Below, one piece after another: positions 1 to 64,000 of a stretch of DNA of 64,000 nt. How positions within the stretch are numbered: the stretch's first letter is position 1; each line of letters starts with the position of its first letter. Source of the stretch: Pseudomonadota bacterium (GTDB taxonomy: Bacteria > Desulfobacterota > Desulfuromonadia > Geobacterales > Pseudopelobacteraceae); assembly GCA_019352135.1 (NCBI GenBank), contig JABBNX010000004.1:1-64000 (forward strand), given 5' to 3'. Under the pieces are notes generated by a model. That model had not been told where the DNA came from. It saw only the letters and a program-made list of their open reading frames with translations, and did no database searches. Made by a program: the position numbers and the translations under genes.

Positions 1-274
1 TTTTTTGGGGCAAAACAACATTTTTCAAAGATCGCTACAGAAGTCTAAAGTCCAGTTTCATTCATAAAGTGTATAAATGAAACATCAAGAAAATAACAGG
101 GAACGAGGGGGTGTTACAAGCATTTTGGCAAAAAAGTAATCTTAACCGTACTTTATTTTTCATGAAGCCGGTCAGCAACGCCTGTGGACTGGGTACTGTC
201 TGAATCTGCCATGTTTTAAAAGTTTTGAAATTTAATTATAAGTCAGCGGGTATCAGAACAAACGGGAGCCATAA

Positions 275-1663
275 ATGAAGCAAGAGCTTTTGAAGCAGAT
301 ACCCAAAGTTGATCGTGTTCTGGCCTGGGATCAGATGACTGCCCTTGCGGCCTCTCATCCCCGGACGGAACTGCTGGCTGCGGTCCGGCAAGTGCTTGAC
401 CGTCTGCGTGGTGCCGTTCGCCACAATTCAAGCGTTGATCTATCCCGTGAACATCTGAGCTTGTTGGTCAGCGCTGAACTTGCTTGTCGCTGCCGGCCCA
501 GCCTCCGGGAGGTCGTTAATGGCACGGGGGTCGTAATTCACACCAACCTGGGCCGTTCACCGCTGGCTTTCGAGGCTGAAGAGGCCATCCGCAGAGTTTC
601 TTGTGGGTATTCCAACCTTGAATACGACCTGTCCAGCGGGGTGCGTGGCAAACGTCATGACCATGTGGAAGGGCTTATCTGCGAACTGGCCGGCGCTGAA
701 GCGGCGCTGGTGGTTAACAACAATGCTGCAGCCGTCATTTTGGCTTTGTCGACTCTGGCATTAGGCAGAGAGGTTATCGTCTCCCGGGGAGAGTTGGTGG
801 AAATTGGCGGTTCCTTCCGCATCCCCGAGGTAATGCAGCAGAGCGGGGCGCATCTGGTAGAGGTCGGTGCGACCAACTGCACCCATGTCCGTGACTACTT
901 TAACGCACATAACGATGCTACGGCTCTGCTGCTCAAGGTGCATACCAGCAACTTTGCCGTGGTTGGTTTTACTGCTGAAGTGTCTGTCGAGGAACTATCT
1001 GTTCTGGGGAAAAAAATCGGAGTCCCGGTCATGGCGGATGCCGGCAGCGGCTGCTTGATTGACCTGGCACCGTATGGCATTCCCGGAGAGCCGACCGTCG
1101 GCTGTTATCTGGATGCAGGTGTTGATGTGGTAACCTTTAGCGGTGATAAACTTCTGGGGGGACCCCAGGCCGGCATCATTGCCGGCAAACGGGAACTGCT
1201 TGAGCCGATGAAACGCCACCCGCTGATGCGAGCTTTCCGGATGGACAAGCTATCCCTGGCGGCGCTGGAAGCAACGTTGCGTCTGTATCGCGACGAACGG
1301 CACGCAATTTGTGAAATCCCGACTCTGCGCATGCTCACGGCAACTCCGGTCGAATTGTCGCGAAGGGCAGACCGGCTTGTCCGTTTACTGCGCCGCCGGC
1401 TTCCCAAAACGGTAACACTGTTGAAACATAAGGGCGAATCCAGCGCCGGCGGCGGTTCACTCCCCTTGCTGTGCCTGCCGACAACTCTCCTCGAAGTCCG
1501 TATCAGCGGGCTGTCAGCCCAACAGATCGAGCAGCGACTGCGGGGGGCATCACAACCGGTGATCGGCCGAATTCAGCGGGAGCGTTTTCTGCTCGATGTC
1601 CGCACCATCCTCGAGCACGACATGCCGGCTCTCGAAGCTTCACTCGGAGAAGTTGCTGCTTAA
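275..1663 (+). CDS. selA: L-seryl-tRNA(Sec) selenium transferase
   Basis: 462-aa ORF with SelA-type PLP enzyme sequence (NGTGVVIHTNLGRSPL, FSGDKLLGGPQAGIIAG); next to selB and near tRNA-Sec. Confidence 0.96.
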   Translation: MKQELLKQIPKVDRVLAWDQMTALAASHPRTELLAAVRQVLDRLRGAVRHNSSVDLSREHLSLLVSAELACRCRPSLREVVNGTGVVIHTNLGRSPLAFEAEEAIRRVSCGYSNLEYDLSSGVRGKRHDHVEGLICELAGAEAALVVNNNAAAVILALSTLALGREVIVSRGELVEIGGSFRIPEVMQQSGAHLVEVGATNCTHVRDYFNAHNDATALLLKVHTSNFAVVGFTAEVSVEELSVLGKKIGVPVMADAGSGCLIDLAPYGIPGEPTVGCYLDAGVDVVTFSGDKLLGGPQAGIIAGKRELLEPMKRHPLMRAFRMDKLSLAALEATLRLYRDERHAICEIPTLRMLTATPVELSRRADRLVRLLRRRLPKTVTLLKHKGESSAGGGSLPLLCLPTTLLEVRISGLSAQQIEQRLRGASQPVIGRIQRERFLLDVRTILEHDMPALEASLGEVAA

Positions 1664-1843
1664 GAGGCTAGGCGCACATATCTGGATAGCTACTTCTGCG
1701 GCGCCTGCCATATGCGTGTGGCTTTTCCCATGAATGACTGCAGGCGGTGCCATGCGAAAATGAGCGGTTCCTCCGGATATTAACTGCGTACTCTCCTCAT
1801 AGTTCTCTCTTATACATACTTGTACACAGAGGAAACGGCAGTA

Positions 1844-3757
1844 CTACAAGCGTTTCCGTAAAACTCGTTTGTCTCCCACTCTGATGGTAACCTTTTCACT
1901 GTCGAAATGTTCCAAGAGCGGAATGAGAAATTTGCGAGACAGTCCCGTCAGTTCACGGTATTCAGGCGGTGTGATCTCTTCCTTTTCGCGAAGATGATGG
2001 ATCAATTTTTCCCGCAGGCCGTCCAAAACCTCGCTGGCGTAGAACAAATCACTGGATATACGCACCGCATCGCCATTTCTGATCAGGATGGCAATATTAT
2101 CGCGGACGGACTTCTCGTCAAAATGGAAACGCTCCATGAGCTCTTTTATGGTGGGAGGCTCAAGTGCTTTTTCCCGCAAAAATGAACTGACGGCCGACGT
2201 CAGCTCTTCTAGCGAAGCGGTTGTTCGCACAGCCTGGCCTGCCAGCATGACGATGTCACGCTCGGGTATTACCAACCCGTCCCGTTCCAGAGCTGACAGA
2301 ATCGGCGTAAAAAAACGCAGGTCACTTCGCTTGGGCAGACGGGTTTTTAGTTCTTCCTTACCCATTCCATGTTTAAGAGGGTTGGACGCCAAAAATGAAC
2401 TCACCTCATCTACCAATCCATTCTTGAGTGAATCAAAAGAATCTCTGGACAGAAACATGCGTGGTTCACGAGTCATTTGAAGAATATCACCGGTACTGAG
2501 GAGTACTGCAAGTGCCGTCTCTGCGGCCTTGCGTGCGATACCGGAGCGCAAGAGAATATCCTCGAATGAAATTCCGGACAGCTTGCTTTGGCCAATGATC
2601 AGGGCGCAGACTCGCTGGTGCTCCTGGCTCTCAAGTGACTCCAGCAGCATCACCGCTTCTTCACTCCGGCGCCTGCGGCGGGGGGGAAAGGGGTCCAACA
2701 CAACACCGCCGCCTATCGTGGTGGCGGGTGAGGCTATGCGCAGTATATAGCTGTCCCCTGAATTGAGCAGGACCGGTTCAGCCAGTCGCAACTGCGCATA
2801 CGTGCTGTCTCCCGGCTGAATGCTATCACGGTCCAGCAGGATAACCTGAGCTTGAACCTCATAGGTAGCCGAATGAAGTTGTACGCTGGTGCGGTGTTTC
2901 AATTCCCGGGGGGCCGTAGAGAGGTGGTCGAGGCGGACATCCACTGCGCGGGTTGTTTGAAACAGATTGCGTGGAACAACAACGTCTCCTCGCCGCACCT
3001 GATCCAGAGCCACTCCCTGCAAATTGACCGCCAGGCGCTGGCCTGCCAAGCCCTTTTCAACTTTGCTGCCGTGAGCCTGGATGCCGCGAACTCTTCCCTC
3101 CCTGCCTGACGGAAGTAGTTCCAATTCATCTCCAACGGTGATTTCGCCTGAGAGGAGAGTGCCTGTCACCACTGTTCCAAAACCGGTCATGGTAAAGACC
3201 CGGTCAACCGGCAAACGAAAGTACCCTTCACGGCGTTTTTCGGCAACATCGTTTGCCAGGCGGGTCAGGACGGTCTTCAGAACATCGAGACCTTCTGCGG
3301 TACGGGACGAAACCGGCACAATCGGGGCATTTTCCAGGAAACTGCCGGACACGAATTCGCGCACCTCCTCGGTGACCAGTTCCAGCCATTCCCGATCGAC
3401 CATATCGCACTTGGTCAGGGCTACCAGGCCGTTTTTGACTCCAAGTAACCGCAGGATATCCATATGCTCCCGCGTCTGTGGCATGATACCTTCGTCAGCG
3501 GCGATTACCAGCATGACAATATCCATGCCGCCAACACCGGCCACCATCGATCGTACAAATTTTTCATGACCGGGAACATCGATTATGCCGAATCTGATGT
3601 CTCCGGAAAGCTCAAGATGCGCAAACCCCAGTTCAATGGTAATTCCCCGCGCCTTTTCTTCCTTCAACCTGTCCGTGTCGATGCCGGTCAGGGCCCGTAC
3701 CAGTGAGGTTTTACCGTGATCGATATGTCCGGCTGTGCCAAGAATGAGATTTTTCAT
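1844..3757 (-). CDS. selB: Selenocysteine-specific translation elongation factor SelB
   Basis: 637-aa ORF; GTPase motifs [34 protein letters not shown] and a C-terminal winged-helix-like extension. Confidence 0.96.
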
Positions 3758-3906
3758 GATTGAAAATTTATGGGAATGCTGCGTCTGAGACTGACACCAT
3801 ACCGGTGCGGTTTTAGGGGGTTTTCACCTTTGTTACACAGTATCTGGTCCTGTTCCATATTGATTTCCGACCGCCTTTTGGAAGACCGACAACAGGATTT
3901 AAATGG

Positions 3907-3918
3907 GCACATGGGAAT
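3907..3918 (+). repeat. Putative distal att core GCACATGGGAAT
   Basis: Exact 12-bp match to the 3' part of tRNA-Sec at 13150-13161. Confidence 0.65.
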
Positions 3919-3976
3919 ACAAAAGTTCCCATATACGCTTAGATTAATTAAGTTATTTGCAATGTTATTTTGCTAG

Positions 3977-3998
3977 ATACACCTAAAGTTACACCTAA
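3977..3998 (+). repeat. Putative integrase arm-type sites (ATACACCTAA, GTTACACCTAA)
   Basis: Two tandem copies close to the left core; same motif recurs at 13010-13031 and inverted at 12882-12977. Confidence 0.55.
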
Positions 3999-4279
3999 AA
4001 GTTTCTGTCTATCATGATTTTACGTCAAAACTTGCAGCTGCAATATACTGGAACAGTGGTGACATTCCAATAAGAAACTGCACGGGGAAAAATATCACTA
4101 AAAGGTTTTGTGTATCTGATTTTGTTGCGGTTGTTTTTCTCCAGCTGAGTGCGGTCCCAATATGTTTTTCTGGCCGCGATTGCCATGGGGAGGGGTGGCA
4201 TGAGACGCGCTGCGCCGCTACGGTCACCTCTCTCACTGGGTGCGACAAATTTCCAGAGACTGTTAATCCCTCCGGAGTG

Positions 4280-4307
4280 TTGACAATGCCCATGTAACCG
4301 ATATACT
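4280..4307 (+). promoter_or_regulatory. Sigma-70-type promoter TTGACA-N16-TATACT
   Basis: Near-consensus -35/-10 just upstream of ORF 4326. Confidence 0.6.
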
Positions 4308-4325
4308 CACGCCAGAGGTGTCACT

Positions 4326-4679
4326 ATGAAAATGCTATTTTTATCTTCATTAACGATTTTCGGTTTGTCTATATTTGCTACTACTAAAACCTATGGTTAT
4401 TCTAATTTTGACTCAGTACACAAATATCCGTCTATGGACTGCCATAGTCCTTCTTCGCCACCGATAAGGTCAGAAAGGTTTAGGTATCGATCTCAAATTG
4501 ATGAGTACAACCAGCAAGTTGATCAATATAACTCAGATGTTTATAACTACTTAAGATGCATTAAAGATTATATAGTTGCCGCAGACAATGACATAATAAC
4601 AATTCAGAAGAACAGTGAAGAAGCGGCTAGGAGAGCCGAAGAATACTATTATCCCTTGCCATATGTAAATAGCCGGTGA
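4326..4679 (+). CDS. Small exported protein of unknown function (island cargo)
   Basis: 117-aa ORF with N-terminal hydrophobic signal-like segment; AGAGGTG ribosome-binding region and its own promoter; AT-rich. Confidence 0.6.
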   Translation: MKMLFLSSLTIFGLSIFATTKTYGYSNFDSVHKYPSMDCHSPSSPPIRSERFRYRSQIDEYNQQVDQYNSDVYNYLRCIKDYIVAADNDIITIQKNSEEAARRAEEYYYPLPYVNSR

Positions 4680-4818
4680 TTGGTCTGCGTCAGACCATTG
4701 GCGGAAATGTCCTTTTTCAGAGATTCAAACGATTCGCTGTCCATTATTAACCCATTCCCGCAACAGGTATTCTGTTAAATTCAACAGGTAAATATTTGAT
4801 TTTGTTGATGTTTTTCTA

Positions 4819-4847
4819 TTGACGCCCTCTTTCCCCTGTGTTAGCTT
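4819..4847 (+). promoter_or_regulatory. Candidate promoter TTGACG-N17-TAGCTT ahead of the structured RNA
   Basis: Good -35, weak -10; predicted start would be at about 4853-4855, where the complementary target begins. Confidence 0.35.
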
Positions 4848-4854
4848 CCCGTTT

Positions 4855-4866
4855 ATCCGCACTTAC
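4855..4866 (+). promoter_or_regulatory. Target-like sequence ATCCGCACTTAC complementary to 4984-4995
   Basis: Perfect 12-nt complement, 13 with the flanking T-A pair, of GTAAGTGCGGAT in the downstream structured element. Confidence 0.55.
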
Positions 4867-4939
4867 TAAAGCTTCTCCCCTGCTTCCCCCGGCGACTAAT
4901 ACAACGCTACGGGATACATCAACGCCCCCGGTTTCCGCT

Positions 4940-5013
4940 GAGTGCGTTGGTAGGATGTGCCCTTACCGCAAGGAGGGCAGCACGTAAGTGCGGATAGTCC
5001 TACCGGCGCACTC
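4940..5013 (+). ncRNA. Candidate 74-nt three-way-junction RNA, C4/CI antisense-RNA-like
   Basis: 16-bp outer stem GAGTGCGTTGGTAGGA/TCCTACCGGCGCACTC (two G-U pairs) enclosing hairpins GCCCTT-ACCGC-AA(GGA)GGGC and GCAC-GTAA-GTGC. Confidence 0.55.
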
Positions 5014-5050
5014 TTATAGTGTCTGGAATCCAAGTTAAGGGGTGTGCAGT

Positions 5051-5251
5051 ATGCAGAAAAACGAACAGTATAAGCGTCTTGAACAAGAGAGACCCGAAGC
5101 AATCAAGGCAGGCATCACTTATGGGGGGCAGGTTGTCCCGTTGGTTGATATGGGGGATTTATCGGCGCTTTCTATTCTCAACCGTGGGAGCTGGTGGGAG
5201 CAAGAAACACTCCGCAATAAATCGGTCGTAATGGCCGGGGGTGCGGCATGA
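5051..5251 (+). CDS. Small hypothetical protein
   Basis: ORF MQKNEQYKRLEQERPEAIKAG...; AAGGGG-like RBS; stop overlaps next start (ATGA). Confidence 0.5.
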   Translation: MQKNEQYKRLEQERPEAIKAGITYGGQVVPLVDMGDLSALSILNRGSWWEQETLRNKSVVMAGGAA

Positions 5252-5427
5252 AAAAAGATAACGTTCACCAGGATCTTTTCAGATGGTTATTACAAGATTT
5301 CAAGCCAGGTACAAGGATCGTCGTGTTAAAAGCAGCGATCAAGTACATGGATGATCATACGCAGGCATCCCTAAACGAATTTAAGCGGATAGGTCGCGCT
5401 TGTGTAATGCCAGGGGGTGCAGCATGA
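5248..5427 (+). CDS. Small hypothetical protein (59 aa)
   Basis: Manually read ORF MKKDNVHQDLFRWLLQDFKPGTRIVVLKAAIKYMDDH...; ATGA overlaps with both neighbours; not in the ORF track (below size cutoff). Confidence 0.5.
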   Translation: MKKDNVHQDLFRWLLQDFKPGTRIVVLKAAIKYMDDHTQASLNEFKRIGRACVMPGGAA

Positions 5428-5579
5428 CCATCGAAGAAATGATAGCAGAATTGATTCAGTTGAGATCGATACACGGAAAAGACGCCAGAATACTAGCCAA
5501 CCACGGTGAAACAGCAACACCTTATTTTATCCCGCCTGGTGACGGATGTCCCGGCTATATTTCACTAGAAAGCGAGTAA
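5424..5579 (+). CDS. Small hypothetical protein (51 aa)
   Basis: Manually read ORF MTIEEMIAELIQLRSIHGKDARIL...; ATGA overlap with upstream ORF. Confidence 0.45.
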   Translation: MTIEEMIAELIQLRSIHGKDARILANHGETATPYFIPPGDGCPGYISLESE

Positions 5580-5583
5580 GAAC

Positions 5584-5835
5584 ATGACACGCATCGCAGG
5601 GACCAAAAACAGTACCAACCCGCCCGACGGCATTGAAGCCGCCCGCAAGATGGCGAGAATCAAGGCACACGAAGCCGCCCCCGTATGGGGACTAGACCGA
5701 GTAGAGATATCGCGCTACTGCAACCGGGGAGAAATCCCCGGAGCGGTAAAACTCGGGCGGATCTGGTACGTGACCCCAGCAGGAATGGATAAGCTGTTTG
5801 AAGCAAAGAAAAACAGGGTGCGGCGCCAGGTGTGA
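5584..5835 (+). CDS. Small putative DNA-binding protein, excisionase/MerR-like HTH
   Basis: 83 aa; APVWGLDRVEISRYCNRGEIPGAVKLGRIWYVTPAGMDKL resembles helix-turn-helix Xis/AlpA-type DNA-binding domains. Confidence 0.6.
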   Translation: MTRIAGTKNSTNPPDGIEAARKMARIKAHEAAPVWGLDRVEISRYCNRGEIPGAVKLGRIWYVTPAGMDKLFEAKKNRVRRQV

Positions 5836-5862
5836 ATCTTCCGGCCGTCAGAGCATCCATCC

Positions 5863-5890
5863 TTGACATTGAAATTTATATATGTAGACT
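5863..5890 (+). promoter_or_regulatory. Sigma-70-type promoter TTGACA-N16-TAGACT
   Basis: Near-consensus hexamers 22 bp upstream of ATG at 5912. Confidence 0.6.
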
Positions 5891-5911
5891 CGCTCATAAA
5901 GAGGTGTTGCC

Positions 5912-6328
5912 ATGGAAAAGCTACTCGTATTTGCCGCCGTTGTTTTCCTTTCAGGTTGCGCAGGAACACCACGCCCCACCACAACAGATTTATCAAGCGG
6001 CATGACTCGCCAGGAAGTGCTGCAGAAGTACGTACAACCGGTGAACGCTACCATGTCGAATGGTACGGATTACCTGATTTACAAATTTAATGATCACGCT
6101 TATGGCCGGGACGATAATTCTTACGCCCTTGGTTTCCAGAATAACAGGCTTGTGAGTGTCGCGCCACTACCGGAGGATCAACAAGAAATGGGGCCGATTG
6201 ATAGGGTTTTGCGCTCACGCCGACACTCTGTAAACTATGGCAATTCTTACATAGAAACCCCCGACGCATACGGGCCCGGTGTACATATGGATCAATACGG
6301 CCGGCCTGTGCGAGTAGTCCCTCAATAG
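5912..6328 (+). CDS. Predicted lipoprotein (island cargo)
   Basis: 138 aa; lipobox LSGC after short hydrophobic leader; GMTRQEVLQKY region faintly like SmpA/BamE-type folds. Confidence 0.7.
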   Translation: MEKLLVFAAVVFLSGCAGTPRPTTTDLSSGMTRQEVLQKYVQPVNATMSNGTDYLIYKFNDHAYGRDDNSYALGFQNNRLVSVAPLPEDQQEMGPIDRVLRSRRHSVNYGNSYIETPDAYGPGVHMDQYGRPVRVVPQ

Positions 6329-6348
6329 ATCTAATCTTGAACAGGAAA

Positions 6349-6385
6349 GGCACGAAACCATATTACGGTGGTCACGTGCCTTTTT
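6349..6385 (+). terminator. Rho-independent terminator
   Basis: GGCACG...CGTGCC stem followed by TTTTT just downstream of ORF 5912-6328. Confidence 0.55.
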
Positions 6386-6464
6386 ACTGATTGGTCCCCG
6401 CCCTTTTTGCGTTATTCGTTATTACCGGCGCCCGGCCATGCTTCCGGGTTTTTTACTGATTGGT
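6381..6464 (+). repeat. 15-bp direct repeat TTTTTACTGATTGGT (6381-6395, 6450-6464)
   Basis: Two exact copies 69 bp apart in the junction between the converging transcription units. Confidence 0.5.
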
Positions 6465-6481
6465 GTTCTGGTGCATGGCAT

Positions 6482-6519
6482 AAAATAAGGCCGGGATCCC
6501 CAGGGGAGGGAAACCGGCC
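6482..6519 (-). terminator. Candidate terminator of the minus-strand operon
   Basis: On minus strand GGCCGG...CCGGCC followed by TTATTTT. Confidence 0.4.
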
Positions 6520-6529
6520 GTTTCCATAT

Positions 6530-6784
6530 TCACCCTTGTCCGTAAAGGTGCCGTGTCAGGAACACCATGGAAATTCTCAATTCGGGGAAATCCAGTTTTC
6601 TGAGAAAATTCATGGTGCGCTGGCCGTTTTCCTCTTTGTCCCCGTCTGATCTATACCGAGCAGAAAAACTGGCCGGCCATGTTTGGCATGGTTCAAACAG
6701 TGTGCAAAATCCTTCCTGCTGATAGAAAATACACCCTGGTCCGCAGGAGGTCACGACACCCCGTTTCCAATGACATCCGCTCAT
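6530..6784 (-). CDS. Small Cys-rich protein
   Basis: 84 aa MSGCHWKRGVVTSCGPGCIFYQQEGFC...; start 3 bp past the upstream stop, AGGAG Shine-Dalgarno within the end of the upstream gene. Confidence 0.5.
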   Translation of the reverse strand: MSGCHWKRGVVTSCGPGCIFYQQEGFCTLFEPCQTWPASFSARYRSDGDKEENGQRTMNFLRKLDFPELRISMVFLTRHLYGQG

Positions 6785-6787
6785 GGT

Positions 6788-7624
6788 TTAAACTCCTACG
6801 TTTATTGATTGTCCGAAGCTGCTGGAACCGGAAGTCTGGCCGCCGGTGTTGTTCCATAGGCCCTGCAGATATTCAAGCGGTTTCCATCCTGCCTGATAGG
6901 AATTATTAGCATTGGTCACGTTGAAATTATTGGCGGCTTGCGCCCCTGCCTGGTTGTAGGCGTTTTGTGCTGTGGCCTGGTCTGCTCCTGCCTTTTCATA
7001 AGCACCTGAATAGGCCGCATTGGTGTCGTTTGCTGCTTGCAGTGCCAGCCCTGACGACCAGAGCCCCCGCTTGGCGAGGTTGTTGTCCAGTGCCTGCATG
7101 TCCTTGCCTTTGGCATAATCGAGCCCCTGTGTGTAGCCTCCAGCCTGGAATGCTCCCCCGCTTTGATACTGCGGTGTTTGATAGACAGGGAGATTTATTC
7201 CGCCTGGGTCTGCTGCGCCGGTCGGCATATTCACCGTTGGGTCAGGGGCTTGAAAGTATGCTTTAATACCTTCCATCCCGTTTGCAAACTCCTTGCCGGG
7301 GTCTAATCCGGGGATAAGGGGTGGACTATAGGCTTTCCCTCCTTTGTCATAAGTAGATGAGTTACCGGTTGCATCGTAAAGACTGCCCCATGCACCCGGG
7401 GTGTATCCTGTTTGCATTTGCCCGGGAGCCTGGCTGTTGGTGGCAATGGGGTTAAACGTCGCATTGGACGCGTTCGACATGCTGCCTGTGCCGCCGTATG
7501 GCAGGCCGCTCTGGGTGTAGGTGTTGAGGATGTTACCGATTGAGGAACGGTAAAGGTCCTGCCGCTCTGCCGCTGTTAGTGGTTTGCTCGCTGTCTGACT
7601 GCTGGTTGTGCTTTCTCCGCCCAT
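6788..7624 (-). CDS. Phage virion-associated-like protein (low-complexity, possible DNA-ejection/tail protein)
   Basis: 278 aa rich in G/N/Q/A/S/Y; composition like phage internal virion/ejection proteins; downstream of TerS-like gene. Confidence 0.45.
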   Translation of the reverse strand: MGGESTTSSQTASKPLTAAERQDLYRSSIGNILNTYTQSGLPYGGTGSMSNASNATFNPIATNSQAPGQMQTGYTPGAWGSLYDATGNSSTYDKGGKAYSPPLIPGLDPGKEFANGMEGIKAYFQAPDPTVNMPTGAADPGGINLPVYQTPQYQSGGAFQAGGYTQGLDYAKGKDMQALDNNLAKRGLWSSGLALQAANDTNAAYSGAYEKAGADQATAQNAYNQAGAQAANNFNVTNANNSYQAGWKPLEYLQGLWNNTGGQTSGSSSFGQSINVGV

Positions 7625-7751
7625 AATGATTCTCCTTTCTGTTCTTTCAATTGAACTGGTTTGGTTACTGGCATCTGTCCTCTTCCAATCTGTGCATTCA
7701 TGTCATAGTCCCCCCCTTATGCTGCAGTTATTCCCCCGGTCGCCGGCACTC

Positions 7752-8300
7752 TCAGAGGATGTCATAATCAGTTCCCTTCGCCGGTCCATATCCGTAGCGT
7801 GACAGGTCCACCGGGCACACATCGACGTTTAGGTTCAGGTTGACATTCTTGGTCGCCGGGTAAGAGTCCGTCAGCTTCAATCCCTCCACTGTGGCCCTGA
7901 GTGATACGTTTGGATCATTACCGTCTACGTGATGCTTGAGGCGCGCTATCAAGTGTCCACGGGTCAGCCCCTGCGCCTCCATGATCGTACTTATGGCAAG
8001 GTTTATGTCTGGGTCCTTCATGAGTCTGTTACCAATGGCCTTGGCCGAATCATACGAACCGACATCAAAGGCAGCGACCGCGCTCTGTGTTTGTGACGTG
8101 CCGGAACAGATCTCCGCGACGAACCGTTGCTCCTTGGCTGTCAGGTTATCCAGAACGGCGGCTTGTGCTGCGTGCTGGCGTAGGCGCTGGAGCCGCTTAC
8201 TTATTGCAGCCGGTGATACGTCGAAATGGGCGGCTATGGCTGTTTGTTGGTCTCCCCGATCTGCCATCTCCAAGAGTAATGCATCGTCTATTTTTCGCAT
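7752..8300 (-). CDS. Phage terminase small subunit-like DNA-binding protein
   Basis: 182 aa; N-terminal HTH (QQTAIAAHFDVSPAAISKRLQRLR) then LTAKEQRFVAEICSGTSQTQSAVAAFDVGSYDSAKAIGNRLMKDPDI typical of TerS-like proteins. Confidence 0.7.
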   Translation of the reverse strand: MRKIDDALLLEMADRGDQQTAIAAHFDVSPAAISKRLQRLRQHAAQAAVLDNLTAKEQRFVAEICSGTSQTQSAVAAFDVGSYDSAKAIGNRLMKDPDINLAISTIMEAQGLTRGHLIARLKHHVDGNDPNVSLRATVEGLKLTDSYPATKNVNLNLNVDVCPVDLSRYGYGPAKGTDYDIL

Positions 8301-8396
8301 TGTGAGGGCTCCTTTGACGTTTACTTTCCCGCCTGGTTCATTTTGTTGATTTGAATAATCTGGTTAATTTTCCCATGATGATAAAAACCGGGTACT

Positions 8397-8597
8397 TTAT
8401 ACGTCCGCCCAATTACCGGTTCTCACACCAGTTAGCCCACAATGCCCACTTTTATTATCGGTGCGACTGAGGGTGACCCATGCTGCACACCCTTCGCCAA
8501 GACATTTATCATTTATGGGTGCGGTTCCGCTTCTGGACCTCCCCGGTTTTGCAAATGGGCACCAATATTCCCCGGCTTCGCTCAATAACATTTTCAT
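8397..8597 (-). CDS. Small Cys-containing phage-type protein
   Basis: 66 aa; WCPFAKPG...KCLGEGCAAW...GHCGLTG pattern seen in small phage proteins; good RBS context. Confidence 0.55.
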   Translation of the reverse strand: MKMLLSEAGEYWCPFAKPGRSRSGTAPINDKCLGEGCAAWVTLSRTDNKSGHCGLTGVRTGNWADV

Positions 8598-8634
8598 AAT
8601 TTTTTTCTCCTTAACGGCCTATTTTAACCTTAAA

Positions 8635-8880
8635 ATGCTACCTGTAAGCTACCTGTAAGCTACCTATCCATATTTATAAATAGTTGGTATTAAAGGCTTT
8701 ATGCCACCTATGCCACCTATGCTACCTATTATTCGCACGTATAGAGATTTTATATCTACAGACATTACATTGTCTTTTTTTCGTATAGGCTTTTAAAATA
8801 GGTGCCATACGTGGCTTAGGTGGCATAACATCTATAATTACGGCTAGTTACAATGTTGATAGGTGGCATATAGGTGGCAT
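8635..8880. repeat. Two-sided iteron array, candidate replication origin
   Basis: ATGCTACCTGTA 8635, AGCTACCTGTA 8647, AGCTACCTATC 8658, ATGCCACCT 8701 and 8710, ATGCTACCTATT 8719; inverted AGGTGGCAT at 8818, 8861 and 8872 plus a degenerate copy near 8799; AT-rich centre; adjacent to primase gene. Confidence 0.75.
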
Positions 8881-8886
8881 TTCGTG

Positions 8887-10467
8887 TTATTCCCCCCAAT
8901 CAACACTTGATTTTATTAACGATTCAAAGTGTTTCCGGCACGTTTCCAATGGTGGTACATGGTAGTGATAGGCCTGTGTAGCGCCAATACTCGGGTATTC
9001 GGTTTCAATTTGTCTGTAGCATCTTGATTTCCAACCTTTCGGTAATACTTTGCGGAGAGACATCCCGAATAGAGTTTGCCCCGCTCTATGATGTATCGAC
9101 CTATCGGCCATGTTCGCGATATATGACCCGTAGAGCTTTTCAGTAGGGATATATTTCCAACCACTACCAGGAATGAGCTCCCCCTCAGACAAGCGGTGGA
9201 ACCACCATTGGAAGAACGGGTCAAGGCTCTGCAGCTTTTGTTCAAATAGCCCTGATGTCTGCGGTACATCCCGAATTTGAAAGTCACCCAGATCGTGATT
9301 TTGGAGAGCATGGAGCATTGCAGCAAGACCGTCTGCTTCCATTTCATCTACCAATGCTTTAAAATAGGCTTTGTCCTGCATCTTCGCGTCTGATACGTCC
9401 AGGACACAAAAGCGGCGTTCTTCTAGTCCAGCCGGGACAACCCAGTCATTATTGGAGGCCATAAGGATGTGGAGCATGTTCCGGACAAATACCACGTCAC
9501 GCCCTTTGCCTTCGATCGTCAGTGTAGGTTCGGTGATAACGCCCTTCAAAACAGACTCGCCCTGTTTATCACCAGCCCAAAACGCCTCGTCAGCGAATAG
9601 AAAAACGACATCTCGCAAATGGCTGTTAAAATTCCCTGTCAAGTATTTGCTGCTCGTAATATGCGCGGCGTTCCCTCCGAACAGCTTACACATATAGTTG
9701 CCTAACATGCCCTTGCCTGTGCCGCGCTTCCCACGGAGGACTAAGGCAACCTCTGCTTGTTCCCCCGGCTTCTGAACGGCGGTAGCAAGCCATCCCATTA
9801 CATATTGGTACGCGGTCTCGTTATCGGAACATACAACATGGAAAATATGGTCATGCATCCTCCGCCACGATCCATCTGCTGGCTGAACGGAAAAGCCCCG
9901 CCATAGGTTATAAAATCCCGGCGTTTCCTTGCCAGGCTCCAACGTGATCCCTTCATATTGGCGGCGGTCTCCATGCTTTAACCACACTTCTCCAAGCGGC
10001 TTATACACAGGTTCCCCGGCTTTGCTCTCTCCGAAATATACGATATTGTTTAAGTGGTAGTTCTGGAAGTCGATAAAGCTTGAATGGTGCAGTTCGTTGC
10101 GTCCCATAAGTGCATTCCACGATTCAGCGAATACATAAGTTCTGCCGCCTTCTTTGCTTACAAAGTGCGTTTCATTCAGTTTTGTTACCCTCTCCGTGGT
10201 TTCTTGCTCAGGGTCTGTTCCACCGTTAGGACGTTGCTGGGTATCGGTATGAACTATTTTAGAAGATGTTTTTACCGTCTGTTTTCGTGCGCTTTTCTTC
10301 GCTGTGTCCCTGCTGGGGATAGGGCCATCCCAGGGGATAAATTCACCGTTTTCAGATTTACAGAAGTATGAGTACCCATCCAGACTCCTATCAGGCTCTG
10401 TTTTTGTCACTGGTTGCGGGGTATCCATGAAGATGTCGTAGTAATAAAGTTGCAGGGTTTTACTCAT
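8887..10467 (-). CDS. Phage/satellite primase-helicase (DUF5906-type SF3-like ATPase)
   Basis: 526 aa; LVLRGKRGTGKGMLGNYMCKLFG Walker A, VVFLFADEAFWAGDKQ Walker B, ILMASNNDWVVPAGLEERRFCVLDVSD. Confidence 0.85.
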   Translation of the reverse strand: MSKTLQLYYYDIFMDTPQPVTKTEPDRSLDGYSYFCKSENGEFIPWDGPIPSRDTAKKSARKQTVKTSSKIVHTDTQQRPNGGTDPEQETTERVTKLNETHFVSKEGGRTYVFAESWNALMGRNELHHSSFIDFQNYHLNNIVYFGESKAGEPVYKPLGEVWLKHGDRRQYEGITLEPGKETPGFYNLWRGFSVQPADGSWRRMHDHIFHVVCSDNETAYQYVMGWLATAVQKPGEQAEVALVLRGKRGTGKGMLGNYMCKLFGGNAAHITSSKYLTGNFNSHLRDVVFLFADEAFWAGDKQGESVLKGVITEPTLTIEGKGRDVVFVRNMLHILMASNNDWVVPAGLEERRFCVLDVSDAKMQDKAYFKALVDEMEADGLAAMLHALQNHDLGDFQIRDVPQTSGLFEQKLQSLDPFFQWWFHRLSEGELIPGSGWKYIPTEKLYGSYIANMADRSIHHRAGQTLFGMSLRKVLPKGWKSRCYRQIETEYPSIGATQAYHYHVPPLETCRKHFESLIKSSVDWGE

Positions 10468-10645
10468 TGATCACCTCCCGCGCCGTCACAATAACGGCGT
10501 TCATGGTGTCATGATCGAATGTACCGAATAGTTGCGTTGTTTGTGAGCTTGTGGTAGGCTTCAGGCACAAATTGTCTTTTGCTTTCCCCTTCTCCAAGCC
10601 CGTTTCCGGTTGCCCCCCGGTTGCGGGTTTCCTGTTTTTAGGCAT
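10460..10645 (-). CDS. Small hypothetical protein in the alpA-primase operon
   Basis: 61 aa; overlaps the end of the AlpA-like gene and the start of the primase. Confidence 0.45.
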   Translation of the reverse strand: MPKNRKPATGGQPETGLEKGKAKDNLCLKPTTSSQTTQLFGTFDHDTMNAVIVTAREVINE

Positions 10646-10934
10646 GGCTTAAAACCTCCCCTGACGATTGAATCAGTGCCCGGATGTCCTCTACACGCCA
10701 ACAGGTTGTGCGCTCTGACAGTTTGATCGAAGCCGGATAACGTCCCGATGCCACGCCCGACCACCATGATGACTTGCTTACGGGGATAATTGGCGCAATC
10801 CCCTTCTTTTTGTCGCCCAAAATTTGCGACAACCTCACAAGACCTGTTTCCGGTAAAACATTTTGTACCGCTTTTGTTTGCTGGCTCTGCATGGCCTGCT
10901 CCTTTTGAGTGAGCAACAAAAAAGCCTGTGACAA
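10638..10934 (-). CDS. AlpA-family phage regulator
   Basis: PIIPVSKSSWWSGVASGRYPASIKLSERTTCWRVEDIRALI is typical of AlpA/HTH_17 proteins; the start codon could be an internal Met. Confidence 0.8.
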   Translation of the reverse strand: MSQAFLLLTQKEQAMQSQQTKAVQNVLPETGLVRLSQILGDKKKGIAPIIPVSKSSWWSGVASGRYPASIKLSERTTCWRVEDIRALIQSSGEVLSHA

Positions 10935-10981
10935 AACGCCGGAACATAATCAAATGCTCTTGGTGTTTCATCACAGGCTTT
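10921..10981. repeat. Perfect 11-bp inverted repeat AAAGCCTGTGA/TCACAGGCTTT
   Basis: 10921-10931 and 10971-10981, spanning the 5' end of the AlpA-like gene. Confidence 0.55.
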
Positions 10982-11167
10982 CCGAAAAGTCGCGCTTTCG
11001 CGGGGGTCGTTGGTCTGTTGCTTATGTGGTTTGTACCGTATCCGTTGGGCTTCCGCTGCTGCCTGTTTGTCTCAACCGTCTAATTAGTGACGGGGGCTTA
11101 CTCTCCCTTGCTGCTCTGGTTACATCTTTCAAGGGTAAGCCCGGCTTTCACATCGTACCGCGTTACG

Positions 11168-11539
11168 TTATGGTTGGATAAAATGTACCTCTTTCAAATT
11201 ATCATAGTGCGAATGAAACTCAATTCTTCCTTGAAAAAGGGCCGGCATCTCCGGGAACATCTCCATAAATTTAGGCATTGCTTCTTTGAATGTTTTTTTT
11301 AAATGTGCCGCTATCCCTTGATGTCGTATTCCGTAATTTTGGTGTATATTTAAAGGCCTAACTCCAGATTGACTGTCATGGTAAGTACTCATAAGCTGGA
11401 AATCCCAACTTTCCCACTCCTCATCTGTTGTACCCGGCTTGCGTCTCAACTCATAGTCTATTGACCTGAGTACTTCGTATGGATCGCCGTAACGTGAAAC
11501 TGTTCCTTTGCCGGGTATTTTCAAAATAAATCGTTCCAT
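11168..11539 (-). CDS. Hypothetical protein in the int-alpA cargo slot
   Basis: ORF MERFILKIPGKGTVSRYGDPYEVLRSIDYELRRKPGTTDEEWESWDF...; no recognised family. Confidence 0.55.
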   Translation of the reverse strand: MERFILKIPGKGTVSRYGDPYEVLRSIDYELRRKPGTTDEEWESWDFQLMSTYHDSQSGVRPLNIHQNYGIRHQGIAAHLKKTFKEAMPKFMEMFPEMPALFQGRIEFHSHYDNLKEVHFIQP

Positions 11540-11558
11540 GCCCACAAGATAAAGCACC

Positions 11559-11602
11559 TAATAGGATGGTGTCAACATAAAAAAGACGTAATAGGATGGT
11601 GT
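11559..11602 (-). repeat. 14-bp direct repeat TAATAGGATGGTGT with 30-bp period
   Basis: 11559-11572 and 11589-11602, upstream of ORF 11168-11539. Confidence 0.55.
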
Positions 11603-11633
11603 AAACCTTCAACGTTACACACTTTTTATGGTT

Positions 11634-12881
11634 TTATGCCGCTTTCTGCTTGAACGGCAACACTTTTGCACCCGCCTTAAGACCGTCCAGGTAATCAGCC
11701 CAGAGCTGCATCATTTTTTTACGCTCATCAAGGTGTGCCGTCCGATTATACGCCCTGCCGTTCGGGTCTTTGACTGCGTGTGCAAGTTGGTGTTCAATGA
11801 AGTCAACACGAAAGCCCAAGATTTCATCGAGTATCGTTCTGGCTGTCGCTCTGAATCCGTGGCCGGTGATTGTGTCGCCATCGAAGTCCATGCGCCGAAA
11901 AGCGGCATTGATAGTGTTGTCGCTCATACATCGGTCGAATGATCTTGTTGAGGGGAAAACATATTTACTATTTCCAGTAAGAGGCTTAAGTGCTGTCAGG
12001 ATCTCTATCGCTCTGACTGACAGTGGTACGAGGTGAGCAACTTTCATCTTCATCTTCTGTGCAGGAATGTTCCATTCAGCCACTTCAAAGTCAATTTCAG
12101 ACCACTCCATATGCCGCAACTCACCAGGCCGCACAAATAGCAGCGGCAATAACTGCAACGCACTCTTGGCAACAAAGCCCCCCTGATATCCGTCTATGGC
12201 TCTGAGTAGTGGTGCAAGTTCCTTTGGGTCCGTTATTGATGACATATGCTTACGTGTCTTGCTGACGGCTGGTAGGTGTTTGCTCAGGCTTGTGGCAATA
12301 TTATATTCAGCCCTGTCTGTCCCAATCGCGTAAACGAATACCTGACTTGCTATCGTTCTACACCGGCGGGCAGTATCAACAGCCCCCCTCTCTTTCACCT
12401 GGTCAAGAATAGTTCGGATGTCTTTGGCTGTGACTTCGGTTATCGGCTTTCCACCGATCCGAGGAAACATATCTTTTTCCATACGGGTCATAATCGTATC
12501 AGCATGGTCTGCTGTCCATGCACTATCACCCAACATTTTCTTGTGCCATTCACGGGCGATACATTCAAAGCTGTTTGCCAGCAATTCTATCTTGGCTGCT
12601 TTGACGGCCTTACGATCTGTCGAAGGGTCAACACCTGCGGCAAGGAGCTTTCGTGCCTCCTCCCGCTTCTCACGGGCTTGTGCAAGTGATATTTCAGGAT
12701 AGGTGCCGAACGAGATGGTTTTGCTCTTGCCTGAGTGGGAATATTTGAAGCGCCACCACTTGCCGCCAGATGTCGCAACAAGAAGAAAAAGACCACCACC
12801 ATCAAACAGGTGTTGCGGCTTGTTTCCGGCTTTGGCTCTTTCTATCTCTAAAGCTCCTAGTGGTAACGTTTTCCTTGCCAT
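11634..12881 (-). CDS. int: P4-type site-specific tyrosine integrase
   Basis: 415 aa; N-terminal DUF4102-like arm-binding domain, catalytic motifs RPGELRHMEWSEID, HGFRATARTIL, HQLAHAVKDPNGRAYNR. Confidence 0.95.
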   Translation of the reverse strand: MARKTLPLGALEIERAKAGNKPQHLFDGGGLFLLVATSGGKWWRFKYSHSGKSKTISFGTYPEISLAQAREKREEARKLLAAGVDPSTDRKAVKAAKIELLANSFECIAREWHKKMLGDSAWTADHADTIMTRMEKDMFPRIGGKPITEVTAKDIRTILDQVKERGAVDTARRCRTIASQVFVYAIGTDRAEYNIATSLSKHLPAVSKTRKHMSSITDPKELAPLLRAIDGYQGGFVAKSALQLLPLLFVRPGELRHMEWSEIDFEVAEWNIPAQKMKMKVAHLVPLSVRAIEILTALKPLTGNSKYVFPSTRSFDRCMSDNTINAAFRRMDFDGDTITGHGFRATARTILDEILGFRVDFIEHQLAHAVKDPNGRAYNRTAHLDERKKMMQLWADYLDGLKAGAKVLPFKQKAA

Positions 12882-13031
12882 TGGTGTAACTCCTTTCTGC
12901 TGTGATGCCCATATAATAAGCGTTTGTGAACTATTGGTGTAACATCTCGCGACAAAAATAGGAGCAAATGGTGTAAGTTTTTTTGGCTTTTATGAGGTGC
13001 ATTGAAGCTGTTACACCATAAGTTACACCTA
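12882..13031. repeat. Putative integrase arm-type sites, right side (TGGTGTAAC/GTTACACCA)
   Basis: TGGTGTAAC at 12882 and 12935, TGGTGTAAG at about 12969, GTTACACCA at 13010, GTTACACCTA at 13022. Confidence 0.6.
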
Positions 13032-13081
13032 TAATTAGTGGACTGCAAGGGATAATATAGGACAATAAAGGACAATAGATA

Positions 13082-13110
13082 ATAAAAAAGCCCCTAATTT
13101 CAAGGGGCTT
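13082..13110 (-). terminator. Rho-independent terminator downstream of selC
   Basis: Minus strand AAGCCCCTtgaaattAGGGGCTTTTTTATT. Confidence 0.7.
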
Positions 13111-13141
13111 AAGACTTCTCAGGAGCGTATAAAACATTAAA

Positions 13142-13239
13142 TGGCGGAAGCACATGGGAATCGAACCCACCGGGGAGATTTCTCATCCCCCCCACTGGTT
13201 TTGAAGACCAGGCCGCCCACCAGCGACGGACGTGCTTCC
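13142..13239 (-). tRNA. selC: tRNA-Sec (anticodon UCA)
   Basis: 8-bp acceptor stem GGAAGCAC/GTGCTTCC, anticodon loop CTTCAAA, long variable arm, T-arm GGTGGGTTCGATTCCCAT (GTTCGATTCC), discriminator G and encoded CCA; 98 nt. Confidence 0.96.
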
Positions 13240-13264
13240 AAAGAGGAATAGCGCAAAAACAAAT

Positions 13265-14209
13265 TTACAACAATTCGATTGCAGCAGCATTTTCAGAAGT
13301 GTGAAAAGGTGACTGCAAATTAAAAGTCTGAAAGACGGACTCAATAAAATCCTTGAGTAAGGGGTCATGAACCTTGTTCTGATTACAGGCCAATGTACGC
13401 GAACGGGTATTACAAAACCCGGGAATAACGTGTTCACGGAGATTACCCGCATTAATATGGTCAGTAACCAGAGATCTCGATACAAAGGCAACTCCTTGCC
13501 CCTGTAAGGTCGATTGTATTAAACATCTGAGATGATCGTGAATGATAACACCCCTGAAGTTTTCAACAGAGTTTCCTGTTTTGCTTAAATTGTCCTTGAA
13601 AAGGTGACGTGAACTACATCCATCTCGTCGTGATATGAGTCGATGTTTAAAAAACTCTTCGAGCCTGGTTTCCTCGGTTGCAATTCCCAGTGATGGTGAT
13701 GAAATCATGACCATTTCATCTTTGAACAGAGGAAAAAGCGCAAGGTTTTCTTTCTTTAATTCCTCACAGTGCTCAATAACAATAACGTCAAATATTTTAT
13801 CAGCAAGATTTTTAATTAATTGATCTGATTGTTGGGTAATAAACTTGATATCTATTTCATGACTGTTTTTTTTCAGAAAGATATCTAAAACCTTCGGCAA
13901 GAAAACAAAACCGAATGTCGGCGTAAAGCCTATTGAAAACTCTACTTTCTTCCCCAAGTTCTTTACATCATTTTCGAGATCGTGTACAGCCATCAAAATC
14001 ATATTTGTTTTAGCAAGTACTTTCTCTCCTGACGGGGTTGGCTTAAGAGTCGAACCTGAACGGTCTATCAGTTGGCATCCATAGTGATCTTCAAGAAACT
14101 TTATGCGCTGGGATACCGCTGATTGAGTTATACACAGTTCCTGAGCAGCGAGGGAAAAGCTTCCCAGATCCAAAACATATTTGAATGTTCTTAGGTAGCG
14201 CGTTTCCAT
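13265..14209 (-). CDS. LysR-family transcriptional regulator
   Basis: N-terminal METRYLRTFKYVLDLGSFSLAAQELCITQSAVSQRIKFLEDHYGCQLIDRSG. Confidence 0.92.
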   Translation of the reverse strand: METRYLRTFKYVLDLGSFSLAAQELCITQSAVSQRIKFLEDHYGCQLIDRSGSTLKPTPSGEKVLAKTNMILMAVHDLENDVKNLGKKVEFSIGFTPTFGFVFLPKVLDIFLKKNSHEIDIKFITQQSDQLIKNLADKIFDVIVIEHCEELKKENLALFPLFKDEMVMISSPSLGIATEETRLEEFFKHRLISRRDGCSSRHLFKDNLSKTGNSVENFRGVIIHDHLRCLIQSTLQGQGVAFVSRSLVTDHINAGNLREHVIPGFCNTRSRTLACNQNKVHDPLLKDFIESVFQTFNLQSPFHTSENAAAIELL

Positions 14210-14656
14210 TTTTTACCTCGCCAATTCCACTACGAAACGGCGTAAATATAACAAACTACACATATTAAAGTCAATTTATTTTCACATTATAAAAGCGGTA
14301 AACTGCTTTCTTCGTGGACTGCCTCATCGTGCCGCAATTCTCTTCTACGCTACCTTTGGGTGCGCTCTGATTTTAAAGTTGATTGCGTTGGAAATAACCT
14401 CTTAATTATAGTTTTCTCCTCAAACCTGAGGACTATTGCATTTTTGCTTGAAACCATTTAAAAATAGACCGTGGAGATGGGTAGATGCGTCTGTAATATA
14501 TGTATTTAAATCCTTAGAAATGTGCTATTCAACTGGTTGCCTCCGTTCATTCACTAAGCCCTTCGCCGGAAAAAGCTGCTTTCATTTCTATTTCACGATT
14601 AAATTGCTTATTTAACAATAACAGACTGTTTCTTAAGGAGATTGAGGAGGTTGTAT

Positions 14657-15103
14657 ATGGCTAAAGGAAGTTTTGATGCGACAGATTTGTTTGCCCCCTT
14701 GATGCTTCGCATTCCGCTCGGGCTGATCTTCATGGCTCACGGTTCTCAGAAACTCTTTGGTCTTTTCGGTGGTCAGGGATTGACGGGGACATTTAAAACC
14801 TTTGAAGAAAAAATGGGGATTCCGCCTATTTTCACATTGCTGGCGATCATCGCTGAATTTGGCGGTGGTTTTGGCATTTTGACCGGCTTTATGACCCGTC
14901 TCTCAGCAGCGGGAATCTCAGCAGTCATGTTGGTTGCCATCTATAAGATTCATTGGGCCCATGGTTTTTTTCTTAATTTAAACTGCGTCCCCGGTCGCGG
15001 GCAGGGCATCGAGTACAATGCCGCTCTGCTGGGTATGGCCCTCTACCTGATGATTGCCGGAGGCGGCCGATGGTGCCTTGACCGGCTGGTATTCAGGTCA
15101 TAA
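14657..15103 (+). CDS. DoxX family membrane protein
   Basis: [44 protein letters not shown] before ATG 14657. Confidence 0.88.
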
Positions 15104-15131
15104 TAACCTTCACCTATTGTGTTTAAAAATC

Positions 15132-15152
15132 AGGCGGGCTTGCCCGCCTTTC
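15132..15152 (+). terminator. Rho-independent terminator-like hairpin
   Basis: AGGCGGGCTTGCCCGCCT followed by TT. Confidence 0.5.
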
Positions 15153-15188
15153 GATTGTCATACAGATTGTTATAAGGAGTTACACCCC

Positions 15189-16772
15189 GTGGAACTGTTC
15201 AACCAGATAGAAGTCGAAAAACGTCGTACCTTTGCCATTATCAGCCATCCCGATGCCGGAAAAACCACGATCACAGAGAAGCTGTTGCTTTTCGGCGGCG
15301 CCATTCAGCAGGCTGGAGAGGTTCGCGCCCGCAAGAGTGCCCGACATGCAACATCCGACTGGATGGATCTGGAAAAACAGCGCGGCATTTCAGTTACCTC
15401 ATCGGTCATGAAGTTTACCTATGATGAATGCGAAATCAATCTGCTGGATACCCCCGGCCACAACGACTTTTCAGAGGATACCTACCGCGTCTTGACAGCC
15501 GTAGACTCGGTATTGATGGTGATTGACTCTGTTAAAGGAGTTGAAAGCCAGACCAAAAAGCTGCTGGAAGTCTGTCGATTACGTCACACTCCGATCATGA
15601 CGTTCATGAACAAGCTTGACCGTGAGGGACAGGAACCGTTTGATCTTCTGGACGATATCGAAAAAAACCTTCACATGCAGACCGCTCCGATAACGTGGCC
15701 GATTGGAATGGGAAAGCGTTTTCGGGGGACCTACCACTTATATACCAAAGAGTTGACCTTTTTTGACGCAGATGCAGATGACGGTACCGGTGAAATAATA
15801 ACGGTTACGGGGCTGAACGATCCACGTCTGGATGAACTGCTTGGAAGTCAGGTAGAAGAACTGAGAAATGACATAGAACTGTTGGAGGGGGCGGCAAATC
15901 CCTTTGATATGCCGGCATACCTGGCAGGAAAACAGACGCCGGTTTTCTTTGGCAGTGCCATTAATACGTTTGGTGTGCAGCAGTTGCTGGATGCTTTTGT
16001 CCAGTATGCACCGCATCCGTTACCACGCGAAACTGCAACTCGTACTGTTTCTCCCTATGAAGAACCCTTCAGCGGGTTTACATTCAAAATTCAAGCGAAT
16101 ATGGACCCGGCTCACCGTGACCGGATCGCGTTCTTCCGGATCTGTTCCGGCAAATTTACCCGGGGGATGAAGGTTCGCCATGTCCGTTTGGGGCGTGACG
16201 TTCAGATCGCAAACGCTACTATATTTATGGCACAGGATCGCACCAATGTGGAAGAAGCCTGGCCGGGCGATATAATCGGCATCCATAATCACGGTACAAT
16301 CAAGATTGGCGATACCTTTACGATGGGTGAAGATCTTAAGTTCACTGGTATCCCGAGTTTTGCCCCTGAACATTTTCGCAAGGTACGTCTGCTCAATCCG
16401 ATGAAATCAAAGGCATTGGAGAAAGGGTTAGTCCAGTTGGCTGAAGAGGGTGCTACCCAGGTGTTTAAGCCTCTGATGGGTTCGGATTGGGTTATCGGAG
16501 CGGTTGGACTGCTGCAGTTCGAGGTGGTTATGCACCGCCTTGAACACGAATACAGTGTTAAAGTGGCTTTTGAACCGGTCAGTTATGTAACCGCTCGCTG
16601 GGTTACCGGTGAGAAAAAGCATATTGAAGATTTTGAGAAGAAAGAAGCGATGCATGTCTATATTGATGGGGAAAGCAAGTTGACCTATATGGCTGGGAGC
16701 CAGTGGCGTCTGGATAATACTATTGAGAGCTGGAAGGATCTGGTCTTTCATGAAACCAGTGAGCACAGCTAA
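15189..16772 (+). CDS. prfC: Peptide chain release factor 3
   Basis: [43 protein letters not shown] start with AAGGAG RBS, downstream of the ORF-track start. Confidence 0.95.
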
Positions 16773-16775
16773 GTC

Positions 16776-17006
16776 ATGCCGGTTGGCCAACAAAATCAGA
16801 AGCTGAGAAATAACAGACGTAAAACAGATGGTAAGGCAACCTTGGCGGCTCTTCTCGGTATGTCGTACACCCATTTCCCGCTTATTCTGCCGGGGGTTCA
16901 CCCTCTGGTCGCGCCGCTTATCATGTTTCGTCTGAAACGGCGTGGATTTTCAAACTGCCGGGTTGAAGTGTCAGGAACAGGCCTGATTGTGTATGCGGAC
17001 CGCTAA
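16776..17006 (+). CDS. Hypothetical protein
   Basis: 76-aa ORF between prfC and a hairpin. Confidence 0.45.
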   Translation: MPVGQQNQKLRNNRRKTDGKATLAALLGMSYTHFPLILPGVHPLVAPLIMFRLKRRGFSNCRVEVSGTGLIVYADR

Positions 17007-17013
17007 ATAACAA

Positions 17014-17040
17014 AAGGGCGCCCACGTCGGTCGCCCTTCT
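17014..17040. terminator. Terminator-like inverted repeat AAGGGCG/CGCCCTT
   Basis: Lies between convergent genes. Confidence 0.5.
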
Positions 17041-17070
17041 CTGTACTCAACCGCTCATTTCTTCAACGGA

Positions 17071-18159
17071 TTACATGAACTTCGATATTTCAAAGCCGAT
17101 TTGTCCCAACGGCAGTACCTCATCAGCCACACCTCCGTCAACACAGGCTTTCGGCATGCCGTAAATGGTCGAGGTCGCTTCATCCTGAGCAATCGTAACG
17201 CCACCTTTCTGCTTCAGCATCTGCATCCCTTTGAATCCGTCATTACCCATCCCGGTAAGAATCACTCCCAACATGGCTCCCCCGGTCGCCTCAGCCATGC
17301 TTGATATTAACAGGTCAACCGAGGGTATATACACATATTGAGGGTATAAACTGGTTGGCTGAGTCTTGACGACAATGTGCCCACCCTGCCGAACAAGCGT
17401 GGTGTGCATCCCTCCCGGTGCAATCAGTGCCAGTCCCGGCTTGAGAATGTCTCCGTCGACAGCTTCTCTGATAGTCATGGAGCACTTTGCGTTGAGGCGG
17501 TCAGCATACGGTCCGGTAAACGCCTTTGGCATGTGGATGCCGACGATTATTCCATACGGGAAATTGACCGGGATGCGCGAAAGCACTTCCTGCAATGCAA
17601 CCGGCCCGCCGGTGGAGGCTCCGATGCCGACGTACTGAATCTTCTTCCCGAGGAATTTTGATGACGTCGGCCGGTGCGGCACGGAGATAGCTGACGGTGC
17701 CGGGCGCGTCGATGGTGGAACATTGCCGGGCACGTGGCGTATGCGCGATGCTATCGCTTCCTTTATCTTGCGCATTAACTCCTGGCGGAAAATGTTCTGC
17801 GCATCTGATGAGTCGGTAACGTTTTTCGGAATGTAATCGATTGCTCCGGCGTCGAGTGCTTCGAACGTTGATTTGGCGCCTTCGTTGGTCAGAGTCGAGA
17901 CCATGATGACTTTGGTAGGAGCTTTCGCCATGATCTGTTTCAGGGCGGTAATGCCGTCCATGCGTGGCATTTCGACATCCATCGTAATAAGATCCGGTTT
18001 GAGGGCAATGGCTTTTTCGACGCCTTCCATGCCGTCGGCTGCTGTGCCGACAATATCAAAGGAAGGATCTTTTGATAAGACACTCCGGATAGCCATCCGC
18101 ATAAACGATGAATCGTCAACAATTAATATACGGGTTTTTGCTTGCTGCTGCATTATCAT
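17071..18159 (-). CDS. cheB: Chemotaxis protein-glutamate methylesterase
   Basis: Receiver domain plus GIGASTGGPVALQEVL and LTGMGNDGFKGM motifs. Confidence 0.95.
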   Translation of the reverse strand: MIMQQQAKTRILIVDDSSFMRMAIRSVLSKDPSFDIVGTAADGMEGVEKAIALKPDLITMDVEMPRMDGITALKQIMAKAPTKVIMVSTLTNEGAKSTFEALDAGAIDYIPKNVTDSSDAQNIFRQELMRKIKEAIASRIRHVPGNVPPSTRPAPSAISVPHRPTSSKFLGKKIQYVGIGASTGGPVALQEVLSRIPVNFPYGIIVGIHMPKAFTGPYADRLNAKCSMTIREAVDGDILKPGLALIAPGGMHTTLVRQGGHIVVKTQPTSLYPQYVYIPSVDLLISSMAEATGGAMLGVILTGMGNDGFKGMQMLKQKGGVTIAQDEATSTIYGMPKACVDGGVADEVLPLGQIGFEISKFM

Positions 18160-18185
18160 CAGGGCGTCGCCTTTTGGTCTGTTTA

Positions 18186-19085
18186 TTAGCGTGAGGATGG
18201 GTTGAAAATAGATGATACCAGTTCTTTTACATCAGGAATCGCATCATCAAGTTCATAACAGAAACGTTCCACATCCATCTCGGCCAACGCAGGTGATTCA
18301 TTTTTAAGGATTGTCCAGGCTTCTTCTTCGCTCAAATTGAAACTGATCCATTCGCGACCGCCATAGTTCAATTCACGGACAGTACAGAACAAATCTGAAA
18401 GGTTGACGATGGCACACAGAATCGGATCGACCTTAGCCTCACCAGGGCTATGGTGATATGCGATTACATCACAGTAGGCATCGGGAAAATTCCATTTGCG
18501 CGCAATGCAGAGGCCGATCTCGCAGTGGGTCGTCCCGAGCAGCTCAGCTTCGGCATCGACAAGTTTCACCGGGTGGGTTTTAATATGCTCCAGTACATCC
18601 AAAAATGGGTCGCGCAGGAAGTTACTTAGAAATACTTCGCCGAGATCATGTATAATGCCGGCAATATAGGCTTTTTCGAGATCCTGATAGCCAATTTTCC
18701 TGGCAATAATTTTTGATACCATGCCGACGCCAAAAGAATGTTCCCAGAACGCATTCAGCTCCAGTGCTCCCGATGTCCCGTCAAATGCATTGATTACAGA
18801 TGTTGTCAGAGCCAGTTCGCGAACATGACGCAGGCCGAGGTACACCAAGGCGCGTTTAAGAGAGGTGATTTCCTGATTCGGCTTGTAAACCGGTGAGTTG
18901 ATCAGTTTCATGACCCGTGCAGTCATGACCTGATCCGAGAGCATCAGATCAGCTACGTCTTCAACGCTGACATCAGGATCATCAAGCAACTGCAGAACTT
19001 TGGTTGCGACAATCGGGATGGTAGGGAGATCGTCAACGGCTCCCACCAATATTTCGGCCCGTTCCATCATCAGATTCTTATCCAT
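18186..19085 (-). CDS. HDOD domain protein
   Basis: LPTIPIVATKVLQLLDDPDVSVEDVADLMLSDQVMTARVMKLINS. Confidence 0.9.
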   Translation of the reverse strand: MDKNLMMERAEILVGAVDDLPTIPIVATKVLQLLDDPDVSVEDVADLMLSDQVMTARVMKLINSPVYKPNQEITSLKRALVYLGLRHVRELALTTSVINAFDGTSGALELNAFWEHSFGVGMVSKIIARKIGYQDLEKAYIAGIIHDLGEVFLSNFLRDPFLDVLEHIKTHPVKLVDAEAELLGTTHCEIGLCIARKWNFPDAYCDVIAYHHSPGEAKVDPILCAIVNLSDLFCTVRELNYGGREWISFNLSEEEAWTILKNESPALAEMDVERFCYELDDAIPDVKELVSSIFNPSSR

Positions 19086-19103
19086 ATAATAAAACCTCTC
19101 GGG

Positions 19104-19931
19104 CTATTTTTTGTAGCCGAAACCACCGGGAAAGTGAACCGTCTTGAATTTGTCGTTAACGCCGTGCAGGGATTCCGACTGGCCGACAAAGAAGTAACCG
19201 TAGGGCTGCAAATTATTATAAAAGTGCTGGACAACCTTCGATTTTGAAGCGGTATCAAAATAGATCAGCACATTGGCGCAGAAGATGAAATCAAAGCTCT
19301 TCATGAAAATCATTTTAGAATCTTCATACAGGTTGAGCTTGTTGAAGGTGACAAATTTTTTGACTTCAGGAGACAGGATAAATTTACCATTATCCTCACG
19401 GATATACTTGCGTTTGTACACGTCGGGAATATTTCGAACGGAATACGCGTTATAGATTCCTTCTTTGGCCTGGGCGATAACGGTTTCGTTGATGTCGGTA
19501 CCGACAATTTCAATGATCCAGTCTTTCAACAGGGTAGGCCGTTTCTCGAGGAGAATCATCGCCATGGTGTAGGCTTCTTCGCCGGAAGATGAGGCCGCGC
19601 TCCAGATCCGCAGCTTGCGGAATCCCATTTTATTTTTGGCTTCAACAAGTTCGGGAAGCAATTTATTCTCGAGAGCTGCTAATTGCGGAACGTTACGGAA
19701 AAAATAGGTTTCGTTAGTGGTGATCTCATCCATCAGAAACTTTAATTCTTCAGACCCGCGCGGAGATTTGAGCAGCAGGTAATAGTCTTGATATGTTTTT
19801 GAGCCGGTAGCTTCCATGCGGCGGGTAAGTCGACTTTCCAAAAAATATTTCTTGGTAGTGTGAAAATACATACCGCAGATGTTGTAAATAAAATCACGGA
19901 GTTGTTCAAAATCTTTATCGCTGATAGCCAC
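19104..19931 (-). CDS. cheR: Chemotaxis protein methyltransferase
   Basis: ITTNETYFFRNVPQLAAL, LRIWSAASSSGEEAYTMAMIL, FIFCANVLIYFD. Confidence 0.95.
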   Translation of the reverse strand: MAISDKDFEQLRDFIYNICGMYFHTTKKYFLESRLTRRMEATGSKTYQDYYLLLKSPRGSEELKFLMDEITTNETYFFRNVPQLAALENKLLPELVEAKNKMGFRKLRIWSAASSSGEEAYTMAMILLEKRPTLLKDWIIEIVGTDINETVIAQAKEGIYNAYSVRNIPDVYKRKYIREDNGKFILSPEVKKFVTFNKLNLYEDSKMIFMKSFDFIFCANVLIYFDTASKSKVVQHFYNNLQPYGYFFVGQSESLHGVNDKFKTVHFPGGFGYKK

Positions 19932-20002
19932 ATTTCACTCCTTGGGCGTCATTACCAATGAATCTTCTGCATATTAATTTTTGCAACAAAACCGGTTTTT
20001 CC

Positions 20003-21829
20003 TTATTCGCAGACCTCAGACATTGCAACCGGGTCAATTATCAGGGCAACACGTCCATCACCCAAAATAGTGGAACCGGCAATGCCGGGAATATTTGCCA
20101 GATAGTTGCCAAGCGACTTGATGGCCACCTCCTGTTGTCCAACCAGGCGGGTAACGACTAACCCCATTCGCTTTTCAGCGGCACCGACCACCACGACGTA
20201 ACAAAAATCATTCTCTTCACTGCGTGGTTGGACGTTGAATACTTTTTGCAGCCGAATCAGCGGCAGCACGATATCGCGCAGTTTTAGTACCTCTTGTCCT
20301 CCGATCAGGTGGAATTTGCGCTGATCGACCCGGATCGTTTCCAGGACTGACGAGAGTGGAATGGAATAAATTTCTCCCTCAACTTCAACCAGCAATGACT
20401 GGATAATCGCCAAAGTGAGCGGTAATCGTAAAATGAATTCGGACCCAAGTTCTTTGGTGCTCTTGATCTCGATCAGACCGTTCAACTTTTTGATATTGGT
20501 CTTGACGACATCCATGCCAACACCACGCCCGGAAAGGTCGGTTGCTTTTTCTTTTGTTGAAAATCCGGGCAGGAACAGCAGGTCAAAAACTTCGCGTTGG
20601 CCCATGGCGGCAAACTGCTCTTCAGTAATGAGCCCTTTTTCAATTGCTTTACGCCCAACCCGCTCTGTATCTATCCCACGTCCATCATCCTTGATGCTGA
20701 TGATAATCTGGTTGCCCTCATGCACTGCTGCCAACACGAGGGTGCCGCCGCGCGATTTCCCGGCCGCGAGTCGTTCCTCAGGGGTTTCAAGCCCGTGATC
20801 CATGGCATTACGGATCAGGTGGATCAACGGATCACCTATTTCGTCAACAACAGAACGGTCCAGCTCGGTTTCTTCTCCGACAATGAGCAGTTCAACTTCT
20901 TTACCCAAATCGCGGGACATGCTGCGAACGATGCGGGGAAACTTTTTAAAGACCTTCTCAACCGGTATCATACGCATCTTGAGAACCTGCATCTGCAATT
21001 CGGAGGTGACAAAACTCATGCGTTTCGTGAGTTTGCCGAATTCCTCGTTAAAGTCGGTGCGATTCACATCACTCTGTTGCAGGTCCTGGTTGATTTGAAT
21101 CATACGATTGCGCTCAAGTACCAGCTCGCCGACCTGATTCATGAGATCGTCCAGACGTTTTACATCAACTCTGACCGTAGTGTTATCAGAGAGGTCATCC
21201 CCTTTGCCATCGGTGGGCTTGGGAGGTGCCGGAGCTTTCTTGGGGGCGGCATCGGCAGCCGGTTTTGTGGCGGGGACTGATGGAGCTGCAGGAGGTGGGG
21301 CAGATGATGAATCAGGAGCTGTTGCCGGTTCAGCAGCACGGGGTGTGACTGGTGCTGATGCCGTGTCTCCGGGGGCAGAAACTGGTTCTGATGAAGGTGG
21401 CGGTACAGCGGCTGCCGCCGGGGAAGCCACGGCAGTATCAGTAAGAAACGGTAGTAATTTGCTGATAGTTCCTTCTGTTTCCCGTTCCTGAATTTCGCCG
21501 GCCTTTATATCACTTACCAAAAGCTTGACGAGGTCAGTCGCTTCCAGGATGACATCCATAATCTCGGGGTTTACCACGAGCTCACCCTTACGAAGCCGGT
21601 TCAGCACATCTTCTGTTTTATGGGCCACCTTAACCAGTAAATCAAACCCCAAAAAGCTTGACGCACCTTTAATGGTATGAATCGACCGGAAAATCCGGTT
21701 CATCAGGTCTGTGTCATCGGAAGCTTTTTCAAGAGCGATAAGGTCATCGTCAAGTTTTTCGAGCAGCTCGGTTGTCTCGGCAAGAAAACCGTCGAGCAGT
21801 TCCTGATCTTCGCAATCAATAGGTGGCAT
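20003..21829 (-). CDS. cheA: Chemotaxis histidine kinase
   Basis: Hpt SIHTIKGASSFLGF, NAMDHGLETPEERLAAGK, GRGVGMDVVKTNIKKLNG, CheW-like C-terminus. Confidence 0.96.
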   Translation of the reverse strand: MPPIDCEDQELLDGFLAETTELLEKLDDDLIALEKASDDTDLMNRIFRSIHTIKGASSFLGFDLLVKVAHKTEDVLNRLRKGELVVNPEIMDVILEATDLVKLLVSDIKAGEIQERETEGTISKLLPFLTDTAVASPAAAAVPPPSSEPVSAPGDTASAPVTPRAAEPATAPDSSSAPPPAAPSVPATKPAADAAPKKAPAPPKPTDGKGDDLSDNTTVRVDVKRLDDLMNQVGELVLERNRMIQINQDLQQSDVNRTDFNEEFGKLTKRMSFVTSELQMQVLKMRMIPVEKVFKKFPRIVRSMSRDLGKEVELLIVGEETELDRSVVDEIGDPLIHLIRNAMDHGLETPEERLAAGKSRGGTLVLAAVHEGNQIIISIKDDGRGIDTERVGRKAIEKGLITEEQFAAMGQREVFDLLFLPGFSTKEKATDLSGRGVGMDVVKTNIKKLNGLIEIKSTKELGSEFILRLPLTLAIIQSLLVEVEGEIYSIPLSSVLETIRVDQRKFHLIGGQEVLKLRDIVLPLIRLQKVFNVQPRSEENDFCYVVVVGAAEKRMGLVVTRLVGQQEVAIKSLGNYLANIPGIAGSTILGDGRVALIIDPVAMSEVCE

Positions 21830-21868
21830 GGTACGCGACTCCTGAACGTTTAATGGAGATAAATTTCA

Positions 21869-22366
21869 TTACATTCCGGTGAACAAATTCTTTTCATCAC
21901 GGGAAAACATCTTCTCCAGATTAAGTAAAACAAGCAGGCGGTCGGCCTGGTTAATAACTCCGGCAATACATTCCTGATCAATGCCACCGGCTACCATTGC
22001 AGGAGATGGTTGGATCTCGCTGCCGGAGATTCTTATGACCTCCGACACTGCGTCAACAATGAATCCCATCAGTTCACCGTCCATGTCCATAACCATGATT
22101 CTGGTTTGTTTGTCGTTCTCAGGTTCAATCAGGCCGAATTTTTTTCTCATGCAGATAATTGGGACAACCTTGCCGCGCAGGTTGATTACCCCCTCAACAT
22201 ACTGTGGGGTGTTCGGTACGCGAGTTACAATCGGCATGCGAATGATTTCGCGAACTTTGAGTACGTCTACCCCATACTCTTCCTGGTCAAGGTTGAAGCT
22301 TACCAGTTGGATAAGTTCATTGTGAGTGTCATCAGTTTTTACCGGCACCAGTGCATTTTGCATCAA
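21869..22366 (-). CDS. cheW: Chemotaxis coupling protein
   Basis: VSFNLDQEEYGVDVLKVREIIRMPIVTRVPNTPQYVEGVINLRGKVVPII. Confidence 0.94.
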   Translation of the reverse strand: MMQNALVPVKTDDTHNELIQLVSFNLDQEEYGVDVLKVREIIRMPIVTRVPNTPQYVEGVINLRGKVVPIICMRKKFGLIEPENDKQTRIMVMDMDGELMGFIVDAVSEVIRISGSEIQPSPAMVAGGIDQECIAGVINQADRLLVLLNLEKMFSRDEKNLFTGM

Positions 22367-22627
22367 TTAATCTCCTCGAACAAAATGGATGTCCACCAAA
22401 CAGCTGGTACATAGATGCTATCTATGAATGGATACGGGCGGCAATTTATCATGCATATCAATCTATATCAAGCAACATGCAATAAAAAAACAGTCAAAAA
22501 CAAGATTGTAACAGCATGTTACCCGTCACTTCTGAATGAACTTCCCGTGAGTCATTTTATTGACATTTGTTTTAATGTATGTAGTATGGCAAAAAAGGTT
22601 ACTTATTTCAGGGGGGCTTGATCAGCC

Positions 22628-24028
22628 ATGCGTGGAAACGGCACTATTTTCATAGCAGACAATGATGTGAAAACACGGGATCTGGTGTCGGCTTTTCTCA
22701 GATATCAAGGCTACAGTATTGCCGAAGCAGAAGGTGACGCTCCTCTTTTTGACACACTCCAAAAAAATAATATTGATATTGTTATCGCCGATTTACCCTA
22801 CCTGCAGTCGATAGCTCCCGATTTCAACGAGCGAAGGTCCGTGCTTAATCCTTTGATGATGCTGATCGGATATGGTGAAACAAGGGCTACCGAGCTGAAA
22901 TTACCTGCGAGTGAGACGGTCTTTACGCTTCCGAAACCGCTTAATCTGGATGAGCTGGAAAGTCTTGTCATGCGGGCGCGTGAGTATCAATCCATGAAAA
23001 TGTACGAGAGTGACCGCTCTGCTCAAAATCAACTCCTCTCAACCACCATGATCGGCACAAGTGCGCCGATGCGGGCACTTTTTGAAATGATTACGAAGGT
23101 GGCTGCCTCAAATGCGACCGTCCTGATACAGGGCGAATCAGGAACCGGCAAAGAACTTGCAGCAAGAGCGATTCATCAACTGAGTGACAGGAATGCGAAA
23201 AACTTTGTGCCGGTCAACTGTGCGGCTATTCCTGATGATCTGCTCGAAAGTGAATTGTTCGGCCATGTTAAAGGTTCTTTTACCGGAGCCTATGCTAACC
23301 GGGTCGGCCGCTTCGAGATGGCTGACAAGGGCACATTGTTTCTGGATGAAATTGGTGATATGAAGGCCAATTTGCAGGTTAAATTGTTGCGGGTTCTTCA
23401 AAACAGGGAGTTTGAGCCGGTTGGAGCGTCAAAATCGCAAAAAGTTAATGTCCGTATTGTTGCTGCCACCAATAAAAACCTGGAAGAAATGGTGATCAGC
23501 CGTGACTTTCGCGAGGATCTGTATTATCGGCTCTCGGTTATTCCGGTCACGATCCCTCCGCTTCGTGAACGACGGGAAGACATACCAATACTCATTCATA
23601 CGTTTCTTACGCGCTTTAATGCCGATAAACGCCATGCGGTAAAAGGGATTTCTCGTGACGCGCTTGGAATACTCTGTACCTATGAATGGCCGGGAAATGT
23701 TAGAGAGCTTGAAAATCTGGTAGAACGCCTTGTTATCCTGAAAGGGAGTGGACTTATTGTCCCGGATGACCTGCCGGAGAAGTATCATTCAGGAAAATTG
23801 TCGTATCCCGAGCCGGTTATGGCACACGTCCTGCCGACAGATAATCCGCTTCCCGAGGGGGGGATCTGCCTCAATTCAGCCGTAAATGAGTTTGAAAATA
23901 ATCTTATAATGCAAGCTCTTGCCCGTTCGGGAGGGAATAAAAAAGAGGCTGCTCTTTTACTCAATCTCAAGCGAACCACTCTGATAGAAAAACTGAAGAA
24001 AAAGAACCTGGCTTTCAGCGAGGATTAA
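22628..24028 (+). CDS. Sigma-54-dependent response regulator
   Basis: Receiver-like N-terminus, GESGTGKELAARAIHQLSDR, GSFTGA, C-terminal Fis-type HTH. Confidence 0.92.
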   Translation: MRGNGTIFIADNDVKTRDLVSAFLRYQGYSIAEAEGDAPLFDTLQKNNIDIVIADLPYLQSIAPDFNERRSVLNPLMMLIGYGETRATELKLPASETVFTLPKPLNLDELESLVMRAREYQSMKMYESDRSAQNQLLSTTMIGTSAPMRALFEMITKVAASNATVLIQGESGTGKELAARAIHQLSDRNAKNFVPVNCAAIPDDLLESELFGHVKGSFTGAYANRVGRFEMADKGTLFLDEIGDMKANLQVKLLRVLQNREFEPVGASKSQKVNVRIVAATNKNLEEMVISRDFREDLYYRLSVIPVTIPPLRERREDIPILIHTFLTRFNADKRHAVKGISRDALGILCTYEWPGNVRELENLVERLVILKGSGLIVPDDLPEKYHSGKLSYPEPVMAHVLPTDNPLPEGGICLNSAVNEFENNLIMQALARSGGNKKEAALLLNLKRTTLIEKLKKKNLAFSED

Positions 24029-24849
24029 TGCTCATGTCGATTCCAATTGAAAATCTGTCATTACTGGGGGCTCTTGCTCCTCTTCGACAAAAAACTGACA
24101 GTAATGCCATTCAGAAGAATAATGGTTTTGCAGAAAAACTCGACAAGGCTCTCGGGAACGGTGACTCTTCCTCGTTCACCGCCGCTGATAATGCCAGGGA
24201 AGCGGCTGAATCTCTCACCCTGCAGATGCTGCAAAACACTCTTGCCCTGTCAGGTGATTCCACTTCAGAAAGCCAAACCAACTCACCCCCACTATCCTTT
24301 TCTTCAGCAAACGCATTTCTTCACGCCTACCGTGACAATCTTGCCGGGGGAGGTGACGCGGCGCCGACCTCTACTGCGCCCGTATCGTCACAGCTTCAGG
24401 ACTTAGCAGATGGTGCCCCGGTCGCTGCTCAAGCAACAGCACAAGATTCCTCACTCCACACTGGGACAGCTTGGCTTGATCCTGTTATTTCCAGGGCGTC
24501 ACAGAAATATGGTGTTGATGCCGGACTGATAAGAGCGGTGATAAAGGCTGAGAGCGACTTCAACCCTCAGGCTGTTTCGCCTGCCGGGGCCCGCGGGCTG
24601 ATGCAGCTTATGCCGGCTACTGCGCGTTCGCTTGGTGTGGCCGATTCATTCGACCCGGAGCAGAATGTTATGGGTGGTACCCGGTTCTTGAAAGATATGC
24701 TCCAGCGTTATGGCGGTAATGTTGACGCAGCCCTGGCGGCATACAACTGGGGTCCAGGTAACGTCGACAAACGTTCCGATCATCTGCCGCGCGAAACACG
24801 CGACTATCTGGCGCGTGTCAAACAGCTGTACGCTACATACAGTGTCTGA
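24028..24849 (+). CDS. Lytic transglycosylase (SLT domain)
   Basis: VIKAESDFNPQAVSPAGARGLMQLMPATARSLGV. Confidence 0.9.
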   Translation: MLMSIPIENLSLLGALAPLRQKTDSNAIQKNNGFAEKLDKALGNGDSSSFTAADNAREAAESLTLQMLQNTLALSGDSTSESQTNSPPLSFSSANAFLHAYRDNLAGGGDAAPTSTAPVSSQLQDLADGAPVAAQATAQDSSLHTGTAWLDPVISRASQKYGVDAGLIRAVIKAESDFNPQAVSPAGARGLMQLMPATARSLGVADSFDPEQNVMGGTRFLKDMLQRYGGNVDAALAAYNWGPGNVDKRSDHLPRETRDYLARVKQLYATYSV

Positions 24850-24960
24850 TTATTCCACGCTATAATTAAAGATGGCACGCAAAGCAACTACTCCCTTTCT
24901 GATTCAGGATGACCAGGGGTGATTGGGTGCCAGCCTTTCTATTTTCGATACGAGGCACAC

Positions 24961-27297
24961 ATGGCTCCACTCTATATTATCGGCACCGGACCCGGCACTG
25001 TCTGTCACCTTACCGATGCAGCCAAGGAGGCGCTTGCTGTCTCTGACATAATTATCGGGTATGATAATTATGTCGAACTGGTCCGGCCGTTGCTGGCGGG
25101 CAAACAGGTCATATCAACCGGTATGATGCAGGAAGTGCAACGCTGCCGTGAGGCCATTAACCTGGCGCGTACCGGAGAAGCGGTTGCACTTGTCTCAGGT
25201 GGCGATTCCGGAATTTACGGCATGGCCGGCCTGGTGCTGGAACTGGTTGAAATGGATGCCGGGGAGTATCCAAACGCGCCTCGCATTGATGTCCGGATAA
25301 TCCCGGGTATTTCCGCTGTTCAGGCTGCAGCTGCGCTGCTTGGCGCTCCACTGATGCATGATTTTGCGGTGATCTCGTTATCAGACCTGCTGACTCCGTG
25401 GGATCTGATTAAAACCAGATTAGAAGCGGCTGCTCGGGCTGACTTTGTCATCGCCATATACAATCCGCGCAGTAAAAGTCGCAGAACCCAGATACAGGAA
25501 GCACAGAACATCATCCTGGCGCATCGCCCCCCTGAAACCCCGGTTGGAATCGTCCGCAACGCCTGTCGTGAGGGGCAAACGGTTGCCGTTACTACTCTCG
25601 GGCAGATGTTCGACCATGAAATCGATATGACAAGTATTGTCTTGATCGGCAACGCCAGTACCTTCATCGATGCCGAGGGACGTATCGTAACGCCGCGAGG
25701 CTATGCTGCCAAATATGGTCAGGGTGCTGCTGTGGCTGAATCAGTTACAGGGCAGGAGCCGCTTTTGCACCCTGGAGCGGTCATGTTTTGCGGAACTGCC
25801 TCAGATGTCGGAAAATCGATTATCACATCCGGCTTTTGCCGTTGTCTGGTCAAGCGCGGGGTAGGTGTGGCTCCCTTCAAATCCCAGAATATGTCACTTA
25901 ATTCCTCTGTTACCCCTGAGGGAGGAGAGATAGGCCGCGCCCAGGCGGTTCAGGCTCAGGCGTGCAATATTGATCCTCATACCGACATGAATCCGGTTTT
26001 ACTTAAGCCGAATTCGGATATAGGGAGTCAAATTGTTGTTCAGGGGCGGCCTGTCGGCAATATGTCGGTAGCAGAATATGATGCCTACAAGCCGGCCGCA
26101 TTCAAAAAAATAGAGGAGAGTTTTGACCGGCTTCGTCATGCATATGAATTTATTGTTATTGAAGGAGCGGGAAGCATTTCGGAAATCAACCTGAAAAAGA
26201 ATGATATTGCCAACCTCAGGATTGCATTAATGGCGCGATGCCCGGTGATTCTGGTTGCCGACATCGATCGTGGCGGAGTTTTTGCCCAGATTATCGGTAC
26301 GATTGAACTGCTTGAACCGCGGGAACGCTCCTCTATTAAAGGGATAATTATCAATAAATTTCGCGGCGATGTCGATATTCTGAAGCCTGGTATCGACTTT
26401 ATTGAACAGCGTACCGGCGTGCCGGTACTGGGAGTCCTGCCCTGGTTTGCCGATTTGAACCTGCCTGCGGAAGACAGTGTCGCGCTTGGTCAATGTTCCA
26501 AAGCTGTCTGTAACGTGGCTGGCCTCAAAAAAATCCACATTGGTATCCTCAAGCTTCCGAGAATATCCAATTTTACTGATTTCGACCCGCTGCAGAACGA
26601 GCCGGATGTCCAACTCAGTTATGTCGAGATGCCGGATCAGCTGCAGGGTCTGGATATCCTGATTATTCCGGGCAGCAAATCAACCATAGCAGATCTGCAT
26701 TTCCTGATGGAGCGAGGTCTTTATGACGCCATACGCGACTTTAACGGACATATTGCCGGGATATGCGGTGGTTTCCAAATGCTGGGTACAGCGGTGCTTG
26801 ATCCAAACGGCGTTGAATCATCTGTCAAAGAGACCCACGGGCTAGATCTGCTTCCCTCCACAACGGTTCTGTTAATGGAAAAAGAGACTCACCAGGCGCT
26901 GGCGTATCTGGGTGAAGCGGGATTGACCGTCGCTCCAGAATGTAATGGAATTATGACCGGTTATGAAATTCATATGGGTTTGACGACTCTTGACAAGGGA
27001 TTGCGGCCATTCTCACGAATCTTCCGGCGCGGTACTGCCTCGGTTTCAATTGAAGACGGAGCTGTTTCGCACGATGGGAGGATCTTCGGCACCTATCTTC
27101 ATGGCCTTTTCGAAAACAACCGCTTCAGAGAAGTTTATCTGAACGGTATCCGTCTTGAAAAGGGGATGGCGCTCAGCAGCGGAGCACATAAACAGCCGCA
27201 ACCTGATCCGTTTGATCAACTGGCAGAGCAGTTTGGAAAATATCTTGATCTGCCGCGTATGCTGGCAATTTGTGGGCTGGGCAGTGACACCCCCTGA
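24961..27297 (+). CDS. Fused precorrin-3B C17-methyltransferase (CobJ/CbiH) - cobyric acid synthase (CobQ/CbiP)
   Basis: N-terminal YIIGTGPGTVCHLTDAAKEAL...SGGDSGIYGMAG methylase, then VMFCGTASDVGKSIITSGFCRCL...KSQNMSLNS and IAGICGGFQMLG in one uninterrupted ORF. Confidence 0.9.
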   Translation: MAPLYIIGTGPGTVCHLTDAAKEALAVSDIIIGYDNYVELVRPLLAGKQVISTGMMQEVQRCREAINLARTGEAVALVSGGDSGIYGMAGLVLELVEMDAGEYPNAPRIDVRIIPGISAVQAAAALLGAPLMHDFAVISLSDLLTPWDLIKTRLEAAARADFVIAIYNPRSKSRRTQIQEAQNIILAHRPPETPVGIVRNACREGQTVAVTTLGQMFDHEIDMTSIVLIGNASTFIDAEGRIVTPRGYAAKYGQGAAVAESVTGQEPLLHPGAVMFCGTASDVGKSIITSGFCRCLVKRGVGVAPFKSQNMSLNSSVTPEGGEIGRAQAVQAQACNIDPHTDMNPVLLKPNSDIGSQIVVQGRPVGNMSVAEYDAYKPAAFKKIEESFDRLRHAYEFIVIEGAGSISEINLKKNDIANLRIALMARCPVILVADIDRGGVFAQIIGTIELLEPRERSSIKGIIINKFRGDVDILKPGIDFIEQRTGVPVLGVLPWFADLNLPAEDSVALGQCSKAVCNVAGLKKIHIGILKLPRISNFTDFDPLQNEPDVQLSYVEMPDQLQGLDILIIPGSKSTIADLHFLMERGLYDAIRDFNGHIAGICGGFQMLGTAVLDPNGVESSVKETHGLDLLPSTTVLLMEKETHQALAYLGEAGLTVAPECNGIMTGYEIHMGLTTLDKGLRPFSRIFRRGTASVSIEDGAVSHDGRIFGTYLHGLFENNRFREVYLNGIRLEKGMALSSGAHKQPQPDPFDQLAEQFGKYLDLPRMLAICGLGSDTP

Positions 27298-28255
27298 TCC
27301 GCTTATCATCTTTTTGGCGCTTTTGCTTGACCTGATAATCGGCGACCCCCACTGGCTGCCGCACCCGGTCGTTGCCATCGGGCGTTTGATACATGTGCTT
27401 GATAGAGGGTTGCGGTGCGACTGGCTTAATGAACGTCTGGCAGGAATACTGCTGCTGCTTCTGGTGGTGGTTTGCTCTGCCGGCACCACCTGGCTTCTGC
27501 TGGACGTGCTCAACACGTTGCTGCCGTTGGCAGGCTGTATTGCTGCCGTTCTGGTCTCTTCAACCTGCCTGGCCACCCGTTCTCTTCACAAAGAGTCGGC
27601 CCGCGTTGCCACTGCGCTGCTTGCCGGCAACCTGCCGCTGGCCCGCCGCTATCTCTCCTTTATCGTGGGGCGAGACACTGAGCAGCTTGAAGAAGCGGAA
27701 ATATGGCGCGCAGTGGTGGAAACTGTTGCTGAAAATACCTCCGATGGCATTATTGCTCCGCTCTTCTGGCTGACGATCGGAGGGCCGGTTACCGCGATGG
27801 CGTATAAGGGCGTCAGCACCCTGGACTCAATGGTCGGTTATCGGGATCAGCGTTATCTGCAATTTGGGTGGGCGTCGGCACGGATGGATGACCTGCTGAA
27901 CTATATTCCGGCCCGCCTCACTGCATTGCTTCTGGTAGTTGCGGCGCCGATGGCTGGCTGTTCGACTTCAGATGCCCTGCGGATAACGGTCCGGGATCGT
28001 CTGAAGCACCCCTCGCCCAACAGCGGGCACCCGGAAGCGGCCGCAGCCGGCGCCTTGGGCGTGCAATTGGGAGGGGCGGCCAGCTACAGAGGTGTTTCGT
28101 CATGGAAAGAGTATATTGGCGATCAACTGCAGCCGCTTGACGAACGTGCTTACCGCCGCATGATACGATTAATGTATATTTCAACCCTGCTGATGGCCGT
28201 TGTCTGTATAGTTACAGCCTTTTGCCTGAAAGGATCACGTGTCCCATTCATATGA
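27284..28255 (+). CDS. cbiB: Adenosylcobinamide-phosphate synthase
   Basis: LDLIIGDPHWLPHPVVAIGRL, ENTSDGIIAPLFW, NSGHPEAAAAGALGVQLGG; likely GTG start overlapping the upstream gene. Confidence 0.93.
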   Translation: MTPPDPLIIFLALLLDLIIGDPHWLPHPVVAIGRLIHVLDRGLRCDWLNERLAGILLLLLVVVCSAGTTWLLLDVLNTLLPLAGCIAAVLVSSTCLATRSLHKESARVATALLAGNLPLARRYLSFIVGRDTEQLEEAEIWRAVVETVAENTSDGIIAPLFWLTIGGPVTAMAYKGVSTLDSMVGYRDQRYLQFGWASARMDDLLNYIPARLTALLLVVAAPMAGCSTSDALRITVRDRLKHPSPNSGHPEAAAAGALGVQLGGAASYRGVSSWKEYIGDQLQPLDERAYRRMIRLMYISTLLMAVVCIVTAFCLKGSRVPFI

Positions 28256-29315
28256 TCATGGCGGTAATATCTTCACCGTTGCCAGAACGCTTGGCGTTGT
28301 ACCTGACCAGATACTGGATTTTTCTGCCAGCATAAATCCGCTTGGCATGTCATTACTGGTGCGCACGGCGTTGATCTGCTCACTCGACATCCTGGGCCAT
28401 TACCCTGATACCAGCCACAAGGAATTGAAGCAGTCACTTGCACAATTCCATGGTCTTTCCCCCGCTCACTTTACGATTGCCAACGGCTCGACCGAGCTGA
28501 TTTACAATCTGCCCGCCATGCTTTCCGGCAAAAAAGCGCTGATCATCTCCCCATCGTTCAGCGAATATGTTCGTGCGCTTAATCAACATCATTGGGAAAC
28601 TCAGCATTTTATCCTGACGCCAGAAAGTAATTTTTCTATCGATACTGAAAAGTTGGAACGGGCTCTGGCGGATGGTGTGGATGCTCTTTTTATCTGCAAT
28701 CCCGGGAATCCCAACGGAACACTCTATCCGCATCGGGTGATAGAAAATATCTACCGCCTCTGTCTGGCGGCTGGTACTTTTCTGGTGTTGGACGAGGCAT
28801 TTATGGATTTTTGCGAGGAAGCCTCGTCCAAACGGATGATCATTCAGAGCGACAATGCTATCGTACTGCGCTCGATGACAAAATTCTTTGGCATCCCCGG
28901 CCTGCGTCTCGGTTATGCCATCAGCAATACCACCCTCGCAGAACGACTCGATTCGATGGGTGGCCCCTGGAGTGTTAATTCGCTTGCTTTGGTCGCAGGG
29001 ACAGCGGCACTGCAGGATGTTCAGCATAATCAGGAGAGTCTGGAGTTTATCCGGCAGGAACGGCGCACTCTTATTGAGCGCCTGGAACAGTTTTCACAGC
29101 TCAAGGTGTATCCTTCGAGCGCAAATTATTTGCTGGTGGAAATCAAAGAGGGCACGAACTCCCATGAACTTAAAGAGCGTCTGTTGCCTCACCGGATTAT
29201 GGTGCGTGATTGCGCCAGTTTCATGGGACTTTCCGGGCAATTTTTCCGGCTTGCGGTTCGTACCGGCGCTGAGAACAATCGGTTGCTGGAATGTCTTGCC
29301 AGAATACTAAAATAA
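28239..29315 (+). CDS. cobD: L-threonine-O-3-phosphate decarboxylase / histidinol-phosphate aminotransferase-like
   Basis: HGGNIFTVARTLGVVPDQILDFSASINPLG, LVLDEAFMDF, SMTKFFGIPGLRLGY; follows cbiB. Confidence 0.88.
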   Translation: MSHSYDHGGNIFTVARTLGVVPDQILDFSASINPLGMSLLVRTALICSLDILGHYPDTSHKELKQSLAQFHGLSPAHFTIANGSTELIYNLPAMLSGKKALIISPSFSEYVRALNQHHWETQHFILTPESNFSIDTEKLERALADGVDALFICNPGNPNGTLYPHRVIENIYRLCLAAGTFLVLDEAFMDFCEEASSKRMIIQSDNAIVLRSMTKFFGIPGLRLGYAISNTTLAERLDSMGGPWSVNSLALVAGTAALQDVQHNQESLEFIRQERRTLIERLEQFSQLKVYPSSANYLLVEIKEGTNSHELKERLLPHRIMVRDCASFMGLSGQFFRLAVRTGAENNRLLECLARILK

Positions 29316-29350
29316 AAAAATGTTGGTACGTATGCCGCTCTAAGCCGATT

Positions 29351-30583
29351 TTACTTGTCCTTCCGCGGCACAACAACAATGCCGGATTCGGTGACAGTAT
29401 AGCCGTTGCTCAGGTCGGAAACCCTGTCATGACCGATTGTAGCGCCATCCGGAATGACTACCCCCTTGTCGATAATCGCCCGTTTGATCTTGACGTGCCG
29501 TCCGATGGTCACATTTTCAAACAGGATGGAATCTTCTACGAGACTGTAGCTGTTCACCTTGCAAAGCGGACCGAGTATGGAACGCCTCACGGTGCTGCCG
29601 CTGGTGATACAGCCGGCACTGACATATGAATCGATGTTAACGCCCCGGCGGTCATCGTCGTCGAATACCGTTTTGGCAGGGGGGTAATTTCCCTGGTTCG
29701 TCAGAATCGGCCACTTGTAGTTATACAGATTCAATTGCGGTGATATATTGATCAGATCCATATTTGCGTCGTAGTATGAATCGATTGTGCCGACATCCTT
29801 CCAGTATCCACGCTCTTCGGCCTTCATACCGGGAATCAGGTTGTCATTGAAATTGTAGGCATATACCTTGTCACCGCTTTCCAGCATCATCGGAATCACA
29901 TGCTTGCCGAAATCAAGATCCTCATAGTGCTTTTTCCCTTCCAATAACACTTCGATCAGTTTCTTGGTGGAAAATATGTAATTTCCCATTGAGGCGAAAC
30001 AGGTGTTTCGCCCCGGAATGGTTTCCGGATCTGCCGGTTTTTCATTAAAAGCGGTTACCCACGAATCATCATCGACGGAAAATACTCCGAAGCGGCTGGC
30101 ATCATCGACGGAAACCTCCAAAGCGGCAATGGTGATGTCCGCCCGGTTCATGCGGTGTGCGTTGATCATCTGGGTGATATCCATCTTGTAGATATGGTCG
30201 CCGCCGAAGATCGCCACATAATCTGCATCAGAGGATTCCACGAAGCGCAGATACTGAAGAATCGCATCGGCGGTGCCCTTGAACCACTCTTCGTTCTCGC
30301 TGCTCGTTTCCGGAGAAATTGCCACATAAAATTCGCCCAGGCCGGTCCACTTTCCCCAGGATTCTCGGATATGCTTGTTCAGGGAATAGGCACGATACTG
30401 CGTCAAAATATAAACCTTTTTTATGCCGGAGTTGAACAGGTTGCTCAATACAAAATCAATAATTTTGTATTTACCGCCAAAAGAAACACCCGGTTTGGCA
30501 CGACGCAGCGTCAGCGGACTGAGGCGCTCACCTTTGCCACCTGCCAGAACCATGGCTATGGTGTTTTTGCCGACATTGTCCAT
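29351..30583 (-). CDS. glgC: Glucose-1-phosphate adenylyltransferase
   Basis: AMVLAGGKGERLSPLTLRRAKPGVSFGGKYKIIDFVLSN. Confidence 0.95.
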   Translation of the reverse strand: MDNVGKNTIAMVLAGGKGERLSPLTLRRAKPGVSFGGKYKIIDFVLSNLFNSGIKKVYILTQYRAYSLNKHIRESWGKWTGLGEFYVAISPETSSENEEWFKGTADAILQYLRFVESSDADYVAIFGGDHIYKMDITQMINAHRMNRADITIAALEVSVDDASRFGVFSVDDDSWVTAFNEKPADPETIPGRNTCFASMGNYIFSTKKLIEVLLEGKKHYEDLDFGKHVIPMMLESGDKVYAYNFNDNLIPGMKAEERGYWKDVGTIDSYYDANMDLINISPQLNLYNYKWPILTNQGNYPPAKTVFDDDDRRGVNIDSYVSAGCITSGSTVRRSILGPLCKVNSYSLVEDSILFENVTIGRHVKIKRAIIDKGVVIPDGATIGHDRVSDLSNGYTVTESGIVVVPRKDK

Positions 30584-30781
30584 GGAATACATACACACCC
30601 CCTGATTATGACTTTGAACGGGGTAACTCTACCGTATTGCTGCGCGCTTGAATATAAAAAAAATGCAATTTTTATTGATCGTTTACAGTGTGTCATACGG
30701 AAAAACTTCCGCATGCGATTGTTGTAAATGGCTTGCCTGAATGATATCAAAAAGTATATGATTCGCTGTTATTGAAAATAT

Positions 30782-31624
30782 ATGGATATACGAGGTGATG
30801 TTGTTGTGACGTGGAAATCTATCGGCATATTTGATTCCGGCGTGGGGGGGTTGACCGTTTTACGCGAAATAATGCAGGTTCTTCCCCAGGAGGATACGCT
30901 CTATTTCGGCGATACCGCCCGTGTGCCGTATGGTACCAAGTCTCCTGAAACGGTAACGCGCTATGCCGGCGAGATTGCGTCATTCCTGATCAAACGGGAT
31001 ATCAAGCTGCTGGTAGTAGCCTGTAATACCGCTTCGGCAGTGGCGTTGCCTACTCTCAAACGTCAGTTGTCGATTCCGGTCGTTGGCGTCATCGAACCGG
31101 GCGCCCGCCGGGCGGTTGAGGTGACCCGCTCCGGGCGGATCGGTGTCATCGGCACTGCCGGTACCATCCGCAGCAGTGCATACACCCGGGCGATCAAGCG
31201 CCTGAAGCCGGATGCCGAAGTTCTGACCCGTGCCTGCCCGCTGTTTGTCCCTTTGGCCGAGGAGGGGTGGGTAGACAACCAGATTGCCCGGTTGACGGCA
31301 CAAACCTATCTTCAGGAATTGAAAGAATCGGCAGTCGATACGCTGGTGCTTGGATGTACCCACTATCCGCTGCTCAAGGCGATGATAGCGGATGTCATGG
31401 GGCCGGGTGTCGTGCTGGTAGACTCTGCTGAGGAGACAGCCAGAACGGTAGCTGCTATTCTGGCGGACAAAAAGTTGCTCCGCCCTCCAGCTGAAAAAGG
31501 CAACCATAACTATTATGTCAGTGATATTCCTGCCGGTTTTGTCCGGGTTGGTAATCGTTTCCTCGGTGATAAACTGGGAGACGTATTCCAGGTAAGTCTT
31601 GATGAAGAAGAGGGAGTCATCTGA
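30782..31624 (+). CDS. murI: Glutamate racemase
   Basis: IGIFDSGVGGLTVLREI, VVACNTASAVALP, LGCTHYPLL. Confidence 0.95.
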   Translation: MDIRGDVVVTWKSIGIFDSGVGGLTVLREIMQVLPQEDTLYFGDTARVPYGTKSPETVTRYAGEIASFLIKRDIKLLVVACNTASAVALPTLKRQLSIPVVGVIEPGARRAVEVTRSGRIGVIGTAGTIRSSAYTRAIKRLKPDAEVLTRACPLFVPLAEEGWVDNQIARLTAQTYLQELKESAVDTLVLGCTHYPLLKAMIADVMGPGVVLVDSAEETARTVAAILADKKLLRPPAEKGNHNYYVSDIPAGFVRVGNRFLGDKLGDVFQVSLDEEEGVI

Positions 31625-32229
31625 TGTCAACTCACCCGCGAAAAAAAGTCACAATCAGCCTCTTGATACCATTTCTGGTGTTTATACTGTTTTTCAGCAC
31701 CATGATCTGGCAAAAATATCGTTCCAGTCATGAAGTGCCGGTTACACCTCCACAGCAGAACGCAGAGAGCTACCGGTCAATCACTCTCTTTTTTGTTTCC
31801 GACGGGACACGGCTGGCGCGTGAAGCGCGGAAGATTGACCCGTGTGATAACGATACCGCCTGTCTGAAAAGAGTCCTTGACGAGTTGCTGAATGGCCCGG
31901 TTGGCGAATTCGAGGAAGCGGTACCGGAGGGGACAGTGGTTGAATCCGTACGCATGGAAGGGAATGTGGCGACGATTGAATTTAATCATATGTTTTCCGA
32001 TGCCATGCTGTCCGGAAGTTCAGCAGAGATGCTGGCCGTCTATGCCGTGGTTGATACGGTTACCGTTAATTTCCCACAGATACAAAAGGTTAAAATAGAT
32101 ATTGACGGCACCAAAGAGGTCGTCCTGCACCATCTTGATCTGTCTGAGCCGTTGTTGCCGGACTATTCGCTGGAGCAGGTTCCTTCACCGGATTCCGGGG
32201 ATACTCCGTCCGGGGTGACGACTAAATGA
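31624..32229 (+). CDS. GerMN-domain protein
   Basis: N-terminal membrane anchor, ITLFFVSDGTRLAREARKI..., VLDELLNGP. Confidence 0.82.
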   Translation: MSTHPRKKVTISLLIPFLVFILFFSTMIWQKYRSSHEVPVTPPQQNAESYRSITLFFVSDGTRLAREARKIDPCDNDTACLKRVLDELLNGPVGEFEEAVPEGTVVESVRMEGNVATIEFNHMFSDAMLSGSSAEMLAVYAVVDTVTVNFPQIQKVKIDIDGTKEVVLHHLDLSEPLLPDYSLEQVPSPDSGDTPSGVTTK

Positions 32230-34664
32230 AAGGGAATGCCCACATGAGACCATTTCGTGAAGCAATTCGGGAACAGGTGCTGATCCTTGACGGAGCGATG
32301 GGTACAATGCTTCAGGAACGGGGACTGCAGCCGGGGCAGTCACCGGAAGAACTTAATCTGACCATGCCGGAAGTGGTCGCTTCGGTACATCGCGACTATA
32401 TACAGGCCGGCGCTGATATAATCATCACCAATACCTTTGGCGGAACCCGGTTCAAGCTTGCTCACTATGGGCTGGAAGGCCGTCTGGCTGAAATTAATAC
32501 CCGGGCGGTTGAGATTGCCCGCGCCGAAGCTGGTTCAAATGCCTATGTTGGCGCTTCGATGGGCCCGACCGGACAATTTGTCGAGCCGCTGGGTGAAGTG
32601 TCATTCGACCAGATGAAGGCGGCTTTTCGCGAGCAGGCCGAGGCGCTTGTAACTGCCGGGGCTGATCTGATCAGTCTTGAAACATTTCTTGATATTAAAG
32701 AGTGTCGTGCCGCGGTTATTGCAATACGCGAGGTTTCCGCCACGATTCCGGTTATCGCCATGCTGACTTTTGATGATAAGGGCCGCTCTGTTCTGGGGAC
32801 ACCACCCGAGGCTGCTGCCATCACACTGACAGCAGCCGGCGCTGATATAGTCGGTTCGAATTGTGGACTTGGTGTTGATGGTATTTACGACATCCTCTGT
32901 CGTATGCGCCGGGTGACCGATGTGCCGCTGATCTCGCAGGCAAATGCCGGACTGCCCCAACTTGTTGGTGATTGCACGGTATTTCCCGGCACACCCGATG
33001 AAATGGTCGCGTATCACGAACGGATGATCGCGCTGGGTGTTCGAATCATCGGCGGTTGCTGTGGTACGACTCCGGCCCATATCCGTGCCATGAAACAGGC
33101 ATTGGTGCCACTGCAGCGTATCTGGGCACATGAAAGCAGCCACGGCGGGGTGACGCATCTCTCCAGCCGTTCCGGTTGGACAACCGTTGGCGCAGGCACA
33201 ACTACTGCAATTATCGGCGAGCGGATCAACCCGACCGGCAAAAAGCTCTATTCACAAGAGTTGCAGGAAGGAAAGGTTGCCTATATTCGCCGCGAGGCAT
33301 TTGAACAGGTTCAGGCGGGTGCCACGCTGCTGGATATAAACGTCGGTGCGCCGGGTATTGATGAACCGGCGGCCATGCAACGTGCCATTTTTTGTGCCGC
33401 CGGTGCCGTCAGCGTGCCGCTGGTGCTTGACTCCTCCAACCCCGCTGCGCTGGAAGCCGGACTAAAGGCGGCTGACGGCAAGGTGCTGATCAATTCGGTG
33501 TCGGGGGAAGCAAAAAGCCTCAAAAGGGTTCTGCCTCTGGCAAAAAAATACGGAGCGGCAATAATCGGACTGGCTCTTGATAAGAAGGGTATCCCTGAAA
33601 CGGCTGAGGGGCGCCTTGCAGTGGCCCGCCGCATCCGCACTGCCGCCCGGCGCATCGGTATTCCTGATAATGATATCATTATTGATTGTCTTACCCTGAC
33701 GGTAAGTGCCGAACAGAAACGGGCCGCCGAGTCGCTGCGCGCCATTCGGCTGGTCAAGCAGAAACTGGGGCTCTCAACGGTGCTGGGTGTCAGCAACATT
33801 TCCTTTGGCCTGCCGCAGCGCCCGTTGATCTCCTCCACGTTTTTTGCAATGGCAATGGCGGCCGGTCTGGATGCCGCCATTATCAATCCCAAGGACAAGC
33901 CGATGATGGATGCCTGGCGCTCGGCAATGGTGCTGCTCAACCGGGACCATCAGGCAGCTGCATATATTGAAGCCTATCGTGACCAGCAGGGGGCAGTTGT
34001 TCAACAGGAACCATCGACCGGATCGAGTTATACTATTCTTGAGCGCCTGTCGCAGGCGATTATAGATGGTGATAGCGATGGTATCGTTGCGCTGGTAGAG
34101 CAGGCACTGGCGGAAGGGTTTGCCCCCCTGGAAATCAGCAATAAAGGATTTATGCCCGGCCTGGAAGAGGTCGGCCGGCGTTTTGAACGTAATATCTTTT
34201 TTCTGCCGCAGGTAATGCAGTCTGCCGATACCATGCAGACCGGTTTTGTGCGCCTGAAAGCGGAGATGCATGGTGAGAAATTCAAGAGTCGCGGAAAGAT
34301 TCTGATGGCAACGGTTGAAGGGGACATTCACGATATTGGCAAGAACATCGTATGCACCCTCCTTGAGAACCACGGATTTGAGGTCTTTGATATCGGCAAG
34401 AACGTTTCAGCCGCAACAATAATTGCTAAAGCAAAAGAATATGCGGTTGATGCGGTTGGGCTTTCTGCTCTCATGACGACAACCATGTCAGAGATGGATA
34501 ATGTGCTGAAAAAGCTTAAAAGCGCTGGAGTTACCACTTTTACCATGGTCGGCGGGGCAGTTGTCAGTCAGGAGTATGCCGATCGTATCGGTGCCGACCT
34601 GTATGCAAAGGATGCGATGGAGGCGGTTGCAAAAATCAAAGTTCTTCTTGGCGTTTGCGATTGA
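32226..34664 (+). CDS. metH: Cobalamin-dependent methionine synthase lacking the reactivation domain
   Basis: Homocysteine-binding (GGCCGTTPAHIRAM), pterin-binding (GERINPTGKKL) and B12-binding (GDIHDIGKNIV) modules; ends after the B12 domain. Confidence 0.9.
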   Translation: MKGNAHMRPFREAIREQVLILDGAMGTMLQERGLQPGQSPEELNLTMPEVVASVHRDYIQAGADIIITNTFGGTRFKLAHYGLEGRLAEINTRAVEIARAEAGSNAYVGASMGPTGQFVEPLGEVSFDQMKAAFREQAEALVTAGADLISLETFLDIKECRAAVIAIREVSATIPVIAMLTFDDKGRSVLGTPPEAAAITLTAAGADIVGSNCGLGVDGIYDILCRMRRVTDVPLISQANAGLPQLVGDCTVFPGTPDEMVAYHERMIALGVRIIGGCCGTTPAHIRAMKQALVPLQRIWAHESSHGGVTHLSSRSGWTTVGAGTTTAIIGERINPTGKKLYSQELQEGKVAYIRREAFEQVQAGATLLDINVGAPGIDEPAAMQRAIFCAAGAVSVPLVLDSSNPAALEAGLKAADGKVLINSVSGEAKSLKRVLPLAKKYGAAIIGLALDKKGIPETAEGRLAVARRIRTAARRIGIPDNDIIIDCLTLTVSAEQKRAAESLRAIRLVKQKLGLSTVLGVSNISFGLPQRPLISSTFFAMAMAAGLDAAIINPKDKPMMDAWRSAMVLLNRDHQAAAYIEAYRDQQGAVVQQEPSTGSSYTILERLSQAIIDGDSDGIVALVEQALAEGFAPLEISNKGFMPGLEEVGRRFERNIFFLPQVMQSADTMQTGFVRLKAEMHGEKFKSRGKILMATVEGDIHDIGKNIVCTLLENHGFEVFDIGKNVSAATIIAKAKEYAVDAVGLSALMTTTMSEMDNVLKKLKSAGVTTFTMVGGAVVSQEYADRIGADLYAKDAMEAVAKIKVLLGVCD

Positions 34665-34739
34665 ATCAGGAACAGATTGCTATTATATTACGTGATATGA
34701 TAGCGTCAAAACTGGTAGTGACTGGTAATAGGTATCGTA

Positions 34740-35261
34740 ATGGTTCTCGGCTTTAATCACAATCTTATGTACAAGGGAGAGGTTTTTCACGTCCAGACTG
34801 AGGATAGTGGAGTGACCAATCCACACATCATTACATTGCTCTATCGGGGCGGGGTCATCATCAGCTCAAAAAAAACCAGCTATTCTGATATTCTCAGGAT
34901 GGATAATCTGGATGTTGTTGTCGAAGAACTGATGAAAGAACAGCACAAGGAGATGATGCGCCGCCTGAAAGCGGGTGAGTTTGATGAAAAAGCCTTCTCC
35001 TTTGAAGCCAAGCTGATTGAAAACTATGAGATCCCTCTGTTGGCACCGGAAGCAAATCCGGTCGCTGATATTTTTTCCTCCTCATCATCGTCCGGTTCTG
35101 CTTCAAAAAGTGATGTTTCTCTCCTGTTTGAATTGCCGCAGCAGACAGCAAAAAAAGATGTTGCTTCTCAGGAAAAAGAGAGTGCACCATCTGATAAAGA
35201 CAGCAAAGTTGTCAATCTTGATGAAACGATTCTTTCCTTTTTTGGGACAAATGAAAAGTAA
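34740..35261 (+). CDS. Hypothetical protein
   Basis: 173-aa ORF MVLGFNHNLMYKGEVFHVQTEDSG... Confidence 0.65.
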   Translation: MVLGFNHNLMYKGEVFHVQTEDSGVTNPHIITLLYRGGVIISSKKTSYSDILRMDNLDVVVEELMKEQHKEMMRRLKAGEFDEKAFSFEAKLIENYEIPLLAPEANPVADIFSSSSSSGSASKSDVSLLFELPQQTAKKDVASQEKESAPSDKDSKVVNLDETILSFFGTNEK

Positions 35262-35365
35262 CGTTCATACCTGCCATCCTGTTGCCGTGTCTCCCTGTTT
35301 TTTTCTTCGCGTATAAAATCTGGTACAATGATGAATGGTTCATTGAACTCTGCACCATACAGTTG

Positions 35366-36136
35366 TCAGAGCTTTTTTGTGTCTGCGCTCTTGTTGCAGA
35401 CCGGGCATTCCTGCATGGAAAAAGGCTTTTCCAGGCGACATGCCGCGAGAAGCGCATCATTAAGAAATATGTCACGCGTCGGTCCGTCGGCCATTACGCC
35501 CCCTTCGTAGAGAATAATAGTCCGCGGGCAGAGATCCAGGACCATATCGAGATCGTGACTGGTGAAAATCTTCGTATGGTGAAATTCCCGTAATAGAGAC
35601 ATGAGCTGACGCCGCGCGTAAGGGTCAAGCCCGCTCGTCGGTTCATCCATGACCAGAATGTCGGGAGACATGGCCAGCACGGTGGCAATGGCAACACGTT
35701 TTTTTTCGCCGCCGGAAAGCAAATAGGGTGGCTTGGCGCTCAAATGCCCGGCACCGACACGTTCGAGAGCTTCTCTCACCCGCAGATCAACTTCTGAACC
35801 TGAGAGCCCCAGGTTCAGTGGTCCAAAGGCAACATCTTCGAATACGGTCGGCATGAAAAGCTGGTCGTCAGGATTTTGAAAGACCATCCCGACGGTGCGA
35901 CGGATGTCCGGCAGCGTCCCCTTCGAAAGCCGTGTGTCTCCAATTATGACCTCCCCGGAGGTTGCTTCCAGGCAGCCGTTTAAATGTTGCAGAAGGCTGG
36001 ACTTGCCTGCTCCATTGGCACCGATGATCGCGACCGACTCACCGTGCGTGATGCGAAAGGAAACATCCTTGATGGCTATCGTGCCATCCGGATACACGTG
36101 CTGTAAATTTTTTACCTCGACGATGTGGTGGCTCAT
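35366..36136 (-). CDS. cbiO: Cobalt/nickel ECF transporter ATP-binding protein
   Basis: GANGAGKSSLLQHLNG, LLSGGEKKRVAIATVLAMSPDILVMDEPTSGLD. Confidence 0.92.
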   Translation of the reverse strand: MSHHIVEVKNLQHVYPDGTIAIKDVSFRITHGESVAIIGANGAGKSSLLQHLNGCLEATSGEVIIGDTRLSKGTLPDIRRTVGMVFQNPDDQLFMPTVFEDVAFGPLNLGLSGSEVDLRVREALERVGAGHLSAKPPYLLSGGEKKRVAIATVLAMSPDILVMDEPTSGLDPYARRQLMSLLREFHHTKIFTSHDLDMVLDLCPRTIILYEGGVMADGPTRDIFLNDALLAACRLEKPFSMQECPVCNKSADTKKL

Positions 36137-36945
36137 GGCAGTATTCCGGTAAATAACGCTCCGAGAATGCCGGGAAGATCATAAATCCGCAGTGTGATAA
36201 ATAGGAAAGTCCAGCCGAGAACAAAACAAAGCCCGGTTACGCCGAAGTGCGAGCGTCGGTGGGCATGGAACCGGCCGATAAAACCGCGGGCACGCATGGC
36301 AGTATGAATATGTTCCGCCCTCTGCCAGGTGCGGAGCAGCAGGTGCCCTGCCAGCGAGCCGAAGCTGGCGATGCCGCGTCCCTTTCTGCCGCATGAACGG
36401 AGCTCGCGAGCTCGGGCGGTCCTGCCTGTTTCATCGGCGAGCACGAAAATATAGCGATGCAGAAAAAGCAGTTGCAGAGTAAAAATCTGTGGCGTACCAC
36501 AACGCTCAAGGGCCTGACATACAGCCGTGAAACCGGTAGTTCCTACAAGAATGAATGCCGCCCCGACAGTAAGCAGAGAGCGAATGAGCATTGAAATGAG
36601 AGAAATCCAGCCACCCGAGATCCCCAGAGGTCCGATGTGATACATGACCGCCCGGTCAAAGATCGGGTTGAAGAGCCCCATCATCAGTACGAAGGGGGAG
36701 ATAAACGCTATTTTTTTAACAAAATAGAGAGGCGGCAGGTTGGCGTATGCAATCATCACCGCCGGGAAGATAAAGAACGGAAGCAAGCGGGCAAGTTCAT
36801 ATCGGTCAAACGAAACAACCGATATACTGAATATAATCGTTACCAGCACTTTGGCGCGAGCATCAAGGGCATGAATCGGCGAATCGCTGTTTGCCAGCAG
36901 GTCCAGTCGCTTCAAGTCGCTGACAGCTGCATTAATGGATAGCAT
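36133..36945 (-). CDS. cbiQ: Cobalt/nickel ECF transporter permease
   Basis: DARAKVLVTIIFSISVVSF; C-terminal RARELRSCGRKG and AMRARGF motifs; coupled to cbiO. Confidence 0.9.
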   Translation of the reverse strand: MLSINAAVSDLKRLDLLANSDSPIHALDARAKVLVTIIFSISVVSFDRYELARLLPFFIFPAVMIAYANLPPLYFVKKIAFISPFVLMMGLFNPIFDRAVMYHIGPLGISGGWISLISMLIRSLLTVGAAFILVGTTGFTAVCQALERCGTPQIFTLQLLFLHRYIFVLADETGRTARARELRSCGRKGRGIASFGSLAGHLLLRTWQRAEHIHTAMRARGFIGRFHAHRRSHFGVTGLCFVLGWTFLFITLRIYDLPGILGALFTGILP

Positions 36946-37115
36946 GATGGGGTGAGATCCTTTAGAAACGAAAGCGCAATTACTTCAGCAGTGACGGAAT
37001 CTGTAACACAAATTCAAAAATAATTACACGGAAAAGCGGGTCTATTCCGGATCGTGACATTTATGACGAAATCGGCTACGATGCGGACGATTCTTCAAAA
37101 GACAAGGGGGCGGGC

Positions 37116-37532
37116 GTGGGACAAACGGTCAGGTTTGGAATTTCTCTTGATGAAAAACTGCTGCAGAATTTTGATCAGCTGATTGAACAGAAGAGCTATA
37201 TGAACCGTTCTGAAGCAATCCGCGATCTTATCCGTGCCTCACTGGTCGAGGAACGGTGCGGAGCGGAGGATCAGGAAGCGGTCGGTACGGTGACGCTGGT
37301 CTACAACCATCACGTCCGGGATCTTGCTGATAAGCTGACCGACCATCAGCATACCCATCATGATCAGATCATATCTACCCTCCATATTCACCTTGATGCC
37401 CACAACTGTCTTGAAGTGCTGGTTATTCGCGGTACTGTTCTGGTGGTAAAACAGATTGCGGATGAACTGATCAGTGTCAAAGGGGTCAAGCATGGCAAAC
37501 TGGTCTTGACCACGACCGGTGAAGATCTCTAG
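37116..37532 (+). CDS. nikR: Nickel-responsive transcriptional regulator
   Basis: [36 protein letters not shown] ribbon-helix-helix; metal-binding [26 protein letters not shown]. Confidence 0.93.
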
Positions 37533-37547
37533 TGGAGAGGGGCTGAT

Positions 37548-37925
37548 ATGAAGACAGCTGCTGCAATAGCCCTGTTCTGCGCCGGCGGCGGGCTTACCCG
37601 ATACTACCTGTCCGGCTGGGTCTACAGCCTGCTCGGGCGGGCCTTCCCGTACGGAACCTTTGTAGTCAACATCATCGGCGCATATCTGATCGGGTTGATT
37701 ATGGAACTTGGCCTCCGCAGTACGGTTATTCCCGATACTCTGCGGATTGGATTGACAGTCGGATTTCTCGGTGGCTTGACGACTTTTTCGACGTTCAGCT
37801 ACGAAACTTTTTCGCTTTTAGAGGATGGTCAGATTCTGGTGGCTTTTGCCAATATTATGGCAAGTATTGCAGCCTGCCTGCTGTTCACCTGGCTTGGAAT
37901 TATTACGGTTCGAACTCTGGCGTAA
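37548..37925 (+). CDS. crcB: Fluoride channel CrcB/FluC
   Basis: GGGLTRYYLSG, FPYGTFVVNIIGAYLIGL, GGLTTFSTFSYE. Confidence 0.93.
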   Translation: MKTAAAIALFCAGGGLTRYYLSGWVYSLLGRAFPYGTFVVNIIGAYLIGLIMELGLRSTVIPDTLRIGLTVGFLGGLTTFSTFSYETFSLLEDGQILVAFANIMASIAACLLFTWLGIITVRTLA

Positions 37926-37938
37926 GTAAGGATACATT

Positions 37939-38286
37939 ATGACAAAACTTATTGGTGAACAGGTGTTGATGCGGATATTCATCGGTGAAAGTGACCGCCA
38001 CGGACATAAACCGCTCTATGAGGCACTGGTTGAATTGCTTCGGATCGAAGGTTTTGCCGGTGCGACGGTCCTGCGTGGCGTCTGCGGATTCGGAGCCAAC
38101 CGGGTCTATCATACGCAGAAGTTACTGGATCTCTCTGCCGATCTGCCACTGGTTGTTGAGGTGGTTGACTGTCAGGAGAAGATTAATGCTATCATGCCCA
38201 GGATCGACGCTATGATGGGTGGGGGGATGATTACGTTGGAAAAAGCTACTGTTATCCGCTACTCCGCTTCCGCTGAAAGTCAGTAG
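37939..38286 (+). CDS. DUF190 family protein
   Basis: LMRIFIGESDRHGHKPLYEALVELLRIEGFAGATVLRGVCGFGANRVYHT. Confidence 0.9.
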   Translation: MTKLIGEQVLMRIFIGESDRHGHKPLYEALVELLRIEGFAGATVLRGVCGFGANRVYHTQKLLDLSADLPLVVEVVDCQEKINAIMPRIDAMMGGGMITLEKATVIRYSASAESQ

Positions 38287-38345
38287 TACCGGTTGCCGTT
38301 GCAGTCTTGTTATTGCACATACTAAAATCGAGGATGTAGAGACAG

Positions 38346-39329
38346 ATGCAGAGTAATGCGAAAATTTTTGTTGCCGGGCACCGCGGTATGGTTGGTTCTG
38401 CTATTGTGAGAAAGCTTCATGACGATGGATACACCAACCTGTTGCTTCGCTCGCGAACGGAGCTCGAACTGTGTAATCAGGGCGCGGTTGAAGCATTTTT
38501 TAGCCGGTATCGCCCGGAATACGTGTTTCTTGCCGCTGCGCGGGTTGGCGGCATTATCGCCAACAGCAGCTATAAAGGCGAGTTCATTCATGACAACCTG
38601 ATGATCCAGAACAACATCATTCACAACTCCTGGGTGAACGGCGTCACGCGCCTGCTGTTTCTCGGCAGTACCTGCATCTATCCCAAGTTTGCCCCGCAGC
38701 CGATGAAAGAGGAATACCTGCTGACCGGCCCACTTGAACCGACCAACGATGCCTATGCAATCGCAAAAATAGCCGGAATCTGTCAATGCCGCTCGTATAA
38801 TCAGCAGTATGGCACCAGGTATCTGTCCGCCATGCCGAATAACCTCTACGGTCCCAACGACAACTTTGATCTTGAAAAATCGCATGTGCTGCCGGCCATG
38901 ATCCGCAAGTTTCATGAAGCAAAGCTGCGCGGTGAGGCGTCTGTGACAATCTGGGGGACCGGGACTCCGCTGCGCGAATTTCTTCAGGTCGATGATCTGG
39001 CGGCCGCCTGCGTATTTTTGATGAACCTTGATGACTCCTGTTACAACGCGCTGTTGAATGATCCGGTTGCGCCGGCGTTGATCAATGTCGGCTCCGGCCA
39101 GGAAATTTGTATCCGTGATCTGGCGCTGCTGGTGCAGGATGTGGTCGGCTTTACGGGCGACCTTGTTTTTGATACGGACAAACCTGATGGTACGCCACGA
39201 AAACTGGCAGATTCTTCGCGGATTCACGCACTAGGGTGGCATCATGCCGTTGAGTTGCGGGATGGCATTGCAGGGGCGTACAAGTGGTTTCTGGAGAATC
39301 ACCCGGAAACAGGTTTTTCTAAACCATAA
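38346..39329 (+). CDS. fcl: GDP-L-fucose synthase
   Basis: KIFVAGHRGMVGSAIVRKL, ARVGGIIANSSYKGEFIHDNLMIQNNIIHNS. Confidence 0.95.
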   Translation: MQSNAKIFVAGHRGMVGSAIVRKLHDDGYTNLLLRSRTELELCNQGAVEAFFSRYRPEYVFLAAARVGGIIANSSYKGEFIHDNLMIQNNIIHNSWVNGVTRLLFLGSTCIYPKFAPQPMKEEYLLTGPLEPTNDAYAIAKIAGICQCRSYNQQYGTRYLSAMPNNLYGPNDNFDLEKSHVLPAMIRKFHEAKLRGEASVTIWGTGTPLREFLQVDDLAAACVFLMNLDDSCYNALLNDPVAPALINVGSGQEICIRDLALLVQDVVGFTGDLVFDTDKPDGTPRKLADSSRIHALGWHHAVELRDGIAGAYKWFLENHPETGFSKP

Positions 39330-39331
39330 TC

Positions 39332-39396
39332 GTTCACAATATGAACAATTTACTTGTACTCACCTTTCTTTCTGTTCTATTGTTCATAATATGAAC
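39332..39396. promoter_or_regulatory. Paired operator-like palindromes GTTCA(C/T)AATATGAAC
   Basis: 39332-39346 GTTCACAATATGAAC and 39382-39396 GTTCATAATATGAAC, exactly 50 bp apart; second overlaps the downstream ATG. Confidence 0.75.
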
Positions 39397-40005
39397 GATG
39401 CAGCCAAAAAACCGCTTGATTCATCCCGTTCCCTCCAGCTTCTTTCCGAGATCAGCGGCGAAGAACCGCTTTCACAGCGTGAGCTCTCCCGTCGTCTCGG
39501 CATCGCCGTCGGCCTGGTTAACTCCTATCTAAAAAACCTGGTTTCCAAAGGGTTTGTACGGGTTAAAAACTTCCCCAGCAACCGTTACGCCTATCTTCTT
39601 ACTCCCCAAGGTATAGCCGAAAAAAGTCGGCTCGCCTACCAGCATCTCAGTTACTTTACCAGTCTCTATACCGTAGCCCGGCAGGATTATCTGGATCTGT
39701 TCCGTCGTCTGGAGAATACCGGTGTGCGTGAGGTTGTTTTCTGCGGAGTGGATGAAGTGGCGGAAGTGGCGTATCTGTCGTTGCAGGAAACCGGCTTGAA
39801 GCTGGTTGCTGTTATTGATGATGAGCGTTGTGGGGACATTTTTTTTGGCGTACCGATTATATCTATGGCGAGAGGAGTTCTGCAGATGAGTGCTCCATTG
39901 GTGATTTCCTCTCTGAAGAGGAGGCAGGAACTGCAGCAGAAGCTACATGTCCTTGGCGTCCCATCCGGCATGGTTTTCACCGCCGATGCTGATATGAATT
40001 TATGA
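39391..40005 (+). CDS. Winged-helix transcriptional regulator of the polysaccharide locus
   Basis: LLSEISGEEPLSQRELSRRLGIAVGLVNSYLKNLVSKGFVRVKNF; C-terminal nucleotide-sugar/CoA-binding-like fold (VVFCGVDEVAEVAYLSL). Confidence 0.8.
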   Translation: MNDAAKKPLDSSRSLQLLSEISGEEPLSQRELSRRLGIAVGLVNSYLKNLVSKGFVRVKNFPSNRYAYLLTPQGIAEKSRLAYQHLSYFTSLYTVARQDYLDLFRRLENTGVREVVFCGVDEVAEVAYLSLQETGLKLVAVIDDERCGDIFFGVPIISMARGVLQMSAPLVISSLKRRQELQQKLHVLGVPSGMVFTADADMNL

Positions 40006-40045
40006 AATTGGAATCTCTGGCCGTAACAAGTAGAAGGGTGGCAAT

Positions 40046-41005
40046 GTGATGACTAAAAAAGCGCTTATATGTGGTGTTTCAGGCCAGGATGGGACATATC
40101 TGTCCAAGTTTCTGCTCGGGAAAGGGTATGAAGTCCATGGTACCGCGCGAGACGCCCAGATGGCATCATTCCCGAACCACATCACATTGGGTATACGCGA
40201 TCAAATCAGCTTTCATTCCATGGCGCTTAACGATTTTCGCAGTGTTCTCCAAGTCCTCGTGAATGTCCAACCTGATGAGATTTATAATCTTGCAGGCCAG
40301 AGTTCCGTGGGACTTTCTTTTGATCAACCGGTAGAAACGCTGGAAAGCATCAGTGTCGGGACGCTGAATCTTCTTGAAGCGATTCGCTTTATGAAACTCC
40401 CAATCAAACTCTATAATGCCGGTTCGAGTGAATGCTTCGGCAATACCGGTGGTCAACCGGCAGACGAGAACACTCCTTTCCGCCCGCGAAGTCCATATGC
40501 GGTAGCAAAGGCAACAGCTTTTTGGGAGATCGCCAACTATAGAGATGCATATAACATTTATGCCAGCACCGGAATACTGTTTAACCATGAATCACCCTTG
40601 CGTCCCGAGCGGTTTGTTACCCAAAAGATAGTAAGGAGCGCCTGCCGTATCGCAAACGGGTCCTCTGAAAAACTAAAGCTCGGTAATATTGAAATAGCCA
40701 GAGACTGGGGGTGGGCGCCCGAGTATGTTGAAGCTATGTGGATGATTCTCCAGCAGGATAGGGCGGATGATTTTGTGATTGCCACCGGTGAAACAAACAG
40801 GCTTGAAGATTTTGTGGCCGAAGTATTCAGGTGTGTGGGGCTTGACTGGCGTGATCATGTTGAAAGTGATCCGTCGCTTCTTCGCCCGTCGGAAATAATG
40901 GTCAGCAGGGCGAATCCTGAGAAATCGGCACGAATACTGGGTTGGCAGGCAACCTATCGGATGAAGGATGTTGCGAGAATGATGGTGGAAGAGTTTGTAA
41001 AGTAG
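40046..41005 (+). CDS. gmd: GDP-mannose 4,6-dehydratase family protein
   Basis: ALICGVSGQDGTYLSKFLLGKGYEVHG, EIYNLAGQSSVGLSFDQP. Confidence 0.88.
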   Translation: MMTKKALICGVSGQDGTYLSKFLLGKGYEVHGTARDAQMASFPNHITLGIRDQISFHSMALNDFRSVLQVLVNVQPDEIYNLAGQSSVGLSFDQPVETLESISVGTLNLLEAIRFMKLPIKLYNAGSSECFGNTGGQPADENTPFRPRSPYAVAKATAFWEIANYRDAYNIYASTGILFNHESPLRPERFVTQKIVRSACRIANGSSEKLKLGNIEIARDWGWAPEYVEAMWMILQQDRADDFVIATGETNRLEDFVAEVFRCVGLDWRDHVESDPSLLRPSEIMVSRANPEKSARILGWQATYRMKDVARMMVEEFVK

Positions 41006-41085
41006 TTCAGTACGTTACTTGCGGTGCCAGAGTTAACTCAATTTCAGAACGATAAGCGGGGCAGTAATAGTGATCAGGATACTGC

Positions 41086-42570
41086 ATGACTGAAGGAACA
41101 ACTGATAGTTCGCATCAGGATTTTCAGGATCTCAAAAAAAAGTCCCTGAAAGGAATGTCGGCGCTTTTTGTCCGGCAGGTGCTGGTAAAGCTGATCTTCT
41201 TTGCCGGCAACATCATTCTGGCTCGCCTGCTGGCACCGCAAATATTCGGTATCTATGCCATAGTTCAGTTCGTGGTCCAGTTCTTCTCCACATTTGGTGA
41301 TGTGGGCATCGGTGCGGCGCTAATCCAGAAAAAGGGGGAATTGAGCCAGGAGGAGCTTTCCACAACTTTCTGGCTGCAGCAGATGCTGGTCTGGCTAGTC
41401 GTTGGCGTTGTTGTCCTGATAGCTCCGCTGGCATTAAAAGTCTATCCGACGCTGCCGCCGGTTGGCGTCCGGCTGATTCGGGCCATGGCGGTCAGTTTCC
41501 TGTTTTCATCATTAAAGACGATCCCGGCCATTCTCATGGAGAGGAATATCGATTTCAACCGGATTGCCTGGGTTGATATTACCGAAAATCTGGCATTTCA
41601 AGTGGTTGCTATTACCGGGGCTTATCTGGGATATGGGGCATGGAGTTTCGTGGCAGCAGCAATCACGCGTGCTTTTCTGGGATCTGTGCTCATTTATGCT
41701 CTTTCGTCATGGCGACCAAGTTTTAATTACCGCTATGAATCGGTCAAGGGTCTGGTGCGATTCGGCTTACCGTATCAGGGAAGTCAAATATTGAATTTTT
41801 CAAAGGATGCGGTTACACCACTGTTCGTGGGTGCATATGCAGGGGTTGCAGCGGTTGGGTATGTCAATTGGGCCAGAAATCTTGCCTTCGCTCCGTTAGT
41901 GATATCTGAAACATTTGGGCGTGTAGCCTTCCCTGCCTTTTCTAAGTTACAGAATGACAAAGCGCTGCTGTCGAGGACCATCGAAAAATCGATCAGAATG
42001 ATCACGTTTGTGATGTTTCCAATAGCCGCTGTTATGATTAGCTTAGCACCGGAAATCACGCATGTAGTTTTCACAGACAAATGGCTCCCTGGACTCCCTG
42101 TGTTTTATTGCTACTGTGTTTCGCTTGTAGGGATCGGAATTTTTCTCCCATTGTATACTGGCGTTCTTGCTCTGGGTAACAGTCATATTCTCCTGTTTTT
42201 GTCAATATTTTTAGTTGGTGCAGAATGGTTGATTGGAGTTGTGTTTACTTTGAAATATGGTTTTTCTGGTGTGGCACTAGGGCAATTTTTATTAGTCCCT
42301 TTTTGCACTTTTGTATACGTAATGATATTAAGATCAAGTTTTGTTGAAGTAAAATTTATAAGAAACGTACTTCCACAGTTTACAACTGCATTTTTTTTAA
42401 CCGTTGCTATTTTACAACTCAAAAAAAAATTTTCAGTTAATTTATTTTCAATATCATTGTTATCAGCAGTTTTATTGTTGTGCTATTTTTTCATTGTATT
42501 GGTTTTTAACAAGAATCTGAAAAATGAAATATTGGACACTTTCCGAAATATTGCAGATAGAAGAGGATAA
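41086..42570 (+). CDS. Polysaccharide flippase (Wzx/MOP superfamily)
   Basis: 494-aa polytopic protein; MSALFVRQVLVKLIFFAGNIILARLLAPQIFGIYAI. Confidence 0.88.
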   Translation: MTEGTTDSSHQDFQDLKKKSLKGMSALFVRQVLVKLIFFAGNIILARLLAPQIFGIYAIVQFVVQFFSTFGDVGIGAALIQKKGELSQEELSTTFWLQQMLVWLVVGVVVLIAPLALKVYPTLPPVGVRLIRAMAVSFLFSSLKTIPAILMERNIDFNRIAWVDITENLAFQVVAITGAYLGYGAWSFVAAAITRAFLGSVLIYALSSWRPSFNYRYESVKGLVRFGLPYQGSQILNFSKDAVTPLFVGAYAGVAAVGYVNWARNLAFAPLVISETFGRVAFPAFSKLQNDKALLSRTIEKSIRMITFVMFPIAAVMISLAPEITHVVFTDKWLPGLPVFYCYCVSLVGIGIFLPLYTGVLALGNSHILLFLSIFLVGAEWLIGVVFTLKYGFSGVALGQFLLVPFCTFVYVMILRSSFVEVKFIRNVLPQFTTAFFLTVAILQLKKKFSVNLFSISLLSAVLLLCYFFIVLVFNKNLKNEILDTFRNIADRRG

Positions 42571-42580
42571 AAGGACTTTT

Positions 42581-43411
42581 ATGGGGCACAAAATATCAGC
42601 TGTTATTAATTCGTTAAATGAAGAAGCAAATATTAAGGCGTGTCTTGAGTGTTTAACATGGTGTGATGAAATCATTGTTGTCGATATGTATAGCAGTGAT
42701 GAAACGAGAAAAATAGCTGAAGAATATACGGACAAAATCTTTCTATTTGAGCAGAAAGGTTATGTTGAACCAGCAAGAAAATTTGCGGTAGAGCAGGCTA
42801 CCTGTGATTGGATTCTAATTGTTGACGCTGACGAGTTGATACCAGCGTCTCTTAAAGAACAGATATTATTTGAAATTGAAAAAAACGATGTAGATGTCGT
42901 CTACCTGCCCAGGAAAAATTACATAATGGGTGAATTAATAAAATATTCTGGATGGTGGCCTGATTACCAACTAAGGTTATTCAAAAAAAATACAGTCAAT
43001 TTTACCGATCAAATTCATGCGGGAATCAGAATTGAGGAAAATGCAAGGAAGTGTTTTTTATCAGATGAAGAAAAGAATGGGATAGAACATTTTTCATATT
43101 TTGATGCAGAGCATTTCATCAAAAAGCTAAATGCTTATACCAGTGTTGAAGCAAAACACCACTATGATGATAGAGTGCCATTTAGTTTTAAAAGCCTTTT
43201 CGAATCTTCATTGCGTGAATTTTACAACAGGTACATTAAGTCAAAAGGATATAAAGATGGTTGCAGAGGATTTTTCTTATGTTTAATGATGCTTTTCTAT
43301 CGGGCGATTATTTCTATTAAGCTTTGGGAAAATTACGAAAATAAGGATTCTTCTGTTAGTGATAAATATAATGAACAAAAAAAACGGATTTTAAAAGAAT
43401 ATGCAAACTGA
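42581..43411 (+). CDS. Glycosyltransferase family 2 (WaaE-like)
   Basis: ISAVINSLNEEANIKACLECLTWCDEIIVVDMYSSDET...VDADE. Confidence 0.88.
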   Translation: MGHKISAVINSLNEEANIKACLECLTWCDEIIVVDMYSSDETRKIAEEYTDKIFLFEQKGYVEPARKFAVEQATCDWILIVDADELIPASLKEQILFEIEKNDVDVVYLPRKNYIMGELIKYSGWWPDYQLRLFKKNTVNFTDQIHAGIRIEENARKCFLSDEEKNGIEHFSYFDAEHFIKKLNAYTSVEAKHHYDDRVPFSFKSLFESSLREFYNRYIKSKGYKDGCRGFFLCLMMLFYRAIISIKLWENYENKDSSVSDKYNEQKKRILKEYAN

Positions 43412-43563
43412 TATGACTGTCAGTGGCCAATAGGTGAAAACGTCTCAGAAATACGATCCAGTTGCGACGCATGAACACTCTGATACACGCAGTTATGATT
43501 CTTAAATTAGGTGAATGCTATCGTCAGATATTCGTTGTTGACATTATGCGTGGTGAATAAGGG

Positions 43564-44460
43564 ATGAATGATTCGTCCAGGCTTGTCTACATCATTCTTC
43601 TCAACTGGAATGGCTGGAAAGACACCATCAAGTGTGTCGAGTCATGCCGAAAACTGACCTATCCAAACTTCCGCATCCTGATCGTTGACAATGGTTCGAC
43701 TGATGGTTCCGAAACTATTCTGCGTGAGCGCTTCCCTGAAATAAAGTTCATCCAGGCCGGCGCTAACCTCGGCTTTGCCGGCGGGAACAATGTGGGTTTC
43801 CGCTATGCACTAGAGCATGGTGCGGACTTAGTGTGGTTGCTAAATAACGATACCACTGTGGATGCCGATGCACTCTCTGCCATGGTGCAGATTACTGAAG
43901 GCGACAAAACTGTCGGCATGGTCGGAAGTAAGATCGTCTATTATGACAATCCGCAGCTGATATGGTTTGCCGGGGCGGTGCTTGATCCGCAAAAAGCATA
44001 CCATCCCTATCATCGTGGCCTGAATGAAGAGGATCGGGGGCAGTACAATGATGTCTGCGAAACTGGATACGTTACCGGGTGCAGTCTTCTCGCCCGCAAG
44101 GAGATGATGGATGCTGTCGGACTGCTGGACGATGGGCTCTTTCTCTATTTTGAAGATGCCGACTGGAGCGCACGGGCAAAAACGGCATTATGGAAACTGA
44201 TGTATTGTCCTGACTCATTAGTATATCACAAGGTTTCACTCAGTGTCGGCGGTGCCGCTTCACCCGCTTTGCTTTACTACACCGCCCGTAACCGGCTTTA
44301 CTTTGTCACCCGCAATTTTCCCGGCAAGTTGATGGGTGCCTTCTTGTATGACTTCTTTGAACATGTGCTGGTAAACGTCAAAAAAGGACGGTTCGCCTGC
44401 GCTCGGGAGGCTTTCCGAGGCATCTGTGATTTCATGAAAGGCAAAACCGGCGTCCGTTAA
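43564..44460 (+). CDS. Glycosyltransferase family 2 (rhamnosyltransferase-like)
   Basis: YIILLNWNGWKDTIKCVESCRKL, VDNGSTDGSETIL, WLLNNDTTVD. Confidence 0.9.
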   Translation: MNDSSRLVYIILLNWNGWKDTIKCVESCRKLTYPNFRILIVDNGSTDGSETILRERFPEIKFIQAGANLGFAGGNNVGFRYALEHGADLVWLLNNDTTVDADALSAMVQITEGDKTVGMVGSKIVYYDNPQLIWFAGAVLDPQKAYHPYHRGLNEEDRGQYNDVCETGYVTGCSLLARKEMMDAVGLLDDGLFLYFEDADWSARAKTALWKLMYCPDSLVYHKVSLSVGGAASPALLYYTARNRLYFVTRNFPGKLMGAFLYDFFEHVLVNVKKGRFACAREAFRGICDFMKGKTGVR

Positions 44461-44479
44461 GGCACAGGATACAAATTGA

Positions 44480-45244
44480 ATGAAAACATACAAACTCGGC
44501 AAAGCAGTCCGCAATTACCGTCACCATAAGGTAGGAACGTGCACAGTGTGCGGCAGGTTAACGATCTTCTTCTGTCTTGACCAGGGTTCGTTCCGTAATA
44601 CCATGATTTGCCTTTTCTGCCGCAGCGCAGCGCGCAACCGCCATGTTGCAAAGGCGATTCTCGGAATTGTTGATAGAGGTGCAAAGTCGATTGCCGACCT
44701 GCACGCCAAGGGGGACGTCACCATTTACAACACTGCTACGGACGACTGCTTCAGCAGGGTGCTGCGGAATTATGACGGTTATTTCAGCTCCTGTTACAAG
44801 GAGGGGTTGGACCCGGGCACGGAAATTTCTCCCCGTACTTCCTGCCAGAATATCGAGGCCTTGACTTACCCTGACAACTCCTTTGATTTCGTAGTTTCCG
44901 AGGATGTATTTGAGCATGTCCGCCACCCCGAGAAAGGATTCCGGGAAATATTCCGCGTACTGCGGCCGGGCGGATATCATGTCTTTACGGTCCCTTTCCA
45001 TTTCGACCGCCCCACGTTGGTCCGAGTGGACACCACCGGTGATGATGACATACATCTCCTCCCGCCAGAATACCATGGCGACCCGCTTCGGGGAACTATC
45101 CTGGCCTACCGGACGTTCGGTATCGACCTGTTTGATCAGCTCAATGGAATCGGATTCGAGACGCGGGTAGACTTTTCTTCTTTTGCCGACCGGAACTGCG
45201 GCATCCTCGACAGCTCGGTCTTCGTGTCACGGAAGGAAAGATAA
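44480..45244 (+). CDS. Class I SAM-dependent methyltransferase
   Basis: NSFDFVVSEDVFEHVRHPEKGFREIFRVLRPGGYHVFTVPF; N-terminal Cys motifs. Confidence 0.85.
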   Translation: MKTYKLGKAVRNYRHHKVGTCTVCGRLTIFFCLDQGSFRNTMICLFCRSAARNRHVAKAILGIVDRGAKSIADLHAKGDVTIYNTATDDCFSRVLRNYDGYFSSCYKEGLDPGTEISPRTSCQNIEALTYPDNSFDFVVSEDVFEHVRHPEKGFREIFRVLRPGGYHVFTVPFHFDRPTLVRVDTTGDDDIHLLPPEYHGDPLRGTILAYRTFGIDLFDQLNGIGFETRVDFSSFADRNCGILDSSVFVSRKER

Positions 45245-45248
45245 CTGC

Positions 45249-46472
45249 ATGCGCATCCTGATCGTCACTCCCTATTTACCTTTCCCCGGCGCTGACGGCG
45301 GTGGCACCGTGATGTTCAACTTCATCAAGAACGTTTCCGCGCGTCATGAGGTTGTCTGCCTCTCATTTGCACGGCAGCAGGACCTGTCCCACCTTGCTCA
45401 TCTTAAACCCTACTGTGTTGAAGTCATAACGATACCATTCCCCGGCGGGGCAGGGGTATCGACTCTCGGCAAAGTTCTTAGCCTCGCGCGCCGGGTACTG
45501 CATAACCTCCTCTCATTCGCTACGCTCACCCCTGTGGTGGTACGTAAATGCCGGAGCCGGGCCATGGGCGAGGAAATTCGCCGAGCTATCGGGTGGCACA
45601 ATCCTGATGTAGTCCATATCTGCTTCCCACAGATGGCCCACTATGTCGAGGCATGCGCTGGAGTGCCGGCTGTAATGGATACCCTGGATGTCGCCCTGGT
45701 AGGGGTGTTTCGCCGGGCGATGAGCTCACGGCGCATCTGGACCAAGGCATACTACCTAATGCAGTGGTTGTTCTGGGTGCGCTACGAATCCCGCTGGTTC
45801 CCCCGGTTCGGCAAAGTGCTTACGGTTACCCGTCAGGATGCAGCAGCCGTACATATGGTCATGCCGGACCTTGATGTCTACGCGGAAGCTATTGCCGTCG
45901 ATATCGTGCCGCACTCTGCATCGGTACGGGACACTACCTGCAAAATCGGTTTCCTTGCCAGTTTCGGCCATCAGCCCAACGTCGATGCGGCTCTCTATTT
46001 TGCGGAATCAATCCTTCCGTTGGTCAGGAGTCAGATGCCAGCTGCCGAGTTTATCGTGGCGGGGAAGAACCCGCCGTCTCTTCTGCTCAATGCGAAAGAT
46101 CAGGGTGTCACCTGCCTGGGCTTTGTGGAGGATGTGCCCAACTTCTACGGTTCAGTTGACGTAGTGGTAGCGCCGATTCGCTACGGTGGCGGCATCAAGA
46201 TCAAAGTGCTGGAGGCGATGGCCTGCGGTAAGGCGGTGGTTACAACCTCTGTCGGCGCCGAAGGGATCGCGGAGGCTGGCGAGGGTGCTTTTCTTGTTGC
46301 GGACGATCCGGCCGCCTTTGCCGAGGCGGTGGTTGCGCTGTTGTCTGACAAGGAACGGCGCGCGACGCTGGGTGAACAGGCGTGGCAGGTCATTGAACGG
46401 CGCTTTTCGTGGAAGCGGGTGTGCGACGATCTTGATAAAATCTACCAGGCGCTTGGCACGGGTACAAAGTGA
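45249..46472 (+). CDS. Glycosyltransferase family 1/4
   Basis: MRILIVTPYLPFPGADGGGTVMFNFIKN, VVAPIRYGGGIKIKVLEAMACGKAVVTTSVGAEGI. Confidence 0.92.
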   Translation: MRILIVTPYLPFPGADGGGTVMFNFIKNVSARHEVVCLSFARQQDLSHLAHLKPYCVEVITIPFPGGAGVSTLGKVLSLARRVLHNLLSFATLTPVVVRKCRSRAMGEEIRRAIGWHNPDVVHICFPQMAHYVEACAGVPAVMDTLDVALVGVFRRAMSSRRIWTKAYYLMQWLFWVRYESRWFPRFGKVLTVTRQDAAAVHMVMPDLDVYAEAIAVDIVPHSASVRDTTCKIGFLASFGHQPNVDAALYFAESILPLVRSQMPAAEFIVAGKNPPSLLLNAKDQGVTCLGFVEDVPNFYGSVDVVVAPIRYGGGIKIKVLEAMACGKAVVTTSVGAEGIAEAGEGAFLVADDPAAFAEAVVALLSDKERRATLGEQAWQVIERRFSWKRVCDDLDKIYQALGTGTK

Positions 46473-47455
46473 AGGTTTCCGTTATCATTCTGACCTGGAA
46501 TGGCCAAGCGTATCTTAAGGAATGCCTGGACTCCCTTGCAGCGCAGACGTTCCGCGACTTTGAGACGATCCTGGTGGACAACGGCTCCTGCGACGGTTCG
46601 GCAGAATACGTGCGCAACACATATCCCTGGGTGCAATTGCTGGAGCTGCCGGAGAACGTCGGCTTTGCCGAAGGAAACAACCGCAGCCTGGCGCTGGCGC
46701 GCGGCATGTATATAGTCACTCTCAACAACGACACGAAGGTTGATCCGGCATTTTTGGCGGAGTTGATCCGTGTTGCGGAGGGCGACGCTCGCGTCGGCAT
46801 GGTGGCGGCCAGGATGCGCAACTACTACCGGCCGGAACGGATCGATGCGGCCGGCCTGAAAATAGGCAGCAACGGACTGGGATACAATATCGGCATCGGC
46901 GAAGTTGACGACGGCCGCTACGACAACGGACCGCTGTTCGGCCCCTGCGGCGGGGCGGCGCTCTACCGTAGGGAGATGATTGACGAGATAGGCTTCTTTG
47001 ACTCTGATTTCTTTGCCTATTACGAGGATTTCGACTTGGCCTGGAGGGCCAGATTGGCCGGCTGGAAGGCGCTTGCCGCCCCGCGGGCGCTGGTGTACCA
47101 CGTCCACTCCGCCACGGGTGGCGAGATGAGCCGCTTCAAGGTCTATTACACGCAGCGCAACAAGTGGTTCGTGATCATCAAAAACTGGCCGACTGCGTTG
47201 TTTGTGCGGCATCTCGTTTCCATACTCTGTGCCGACCTGGCCGCGCTCTGCCTGGCCGTGCTGCGTGGGAGAGGCCTGGCGGCCGTGCAGGCAAGGATAG
47301 ATGTTTTGAGGAATCTCGGCCGGCTTTTGCAGAAGCGGTGCGAGGTGCAGGGTACGCGTAAATTGTCTGATCAGCAGGTGGCGTCGCTTTTTTCGCCACA
47401 TGAACACCTTTTTCTGACCTTCATGCGGAAAATGGGACTGCGGCACAATGACTGA
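46469..47455 (+). CDS. Glycosyltransferase family 2
   Basis: VSVIILTWNGQAYLKECLDSLAAQTFRDFETILVDNGSCDGS. Confidence 0.92.
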   Translation: MKVSVIILTWNGQAYLKECLDSLAAQTFRDFETILVDNGSCDGSAEYVRNTYPWVQLLELPENVGFAEGNNRSLALARGMYIVTLNNDTKVDPAFLAELIRVAEGDARVGMVAARMRNYYRPERIDAAGLKIGSNGLGYNIGIGEVDDGRYDNGPLFGPCGGAALYRREMIDEIGFFDSDFFAYYEDFDLAWRARLAGWKALAAPRALVYHVHSATGGEMSRFKVYYTQRNKWFVIIKNWPTALFVRHLVSILCADLAALCLAVLRGRGLAAVQARIDVLRNLGRLLQKRCEVQGTRKLSDQQVASLFSPHEHLFLTFMRKMGLRHND

Positions 47456-47470
47456 TTGTAAGGAACTATT

Positions 47471-48478
47471 GTGAAAATCCTTATCCTGGCGAACATGGGC
47501 GAATCCCTGACCGGCGGCGGCACCTATCAGGCTAATGTCCTGAGGGAACTCGCCAAACGGCATACTGTCAAGGTCTATGAGTCCGATGCTGACCTGGATG
47601 CGGAGTGGGATATCGCCCACTGCCTCAACCTGAAACACCTCTCGCCTGATGTGGCGAAAAAGCTGCGCTGCCCGCTGGTGGTGGACAGCCACGATTATTA
47701 CTGGGTGCGCTATTTCCATTTTTTCTGCCTCGATTTTCCGGTGCGGTTTCTGTTGCAGCAGTACAGGAAGTTCACGTATAAACGGCTTTTTAAATATATC
47801 GACGGCATTATGCTGCACGGCCAGTATGTGTATGACCTTTACGAGCACCCCCATAAATACCTGAACTTCTACTACGGCCTTGACTATAGCGAGATAGAGT
47901 CCCGGCCGTGGGAGGAAAAGGAGAACCTGATTCTGTTTGTAGGGGGGGATTATTTCCGCAAGGGGATTCACCGCCTGCTGCGCGCTTTGCCGCTGGTGCT
48001 CAAAAAAGTGCCCGATGCACGCCTGATGGTGATCGGCAATGACTACGGCTACGTCAAGATGTTTGCCCGTTTTCTTGCCCGGGGGCTGCCGGTGGAGTTC
48101 GTCTACGGCATGCCCCGCGCCGAACTGTACAAAACCTATGGCAAGGCCAAGGCGTTTGTCATGCCGTCGGAGATCGAGGCGATCCCGCTGGTGTCGACCG
48201 AGGCTACCATGGCCGGGGTGCCACCCATTCTCTCCGATGCCGGCGGGAACCCCGAGATCGTCCTGGATGGCAAGACCGGTTTCATCGTGCCGCTCGACGA
48301 TTATTCTCTGCTTGCTGACCGGATCGTACAGTGCTTGGCCGACCGGGATCTTTCGGAGCGTCTTGTGGCTCAGGGGAAGGAATTTCTTGGCCAGTTTACC
48401 ACGGATAGAATGATTGGGCGGTTAGAGGAAATCTATGAGGCGGTGATCACTGAACACTCAAAAAGGCGCCAATTATGA
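47471..48478 (+). CDS. Glycosyltransferase family 4
   Basis: MKILILANMGESLTGGGTYQANVL, FVMPSEIEAIPLVSTEATMAGVPPILSDAGGNPEIV. Confidence 0.9.
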   Translation: MKILILANMGESLTGGGTYQANVLRELAKRHTVKVYESDADLDAEWDIAHCLNLKHLSPDVAKKLRCPLVVDSHDYYWVRYFHFFCLDFPVRFLLQQYRKFTYKRLFKYIDGIMLHGQYVYDLYEHPHKYLNFYYGLDYSEIESRPWEEKENLILFVGGDYFRKGIHRLLRALPLVLKKVPDARLMVIGNDYGYVKMFARFLARGLPVEFVYGMPRAELYKTYGKAKAFVMPSEIEAIPLVSTEATMAGVPPILSDAGGNPEIVLDGKTGFIVPLDDYSLLADRIVQCLADRDLSERLVAQGKEFLGQFTTDRMIGRLEEIYEAVITEHSKRRQL

Positions 48479-49443
48479 ACGACCACAACAACTTCTATAG
48501 CGGCAAAAAAGTGCTCATCACCGGTGGACTTGGTTTTATCGGATTGAATGTTTCACAGCGTCTCCTTGAACTGGGTGCGATTGTAACAGTCCTGGATAAT
48601 TTTATGCCGACGGATGTTTCCAAGCCGCTGGCTGAAGTCCTCGGTCATATCAAAGTTGCTATTGCAGACATCAGGGATGAAGAGAAGGTCGAGCGGGTTG
48701 TCCGGGATCAGGAGGTGATCTTCAACCTGGCCGGCAAGTCGGGGGCGGCTGACAGCAACAAGACGCCGCTCAACGATCTGGACGTTAATTGCCGCGGCCA
48801 CTTGACGGTGCTGGAAGCCTGTCGTGCCTTTAATCCTGGAGTGACCATCGTTTTTCCCAGCAGTCGCCTGGTCTACGGAAAACCGCTCTACCTGCCGGTT
48901 GACGAAAAACATCCGTTGGCTCCGGAATCGATCTATGCTGCTCATAAGCTGGCGGTAGAAAATTATCATCTCATCTATGACAAACTGCATGGCCTCAAGG
49001 CTACGGTGCTGCGCATCTCAAACCCCTACGGCCCCTTCCAGGCCGGAGAGGGAAGGGCCTACGGGATTGCCAACAGCTTCATCCAGGCGGCGGTATCAGG
49101 AAGGTCGATCACGCTGTTCGGAGATGGTAGTCAGCGGCGTGATTATCTGTATATCGACGATCTCGTCATAGCCCTTCTGCGCGCTGCGTCCGTGCCGGAA
49201 TCCCGCGGCAGGATCTACAATATCGGCGACGGCCAGGGGACGAGCCTGCTGGAATTGGCAGAAATGGCTGTTGCTGCGGCCGGGCAGGGAAGTATTGTTC
49301 ATGTACCCTGGCCGAATGAATATATGGCCATTGAAACCGGTGATTACCTGTCCGACATCAGCCTGGCACGGCATGATCTGGGTTGGGCCCCGAGGGCGGA
49401 GATCCACGAGGGGATTAAGCGTACGGTAGTCAGTTACCAGTAA
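48475..49443 (+). CDS. NAD-dependent epimerase/dehydratase
   Basis: KVLITGGLGFIGLNVSQRLLELGAIVTVLDNF, SIYAAHKLAVENY. Confidence 0.92.
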   Translation: MNDHNNFYSGKKVLITGGLGFIGLNVSQRLLELGAIVTVLDNFMPTDVSKPLAEVLGHIKVAIADIRDEEKVERVVRDQEVIFNLAGKSGAADSNKTPLNDLDVNCRGHLTVLEACRAFNPGVTIVFPSSRLVYGKPLYLPVDEKHPLAPESIYAAHKLAVENYHLIYDKLHGLKATVLRISNPYGPFQAGEGRAYGIANSFIQAAVSGRSITLFGDGSQRRDYLYIDDLVIALLRAASVPESRGRIYNIGDGQGTSLLELAEMAVAAAGQGSIVHVPWPNEYMAIETGDYLSDISLARHDLGWAPRAEIHEGIKRTVVSYQ

Positions 49444-49507
49444 TCAGTAAAAACAGCTTACTCATCACTCATCACTCGTTATTCGTCACTGCCTTTAAGG
49501 AGAAATA

Positions 49508-51982
49508 ATGTCAGACAAAAAAACGGGTATTCTGGAGCGTGATTCCTTCTACGTTGTGCTGATGACGATCATCATCATCGGGTTTTTCAGGAGAATCCTC
49601 TTTACCGACCAGATTATCCGGGCCTCCGACGTAATCACCCAGTTTTTCTGGGGTGCAAAAGCAGTTAAGGAACAGTCGTTGCTGCAGTTTGTCCAGGGCA
49701 TCCCCACTATTTTTCAGGTCAGCTGGGATACGTTAAGCGATGGCGGTCGGACCCTGGAAGGGGGGTGGAACGCTATCGGTCTCCTGTTTCATCGGTACTT
49801 CATCCAGCATTTTTTCCCCTTTCCCTCCAGTATTGCCTGGCTGGTTGTCCTGGCCATGTGTTGGGGGGCAATCGGTACATTCTTCTATTGCCGCCAGATC
49901 GGGGTCGATCGTCTGGGCGCTTTCACGGCAGGACTTCTTTATGTAATCTGCACCGAGAATGCGTCGTTGATCAACGCCGGCCATATCCAGAAATTCGAGG
50001 CGATCTGCTGGTTCCCCTGGATTTTTCTGTACATGGAAAAGAGTTTGAAAAGCGGAAGACTCTATTATTATGCCTTGACGGCGCTGATGCTGGCGATCCA
50101 GTTTTTCCACATGCACTGGCAGATTTCGTTCTATTCGTGTCTGGCTGTCGGGGCGTACTGGCTCTGGTATGCGGCGGGAAGATTCCGGGAGCAAAGGGGA
50201 GAGTACGGCAGGCAGTTCACAAAGGATTTCCTGCTGGCGGCGGTGTTGGCGGCACTTTTTTTCAGCACCATAGCCATGTCGTTTGCCCCGCTCTACAGTT
50301 GGTCGTAGCAGTCCGAGCGGGGTGAGGCAATAGGGGGAACTGTCGGCCAGGGATCCACGCAGGCCGCTGAGAAGGGTATCGGCTATGACGAAGGTATGAG
50401 TTGGTCCATCCCTCCCGAAGAGCTCTTGACCTATATCGTACCGGGCCTGTTCGGTTATTCCCGCCAGGAAGGAGGCGATATTCCGGCCCCCGGCCAGGTC
50501 TATTACTGGGGCCGGATGCGCTTTACCCAGACCAGCGACTATCTTGGGTTGCTGCCCTGGTTTCTCATACCGCTTCCCCTTTTATTCAGGCGGGACCGTT
50601 ACACCGGCTTCCTGGCCTTCCTTATGGCGGCAACCATGGTTATGGCCCTGGGCAAATACACCTTCGTGTACCGCTTTATGTTCGAATATCTTCCCGCTTT
50701 CTCCAGTTTTCGCGTGCCGAAGATGATCCTCTTTCTGTTTGCCTTTGGCGCTGCCGTATTGGCGGGACGCGGGATGGACGTACTGGCTGACGAATCGGTG
50801 GAAAAAAAGCGGCTTGACCCGTGGTTCTGGTGGTGTGGTGGCGTTACTGTGTTGATTGGATTAATCTGTGTTTCGGTTTTGATAGCGCGGCAACCGATCA
50901 TGGCGGCAATGGAAGAGTTTATTACAGCACCTACGCGCTATCAGAATGGGCCAGGACTTGTTGGGGAACGATTCGGCTTTATGTTGCGTGACGGATTACT
51001 CTCTTTCGGGATGGCTGCAGTCTATCTGGCTGTGATTATTGCCTGGTTCAAAAAACGGCTCCCGACTAAGTTGTTTCTTCCCTTATTGGTACTCCTGGCA
51101 CTATGCGACCTGTGGCGCGTCAATACCCGTTTTCTTGTGGTAACTTCGCCTCCTGCCGCCAAGCAGGAAAGCGTAAAGAACGACATAGTCACCTTTCTTA
51201 AGCCGCGTATCGGTACGTACCGTATGCAGCCCCTGAATAACGAGAATGCGCACTTTTATGCCGACAACGGCTTTGCCAACATATCAGCGTATGTGACCAT
51301 CAGCGAACGTCGCTACAAACAATTCCTGGATGCAATGTCGCTCATGAGTCCCATGCCGGACATCATGAACCTGAAATATCTGGTGATGAACACCAGTGAT
51401 TTCGAATCGCAAAAAAAGGAACTTGAACCAAAATATGCGCTGGTCTTTGTCTCCTCTACTGGTTCAGTTGTCCTTGAGAACAGAACAGTCATGCCGAAGG
51501 CCTGGTTGGTACCTTCGGTAGTGGTGATTCCAGACCCCGGACAGCGTCTCGGAATCATGGCAAATGACCCGAGATTCAAACCGAACCAGATCGCTATAGT
51601 TGAGTCACCTCCTCCTTTTCTGCTTGAACCGTATCCGGCTTCATCTCCCGCAGGATCGGCCGAGGTAACCGTCTATGAGCCGAACCGGATTGTGGTAAAG
51701 GCCCAGGCGCTCAAAAACAGTCTGCTGGTCATTGGTGAAAAATATTATCGCTGGTGGAACGCCACTGTGGATGGCAAAAAGGCCGAGATCGTCCCGGTCG
51801 ATCACGTTCTGCGCGGGGTGTATCTGCAGCCCGGCAATCATCGGGTGGAGTTGGTCTTTGATCCACTGCCGTTCAAAATTGGCAAGTACCTGACATTGGC
51901 GTCTTTGGCGTTTTTTGCGGTGATGGTGCTTCGGGAAATGTGGGCGAGGCAGAGGCGGCGGCTTGAGGGCTGGATATCGTGA
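49508..51982 (+). pseudogene. YfhO-like large membrane protein interrupted by an in-frame TAG at 50306-50308
   Basis: ORFs 49508-50308 and 50396-51982 are in the same frame; the 29 codons after the TAG are open and continue into the second ORF. Confidence 0.75.
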
Positions 51983-52083
51983 TAAGCTTCGTCCGCGCTA
52001 TTCCGTTTACAGAAGTAGAACTTGTCTACTGTGCCAATTTCTTAAATGCTGAAATATATTAATTTAGCATTTTAAGTGTCCTG

Positions 52084-53730
52084 TTGAAGGCTAGAGGGGT
52101 CAAAAACGTGGGTAAAGTTTTTAATTATATAAATATAAAAAACAATCTCCTGGTGCCGCTGTCGCTTTTTGTTCTTGCTTTCGGCTTACGGTATCATTTT
52201 CTCACTACCTATAACTATCCTTTGATGATCCATGAACAGGATGGCGTTGCTTATATGGATTTTGCAAAGCAACTACTGCATTGGAACTTGCTAAACTATA
52301 CTTTGCCACCTTTGTATCCGGCTATTATTGCTGCGTTCTCATTTTTGCCTGTTCCGCTTGAATTCGCAGCACGGCTGGCCTCAATTACAATGGACGCACT
52401 GACAGTCATTCCTCTTTGTTACCTTGCAGGCAAATATCTTGGTCCAGTTGGCGGGTTTGCCACCGGCATCCTCTGGGGGTTCTTTTCTTTCAGCCTTTAT
52501 TTTACCGTTTCTCCACTTAGCCAGTCGAGCTATCTCTGTTGTCTCCTGGCCGGCGTTGCCTTGCTATATCGGGGTCTTGAAGAGGAGCTGTGTGAAGTAT
52601 GGTTGATTGCTGCTGGGGCGTGTTTCGCATTTGCCTATCTGGCAAGGGTAGAGGGGATCATCGGTTTTGGCGGCGGTCTTTTTCTCTGTTTAATTCAGTT
52701 TTTGAGAAAAGGGAAAGATTTTAGGTCAAAAGTCGTTCACCTGTTCTTCTACTTGTCCGGTTTCCTTGTTGCTGCAGGGCCTTACTTAATATTTATCCAT
52801 AACCGGGTCGGCTATTGGACTATTTCTGTCAGGGGTGAACAAGAATTGAAAACACCTGATGCTGTGAACACTCTTAATGCTGCTGGCACGCTTGTTAAAA
52901 ACACAACATCAGGGCTTTCACTCTGGACCAAGAACTTCGGATCTCTTTCGGATTTTATGGTGTTTGTCGGCAATAACGTGAAAGGTTATTTTTTGGTGTA
53001 CGAAAGGATTTTCCCATTATGGGTGCATGGCTTATGTCTAGTCGGTGTAGTCCTGCTGATTGCTACCAAAGGTTGGCGACGTGCATGCTATCCAATCCTA
53101 CTGTTGATTGTGATAACTCCAATATTTCTTTTGAATATTCCCAAAACCCCCTCTTATTTTTATCCTGTTTTTCCATTCGTTTTTATTTGTCTTTTGATGG
53201 GTTATGAAGGGGTTATTACTGGATTTAGCTACGTTTATAGAAGATATGCAGGGGGAACTGCGGCATTTATATTAAATAAAACATATGGTATTCTTCTTAC
53301 CGTGCCAGTTTTTGTGCTAGTCCCTAAGTTTTACGTTGATGCAGACAATGCGTTTCAGGACCCTGGACTTGTGCAACAGGCAAAGCTGACAGAAAAAATT
53401 TATAAAGATGCTGGCGAGTTTATTCTTCATAATTCTGCTCAAGGTGAAACAGTGATTACGCGGTGGGGACTCGTGTCATATTATGCTGATCGGCCACTTA
53501 TGATCTTGCCAAAAGGAGCTGTACAGGACGTTGTAAACTTTGCCAGGAAAAACGGTGCACGCTTCATGGTGATTGATTCCATCGCTGTATATTCTCGAAG
53601 ACAGGAATTGGAAGAGCTTCTGAACCCTCTTTTTGGCAAAACCGTTAATCAGGCCTACGGCCTTCATATTATACACTTAAAGGTAGATTCTGAACTTGGC
53701 GAAGGGTACGTGATATACAAGCTGTTATGA
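52084..53730 (+). CDS. Glycosyltransferase family 39-like membrane protein
   Basis: 548-aa polytopic protein, HEQDGVAYMDFAKQLL, LPPLYPAIIAAF; exact start uncertain. Confidence 0.78.
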   Translation: MKARGVKNVGKVFNYINIKNNLLVPLSLFVLAFGLRYHFLTTYNYPLMIHEQDGVAYMDFAKQLLHWNLLNYTLPPLYPAIIAAFSFLPVPLEFAARLASITMDALTVIPLCYLAGKYLGPVGGFATGILWGFFSFSLYFTVSPLSQSSYLCCLLAGVALLYRGLEEELCEVWLIAAGACFAFAYLARVEGIIGFGGGLFLCLIQFLRKGKDFRSKVVHLFFYLSGFLVAAGPYLIFIHNRVGYWTISVRGEQELKTPDAVNTLNAAGTLVKNTTSGLSLWTKNFGSLSDFMVFVGNNVKGYFLVYERIFPLWVHGLCLVGVVLLIATKGWRRACYPILLLIVITPIFLLNIPKTPSYFYPVFPFVFICLLMGYEGVITGFSYVYRRYAGGTAAFILNKTYGILLTVPVFVLVPKFYVDADNAFQDPGLVQQAKLTEKIYKDAGEFILHNSAQGETVITRWGLVSYYADRPLMILPKGAVQDVVNFARKNGARFMVIDSIAVYSRRQELEELLNPLFGKTVNQAYGLHIIHLKVDSELGEGYVIYKLL

Positions 53731-53777
53731 CATCTTGTACTGGCTTTGTTCATGTGAGAAAAACTAGTGGGGGAAAA

Positions 53778-54725
53778 ATGCGGGTAGCGGTAGTCATTCC
53801 GTCGTTCAAGGTAAAGAAACACGTTCTGAATGTCATTGCCGGTATTGGGCCTGAAGTTCAGATTATTTATGTAGTTGATGACTATTGCCCGGAATATTCT
53901 GGAACGTATGTTGAGTCGGCGTGCCAGGACGAGCGAGTACGTATTTTGTTTCATGAAGAGAACCAGGGAGTGGGTGGGGCAACCCTTACAGGTTATCGTC
54001 GAGCTTTGCTGGATGGCGTTGATATAATCGTCAAGCTTGACGGCGACGGCCAGATGGACCCTGGGCAGATTCCGACTCTTGTTTCGCCGATAGTAAGAGG
54101 TTTGGCTGATTACACAAAAGGTAACCGCTTTTACTATCTGGAAGGTGTGCAGCAGATGCCGCTGGTACGTTTGCTCGGAAATGCGGCCCTGTCGTTTATT
54201 GCCAAATTTTCCACTGGGTACTGGGATATCTTTGATCCAACCAACGGTTTTACTGCTGTGTATGCCAAGGTGGTGGAACGTCTTCCCTTGGAAAAGATCG
54301 ACAAACGTTATTTTTTCGAGTCGGACATGCTGTTCCGGCTCAACACGGTCCGTGCCGTGGTGATGGATGTACCGGTTTCTGCCAAGTATGCAGATGAAGA
54401 AAGTAGTCTTAATGTATACCGATCAATCCCGGAATTTGCCTGCAAGCATATGCGGAACGCCCTTAAAAGGATCTTCTACAATTATTATCTACGCGATTTC
54501 AGCGTAGTATCACTTGAGCTGTTTTTAGGTGTTGCAATTTTACTTTTCGGCATTTTGGTTGGGAGCAAGGCGTGGATACATTCTGTGCAAACTGGAATTG
54601 TGGCAACCAGCGGCACTGTAATGCTTGCTGCCCTGCCCACGCTTATAGGTATCCAACTTCTTTTGTCATTTTTAACTGCTGACTCCGGAAACGTGCCAAA
54701 GATTCCCTTGCACAAACGATTGTAG
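53778..54725 (+). CDS. Glycosyltransferase family 2 (dolichyl-phosphate mannose synthase-like)
   Basis: VAVVIPSFKVKKHVLNVIAGI, VKLDGDGQMDPGQIPTLV; C-terminal transmembrane segments. Confidence 0.9.
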   Translation: MRVAVVIPSFKVKKHVLNVIAGIGPEVQIIYVVDDYCPEYSGTYVESACQDERVRILFHEENQGVGGATLTGYRRALLDGVDIIVKLDGDGQMDPGQIPTLVSPIVRGLADYTKGNRFYYLEGVQQMPLVRLLGNAALSFIAKFSTGYWDIFDPTNGFTAVYAKVVERLPLEKIDKRYFFESDMLFRLNTVRAVVMDVPVSAKYADEESSLNVYRSIPEFACKHMRNALKRIFYNYYLRDFSVVSLELFLGVAILLFGILVGSKAWIHSVQTGIVATSGTVMLAALPTLIGIQLLLSFLTADSGNVPKIPLHKRL

Positions 54726-54750
54726 CTTCTTAATATTGACGGTAAAGTAT

Positions 54751-55464
54751 ATGCCCAACGCAACTATTGATGAACTCCGCACCTGTGATCTTCGTATCAG
54801 CCAGCCCCGCCAAGGTTATCGTTATTCGTTGGATCCCTTGCTCTTGGCCCGCTTTTGCCGGGAAGTGAAACCTGGTGGAAGCATCGTTGACCTTGGAGCC
54901 GGGTGCGGCATCATCTCTCTGGTGCTTGCCCGTATCAACACGACTGCTTTAGTAACTGCGGTCGAAAATAATCCTGAAATGGCCGCGCTTGTCGAACAAA
55001 ATATTCATAATAACGGCCTTGCCGGGAGGGCTTCTGTCCTAGCTGAAGATGTCATGGATCTGCGTAAAAAATATCCTGTATCAACCTTTGATCTGGTCGT
55101 ATCCAATCCACCGTTCCGGAAATCGGGAAGTGGTAAAGTCAGTCCGTTGGCCGGGCGCGACAGTGCACGCCATGAAACGACTGCCGGTCTTGCAGATTTT
55201 CTTGCTGCAGCCAAATATCTGGTAAAACCATCGGGTAAAATATGTTTTATCCAACTCCCGTCGCGTTTGCCGGAATTCATGGCGCTCGCTGCAGAGTTGA
55301 AATTGTCTGTGTTGCGGCTGCGGATGATTCACAGCAATGCAGAGTCACCGGCAACCATGTTCATGGCCGAATTGGCCAAAGGGAGACGCTGCGAGTCGGT
55401 TGTGCAGTCACCATTGTTCGTGCGGGATATGGATGGGGTGTATACGGATGAAGTTTGGCAGTAA
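54751..55464 (+). CDS. tRNA1(Val) (adenine(37)-N6)-methyltransferase-like protein
   Basis: QPRQGYRYSLDPLLLARFC, VDLGAGCGIISLVLA, DLVVSNPPFRKSGSG. Confidence 0.88.
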   Translation: MPNATIDELRTCDLRISQPRQGYRYSLDPLLLARFCREVKPGGSIVDLGAGCGIISLVLARINTTALVTAVENNPEMAALVEQNIHNNGLAGRASVLAEDVMDLRKKYPVSTFDLVVSNPPFRKSGSGKVSPLAGRDSARHETTAGLADFLAAAKYLVKPSGKICFIQLPSRLPEFMALAAELKLSVLRLRMIHSNAESPATMFMAELAKGRRCESVVQSPLFVRDMDGVYTDEVWQ

Positions 55465-55536
55465 TTGTGAAAATAAAAAAACCTCCGAGGTTTCAAAAAC
55501 TCCGGAGGCTTGATTGTTTATGCGTGCATATTTGTG

Positions 55537-56403
55537 TCAGTCCTTGACCAGCAGGATCAACTCCATCGTGTCACCACCTATGATGTGAATCGGGAAGCTG
55601 AGTGCCGTATAACCGGCGGTTATAGGCAGGCCTTGTGCCGGCGGGTGAACCGTGACCGGCGGGTTGATGTTGACGATGACTCCCATCTGGGACGCTTTGG
55701 CCGCCACGTTGCCGCAGACGACATTGACGAACTCCATGACGGTGTCTTCCAGTACTTCAGCCGGTTCATCATCTACGGATTCTTCGCTCAGAATAGCTCT
55801 GGCGATCGATTTTTGCAGTTCCTCAGAAACCGAGATGATATAGCGTGCCTCAACATCACCGGCCATGTCCATGGCTGCCAGCATGAAACGAGGGGGGATG
55901 ACAGTTGCTACAGCGCATTTTCCGGGCCGGAACTGCAGGTCAAGCACACGGGTGATCATTTTGTAGGTAAGATCAACCGTCATTTCCCAGATCTTTTCAT
56001 TGGCAGAGCTGATAGGAAGCTCAATGCCGTTCGATACGTACTCGGCTTGATCGGCCTTGAAGGCATCAAGCTGTTTCTGCAGCTCATCTTGTGTCAGAGC
56101 CCCGACCTGTACCAGCGCTTCGCCGATGTACAGATGGGTGTTTTTCTGCCGAGTAACAATATCATTCATCTGCACGAGTGTCAGAAAACCCATTTCAACC
56201 AGCAAATCCCCCAGTTTCATATCCTTGGACATCTGGGCGTTGTGGGCTCTCTGGATATCCGCCGGCGTAACCAGCTTCATTGCTACGGCCATCTCGCCAA
56301 ATTTCAGGTTGTTGTTGTCCTGAAGATTGATAGCTCCCAGCAGCGCGTCGCTGGTGACGATGCCACGTTCAACTAAAAACTGTCCGAAAAATTTAACCGC
56401 CAT
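55537..56403 (-). CDS. CheX-like chemotaxis phosphatase domain protein with N-terminal MshEN/GspE-N-like repeats
   Basis: Three FGQFLVERGIVTSDALLGAINLQ-type modules, then a CheX-like domain (EDTVMEFVNVVCGNVAAKASQMG). Confidence 0.75.
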   Translation of the reverse strand: MAVKFFGQFLVERGIVTSDALLGAINLQDNNNLKFGEMAVAMKLVTPADIQRAHNAQMSKDMKLGDLLVEMGFLTLVQMNDIVTRQKNTHLYIGEALVQVGALTQDELQKQLDAFKADQAEYVSNGIELPISSANEKIWEMTVDLTYKMITRVLDLQFRPGKCAVATVIPPRFMLAAMDMAGDVEARYIISVSEELQKSIARAILSEESVDDEPAEVLEDTVMEFVNVVCGNVAAKASQMGVIVNINPPVTVHPPAQGLPITAGYTALSFPIHIIGGDTMELILLVKD

Positions 56404-56439
56404 AGTCCGCCTCGTGTCTAAATCATGGATTTTGATGAA

Positions 56440-56799
56440 TCAGAGTTCCCGCAAGATGCGCAGAACGGTTTCTGCATCGAACGGTTTCGATATGACATTT
56501 TTGGCGCCAAGTCTCAGCGCTTCGGTGAATTTGTCGCCTACCCCGCCGAGGGATGTCACCATCACAACCTTGACCTCTTTATCCATAACTGAAAGTGTCC
56601 GGAGCGCTGTCAACCCGTCCATACCGGGCATGTTCATATCCATGCAGATAATGTCCGGATCTTCAGTATGATTCATCTTGATCGCTTCGGCGCCATTTTT
56701 TGCGTGTCCGACACAGGTGAAGTCGCTTGATTCACTGATTATTTTCTCAAGCTGTCGGGCAACAGAGAGGCTGTCATCAACTACGAGAACTTTTTTCAT
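56440..56799 (-). CDS. CheY-like response regulator
   Basis: MKKVLVVDDSLSVARQLEKII...DIICMDMNMPGMDGLTALR...SKPF. Confidence 0.93.
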   Translation of the reverse strand: MKKVLVVDDSLSVARQLEKIISESSDFTCVGHAKNGAEAIKMNHTEDPDIICMDMNMPGMDGLTALRTLSVMDKEVKVVMVTSLGGVGDKFTEALRLGAKNVISKPFDAETVLRILREL

Positions 56800-56981
56800 T
56801 TCCACGTTTCCTCCTGATGGATTGCTACTGTCCAAATATGCCATAAACCACTGATTAACACCGAAACCACGGGGGAATGTATCTGAAAGCCACACAAATG
56901 TCAAAAGTATGTTTGGCTTTCCATACGATGATTGGGTGTGCTATTATTGCTAAAATTTATCTCAAAGGAGTATCTGGAACA

Positions 56982-58001
56982 ATGAAGAAAATTCATTCAT
57001 CAAGATGGTTTATTAAAGTATTTCTGGTCGCGGCACTTGTGTCATGCGCAAGCCTTGCGAGCGCCGCTGAGCCGGAAGCAAAAAAAGAGAGTTCTGCTGC
57101 CGTTGCCCCTTCCGTTGCGGCTCCGCTTCAGGGCCCTGTCGCACGCGTCAACGGTATCGCTATTGATGCCATTGAACTCCGCCGGGCCAAGAAAGTCCTG
57201 CTGCGCGGACAGACAGTGCCGGCTGCACAGGAAGCGGCACTCGACAGACAGGCGGTTGAGCAGCTGGTATCTGCAGAGCTGCTGTATCAGGCCGCTGCAA
57301 AGATGAAGGTTGCTGATCTGGATAAAGAGATCGATGCCAAGGTGGCCCAGGGGAAAGCCCGTTTTAAAGATGAGCAGACATTCACGAAGGCGATGAAAGA
57401 CCTTGAGATGGATGAGAAGGCTCTGCGCGACTATACACGGCGTGAACTTTTGATTTCCCATTTTGTTGAAACAACCTTCGTGCCTAAAGTAACGGTTTCA
57501 GATGCGGAAATCCGTGCGTTTTATGACAAAAACCCTGATAAGTTCACACAGCCGGAAACCGTCAAAGCCAGTCACATCCTGATTGGAGTTGATGCCAAAG
57601 CCTCTGCTGACGACAAGAAAAAGGCTCGTGAAAAGGCCGAAAAACTGCGGAAAGAGTTGGCTGGCGGAGCTGATTTTGCCACATTGGCCAAGGCAAATTC
57701 AACCTGCCCCAGTAGTCAGCAGGGAGGGGATCTTGGTTATTTTGGCAAAGGGCAAATGGTGCCCGCTTTTGAAAAAGCCGCCTTTGCGCTCAAGCCTGGT
57801 GAGATGAGTGATGTTGTCGAAACTCAGTTTGGCTATCATATCATCAAACTGACAGATAAAAAGCCAGCTGTAGTAACCGGTTTCAATGATGTAAAAGAAA
57901 AAATCGGAGAATATCTCAAAGGACAGAAAGTTAATGAAGCTGTTCAGCAATATCTTGCGGATGCCAGAAAAAATGCCAAGATCGAGATCCTTTTGAAATA
58001 A
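56982..58001 (+). CDS. Exported parvulin-type peptidyl-prolyl isomerase
   Basis: Signal peptide; KASHILIGVDAKAS...SQQGGDLGYFGKGQMVPAFEKAAFALKPGEMSDVVETQFGYHIIKL. Confidence 0.93.
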   Translation: MKKIHSSRWFIKVFLVAALVSCASLASAAEPEAKKESSAAVAPSVAAPLQGPVARVNGIAIDAIELRRAKKVLLRGQTVPAAQEAALDRQAVEQLVSAELLYQAAAKMKVADLDKEIDAKVAQGKARFKDEQTFTKAMKDLEMDEKALRDYTRRELLISHFVETTFVPKVTVSDAEIRAFYDKNPDKFTQPETVKASHILIGVDAKASADDKKKAREKAEKLRKELAGGADFATLAKANSTCPSSQQGGDLGYFGKGQMVPAFEKAAFALKPGEMSDVVETQFGYHIIKLTDKKPAVVTGFNDVKEKIGEYLKGQKVNEAVQQYLADARKNAKIEILLK

Positions 58002-58034
58002 TCCGGCAGGACAGTTGATGCGTTTGATGTCTTA

Positions 58035-58069
58035 ACGGCCATCCGGAAGAATTCCGGATGGCCGTTTTT
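58035..58069 (+). terminator. Rho-independent terminator
   Basis: Perfect 14-bp stem ACGGCCATCCGGAA/TTCCGGATGGCCGT, 3-nt loop, TTTTT. Confidence 0.88.
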
Positions 58070-58211
58070 CCCTTGATGTGGTTATAAACTGCTTTCACCG
58101 TTATGGCTGGCATGGTAATAAGAACATTGTTCCGTGCCGATTCTACTATAAATGACATCAGCGATTATTTATTTCTGAGACACCTGTTTTTATCGATAAA
58201 CAAGGGGCATA

Positions 58212-61010
58212 ATGAAATTTTCTCGGAGGCACATATTCATAACAGGAGTGGTCACGGCCCTCGTTATACTCCAGACCCTGCTGTCTGGTGCCGTTACTCC
58301 TCTCCATGCCGCCGTTTTTGTCCCGCGCATTCTTGTCATCAATTCATACAATATGGGCTACGACTGGTGGGAAGATGAGATGGCGGGAGTGCGTGCCGGC
58401 CTCGCAAAAGTGTATCCGCGAGTTGAACTGTTTATTGAATGTCTCGACACGAAAAAATTTCACACCAAGAAACATTTTCCTGCCGAAGCCAACCTGCTGG
58501 AAGCCAAGTATGCAAACCAGCATCTCGATGCCATCATTGCCATGGACAACGCCGCGCTGGAGTTTGCGTCGCAGTACCGGCAGCGTATATCTCCCGGCAC
58601 CCCGCTGGTTTTTTGTGGCATCAATGACTATGAACCATCCATGATTGCAGGCCAGAGGCGGATAACCGGTGTTGCTGAAGATCATGATATCTTCGGCACA
58701 CTGGCGTTAGCTCTCAGGCTGCAGCCGAAAACCACCGACGTAATTGTGATTCATGATTATACCGACACCGGCTTGGCCATACGCCGCGAGCTGGAAAAGA
58801 CGGCGCGGCGTTTCCCGGCTGTAAAGCTGCAGTTCATGGCGGAAATGCCGCTTGAAGAAATGGTTGAAAAACTGAAGATGGTCACTCCCGGACATCTGGT
58901 GTTGATGCTTTCCTATACGCGTGAAAAAGGTGGACGAACCTTCAGCCATTTTGAGGCTGCCCGCCTGGTAAGCGGTGCCAGTCCGGTGCCGGTTTATTCA
59001 GTGTATGCGGCGCAATTGGGCAGCGGGGTTGTCGGCGGCCGGATGATGACGGGGCAGATTCAGGGAGAGAAGGCAGCAGAGATGGCCGTGCGCATTATCG
59101 GCGGGGAGCCGCCTGGAAAGCTGCCGGTCATAACCGGTACCTTATCACGCCCTCTGTTTGATTACCGCGTGCTGAAAAGGTTTGGCATACATACCGCTCA
59201 ATTGCCGCCCGATGCGGTTTTAATCAATAAACCTCCTTCAACAGTTGCCATTGATAAGACCACAGTCTGGTTAGGGGCCGTTTTTACCTTGTTCAGCACA
59301 ACAGGTGTGATCGTGCTGGCTTTGAATGTCCGTAAACGGAGGCGTCTTGAAAGGATGCTGTGCCTCAAGATCGACCAGTATCAGGAGTCACAGGAGGAAT
59401 TGCAGGCGACCGAAGAGATGCTGCGCGCACAGGTTGATGAATATCTGCAGAGCCAGGACGACCTTCTGGCAACCGAGGAAATGTTGCGGGTCCAGTTGGA
59501 GGCGGTTGAAGAGAGTTCGCAAAAATTCAAGGCCGTTTTTGAACATTCTCCGCTTGCGGTGGCACTTACCAGTTTGCCGGATGGGACGTTCTGCGAAGTC
59601 AATCAGGCGTTTATCGATATGTCTGGCTACACTCGGGAAGAGACGCTTGGTAAAACCACCATCGAGCTAGGGATCTGGAAGCATAAGAGCGATCGCGACA
59701 ATTATCTGCAGCAACTGAGGGACTACGGCTACGTTCACAACTTTGAAGTAAAAGTGTGCAGGAAGGGCGGCGAGGAACTGGATACGATGGTTTCCTCTGC
59801 GAAATTTAACATCAGTGATCGGCCGTTCGTTTTGGGCATTATCATGGATATAACGGAGCAGAAACGGCTCCAGAACCAGCTGCACCAGTCGCAGAAAATG
59901 GATGTTATCGGTCAGTTGGCAGGCGGTATTGCCCATGATTTCAACAATATGCTCACCGGTATCATGGCTGCGGCCGAGTTGTTGAAGCTGCGCGTGCCGC
60001 ATGATGAGGGAAATCATACATTGATAGACACCATCATTGATGCCGCTACCCGTTCCGCAGACCTGACCCGCGAACTGCTGACGTTCTCTCGCAAAGGGAC
60101 GGCAGGCGCACATGCGGTTGATATCAATGACACTATACATTCTGTCATGAGATTACTGGAACGCACGCTTGATAAGAATATACTGCTCACTGCCCGGTTA
60201 GATGGCGGCAACCCCGCAGTAATTGGGGATCAGACCCAGTTGCAGAACGCCCTGCTCAATCTTGGAATCAATGCACGCGATGCCATGCCGGATGGCGGTG
60301 CGCTTACCTATACAACAGCGGTAAAAACGCTGGATGAAGCGGGCTGCCGCTCGATGGGCATCTCGCTTGCGCCCGGCAACTATCTTGAAATAGCGGTCTC
60401 CGATACCGGTGCCGGTATGGAAAAAGCGATTATAGAGCACATCTTCGAGCCTTTTTTTACCACCAAAGAGGTTGGTAAAGGCACTGGGCTCGGTCTTGCT
60501 GTCGTGTACGGCACCGTTTGCAGTCATCACGGAGAATTGCATGTACAGAGTGAACCGGGGGCCGGTTCGGTGTTTACCATGTACCTTCCGGTAATAGCAC
60601 AGGGAAAAGTCTTTTCTCCGTTGGAAGGAGATGTGATCAGCGGCACCGGTGGCATTCTGCTGGTTGATGATGAAGCGATGCTGCGCAGTGCCGGCTGCTG
60701 CCTGCTCGAAGATCTTGGTTATACGGTGTATCTGGCTGAAAACGGGGAACAGGCGCTGGAGGTGTTTGCCAATCATCGGAGCGACATCTCTCTGGTTATG
60801 CTGGATATGATCATGCCGAAGATGGGTGGCAAGGAGACCTTTCTGCGCCTGCGTGAACTGGCTCCCACCCTGAAAGTGATATTCTGCTCCGGATTCAACT
60901 ACGAAGGGACCGGTGCTGATCTGGTGGAGCTGGGCGCCAGCGGCTTTATTCAAAAACCGTATAACCGGAGAGATCTGAGCCGGGCTGTGGCAGGAGTACT
61001 AAACCAATGA
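58212..61010 (+). CDS. Hybrid sensor histidine kinase (ABC-substrate-binding-like sensor, PAS, HisKA/HATPase, receiver)
   Basis: N-terminal [54 protein letters not shown]; receiver [14 protein letters not shown]. Confidence 0.93.
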
Positions 61011-62422
61011 ATAAAATTATTTCCGCTCATAAGCAGCTGACCATTTTGGTGGTTGAAGATGAACAGTATGTCAGGGAGTCTCTGACGGCGTATCTCGACG
61101 ATATCGGGTTCCGGGTGCTGGCGGCTGAAAACGGCAAGGCCGGGCTGGAGATGTTTCGCCGTGAGAATCCTGACATTGTCATGACCGACCTGCGAATGCC
61201 GGTTATGGACGGTTTTGCGCTGGTGGAAGCGCTTTCTGCAGAAGCGGAACTCACGCCGATTGTGGTCGTTTCCGGAGTCGGTGCGGTCGATGAAGCGGTA
61301 CGGGCCATGCGTTTAGGTGCGTGGGATTATCTGTCCAAGCCTATCATGAATTTTGAAGAGCTGGAGATCACGCTTGAAGGCTGTCTGGAGCGTGCCAAAA
61401 CGCAACAGGAACTTGAGCGCCTGCGTCGCCATCTCTCTGACGGAACATTGGAAGATGAAACAGCTTTCAGCAGCATTATAACAACGTCATCAAGGATGCG
61501 TGCGATCTTCATGTATCTGGAGTCGGTTGCCGCGTCCCGCCGACCGATGCTGATCAGCGGCGAGACCGGCACCGGAAAAGAGCTGATCGCCCGGGCGGTT
61601 CACTCTCTGAGCGGGCTCGCCGGCCCATTTGTGGCGATAAATCTTGCCGGACTGGATGACGCCATGTTCAGCGACACCCTCTTCGGCCATCAGCGCGGGG
61701 CCTACACCGGGGCAGACCGGGCCCGCGACGGACTGATCCGTCGCGCATCGGGCGGTACGCTCTTTCTGGACGAGATTGGCGATTTATCGCCCGGATCGCA
61801 GGTGAAGCTGCTGCGTTTGCTGCAGGAGGGCGAATACCTGCCGCTCGGTGCTGACAAAGTACAGAAAAGTGCCGCCCGGATTGTCGTTGCCACGCATGCT
61901 GATCTGAAGTCCAAGATGGAGAACGGCGTTTTCCGACCTGATCTCTATTATCGCCTCTGCAGCCATCGTGTAGAACTGCCGCCCCTTCGTGATCGCCCCG
62001 AGGATCTTTCGCTGCTGACGGCGCATTTTATGGAGAAAGCCGCCGCTCAGCTCGGCAAACCGGCGCCGGTCGCCCCGGCAGAATTGAATTGCTATCTGTC
62101 GGCCTACCGTTTTCCCGGCAATATTCGCGAGCTGGAGGCGATCATCCATGATGCGGTTGCCCGTTCGGTGAGCCGTATCCTGCCGCTGGATTCAATTGTT
62201 GCGGCGATCGGCAGCGACCTGCGCACTCCGGCATCTTCTGTTCCGGTTGTAAACCACTGTCCCGTCTGTCCGTTCAGCGAAAAGTTTCCGACCCTCAAGG
62301 AAGCCGAGAATCTCCTGATCTCGGAGGCGCTGCATCTGGCCGATAATAATCAGCGCTTGGCAGCCGCTTATCTGGGGATCACCCGCCAGGCGCTTAACAA
62401 GCGCTTGTCGCGCTCGGGTTGA
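61007..62422 (+). CDS. Sigma-54-dependent response regulator
   Basis: Receiver, GETGTGKELIARAVHSL, GAYTGADRARDGLI, Fis-like HTH; start overlaps the kinase stop. Confidence 0.93.
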   Translation: MNKIISAHKQLTILVVEDEQYVRESLTAYLDDIGFRVLAAENGKAGLEMFRRENPDIVMTDLRMPVMDGFALVEALSAEAELTPIVVVSGVGAVDEAVRAMRLGAWDYLSKPIMNFEELEITLEGCLERAKTQQELERLRRHLSDGTLEDETAFSSIITTSSRMRAIFMYLESVAASRRPMLISGETGTGKELIARAVHSLSGLAGPFVAINLAGLDDAMFSDTLFGHQRGAYTGADRARDGLIRRASGGTLFLDEIGDLSPGSQVKLLRLLQEGEYLPLGADKVQKSAARIVVATHADLKSKMENGVFRPDLYYRLCSHRVELPPLRDRPEDLSLLTAHFMEKAAAQLGKPAPVAPAELNCYLSAYRFPGNIRELEAIIHDAVARSVSRILPLDSIVAAIGSDLRTPASSVPVVNHCPVCPFSEKFPTLKEAENLLISEALHLADNNQRLAAAYLGITRQALNKRLSRSG

Positions 62423-62443
62423 TGCACCGGCAGAACCACCGGT

Positions 62444-62475
62444 GCGACAAAAGTTGCTGCCGCAACCGGTGTCGC
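62444..62475. promoter_or_regulatory. Dyad-symmetric candidate upstream activator site
   Basis: GCGACA-AAA-GTTGC-TGCC-GCAAC-CGG-TGTCGC, symmetric arm and spacer lengths. Confidence 0.5.
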
Positions 62476-62608
62476 GCAGCGTAACCTAACGATAAATAAC
62501 GTATAACACTATAGTATGTATGGAGTTGTCAATTTACGTCGCACCCCCTCCGTGGTAATAAAACCCCTAACTTGCAGTATTTACAACTAAATTAATAGTT
62601 TCTCCCTC

Positions 62609-62624
62609 TGGCACACTCTCTGCA
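62609..62624 (+). promoter_or_regulatory. Sigma-54 promoter TGGCACACTCTCTGCA
   Basis: Matches TGGCAC-N5-TTGCA except one base, with correct GG/GC spacing. Confidence 0.7.
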
Positions 62625-62630
62625 CTCTGT

Positions 62631-62650
62631 CTGGCAGAAATGTCTGCCAG
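62631..62650 (+). promoter_or_regulatory. Perfect 8-bp hairpin CTGGCAGA-AATG-TCTGCCAG in the 5' leader
   Basis: Located at/near the predicted transcription start, ahead of ATG 62689. Confidence 0.5.
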
Positions 62651-62688
62651 CATACGTGCGCATGCGATGGTAATTACGAAGGGGAATT

Positions 62689-64000
62689 ATGAAACTCAAA
62701 GCATACAAGGACTGGAGTATTTTTACAAAAATCATGAGCTTGTCGGTGCTTACCTGGCTGGTATTGTCGTTAGTCACCATGTTCGTGCTGATGCCGTTTA
62801 TTCGTGGGCTGATCATGGCGGAAAAAAAGGCGACCGTGAGCTATCTGGTGCAGGAAGCGACCAGCCAGCTTGCTTCCTACCAGAAACAGGTTGAAGCCGG
62901 AACGCTCACGAAAGAGGAAGCCCAGAAGCAGGCGGCCGAGCGGATTGCTGCCATACGCTATGATGACTCAAACTATCTCTGGATCAATGATCTTGGCCCG
63001 AAGATGATCATGCACCCGATCAAGCCGGAACTGAACGGCACGGATCTGAGTGGCAACAAGGATCCCGACGGCAAGGCACTTTTTGTGGAGATGGCCACGG
63101 TCTGCAAGGACGCGGGGAAGGGCTTTGTTGATTATGCCTGGTCTAAACCGGGGAGCGTCACGCCGGTGCCGAAAATTTCCTACGTTGAACTGTACCGGCC
63201 CTGGGGCTGGGTGGTCGGCACCGGCATCTATGTTGATGATGTCACTGCCCATGTCCGCCAGATTCAGATCGGCATCGGGGTGGGCCTTATGGGAATACTG
63301 GCGCTCAGCATTCTGCTTGCCTGGGTGGTCTCCCGCACTGTCACCGGTCCGATCAAAGCTGTGGTCGACACTATCAGGGATATTGCCCAGGGTGAGGGTG
63401 ACCTGACCCGCCGTCTGCCGATCCTCGGCAAGAATGAGATCGGCGAACTGAGCGAATGGTTCAATACCTTTATCAGCAAGCTGCACGGCATCATTAACCA
63501 GGTATCAGACAGTTCACTGCATCTGGCATCGTCATCTCTCGAACTGCAAACGACATCGAAACAGATGATCGAAAGTATCGCCCAGCTATCGTCACAATCC
63601 ACCTCGCTGGCAACCGCAGGCGAAGAAATGTCGGCCACTTCGGGTGACATCGCCAACAACTGCCACCATGCTGCAGCCAATGCCGGCGGCGCCACCCAGA
63701 AGGCCAACCAGGGCGTGGTCGTTGTCGGTCAATCAATTGCCGTCATGAACACCATTGCCGAACGGGTGCAAAATGCCGCCAGTACGGTTGATGCCCTTGG
63801 CGTCCGCTCAGAGCAGATCGGCACCATTATCGGTACCATCGAAGATATCGCCGACCAGACCAACTTGCTGGCCCTGAATGCCGCCATCGAAGCGGCCAGA
63901 GCCGGAGAACAGGGGCGCGGTTTTGCCGTCGTTGCCGACGAAGTTCGTGCCCTTGCCGAACGGACTACCCGTGCCACCAAAGAGATCGGTGAAATGATCA
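62689..64000 (+). CDS. Methyl-accepting chemotaxis protein with Cache-type sensor (truncated by window end)
   Basis: Manually read frame [34 protein letters not shown]...[26 protein letters not shown]...[54 protein letters not shown]; missing from ORF track because it runs off the end. Confidence 0.95.

What the first reader, a model, noticed from the sequence alone, without database searches (positions are those of the whole stretch)
3907..13161. Undescribed candidate phage satellite integrated at selC (tRNA-Sec)
The ~9.25-kb element has a satellite-style layout: P4-type integrase next to the tRNA, then alpA - small ORF - primase/helicase - iterons - small Cys protein - TerS-like - virion-like protein on the minus strand. 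A separate set of small genes and exported cargo sits on the plus strand. No portal, large terminase, capsid or lysis genes are seen. By established knowledge, int/alpA/primase occur in P4 and Gram-negative PICI-like satellites, and selC is a known P4-type integrase target in enterics. The combination here with TerS and a virion-like protein, in a Geobacter-like host, looks new.
Basis: partly seen in the sequence, partly recalled or inferred. Interest (0 to 1): 0.82.

Follow-up and report, generated by a model that had tools for sequence, protein, structure and literature searches.

The report
Geobacter phage satellite carrying virion-like gene
A 9.2-kb parasite of bacterial viruses sits in the selenocysteine-tRNA gene of a Geobacter-like bacterium; it belongs to a previously unreported (as far as could be searched) family of small tRNA-integrated satellites and has picked up genes, including a probable virus-particle protein, that match one particular kind of short-tailed phage.

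Summary
A 9.24-kb element (about 3,900-13,140) is inserted between selB and selC. A close relative (G086, SelB 97% identical) has the empty site, and both ends carry the tRNA 3' end. Right-hand genes: integrase, AlpA-like, small ORF, DUF5906 helicase, iteron origin, terminase-small-subunit-like protein (TerS). The origin (two opposed iteron sets around an AT-rich stretch, directly 3' of the helicase gene) has the organisation described for PICIs. All 14 other loci found for this TerS lineage in Desulfobacterota are islands (5.9-10.4 kb where measurable) with an integrase beside a tRNA gene and no large terminase nearby. The lineage was not found in the phage, plasmid or IMG/VR collections. So it is a PICI-like phage satellite, of a TerS lineage not found described. 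The odd part is the left half: four genes (278-aa virion-like protein, excisionase-like regulator, 51-aa protein, lipoprotein) have best matches in one podovirus-like prophage (G114), the best helper candidate. A satellite copy of a helper-type internal virion protein was not found described. Mobility and helper dependence are untested; the distal att core has lost 5 nt, so this copy may be locked in.

The parts
13142..13239 (-). selC, tRNA-Sec: insertion target, kept intact
   Evidence: ARAGORN, Rfam RF01852
13137..13161 (.). tRNA-side att core (TTAAATGG CGGAA GCACATGGGAAT)
   Evidence: direct repeat with 3899-3918; 25-bp overlap of the two blastn blocks from the empty site in G086
3899..3918 (.). 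distal att core (TTAAATGG GCACATGGGAAT), lacking the 5 nt CGGAA that the tRNA copy and the distal copy of the G092 selC island have
12883..13029 (.). cluster of five TTACACC repeats (12883, 12936, 12970, 13011, 13023), probable integrase arm sites; another at 3989 by the distal end
   Evidence: window 3971-4070 is 82% identical to the distal end of another selC island, L109
11634..12881 (-). tyrosine integrase, 415 aa, arm-binding type
   Evidence: PF13356, PF22022, PF00589; 81-82% identical integrases at selC in G110 and G102
11168..11557 (-). 129-aa ORF, unknown
10638..10934 (-). AlpA-like regulator/excisionase, 98 aa
   Evidence: PF05930 E 0.034, phrog_2790 E 0.019; 56% to L102, 75% to L054
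10460..10645 (-). 61-aa ORF, conserved between alpA and the replication gene in sister island L102 (45%)
8887..10467 (-). 526-aa replicative helicase without the N-terminal primase part of its relatives
   Evidence: PF19263 E 4e-20, phrog_1156 E 1e-52; relatives 670-780 aa
8637..8880 (.). iteron origin: GCTACCTGTAA direct repeats, three TAGGTGGCAT-type iterons on one strand (8701-8728), 72% AT stretch (8730-8798), four iterons on the other strand (8799-8880)
8397..8597 (-). 66-aa Cys-containing ORF
   Evidence: no family hit
7752..8300 (-). TerS-like protein, 182 aa: N-terminal HTH plus terminase-small-subunit DNA-binding domain
   Evidence: PF03592 29.7 bits (cut-off 26.1), phrog_51 E 1e-10; 15-member lineage
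6788..7624 (-). 278-aa virion-like protein, homologue of a G114 late-region protein next to ejection-type genes
   Evidence: 53% over 276 aa; pN 0.30 with pS saturated
5912..6328 (+). 138-aa BamE-like lipoprotein, candidate superinfection-exclusion cargo
   Evidence: 50% over 99 aa to the G114 lipoprotein between repressor and integrase; BamE weak
5584..5835 (+). 83-aa excisionase-like HTH protein
   Evidence: phrog_2655 E 1e-7; 44% to a G114 early gene
5424..5579 (+). 51-aa ORF, next to the excisionase-like gene as in G114
   Evidence: 49% over 55 aa (G114 translation)
5042..5427 (+). two short coupled ORFs (69 and 59 aa) with overlapping stop/start codons
   Evidence: sequence
4326..4679 (+). 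117-aa exported protein, unknown
   Evidence: no family hit

Best explanation
A PICI-like phage satellite. The integrase recombines an attP into the 3' end of selC; AlpA and the excisionase-like protein control induction and excision; the helicase starts replication at the iteron origin directly downstream of its gene; the satellite's own TerS then directs a helper phage's large terminase to package satellite DNA into helper particles. The left half holds genes shared with a podovirus-like phage of the G114 type, taken to be the helper lineage or a past one: an excisionase-like regulator, a lipoprotein that may exclude competing phage, and a variant of an internal virion (ejection-type) protein that could be built into the hijacked particle. 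Shown: insertion, empty site, att repeats, gene content, origin layout, the TerS lineage's confinement to islands in the sample, homology of four genes to one prophage. Inferred: helper dependence, packaging by TerS, incorporation of the 278-aa protein, exclusion.
For: Empty site in G086: blastn maps its 4.2-kb locus onto window 15074-13137 and 3918-1696. TerS lineage: 6 further genomes in 141 of the order, 8 more complete loci in 396 of the phylum; all 14 lie by a tRNA gene with an integrase, with 46-57-bp tRNA-derived direct repeats 5.9-10.4 kb apart in eight of them. No large-terminase (phrog_2) match on their contigs except a weak one in a 1587-aa ORF. The lineage is absent from 50,697 phage and 72,556 plasmid records and from IMG/VR scans, apart from one 37-residue HTH match. 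Origin layout as in PMC6092414 Fig. 2. Sister island L102 keeps int (53%), alpA (56%), orf61 (45%) and TerS (61%). Four of 14 element proteins match the G114 prophage, against none of 50 other window ORFs; among 178 ORFs of the 14 other islands only generic integrases, two HTH/TerS-type proteins (one being L102's second TerS-like protein, 43%) and one lipoprotein match. Lipoprotein and 278-aa protein each have one full-length-type relative in IMG/VR, the same phage.
Against: No excision, induction or transfer data. The distal att core has a 5-nt deletion, so this copy may be fixed. No helper prophage was found in the host: only weak phrog_2 matches, and no phrog_1328 major-capsid match. The TerS call rests on a partial Pfam match (56 of 141 positions); a fold search gave nothing significant and the N-terminal HTH resembles transcription regulators. 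The candidate helper's own TerS is of another family. The virion role of the 278-aa protein rests on gene position only; its model was unusable.
Confidence: 0.75

Rival explanations
1. Composite: a real but simple satellite (integrase to TerS) whose left 3-4 kb is debris from a G114-type phage gained by recombination; the 278-aa protein and neighbours do nothing for the satellite.
For: The helper-like genes are confined to one side of TerS and the 278-aa gene converges on the plus-strand genes, unlike the phage order. In L102, TerS is the last island-type gene before unrelated genes. The distal att is damaged.
Against: Four separate reading frames are intact; the 278-aa protein kept its length with far fewer nonsynonymous than synonymous differences (most of that divergence may predate capture). 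Islands L139 and L140 also carry small lipoproteins beyond TerS, one distantly related to the one here, so cargo there is a normal feature.
Confidence: 0.3
2. An integrative island that is not packaged by phage: the TerS-like protein is a regulator or phage-DNA decoy, and spread uses another route or has ended.
For: TerS identity is by partial domain match; N-terminal HTH; no resident helper found.
Against: All 15 lineage members match a terminase-small-subunit PHROG, 11 match PF03592; no relaxase was recognised among the element proteins; PICI-type origin; links to a podovirus-like phage here and in L102.
Confidence: 0.12
3. A decayed podovirus-type prophage reduced by deletion.
For: Four genes match one prophage.
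Against: Those genes are not in phage order or orientation; integrase, AlpA, helicase and TerS have no comparable relative in that prophage; sister islands with the same TerS and clean att repeats exist.
Confidence: 0.06

Closest known systems
Gram-negative phage-inducible chromosomal islands (PICIs; EcCICFT073, PmCI172; PMC6092414)
   Same: Integrase, AlpA, replication gene with two iteron sets flanking an AT-rich stretch directly 3' of it, TerS in some members, no large terminase or capsid genes
   Different: 9.2 kb instead of 12-15 kb; plus-strand module converging on the main block; one virion-like protein; TerS of its own lineage; host phylum Desulfobacterota
EcCIMP1, an E. coli PICI with helper vB_EcoP_Kapi1 (PMC11773190)
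   Same: Second AlpA/excisionase-like gene resembling the helper's xis; contributes to superinfection immunity (here only suggested by the lipoprotein)
   Different: No virion-like protein was noted in the passages read; host and sequences differ
P4-like satellites, including the selC-integrated retronphage phiR73 (own knowledge)
   Same: Integrase with an arm-binding domain, tRNA target, AlpA-type regulator, D5-type helicase
   Different: No Psu/Sid-type capsid genes recognised; PICI-type origin; carries TerS
Capsid-forming PICIs (as described in PMC10690885 and PMC11389934)
   Same: Satellites that encode some virion proteins
   Different: cfPICIs carry the head and packaging set including portal, capsid and both terminase subunits; here only one probable internal virion protein

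Membership tests
Gram-negative PICI (criteria of PMC6092414) | Integrase, replication module and master regulator in conserved order | tested here: met
   int - orf129 - alpA - orf61 - helicase - ori - TerS; the alpA assignment leans on sister islands
Gram-negative PICI (criteria of PMC6092414) | Origin directly 3' of the replication gene: two iteron sets flanking an AT-rich stretch | tested here: met
Gram-negative PICI (criteria of PMC6092414) | No phage structural or lytic genes | tested here: inconclusive
   no portal, large terminase, capsid or lysis family hit, but the 278-aa protein is probably of virion origin
Gram-negative PICI (criteria of PMC6092414) | Size about 12-15 kb | tested here: not met
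   9.24 kb; sister islands 5.9-10.4 kb
Gram-negative PICI (criteria of PMC6092414) | Unidirectional transcription away from integrase | tested here: not met
   main block unidirectional, but the left third runs the other way
Gram-negative PICI (criteria of PMC6092414) | att site never used by prophages; genes exclusive to satellites | tested here: inconclusive
   TerS lineage found only on islands; occupants of selC across species not surveyed for prophages
Gram-negative PICI (criteria of PMC6092414) | Phage-dependent induction and packaging | not testable with these tools
   needs experiment
P4-like satellite | Psu/Sid-type capsid control genes | tested here: not met
   no such family among Pfam/PHROGs matches of the element proteins
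Integrated mobile element at selC | Empty site in a relative and duplicated att core | tested here: met

The most novel reading that the evidence does not exclude
The satellite makes its own version of a helper podophage's internal (ejection-type) virion protein, next to its own TerS, so that particles packed with satellite DNA carry satellite-coded ejection machinery: satellite control over DNA delivery rather than capsid size.
Probability: 0.25. Interest if true: 0.8.

Novelty: new variant of a known kind. Interest (0 to 1): 0.62.

Why it matters
It extends TerS-carrying, PICI-like satellites to Geobacter and other Desulfobacterota, with a TerS lineage that can serve as a search handle. It names a concrete candidate helper type (the G114 podovirus-like prophage) from shared genes, which is unusual for a satellite found by sequence alone. 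If the 278-aa protein enters particles, it shows a satellite acting on the DNA-delivery step, where known satellites are described mainly as acting on packaging and capsid size.

Tried and rejected
P4-type filing: dropped for the PICI-type origin and TerS. Decayed prophage: gene order and sister islands argue against it. Fold search of the TerS model: no significant match. Model of the 278-aa protein: unusable, pLDDT 36; no PDB sequence relative. Known defence genes among the small ORFs: none in PADLOC. Helper in the own genome: only weak TerL matches, in ORFs of 585 and 1198 aa (similar weak matches recur in relatives), and no phrog_1328 capsid match. Extra att copies inside the element (tandem insertion): none. 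RNA families: only tRNA-Sec over its threshold; a MEG8_3 match below threshold is taken as chance. Iteron search behind the replication genes of other islands: no clear arrays except weakly in L048. Two literature searches (Geobacter and Desulfovibrio with satellite terms) found no matching description; the main SatelliteFinder paper is not held, so 'not described' is limited to what could be searched.

Full report
What is there. The window is the first 64,000 bases of a 65.8-kb contig of a 3.8-Mb, 275-contig assembly. selA (275-1663), selB (1844-3757) and selC (13142-13239) are in place, with 9.24 kb of extra DNA between selB and selC. In relative G086, whose SelB is 97% and LysR 96.5% identical, selC and selB lie 147 bp apart; its locus aligns to window 15074-13137 and then 3918-1696, the two blocks overlapping by 25 bp of the empty site. 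That is a clean integration with a duplicated tRNA 3' end. Clustered TTACACC repeats near the tRNA end and one at the distal end look like integrase arm sites, and integrases 81-82% identical sit at selC in two other genomes of the genus. The distal core lacks 5 nt (CGGAA) that is present at the tRNA copy and in the distal copy of another selC island in G092 (L109), so excision of this copy may be impaired.

The core block. From the tRNA inward: integrase, 129-aa ORF, AlpA-like gene, 61-aa ORF, 526-aa DUF5906 helicase, iteron origin, 66-aa ORF, TerS-like gene, 278-aa gene. The origin has three iterons on one strand and four on the other around a 72% AT stretch, directly 3' of the helicase gene. 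[quoted passage not shown]

The TerS lineage. Six further genomes of 141 in the order carry a TerS of 37-62% identity; a profile search of 396 genomes of the phylum gave eight further complete loci plus a contig-end fragment. I read the surroundings of all 14: each is next to a tRNA gene and an integrase, usually with a primase or helicase gene. Direct repeats of 46-57 bp of the tRNA 3' end bound eight of them at 5.9-10.4 kb, and a 20-bp repeat bounds a ninth; the other five gave none, several being cut by contig ends. Large-terminase matches (phrog_2) in these genomes lie on other contigs or far away; the one on the same contig is a weak match in a 1587-aa ORF. The lineage is absent from the phage and plasmid collections and, apart from a 37-residue HTH match, from IMG/VR scans. 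All 15 members match a terminase-small-subunit PHROG and 11 match PF03592, but the match is to the DNA-binding part, so packaging remains an inference.

The helper-like module. The 278-aa protein (53% over 276 aa), the 51-aa ORF (49%), the 83-aa excisionase-like protein (44%) and the lipoprotein (50% over 99 aa) all find their match in one prophage, G114:C4 about 5-47 kb, integrated at tRNA-Arg. It is podovirus-like: its capsid matches phrog_1328, a sister phage G097 has an SU10-type adaptor, and the 278-aa homologue lies between the adaptor/tail region and large ejection-type proteins (the ejection label is by position only). In G114 the excisionase-like and 51-aa genes are divergent from the repressor and the lipoprotein lies between repressor and integrase. 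Controls: no other window ORF outside the element matches this prophage; in 178 ORFs of the 14 other islands only generic integrases, two HTH/TerS-type proteins and one lipoprotein do. The matching prophage was found through the 278-aa protein; the other three matches were then unselected. I had no searches left to test the three small genes across all genomes, so they may be commoner in other prophages than this shows; in IMG/VR the lipoprotein has only this phage as a full-domain relative and the 83-aa protein has it as best match. The capsid type is rare as a prophage: strong in 2 of 141 genomes of the order and not in the host.

Reading. The element is best explained as a PICI-like satellite with a module shared with its probable helper lineage. 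A parallel exists: EcCIMP1 carries an excisionase-like gene resembling its helper's and contributes to superinfection immunity (PMC11773190). What I did not find described is a satellite with a single helper-type internal virion protein. Whether that gene works in the satellite or is captured debris is open; I give the functional reading 0.25.

Noticed in passing
L054 (G000:C155), 8892-13496: A second island in the same genome at tRNA-Glu with a related integrase (53%) and AlpA (75%), plus a 366-aa replication-type endonuclease; no TerS seen before the contig ends.
   Followed up: partly
L056 (G000:C126), 1-540: The start of a third related integrase beside tRNA-Leu, cut by the contig end.
   Followed up: no
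L110 (G102:C289), 6100-15870: Two islands appear to sit in tandem at selC, with a partial selC copy between them; the second integrase is 81% identical to the one here.
   Followed up: partly
L102, 9137-9577: A sister satellite has a second, TerS-like HTH protein 43% identical over 69 aa to the TerS of the G114 podovirus-like prophage, a further satellite-helper link.
   Followed up: partly
L139, 7926-9582; L140, 7884-9714: Other islands of this TerS lineage carry rows of small lipoproteins on the opposite strand beyond TerS.
   Followed up: partly
window 4854-5015: Structured stretch upstream of the plus-strand operon: a perfect 13-bp inverted repeat and a long hairpin with two competing folds (z -2.25); function unknown.
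   Followed up: partly
window 6280-6325: The lipoprotein ends in GPGVHMDQYGRPVR, absent from the G114 homologue, but 80-88% matching stretches occur twice over in several IMG/VR contigs.
   Followed up: no
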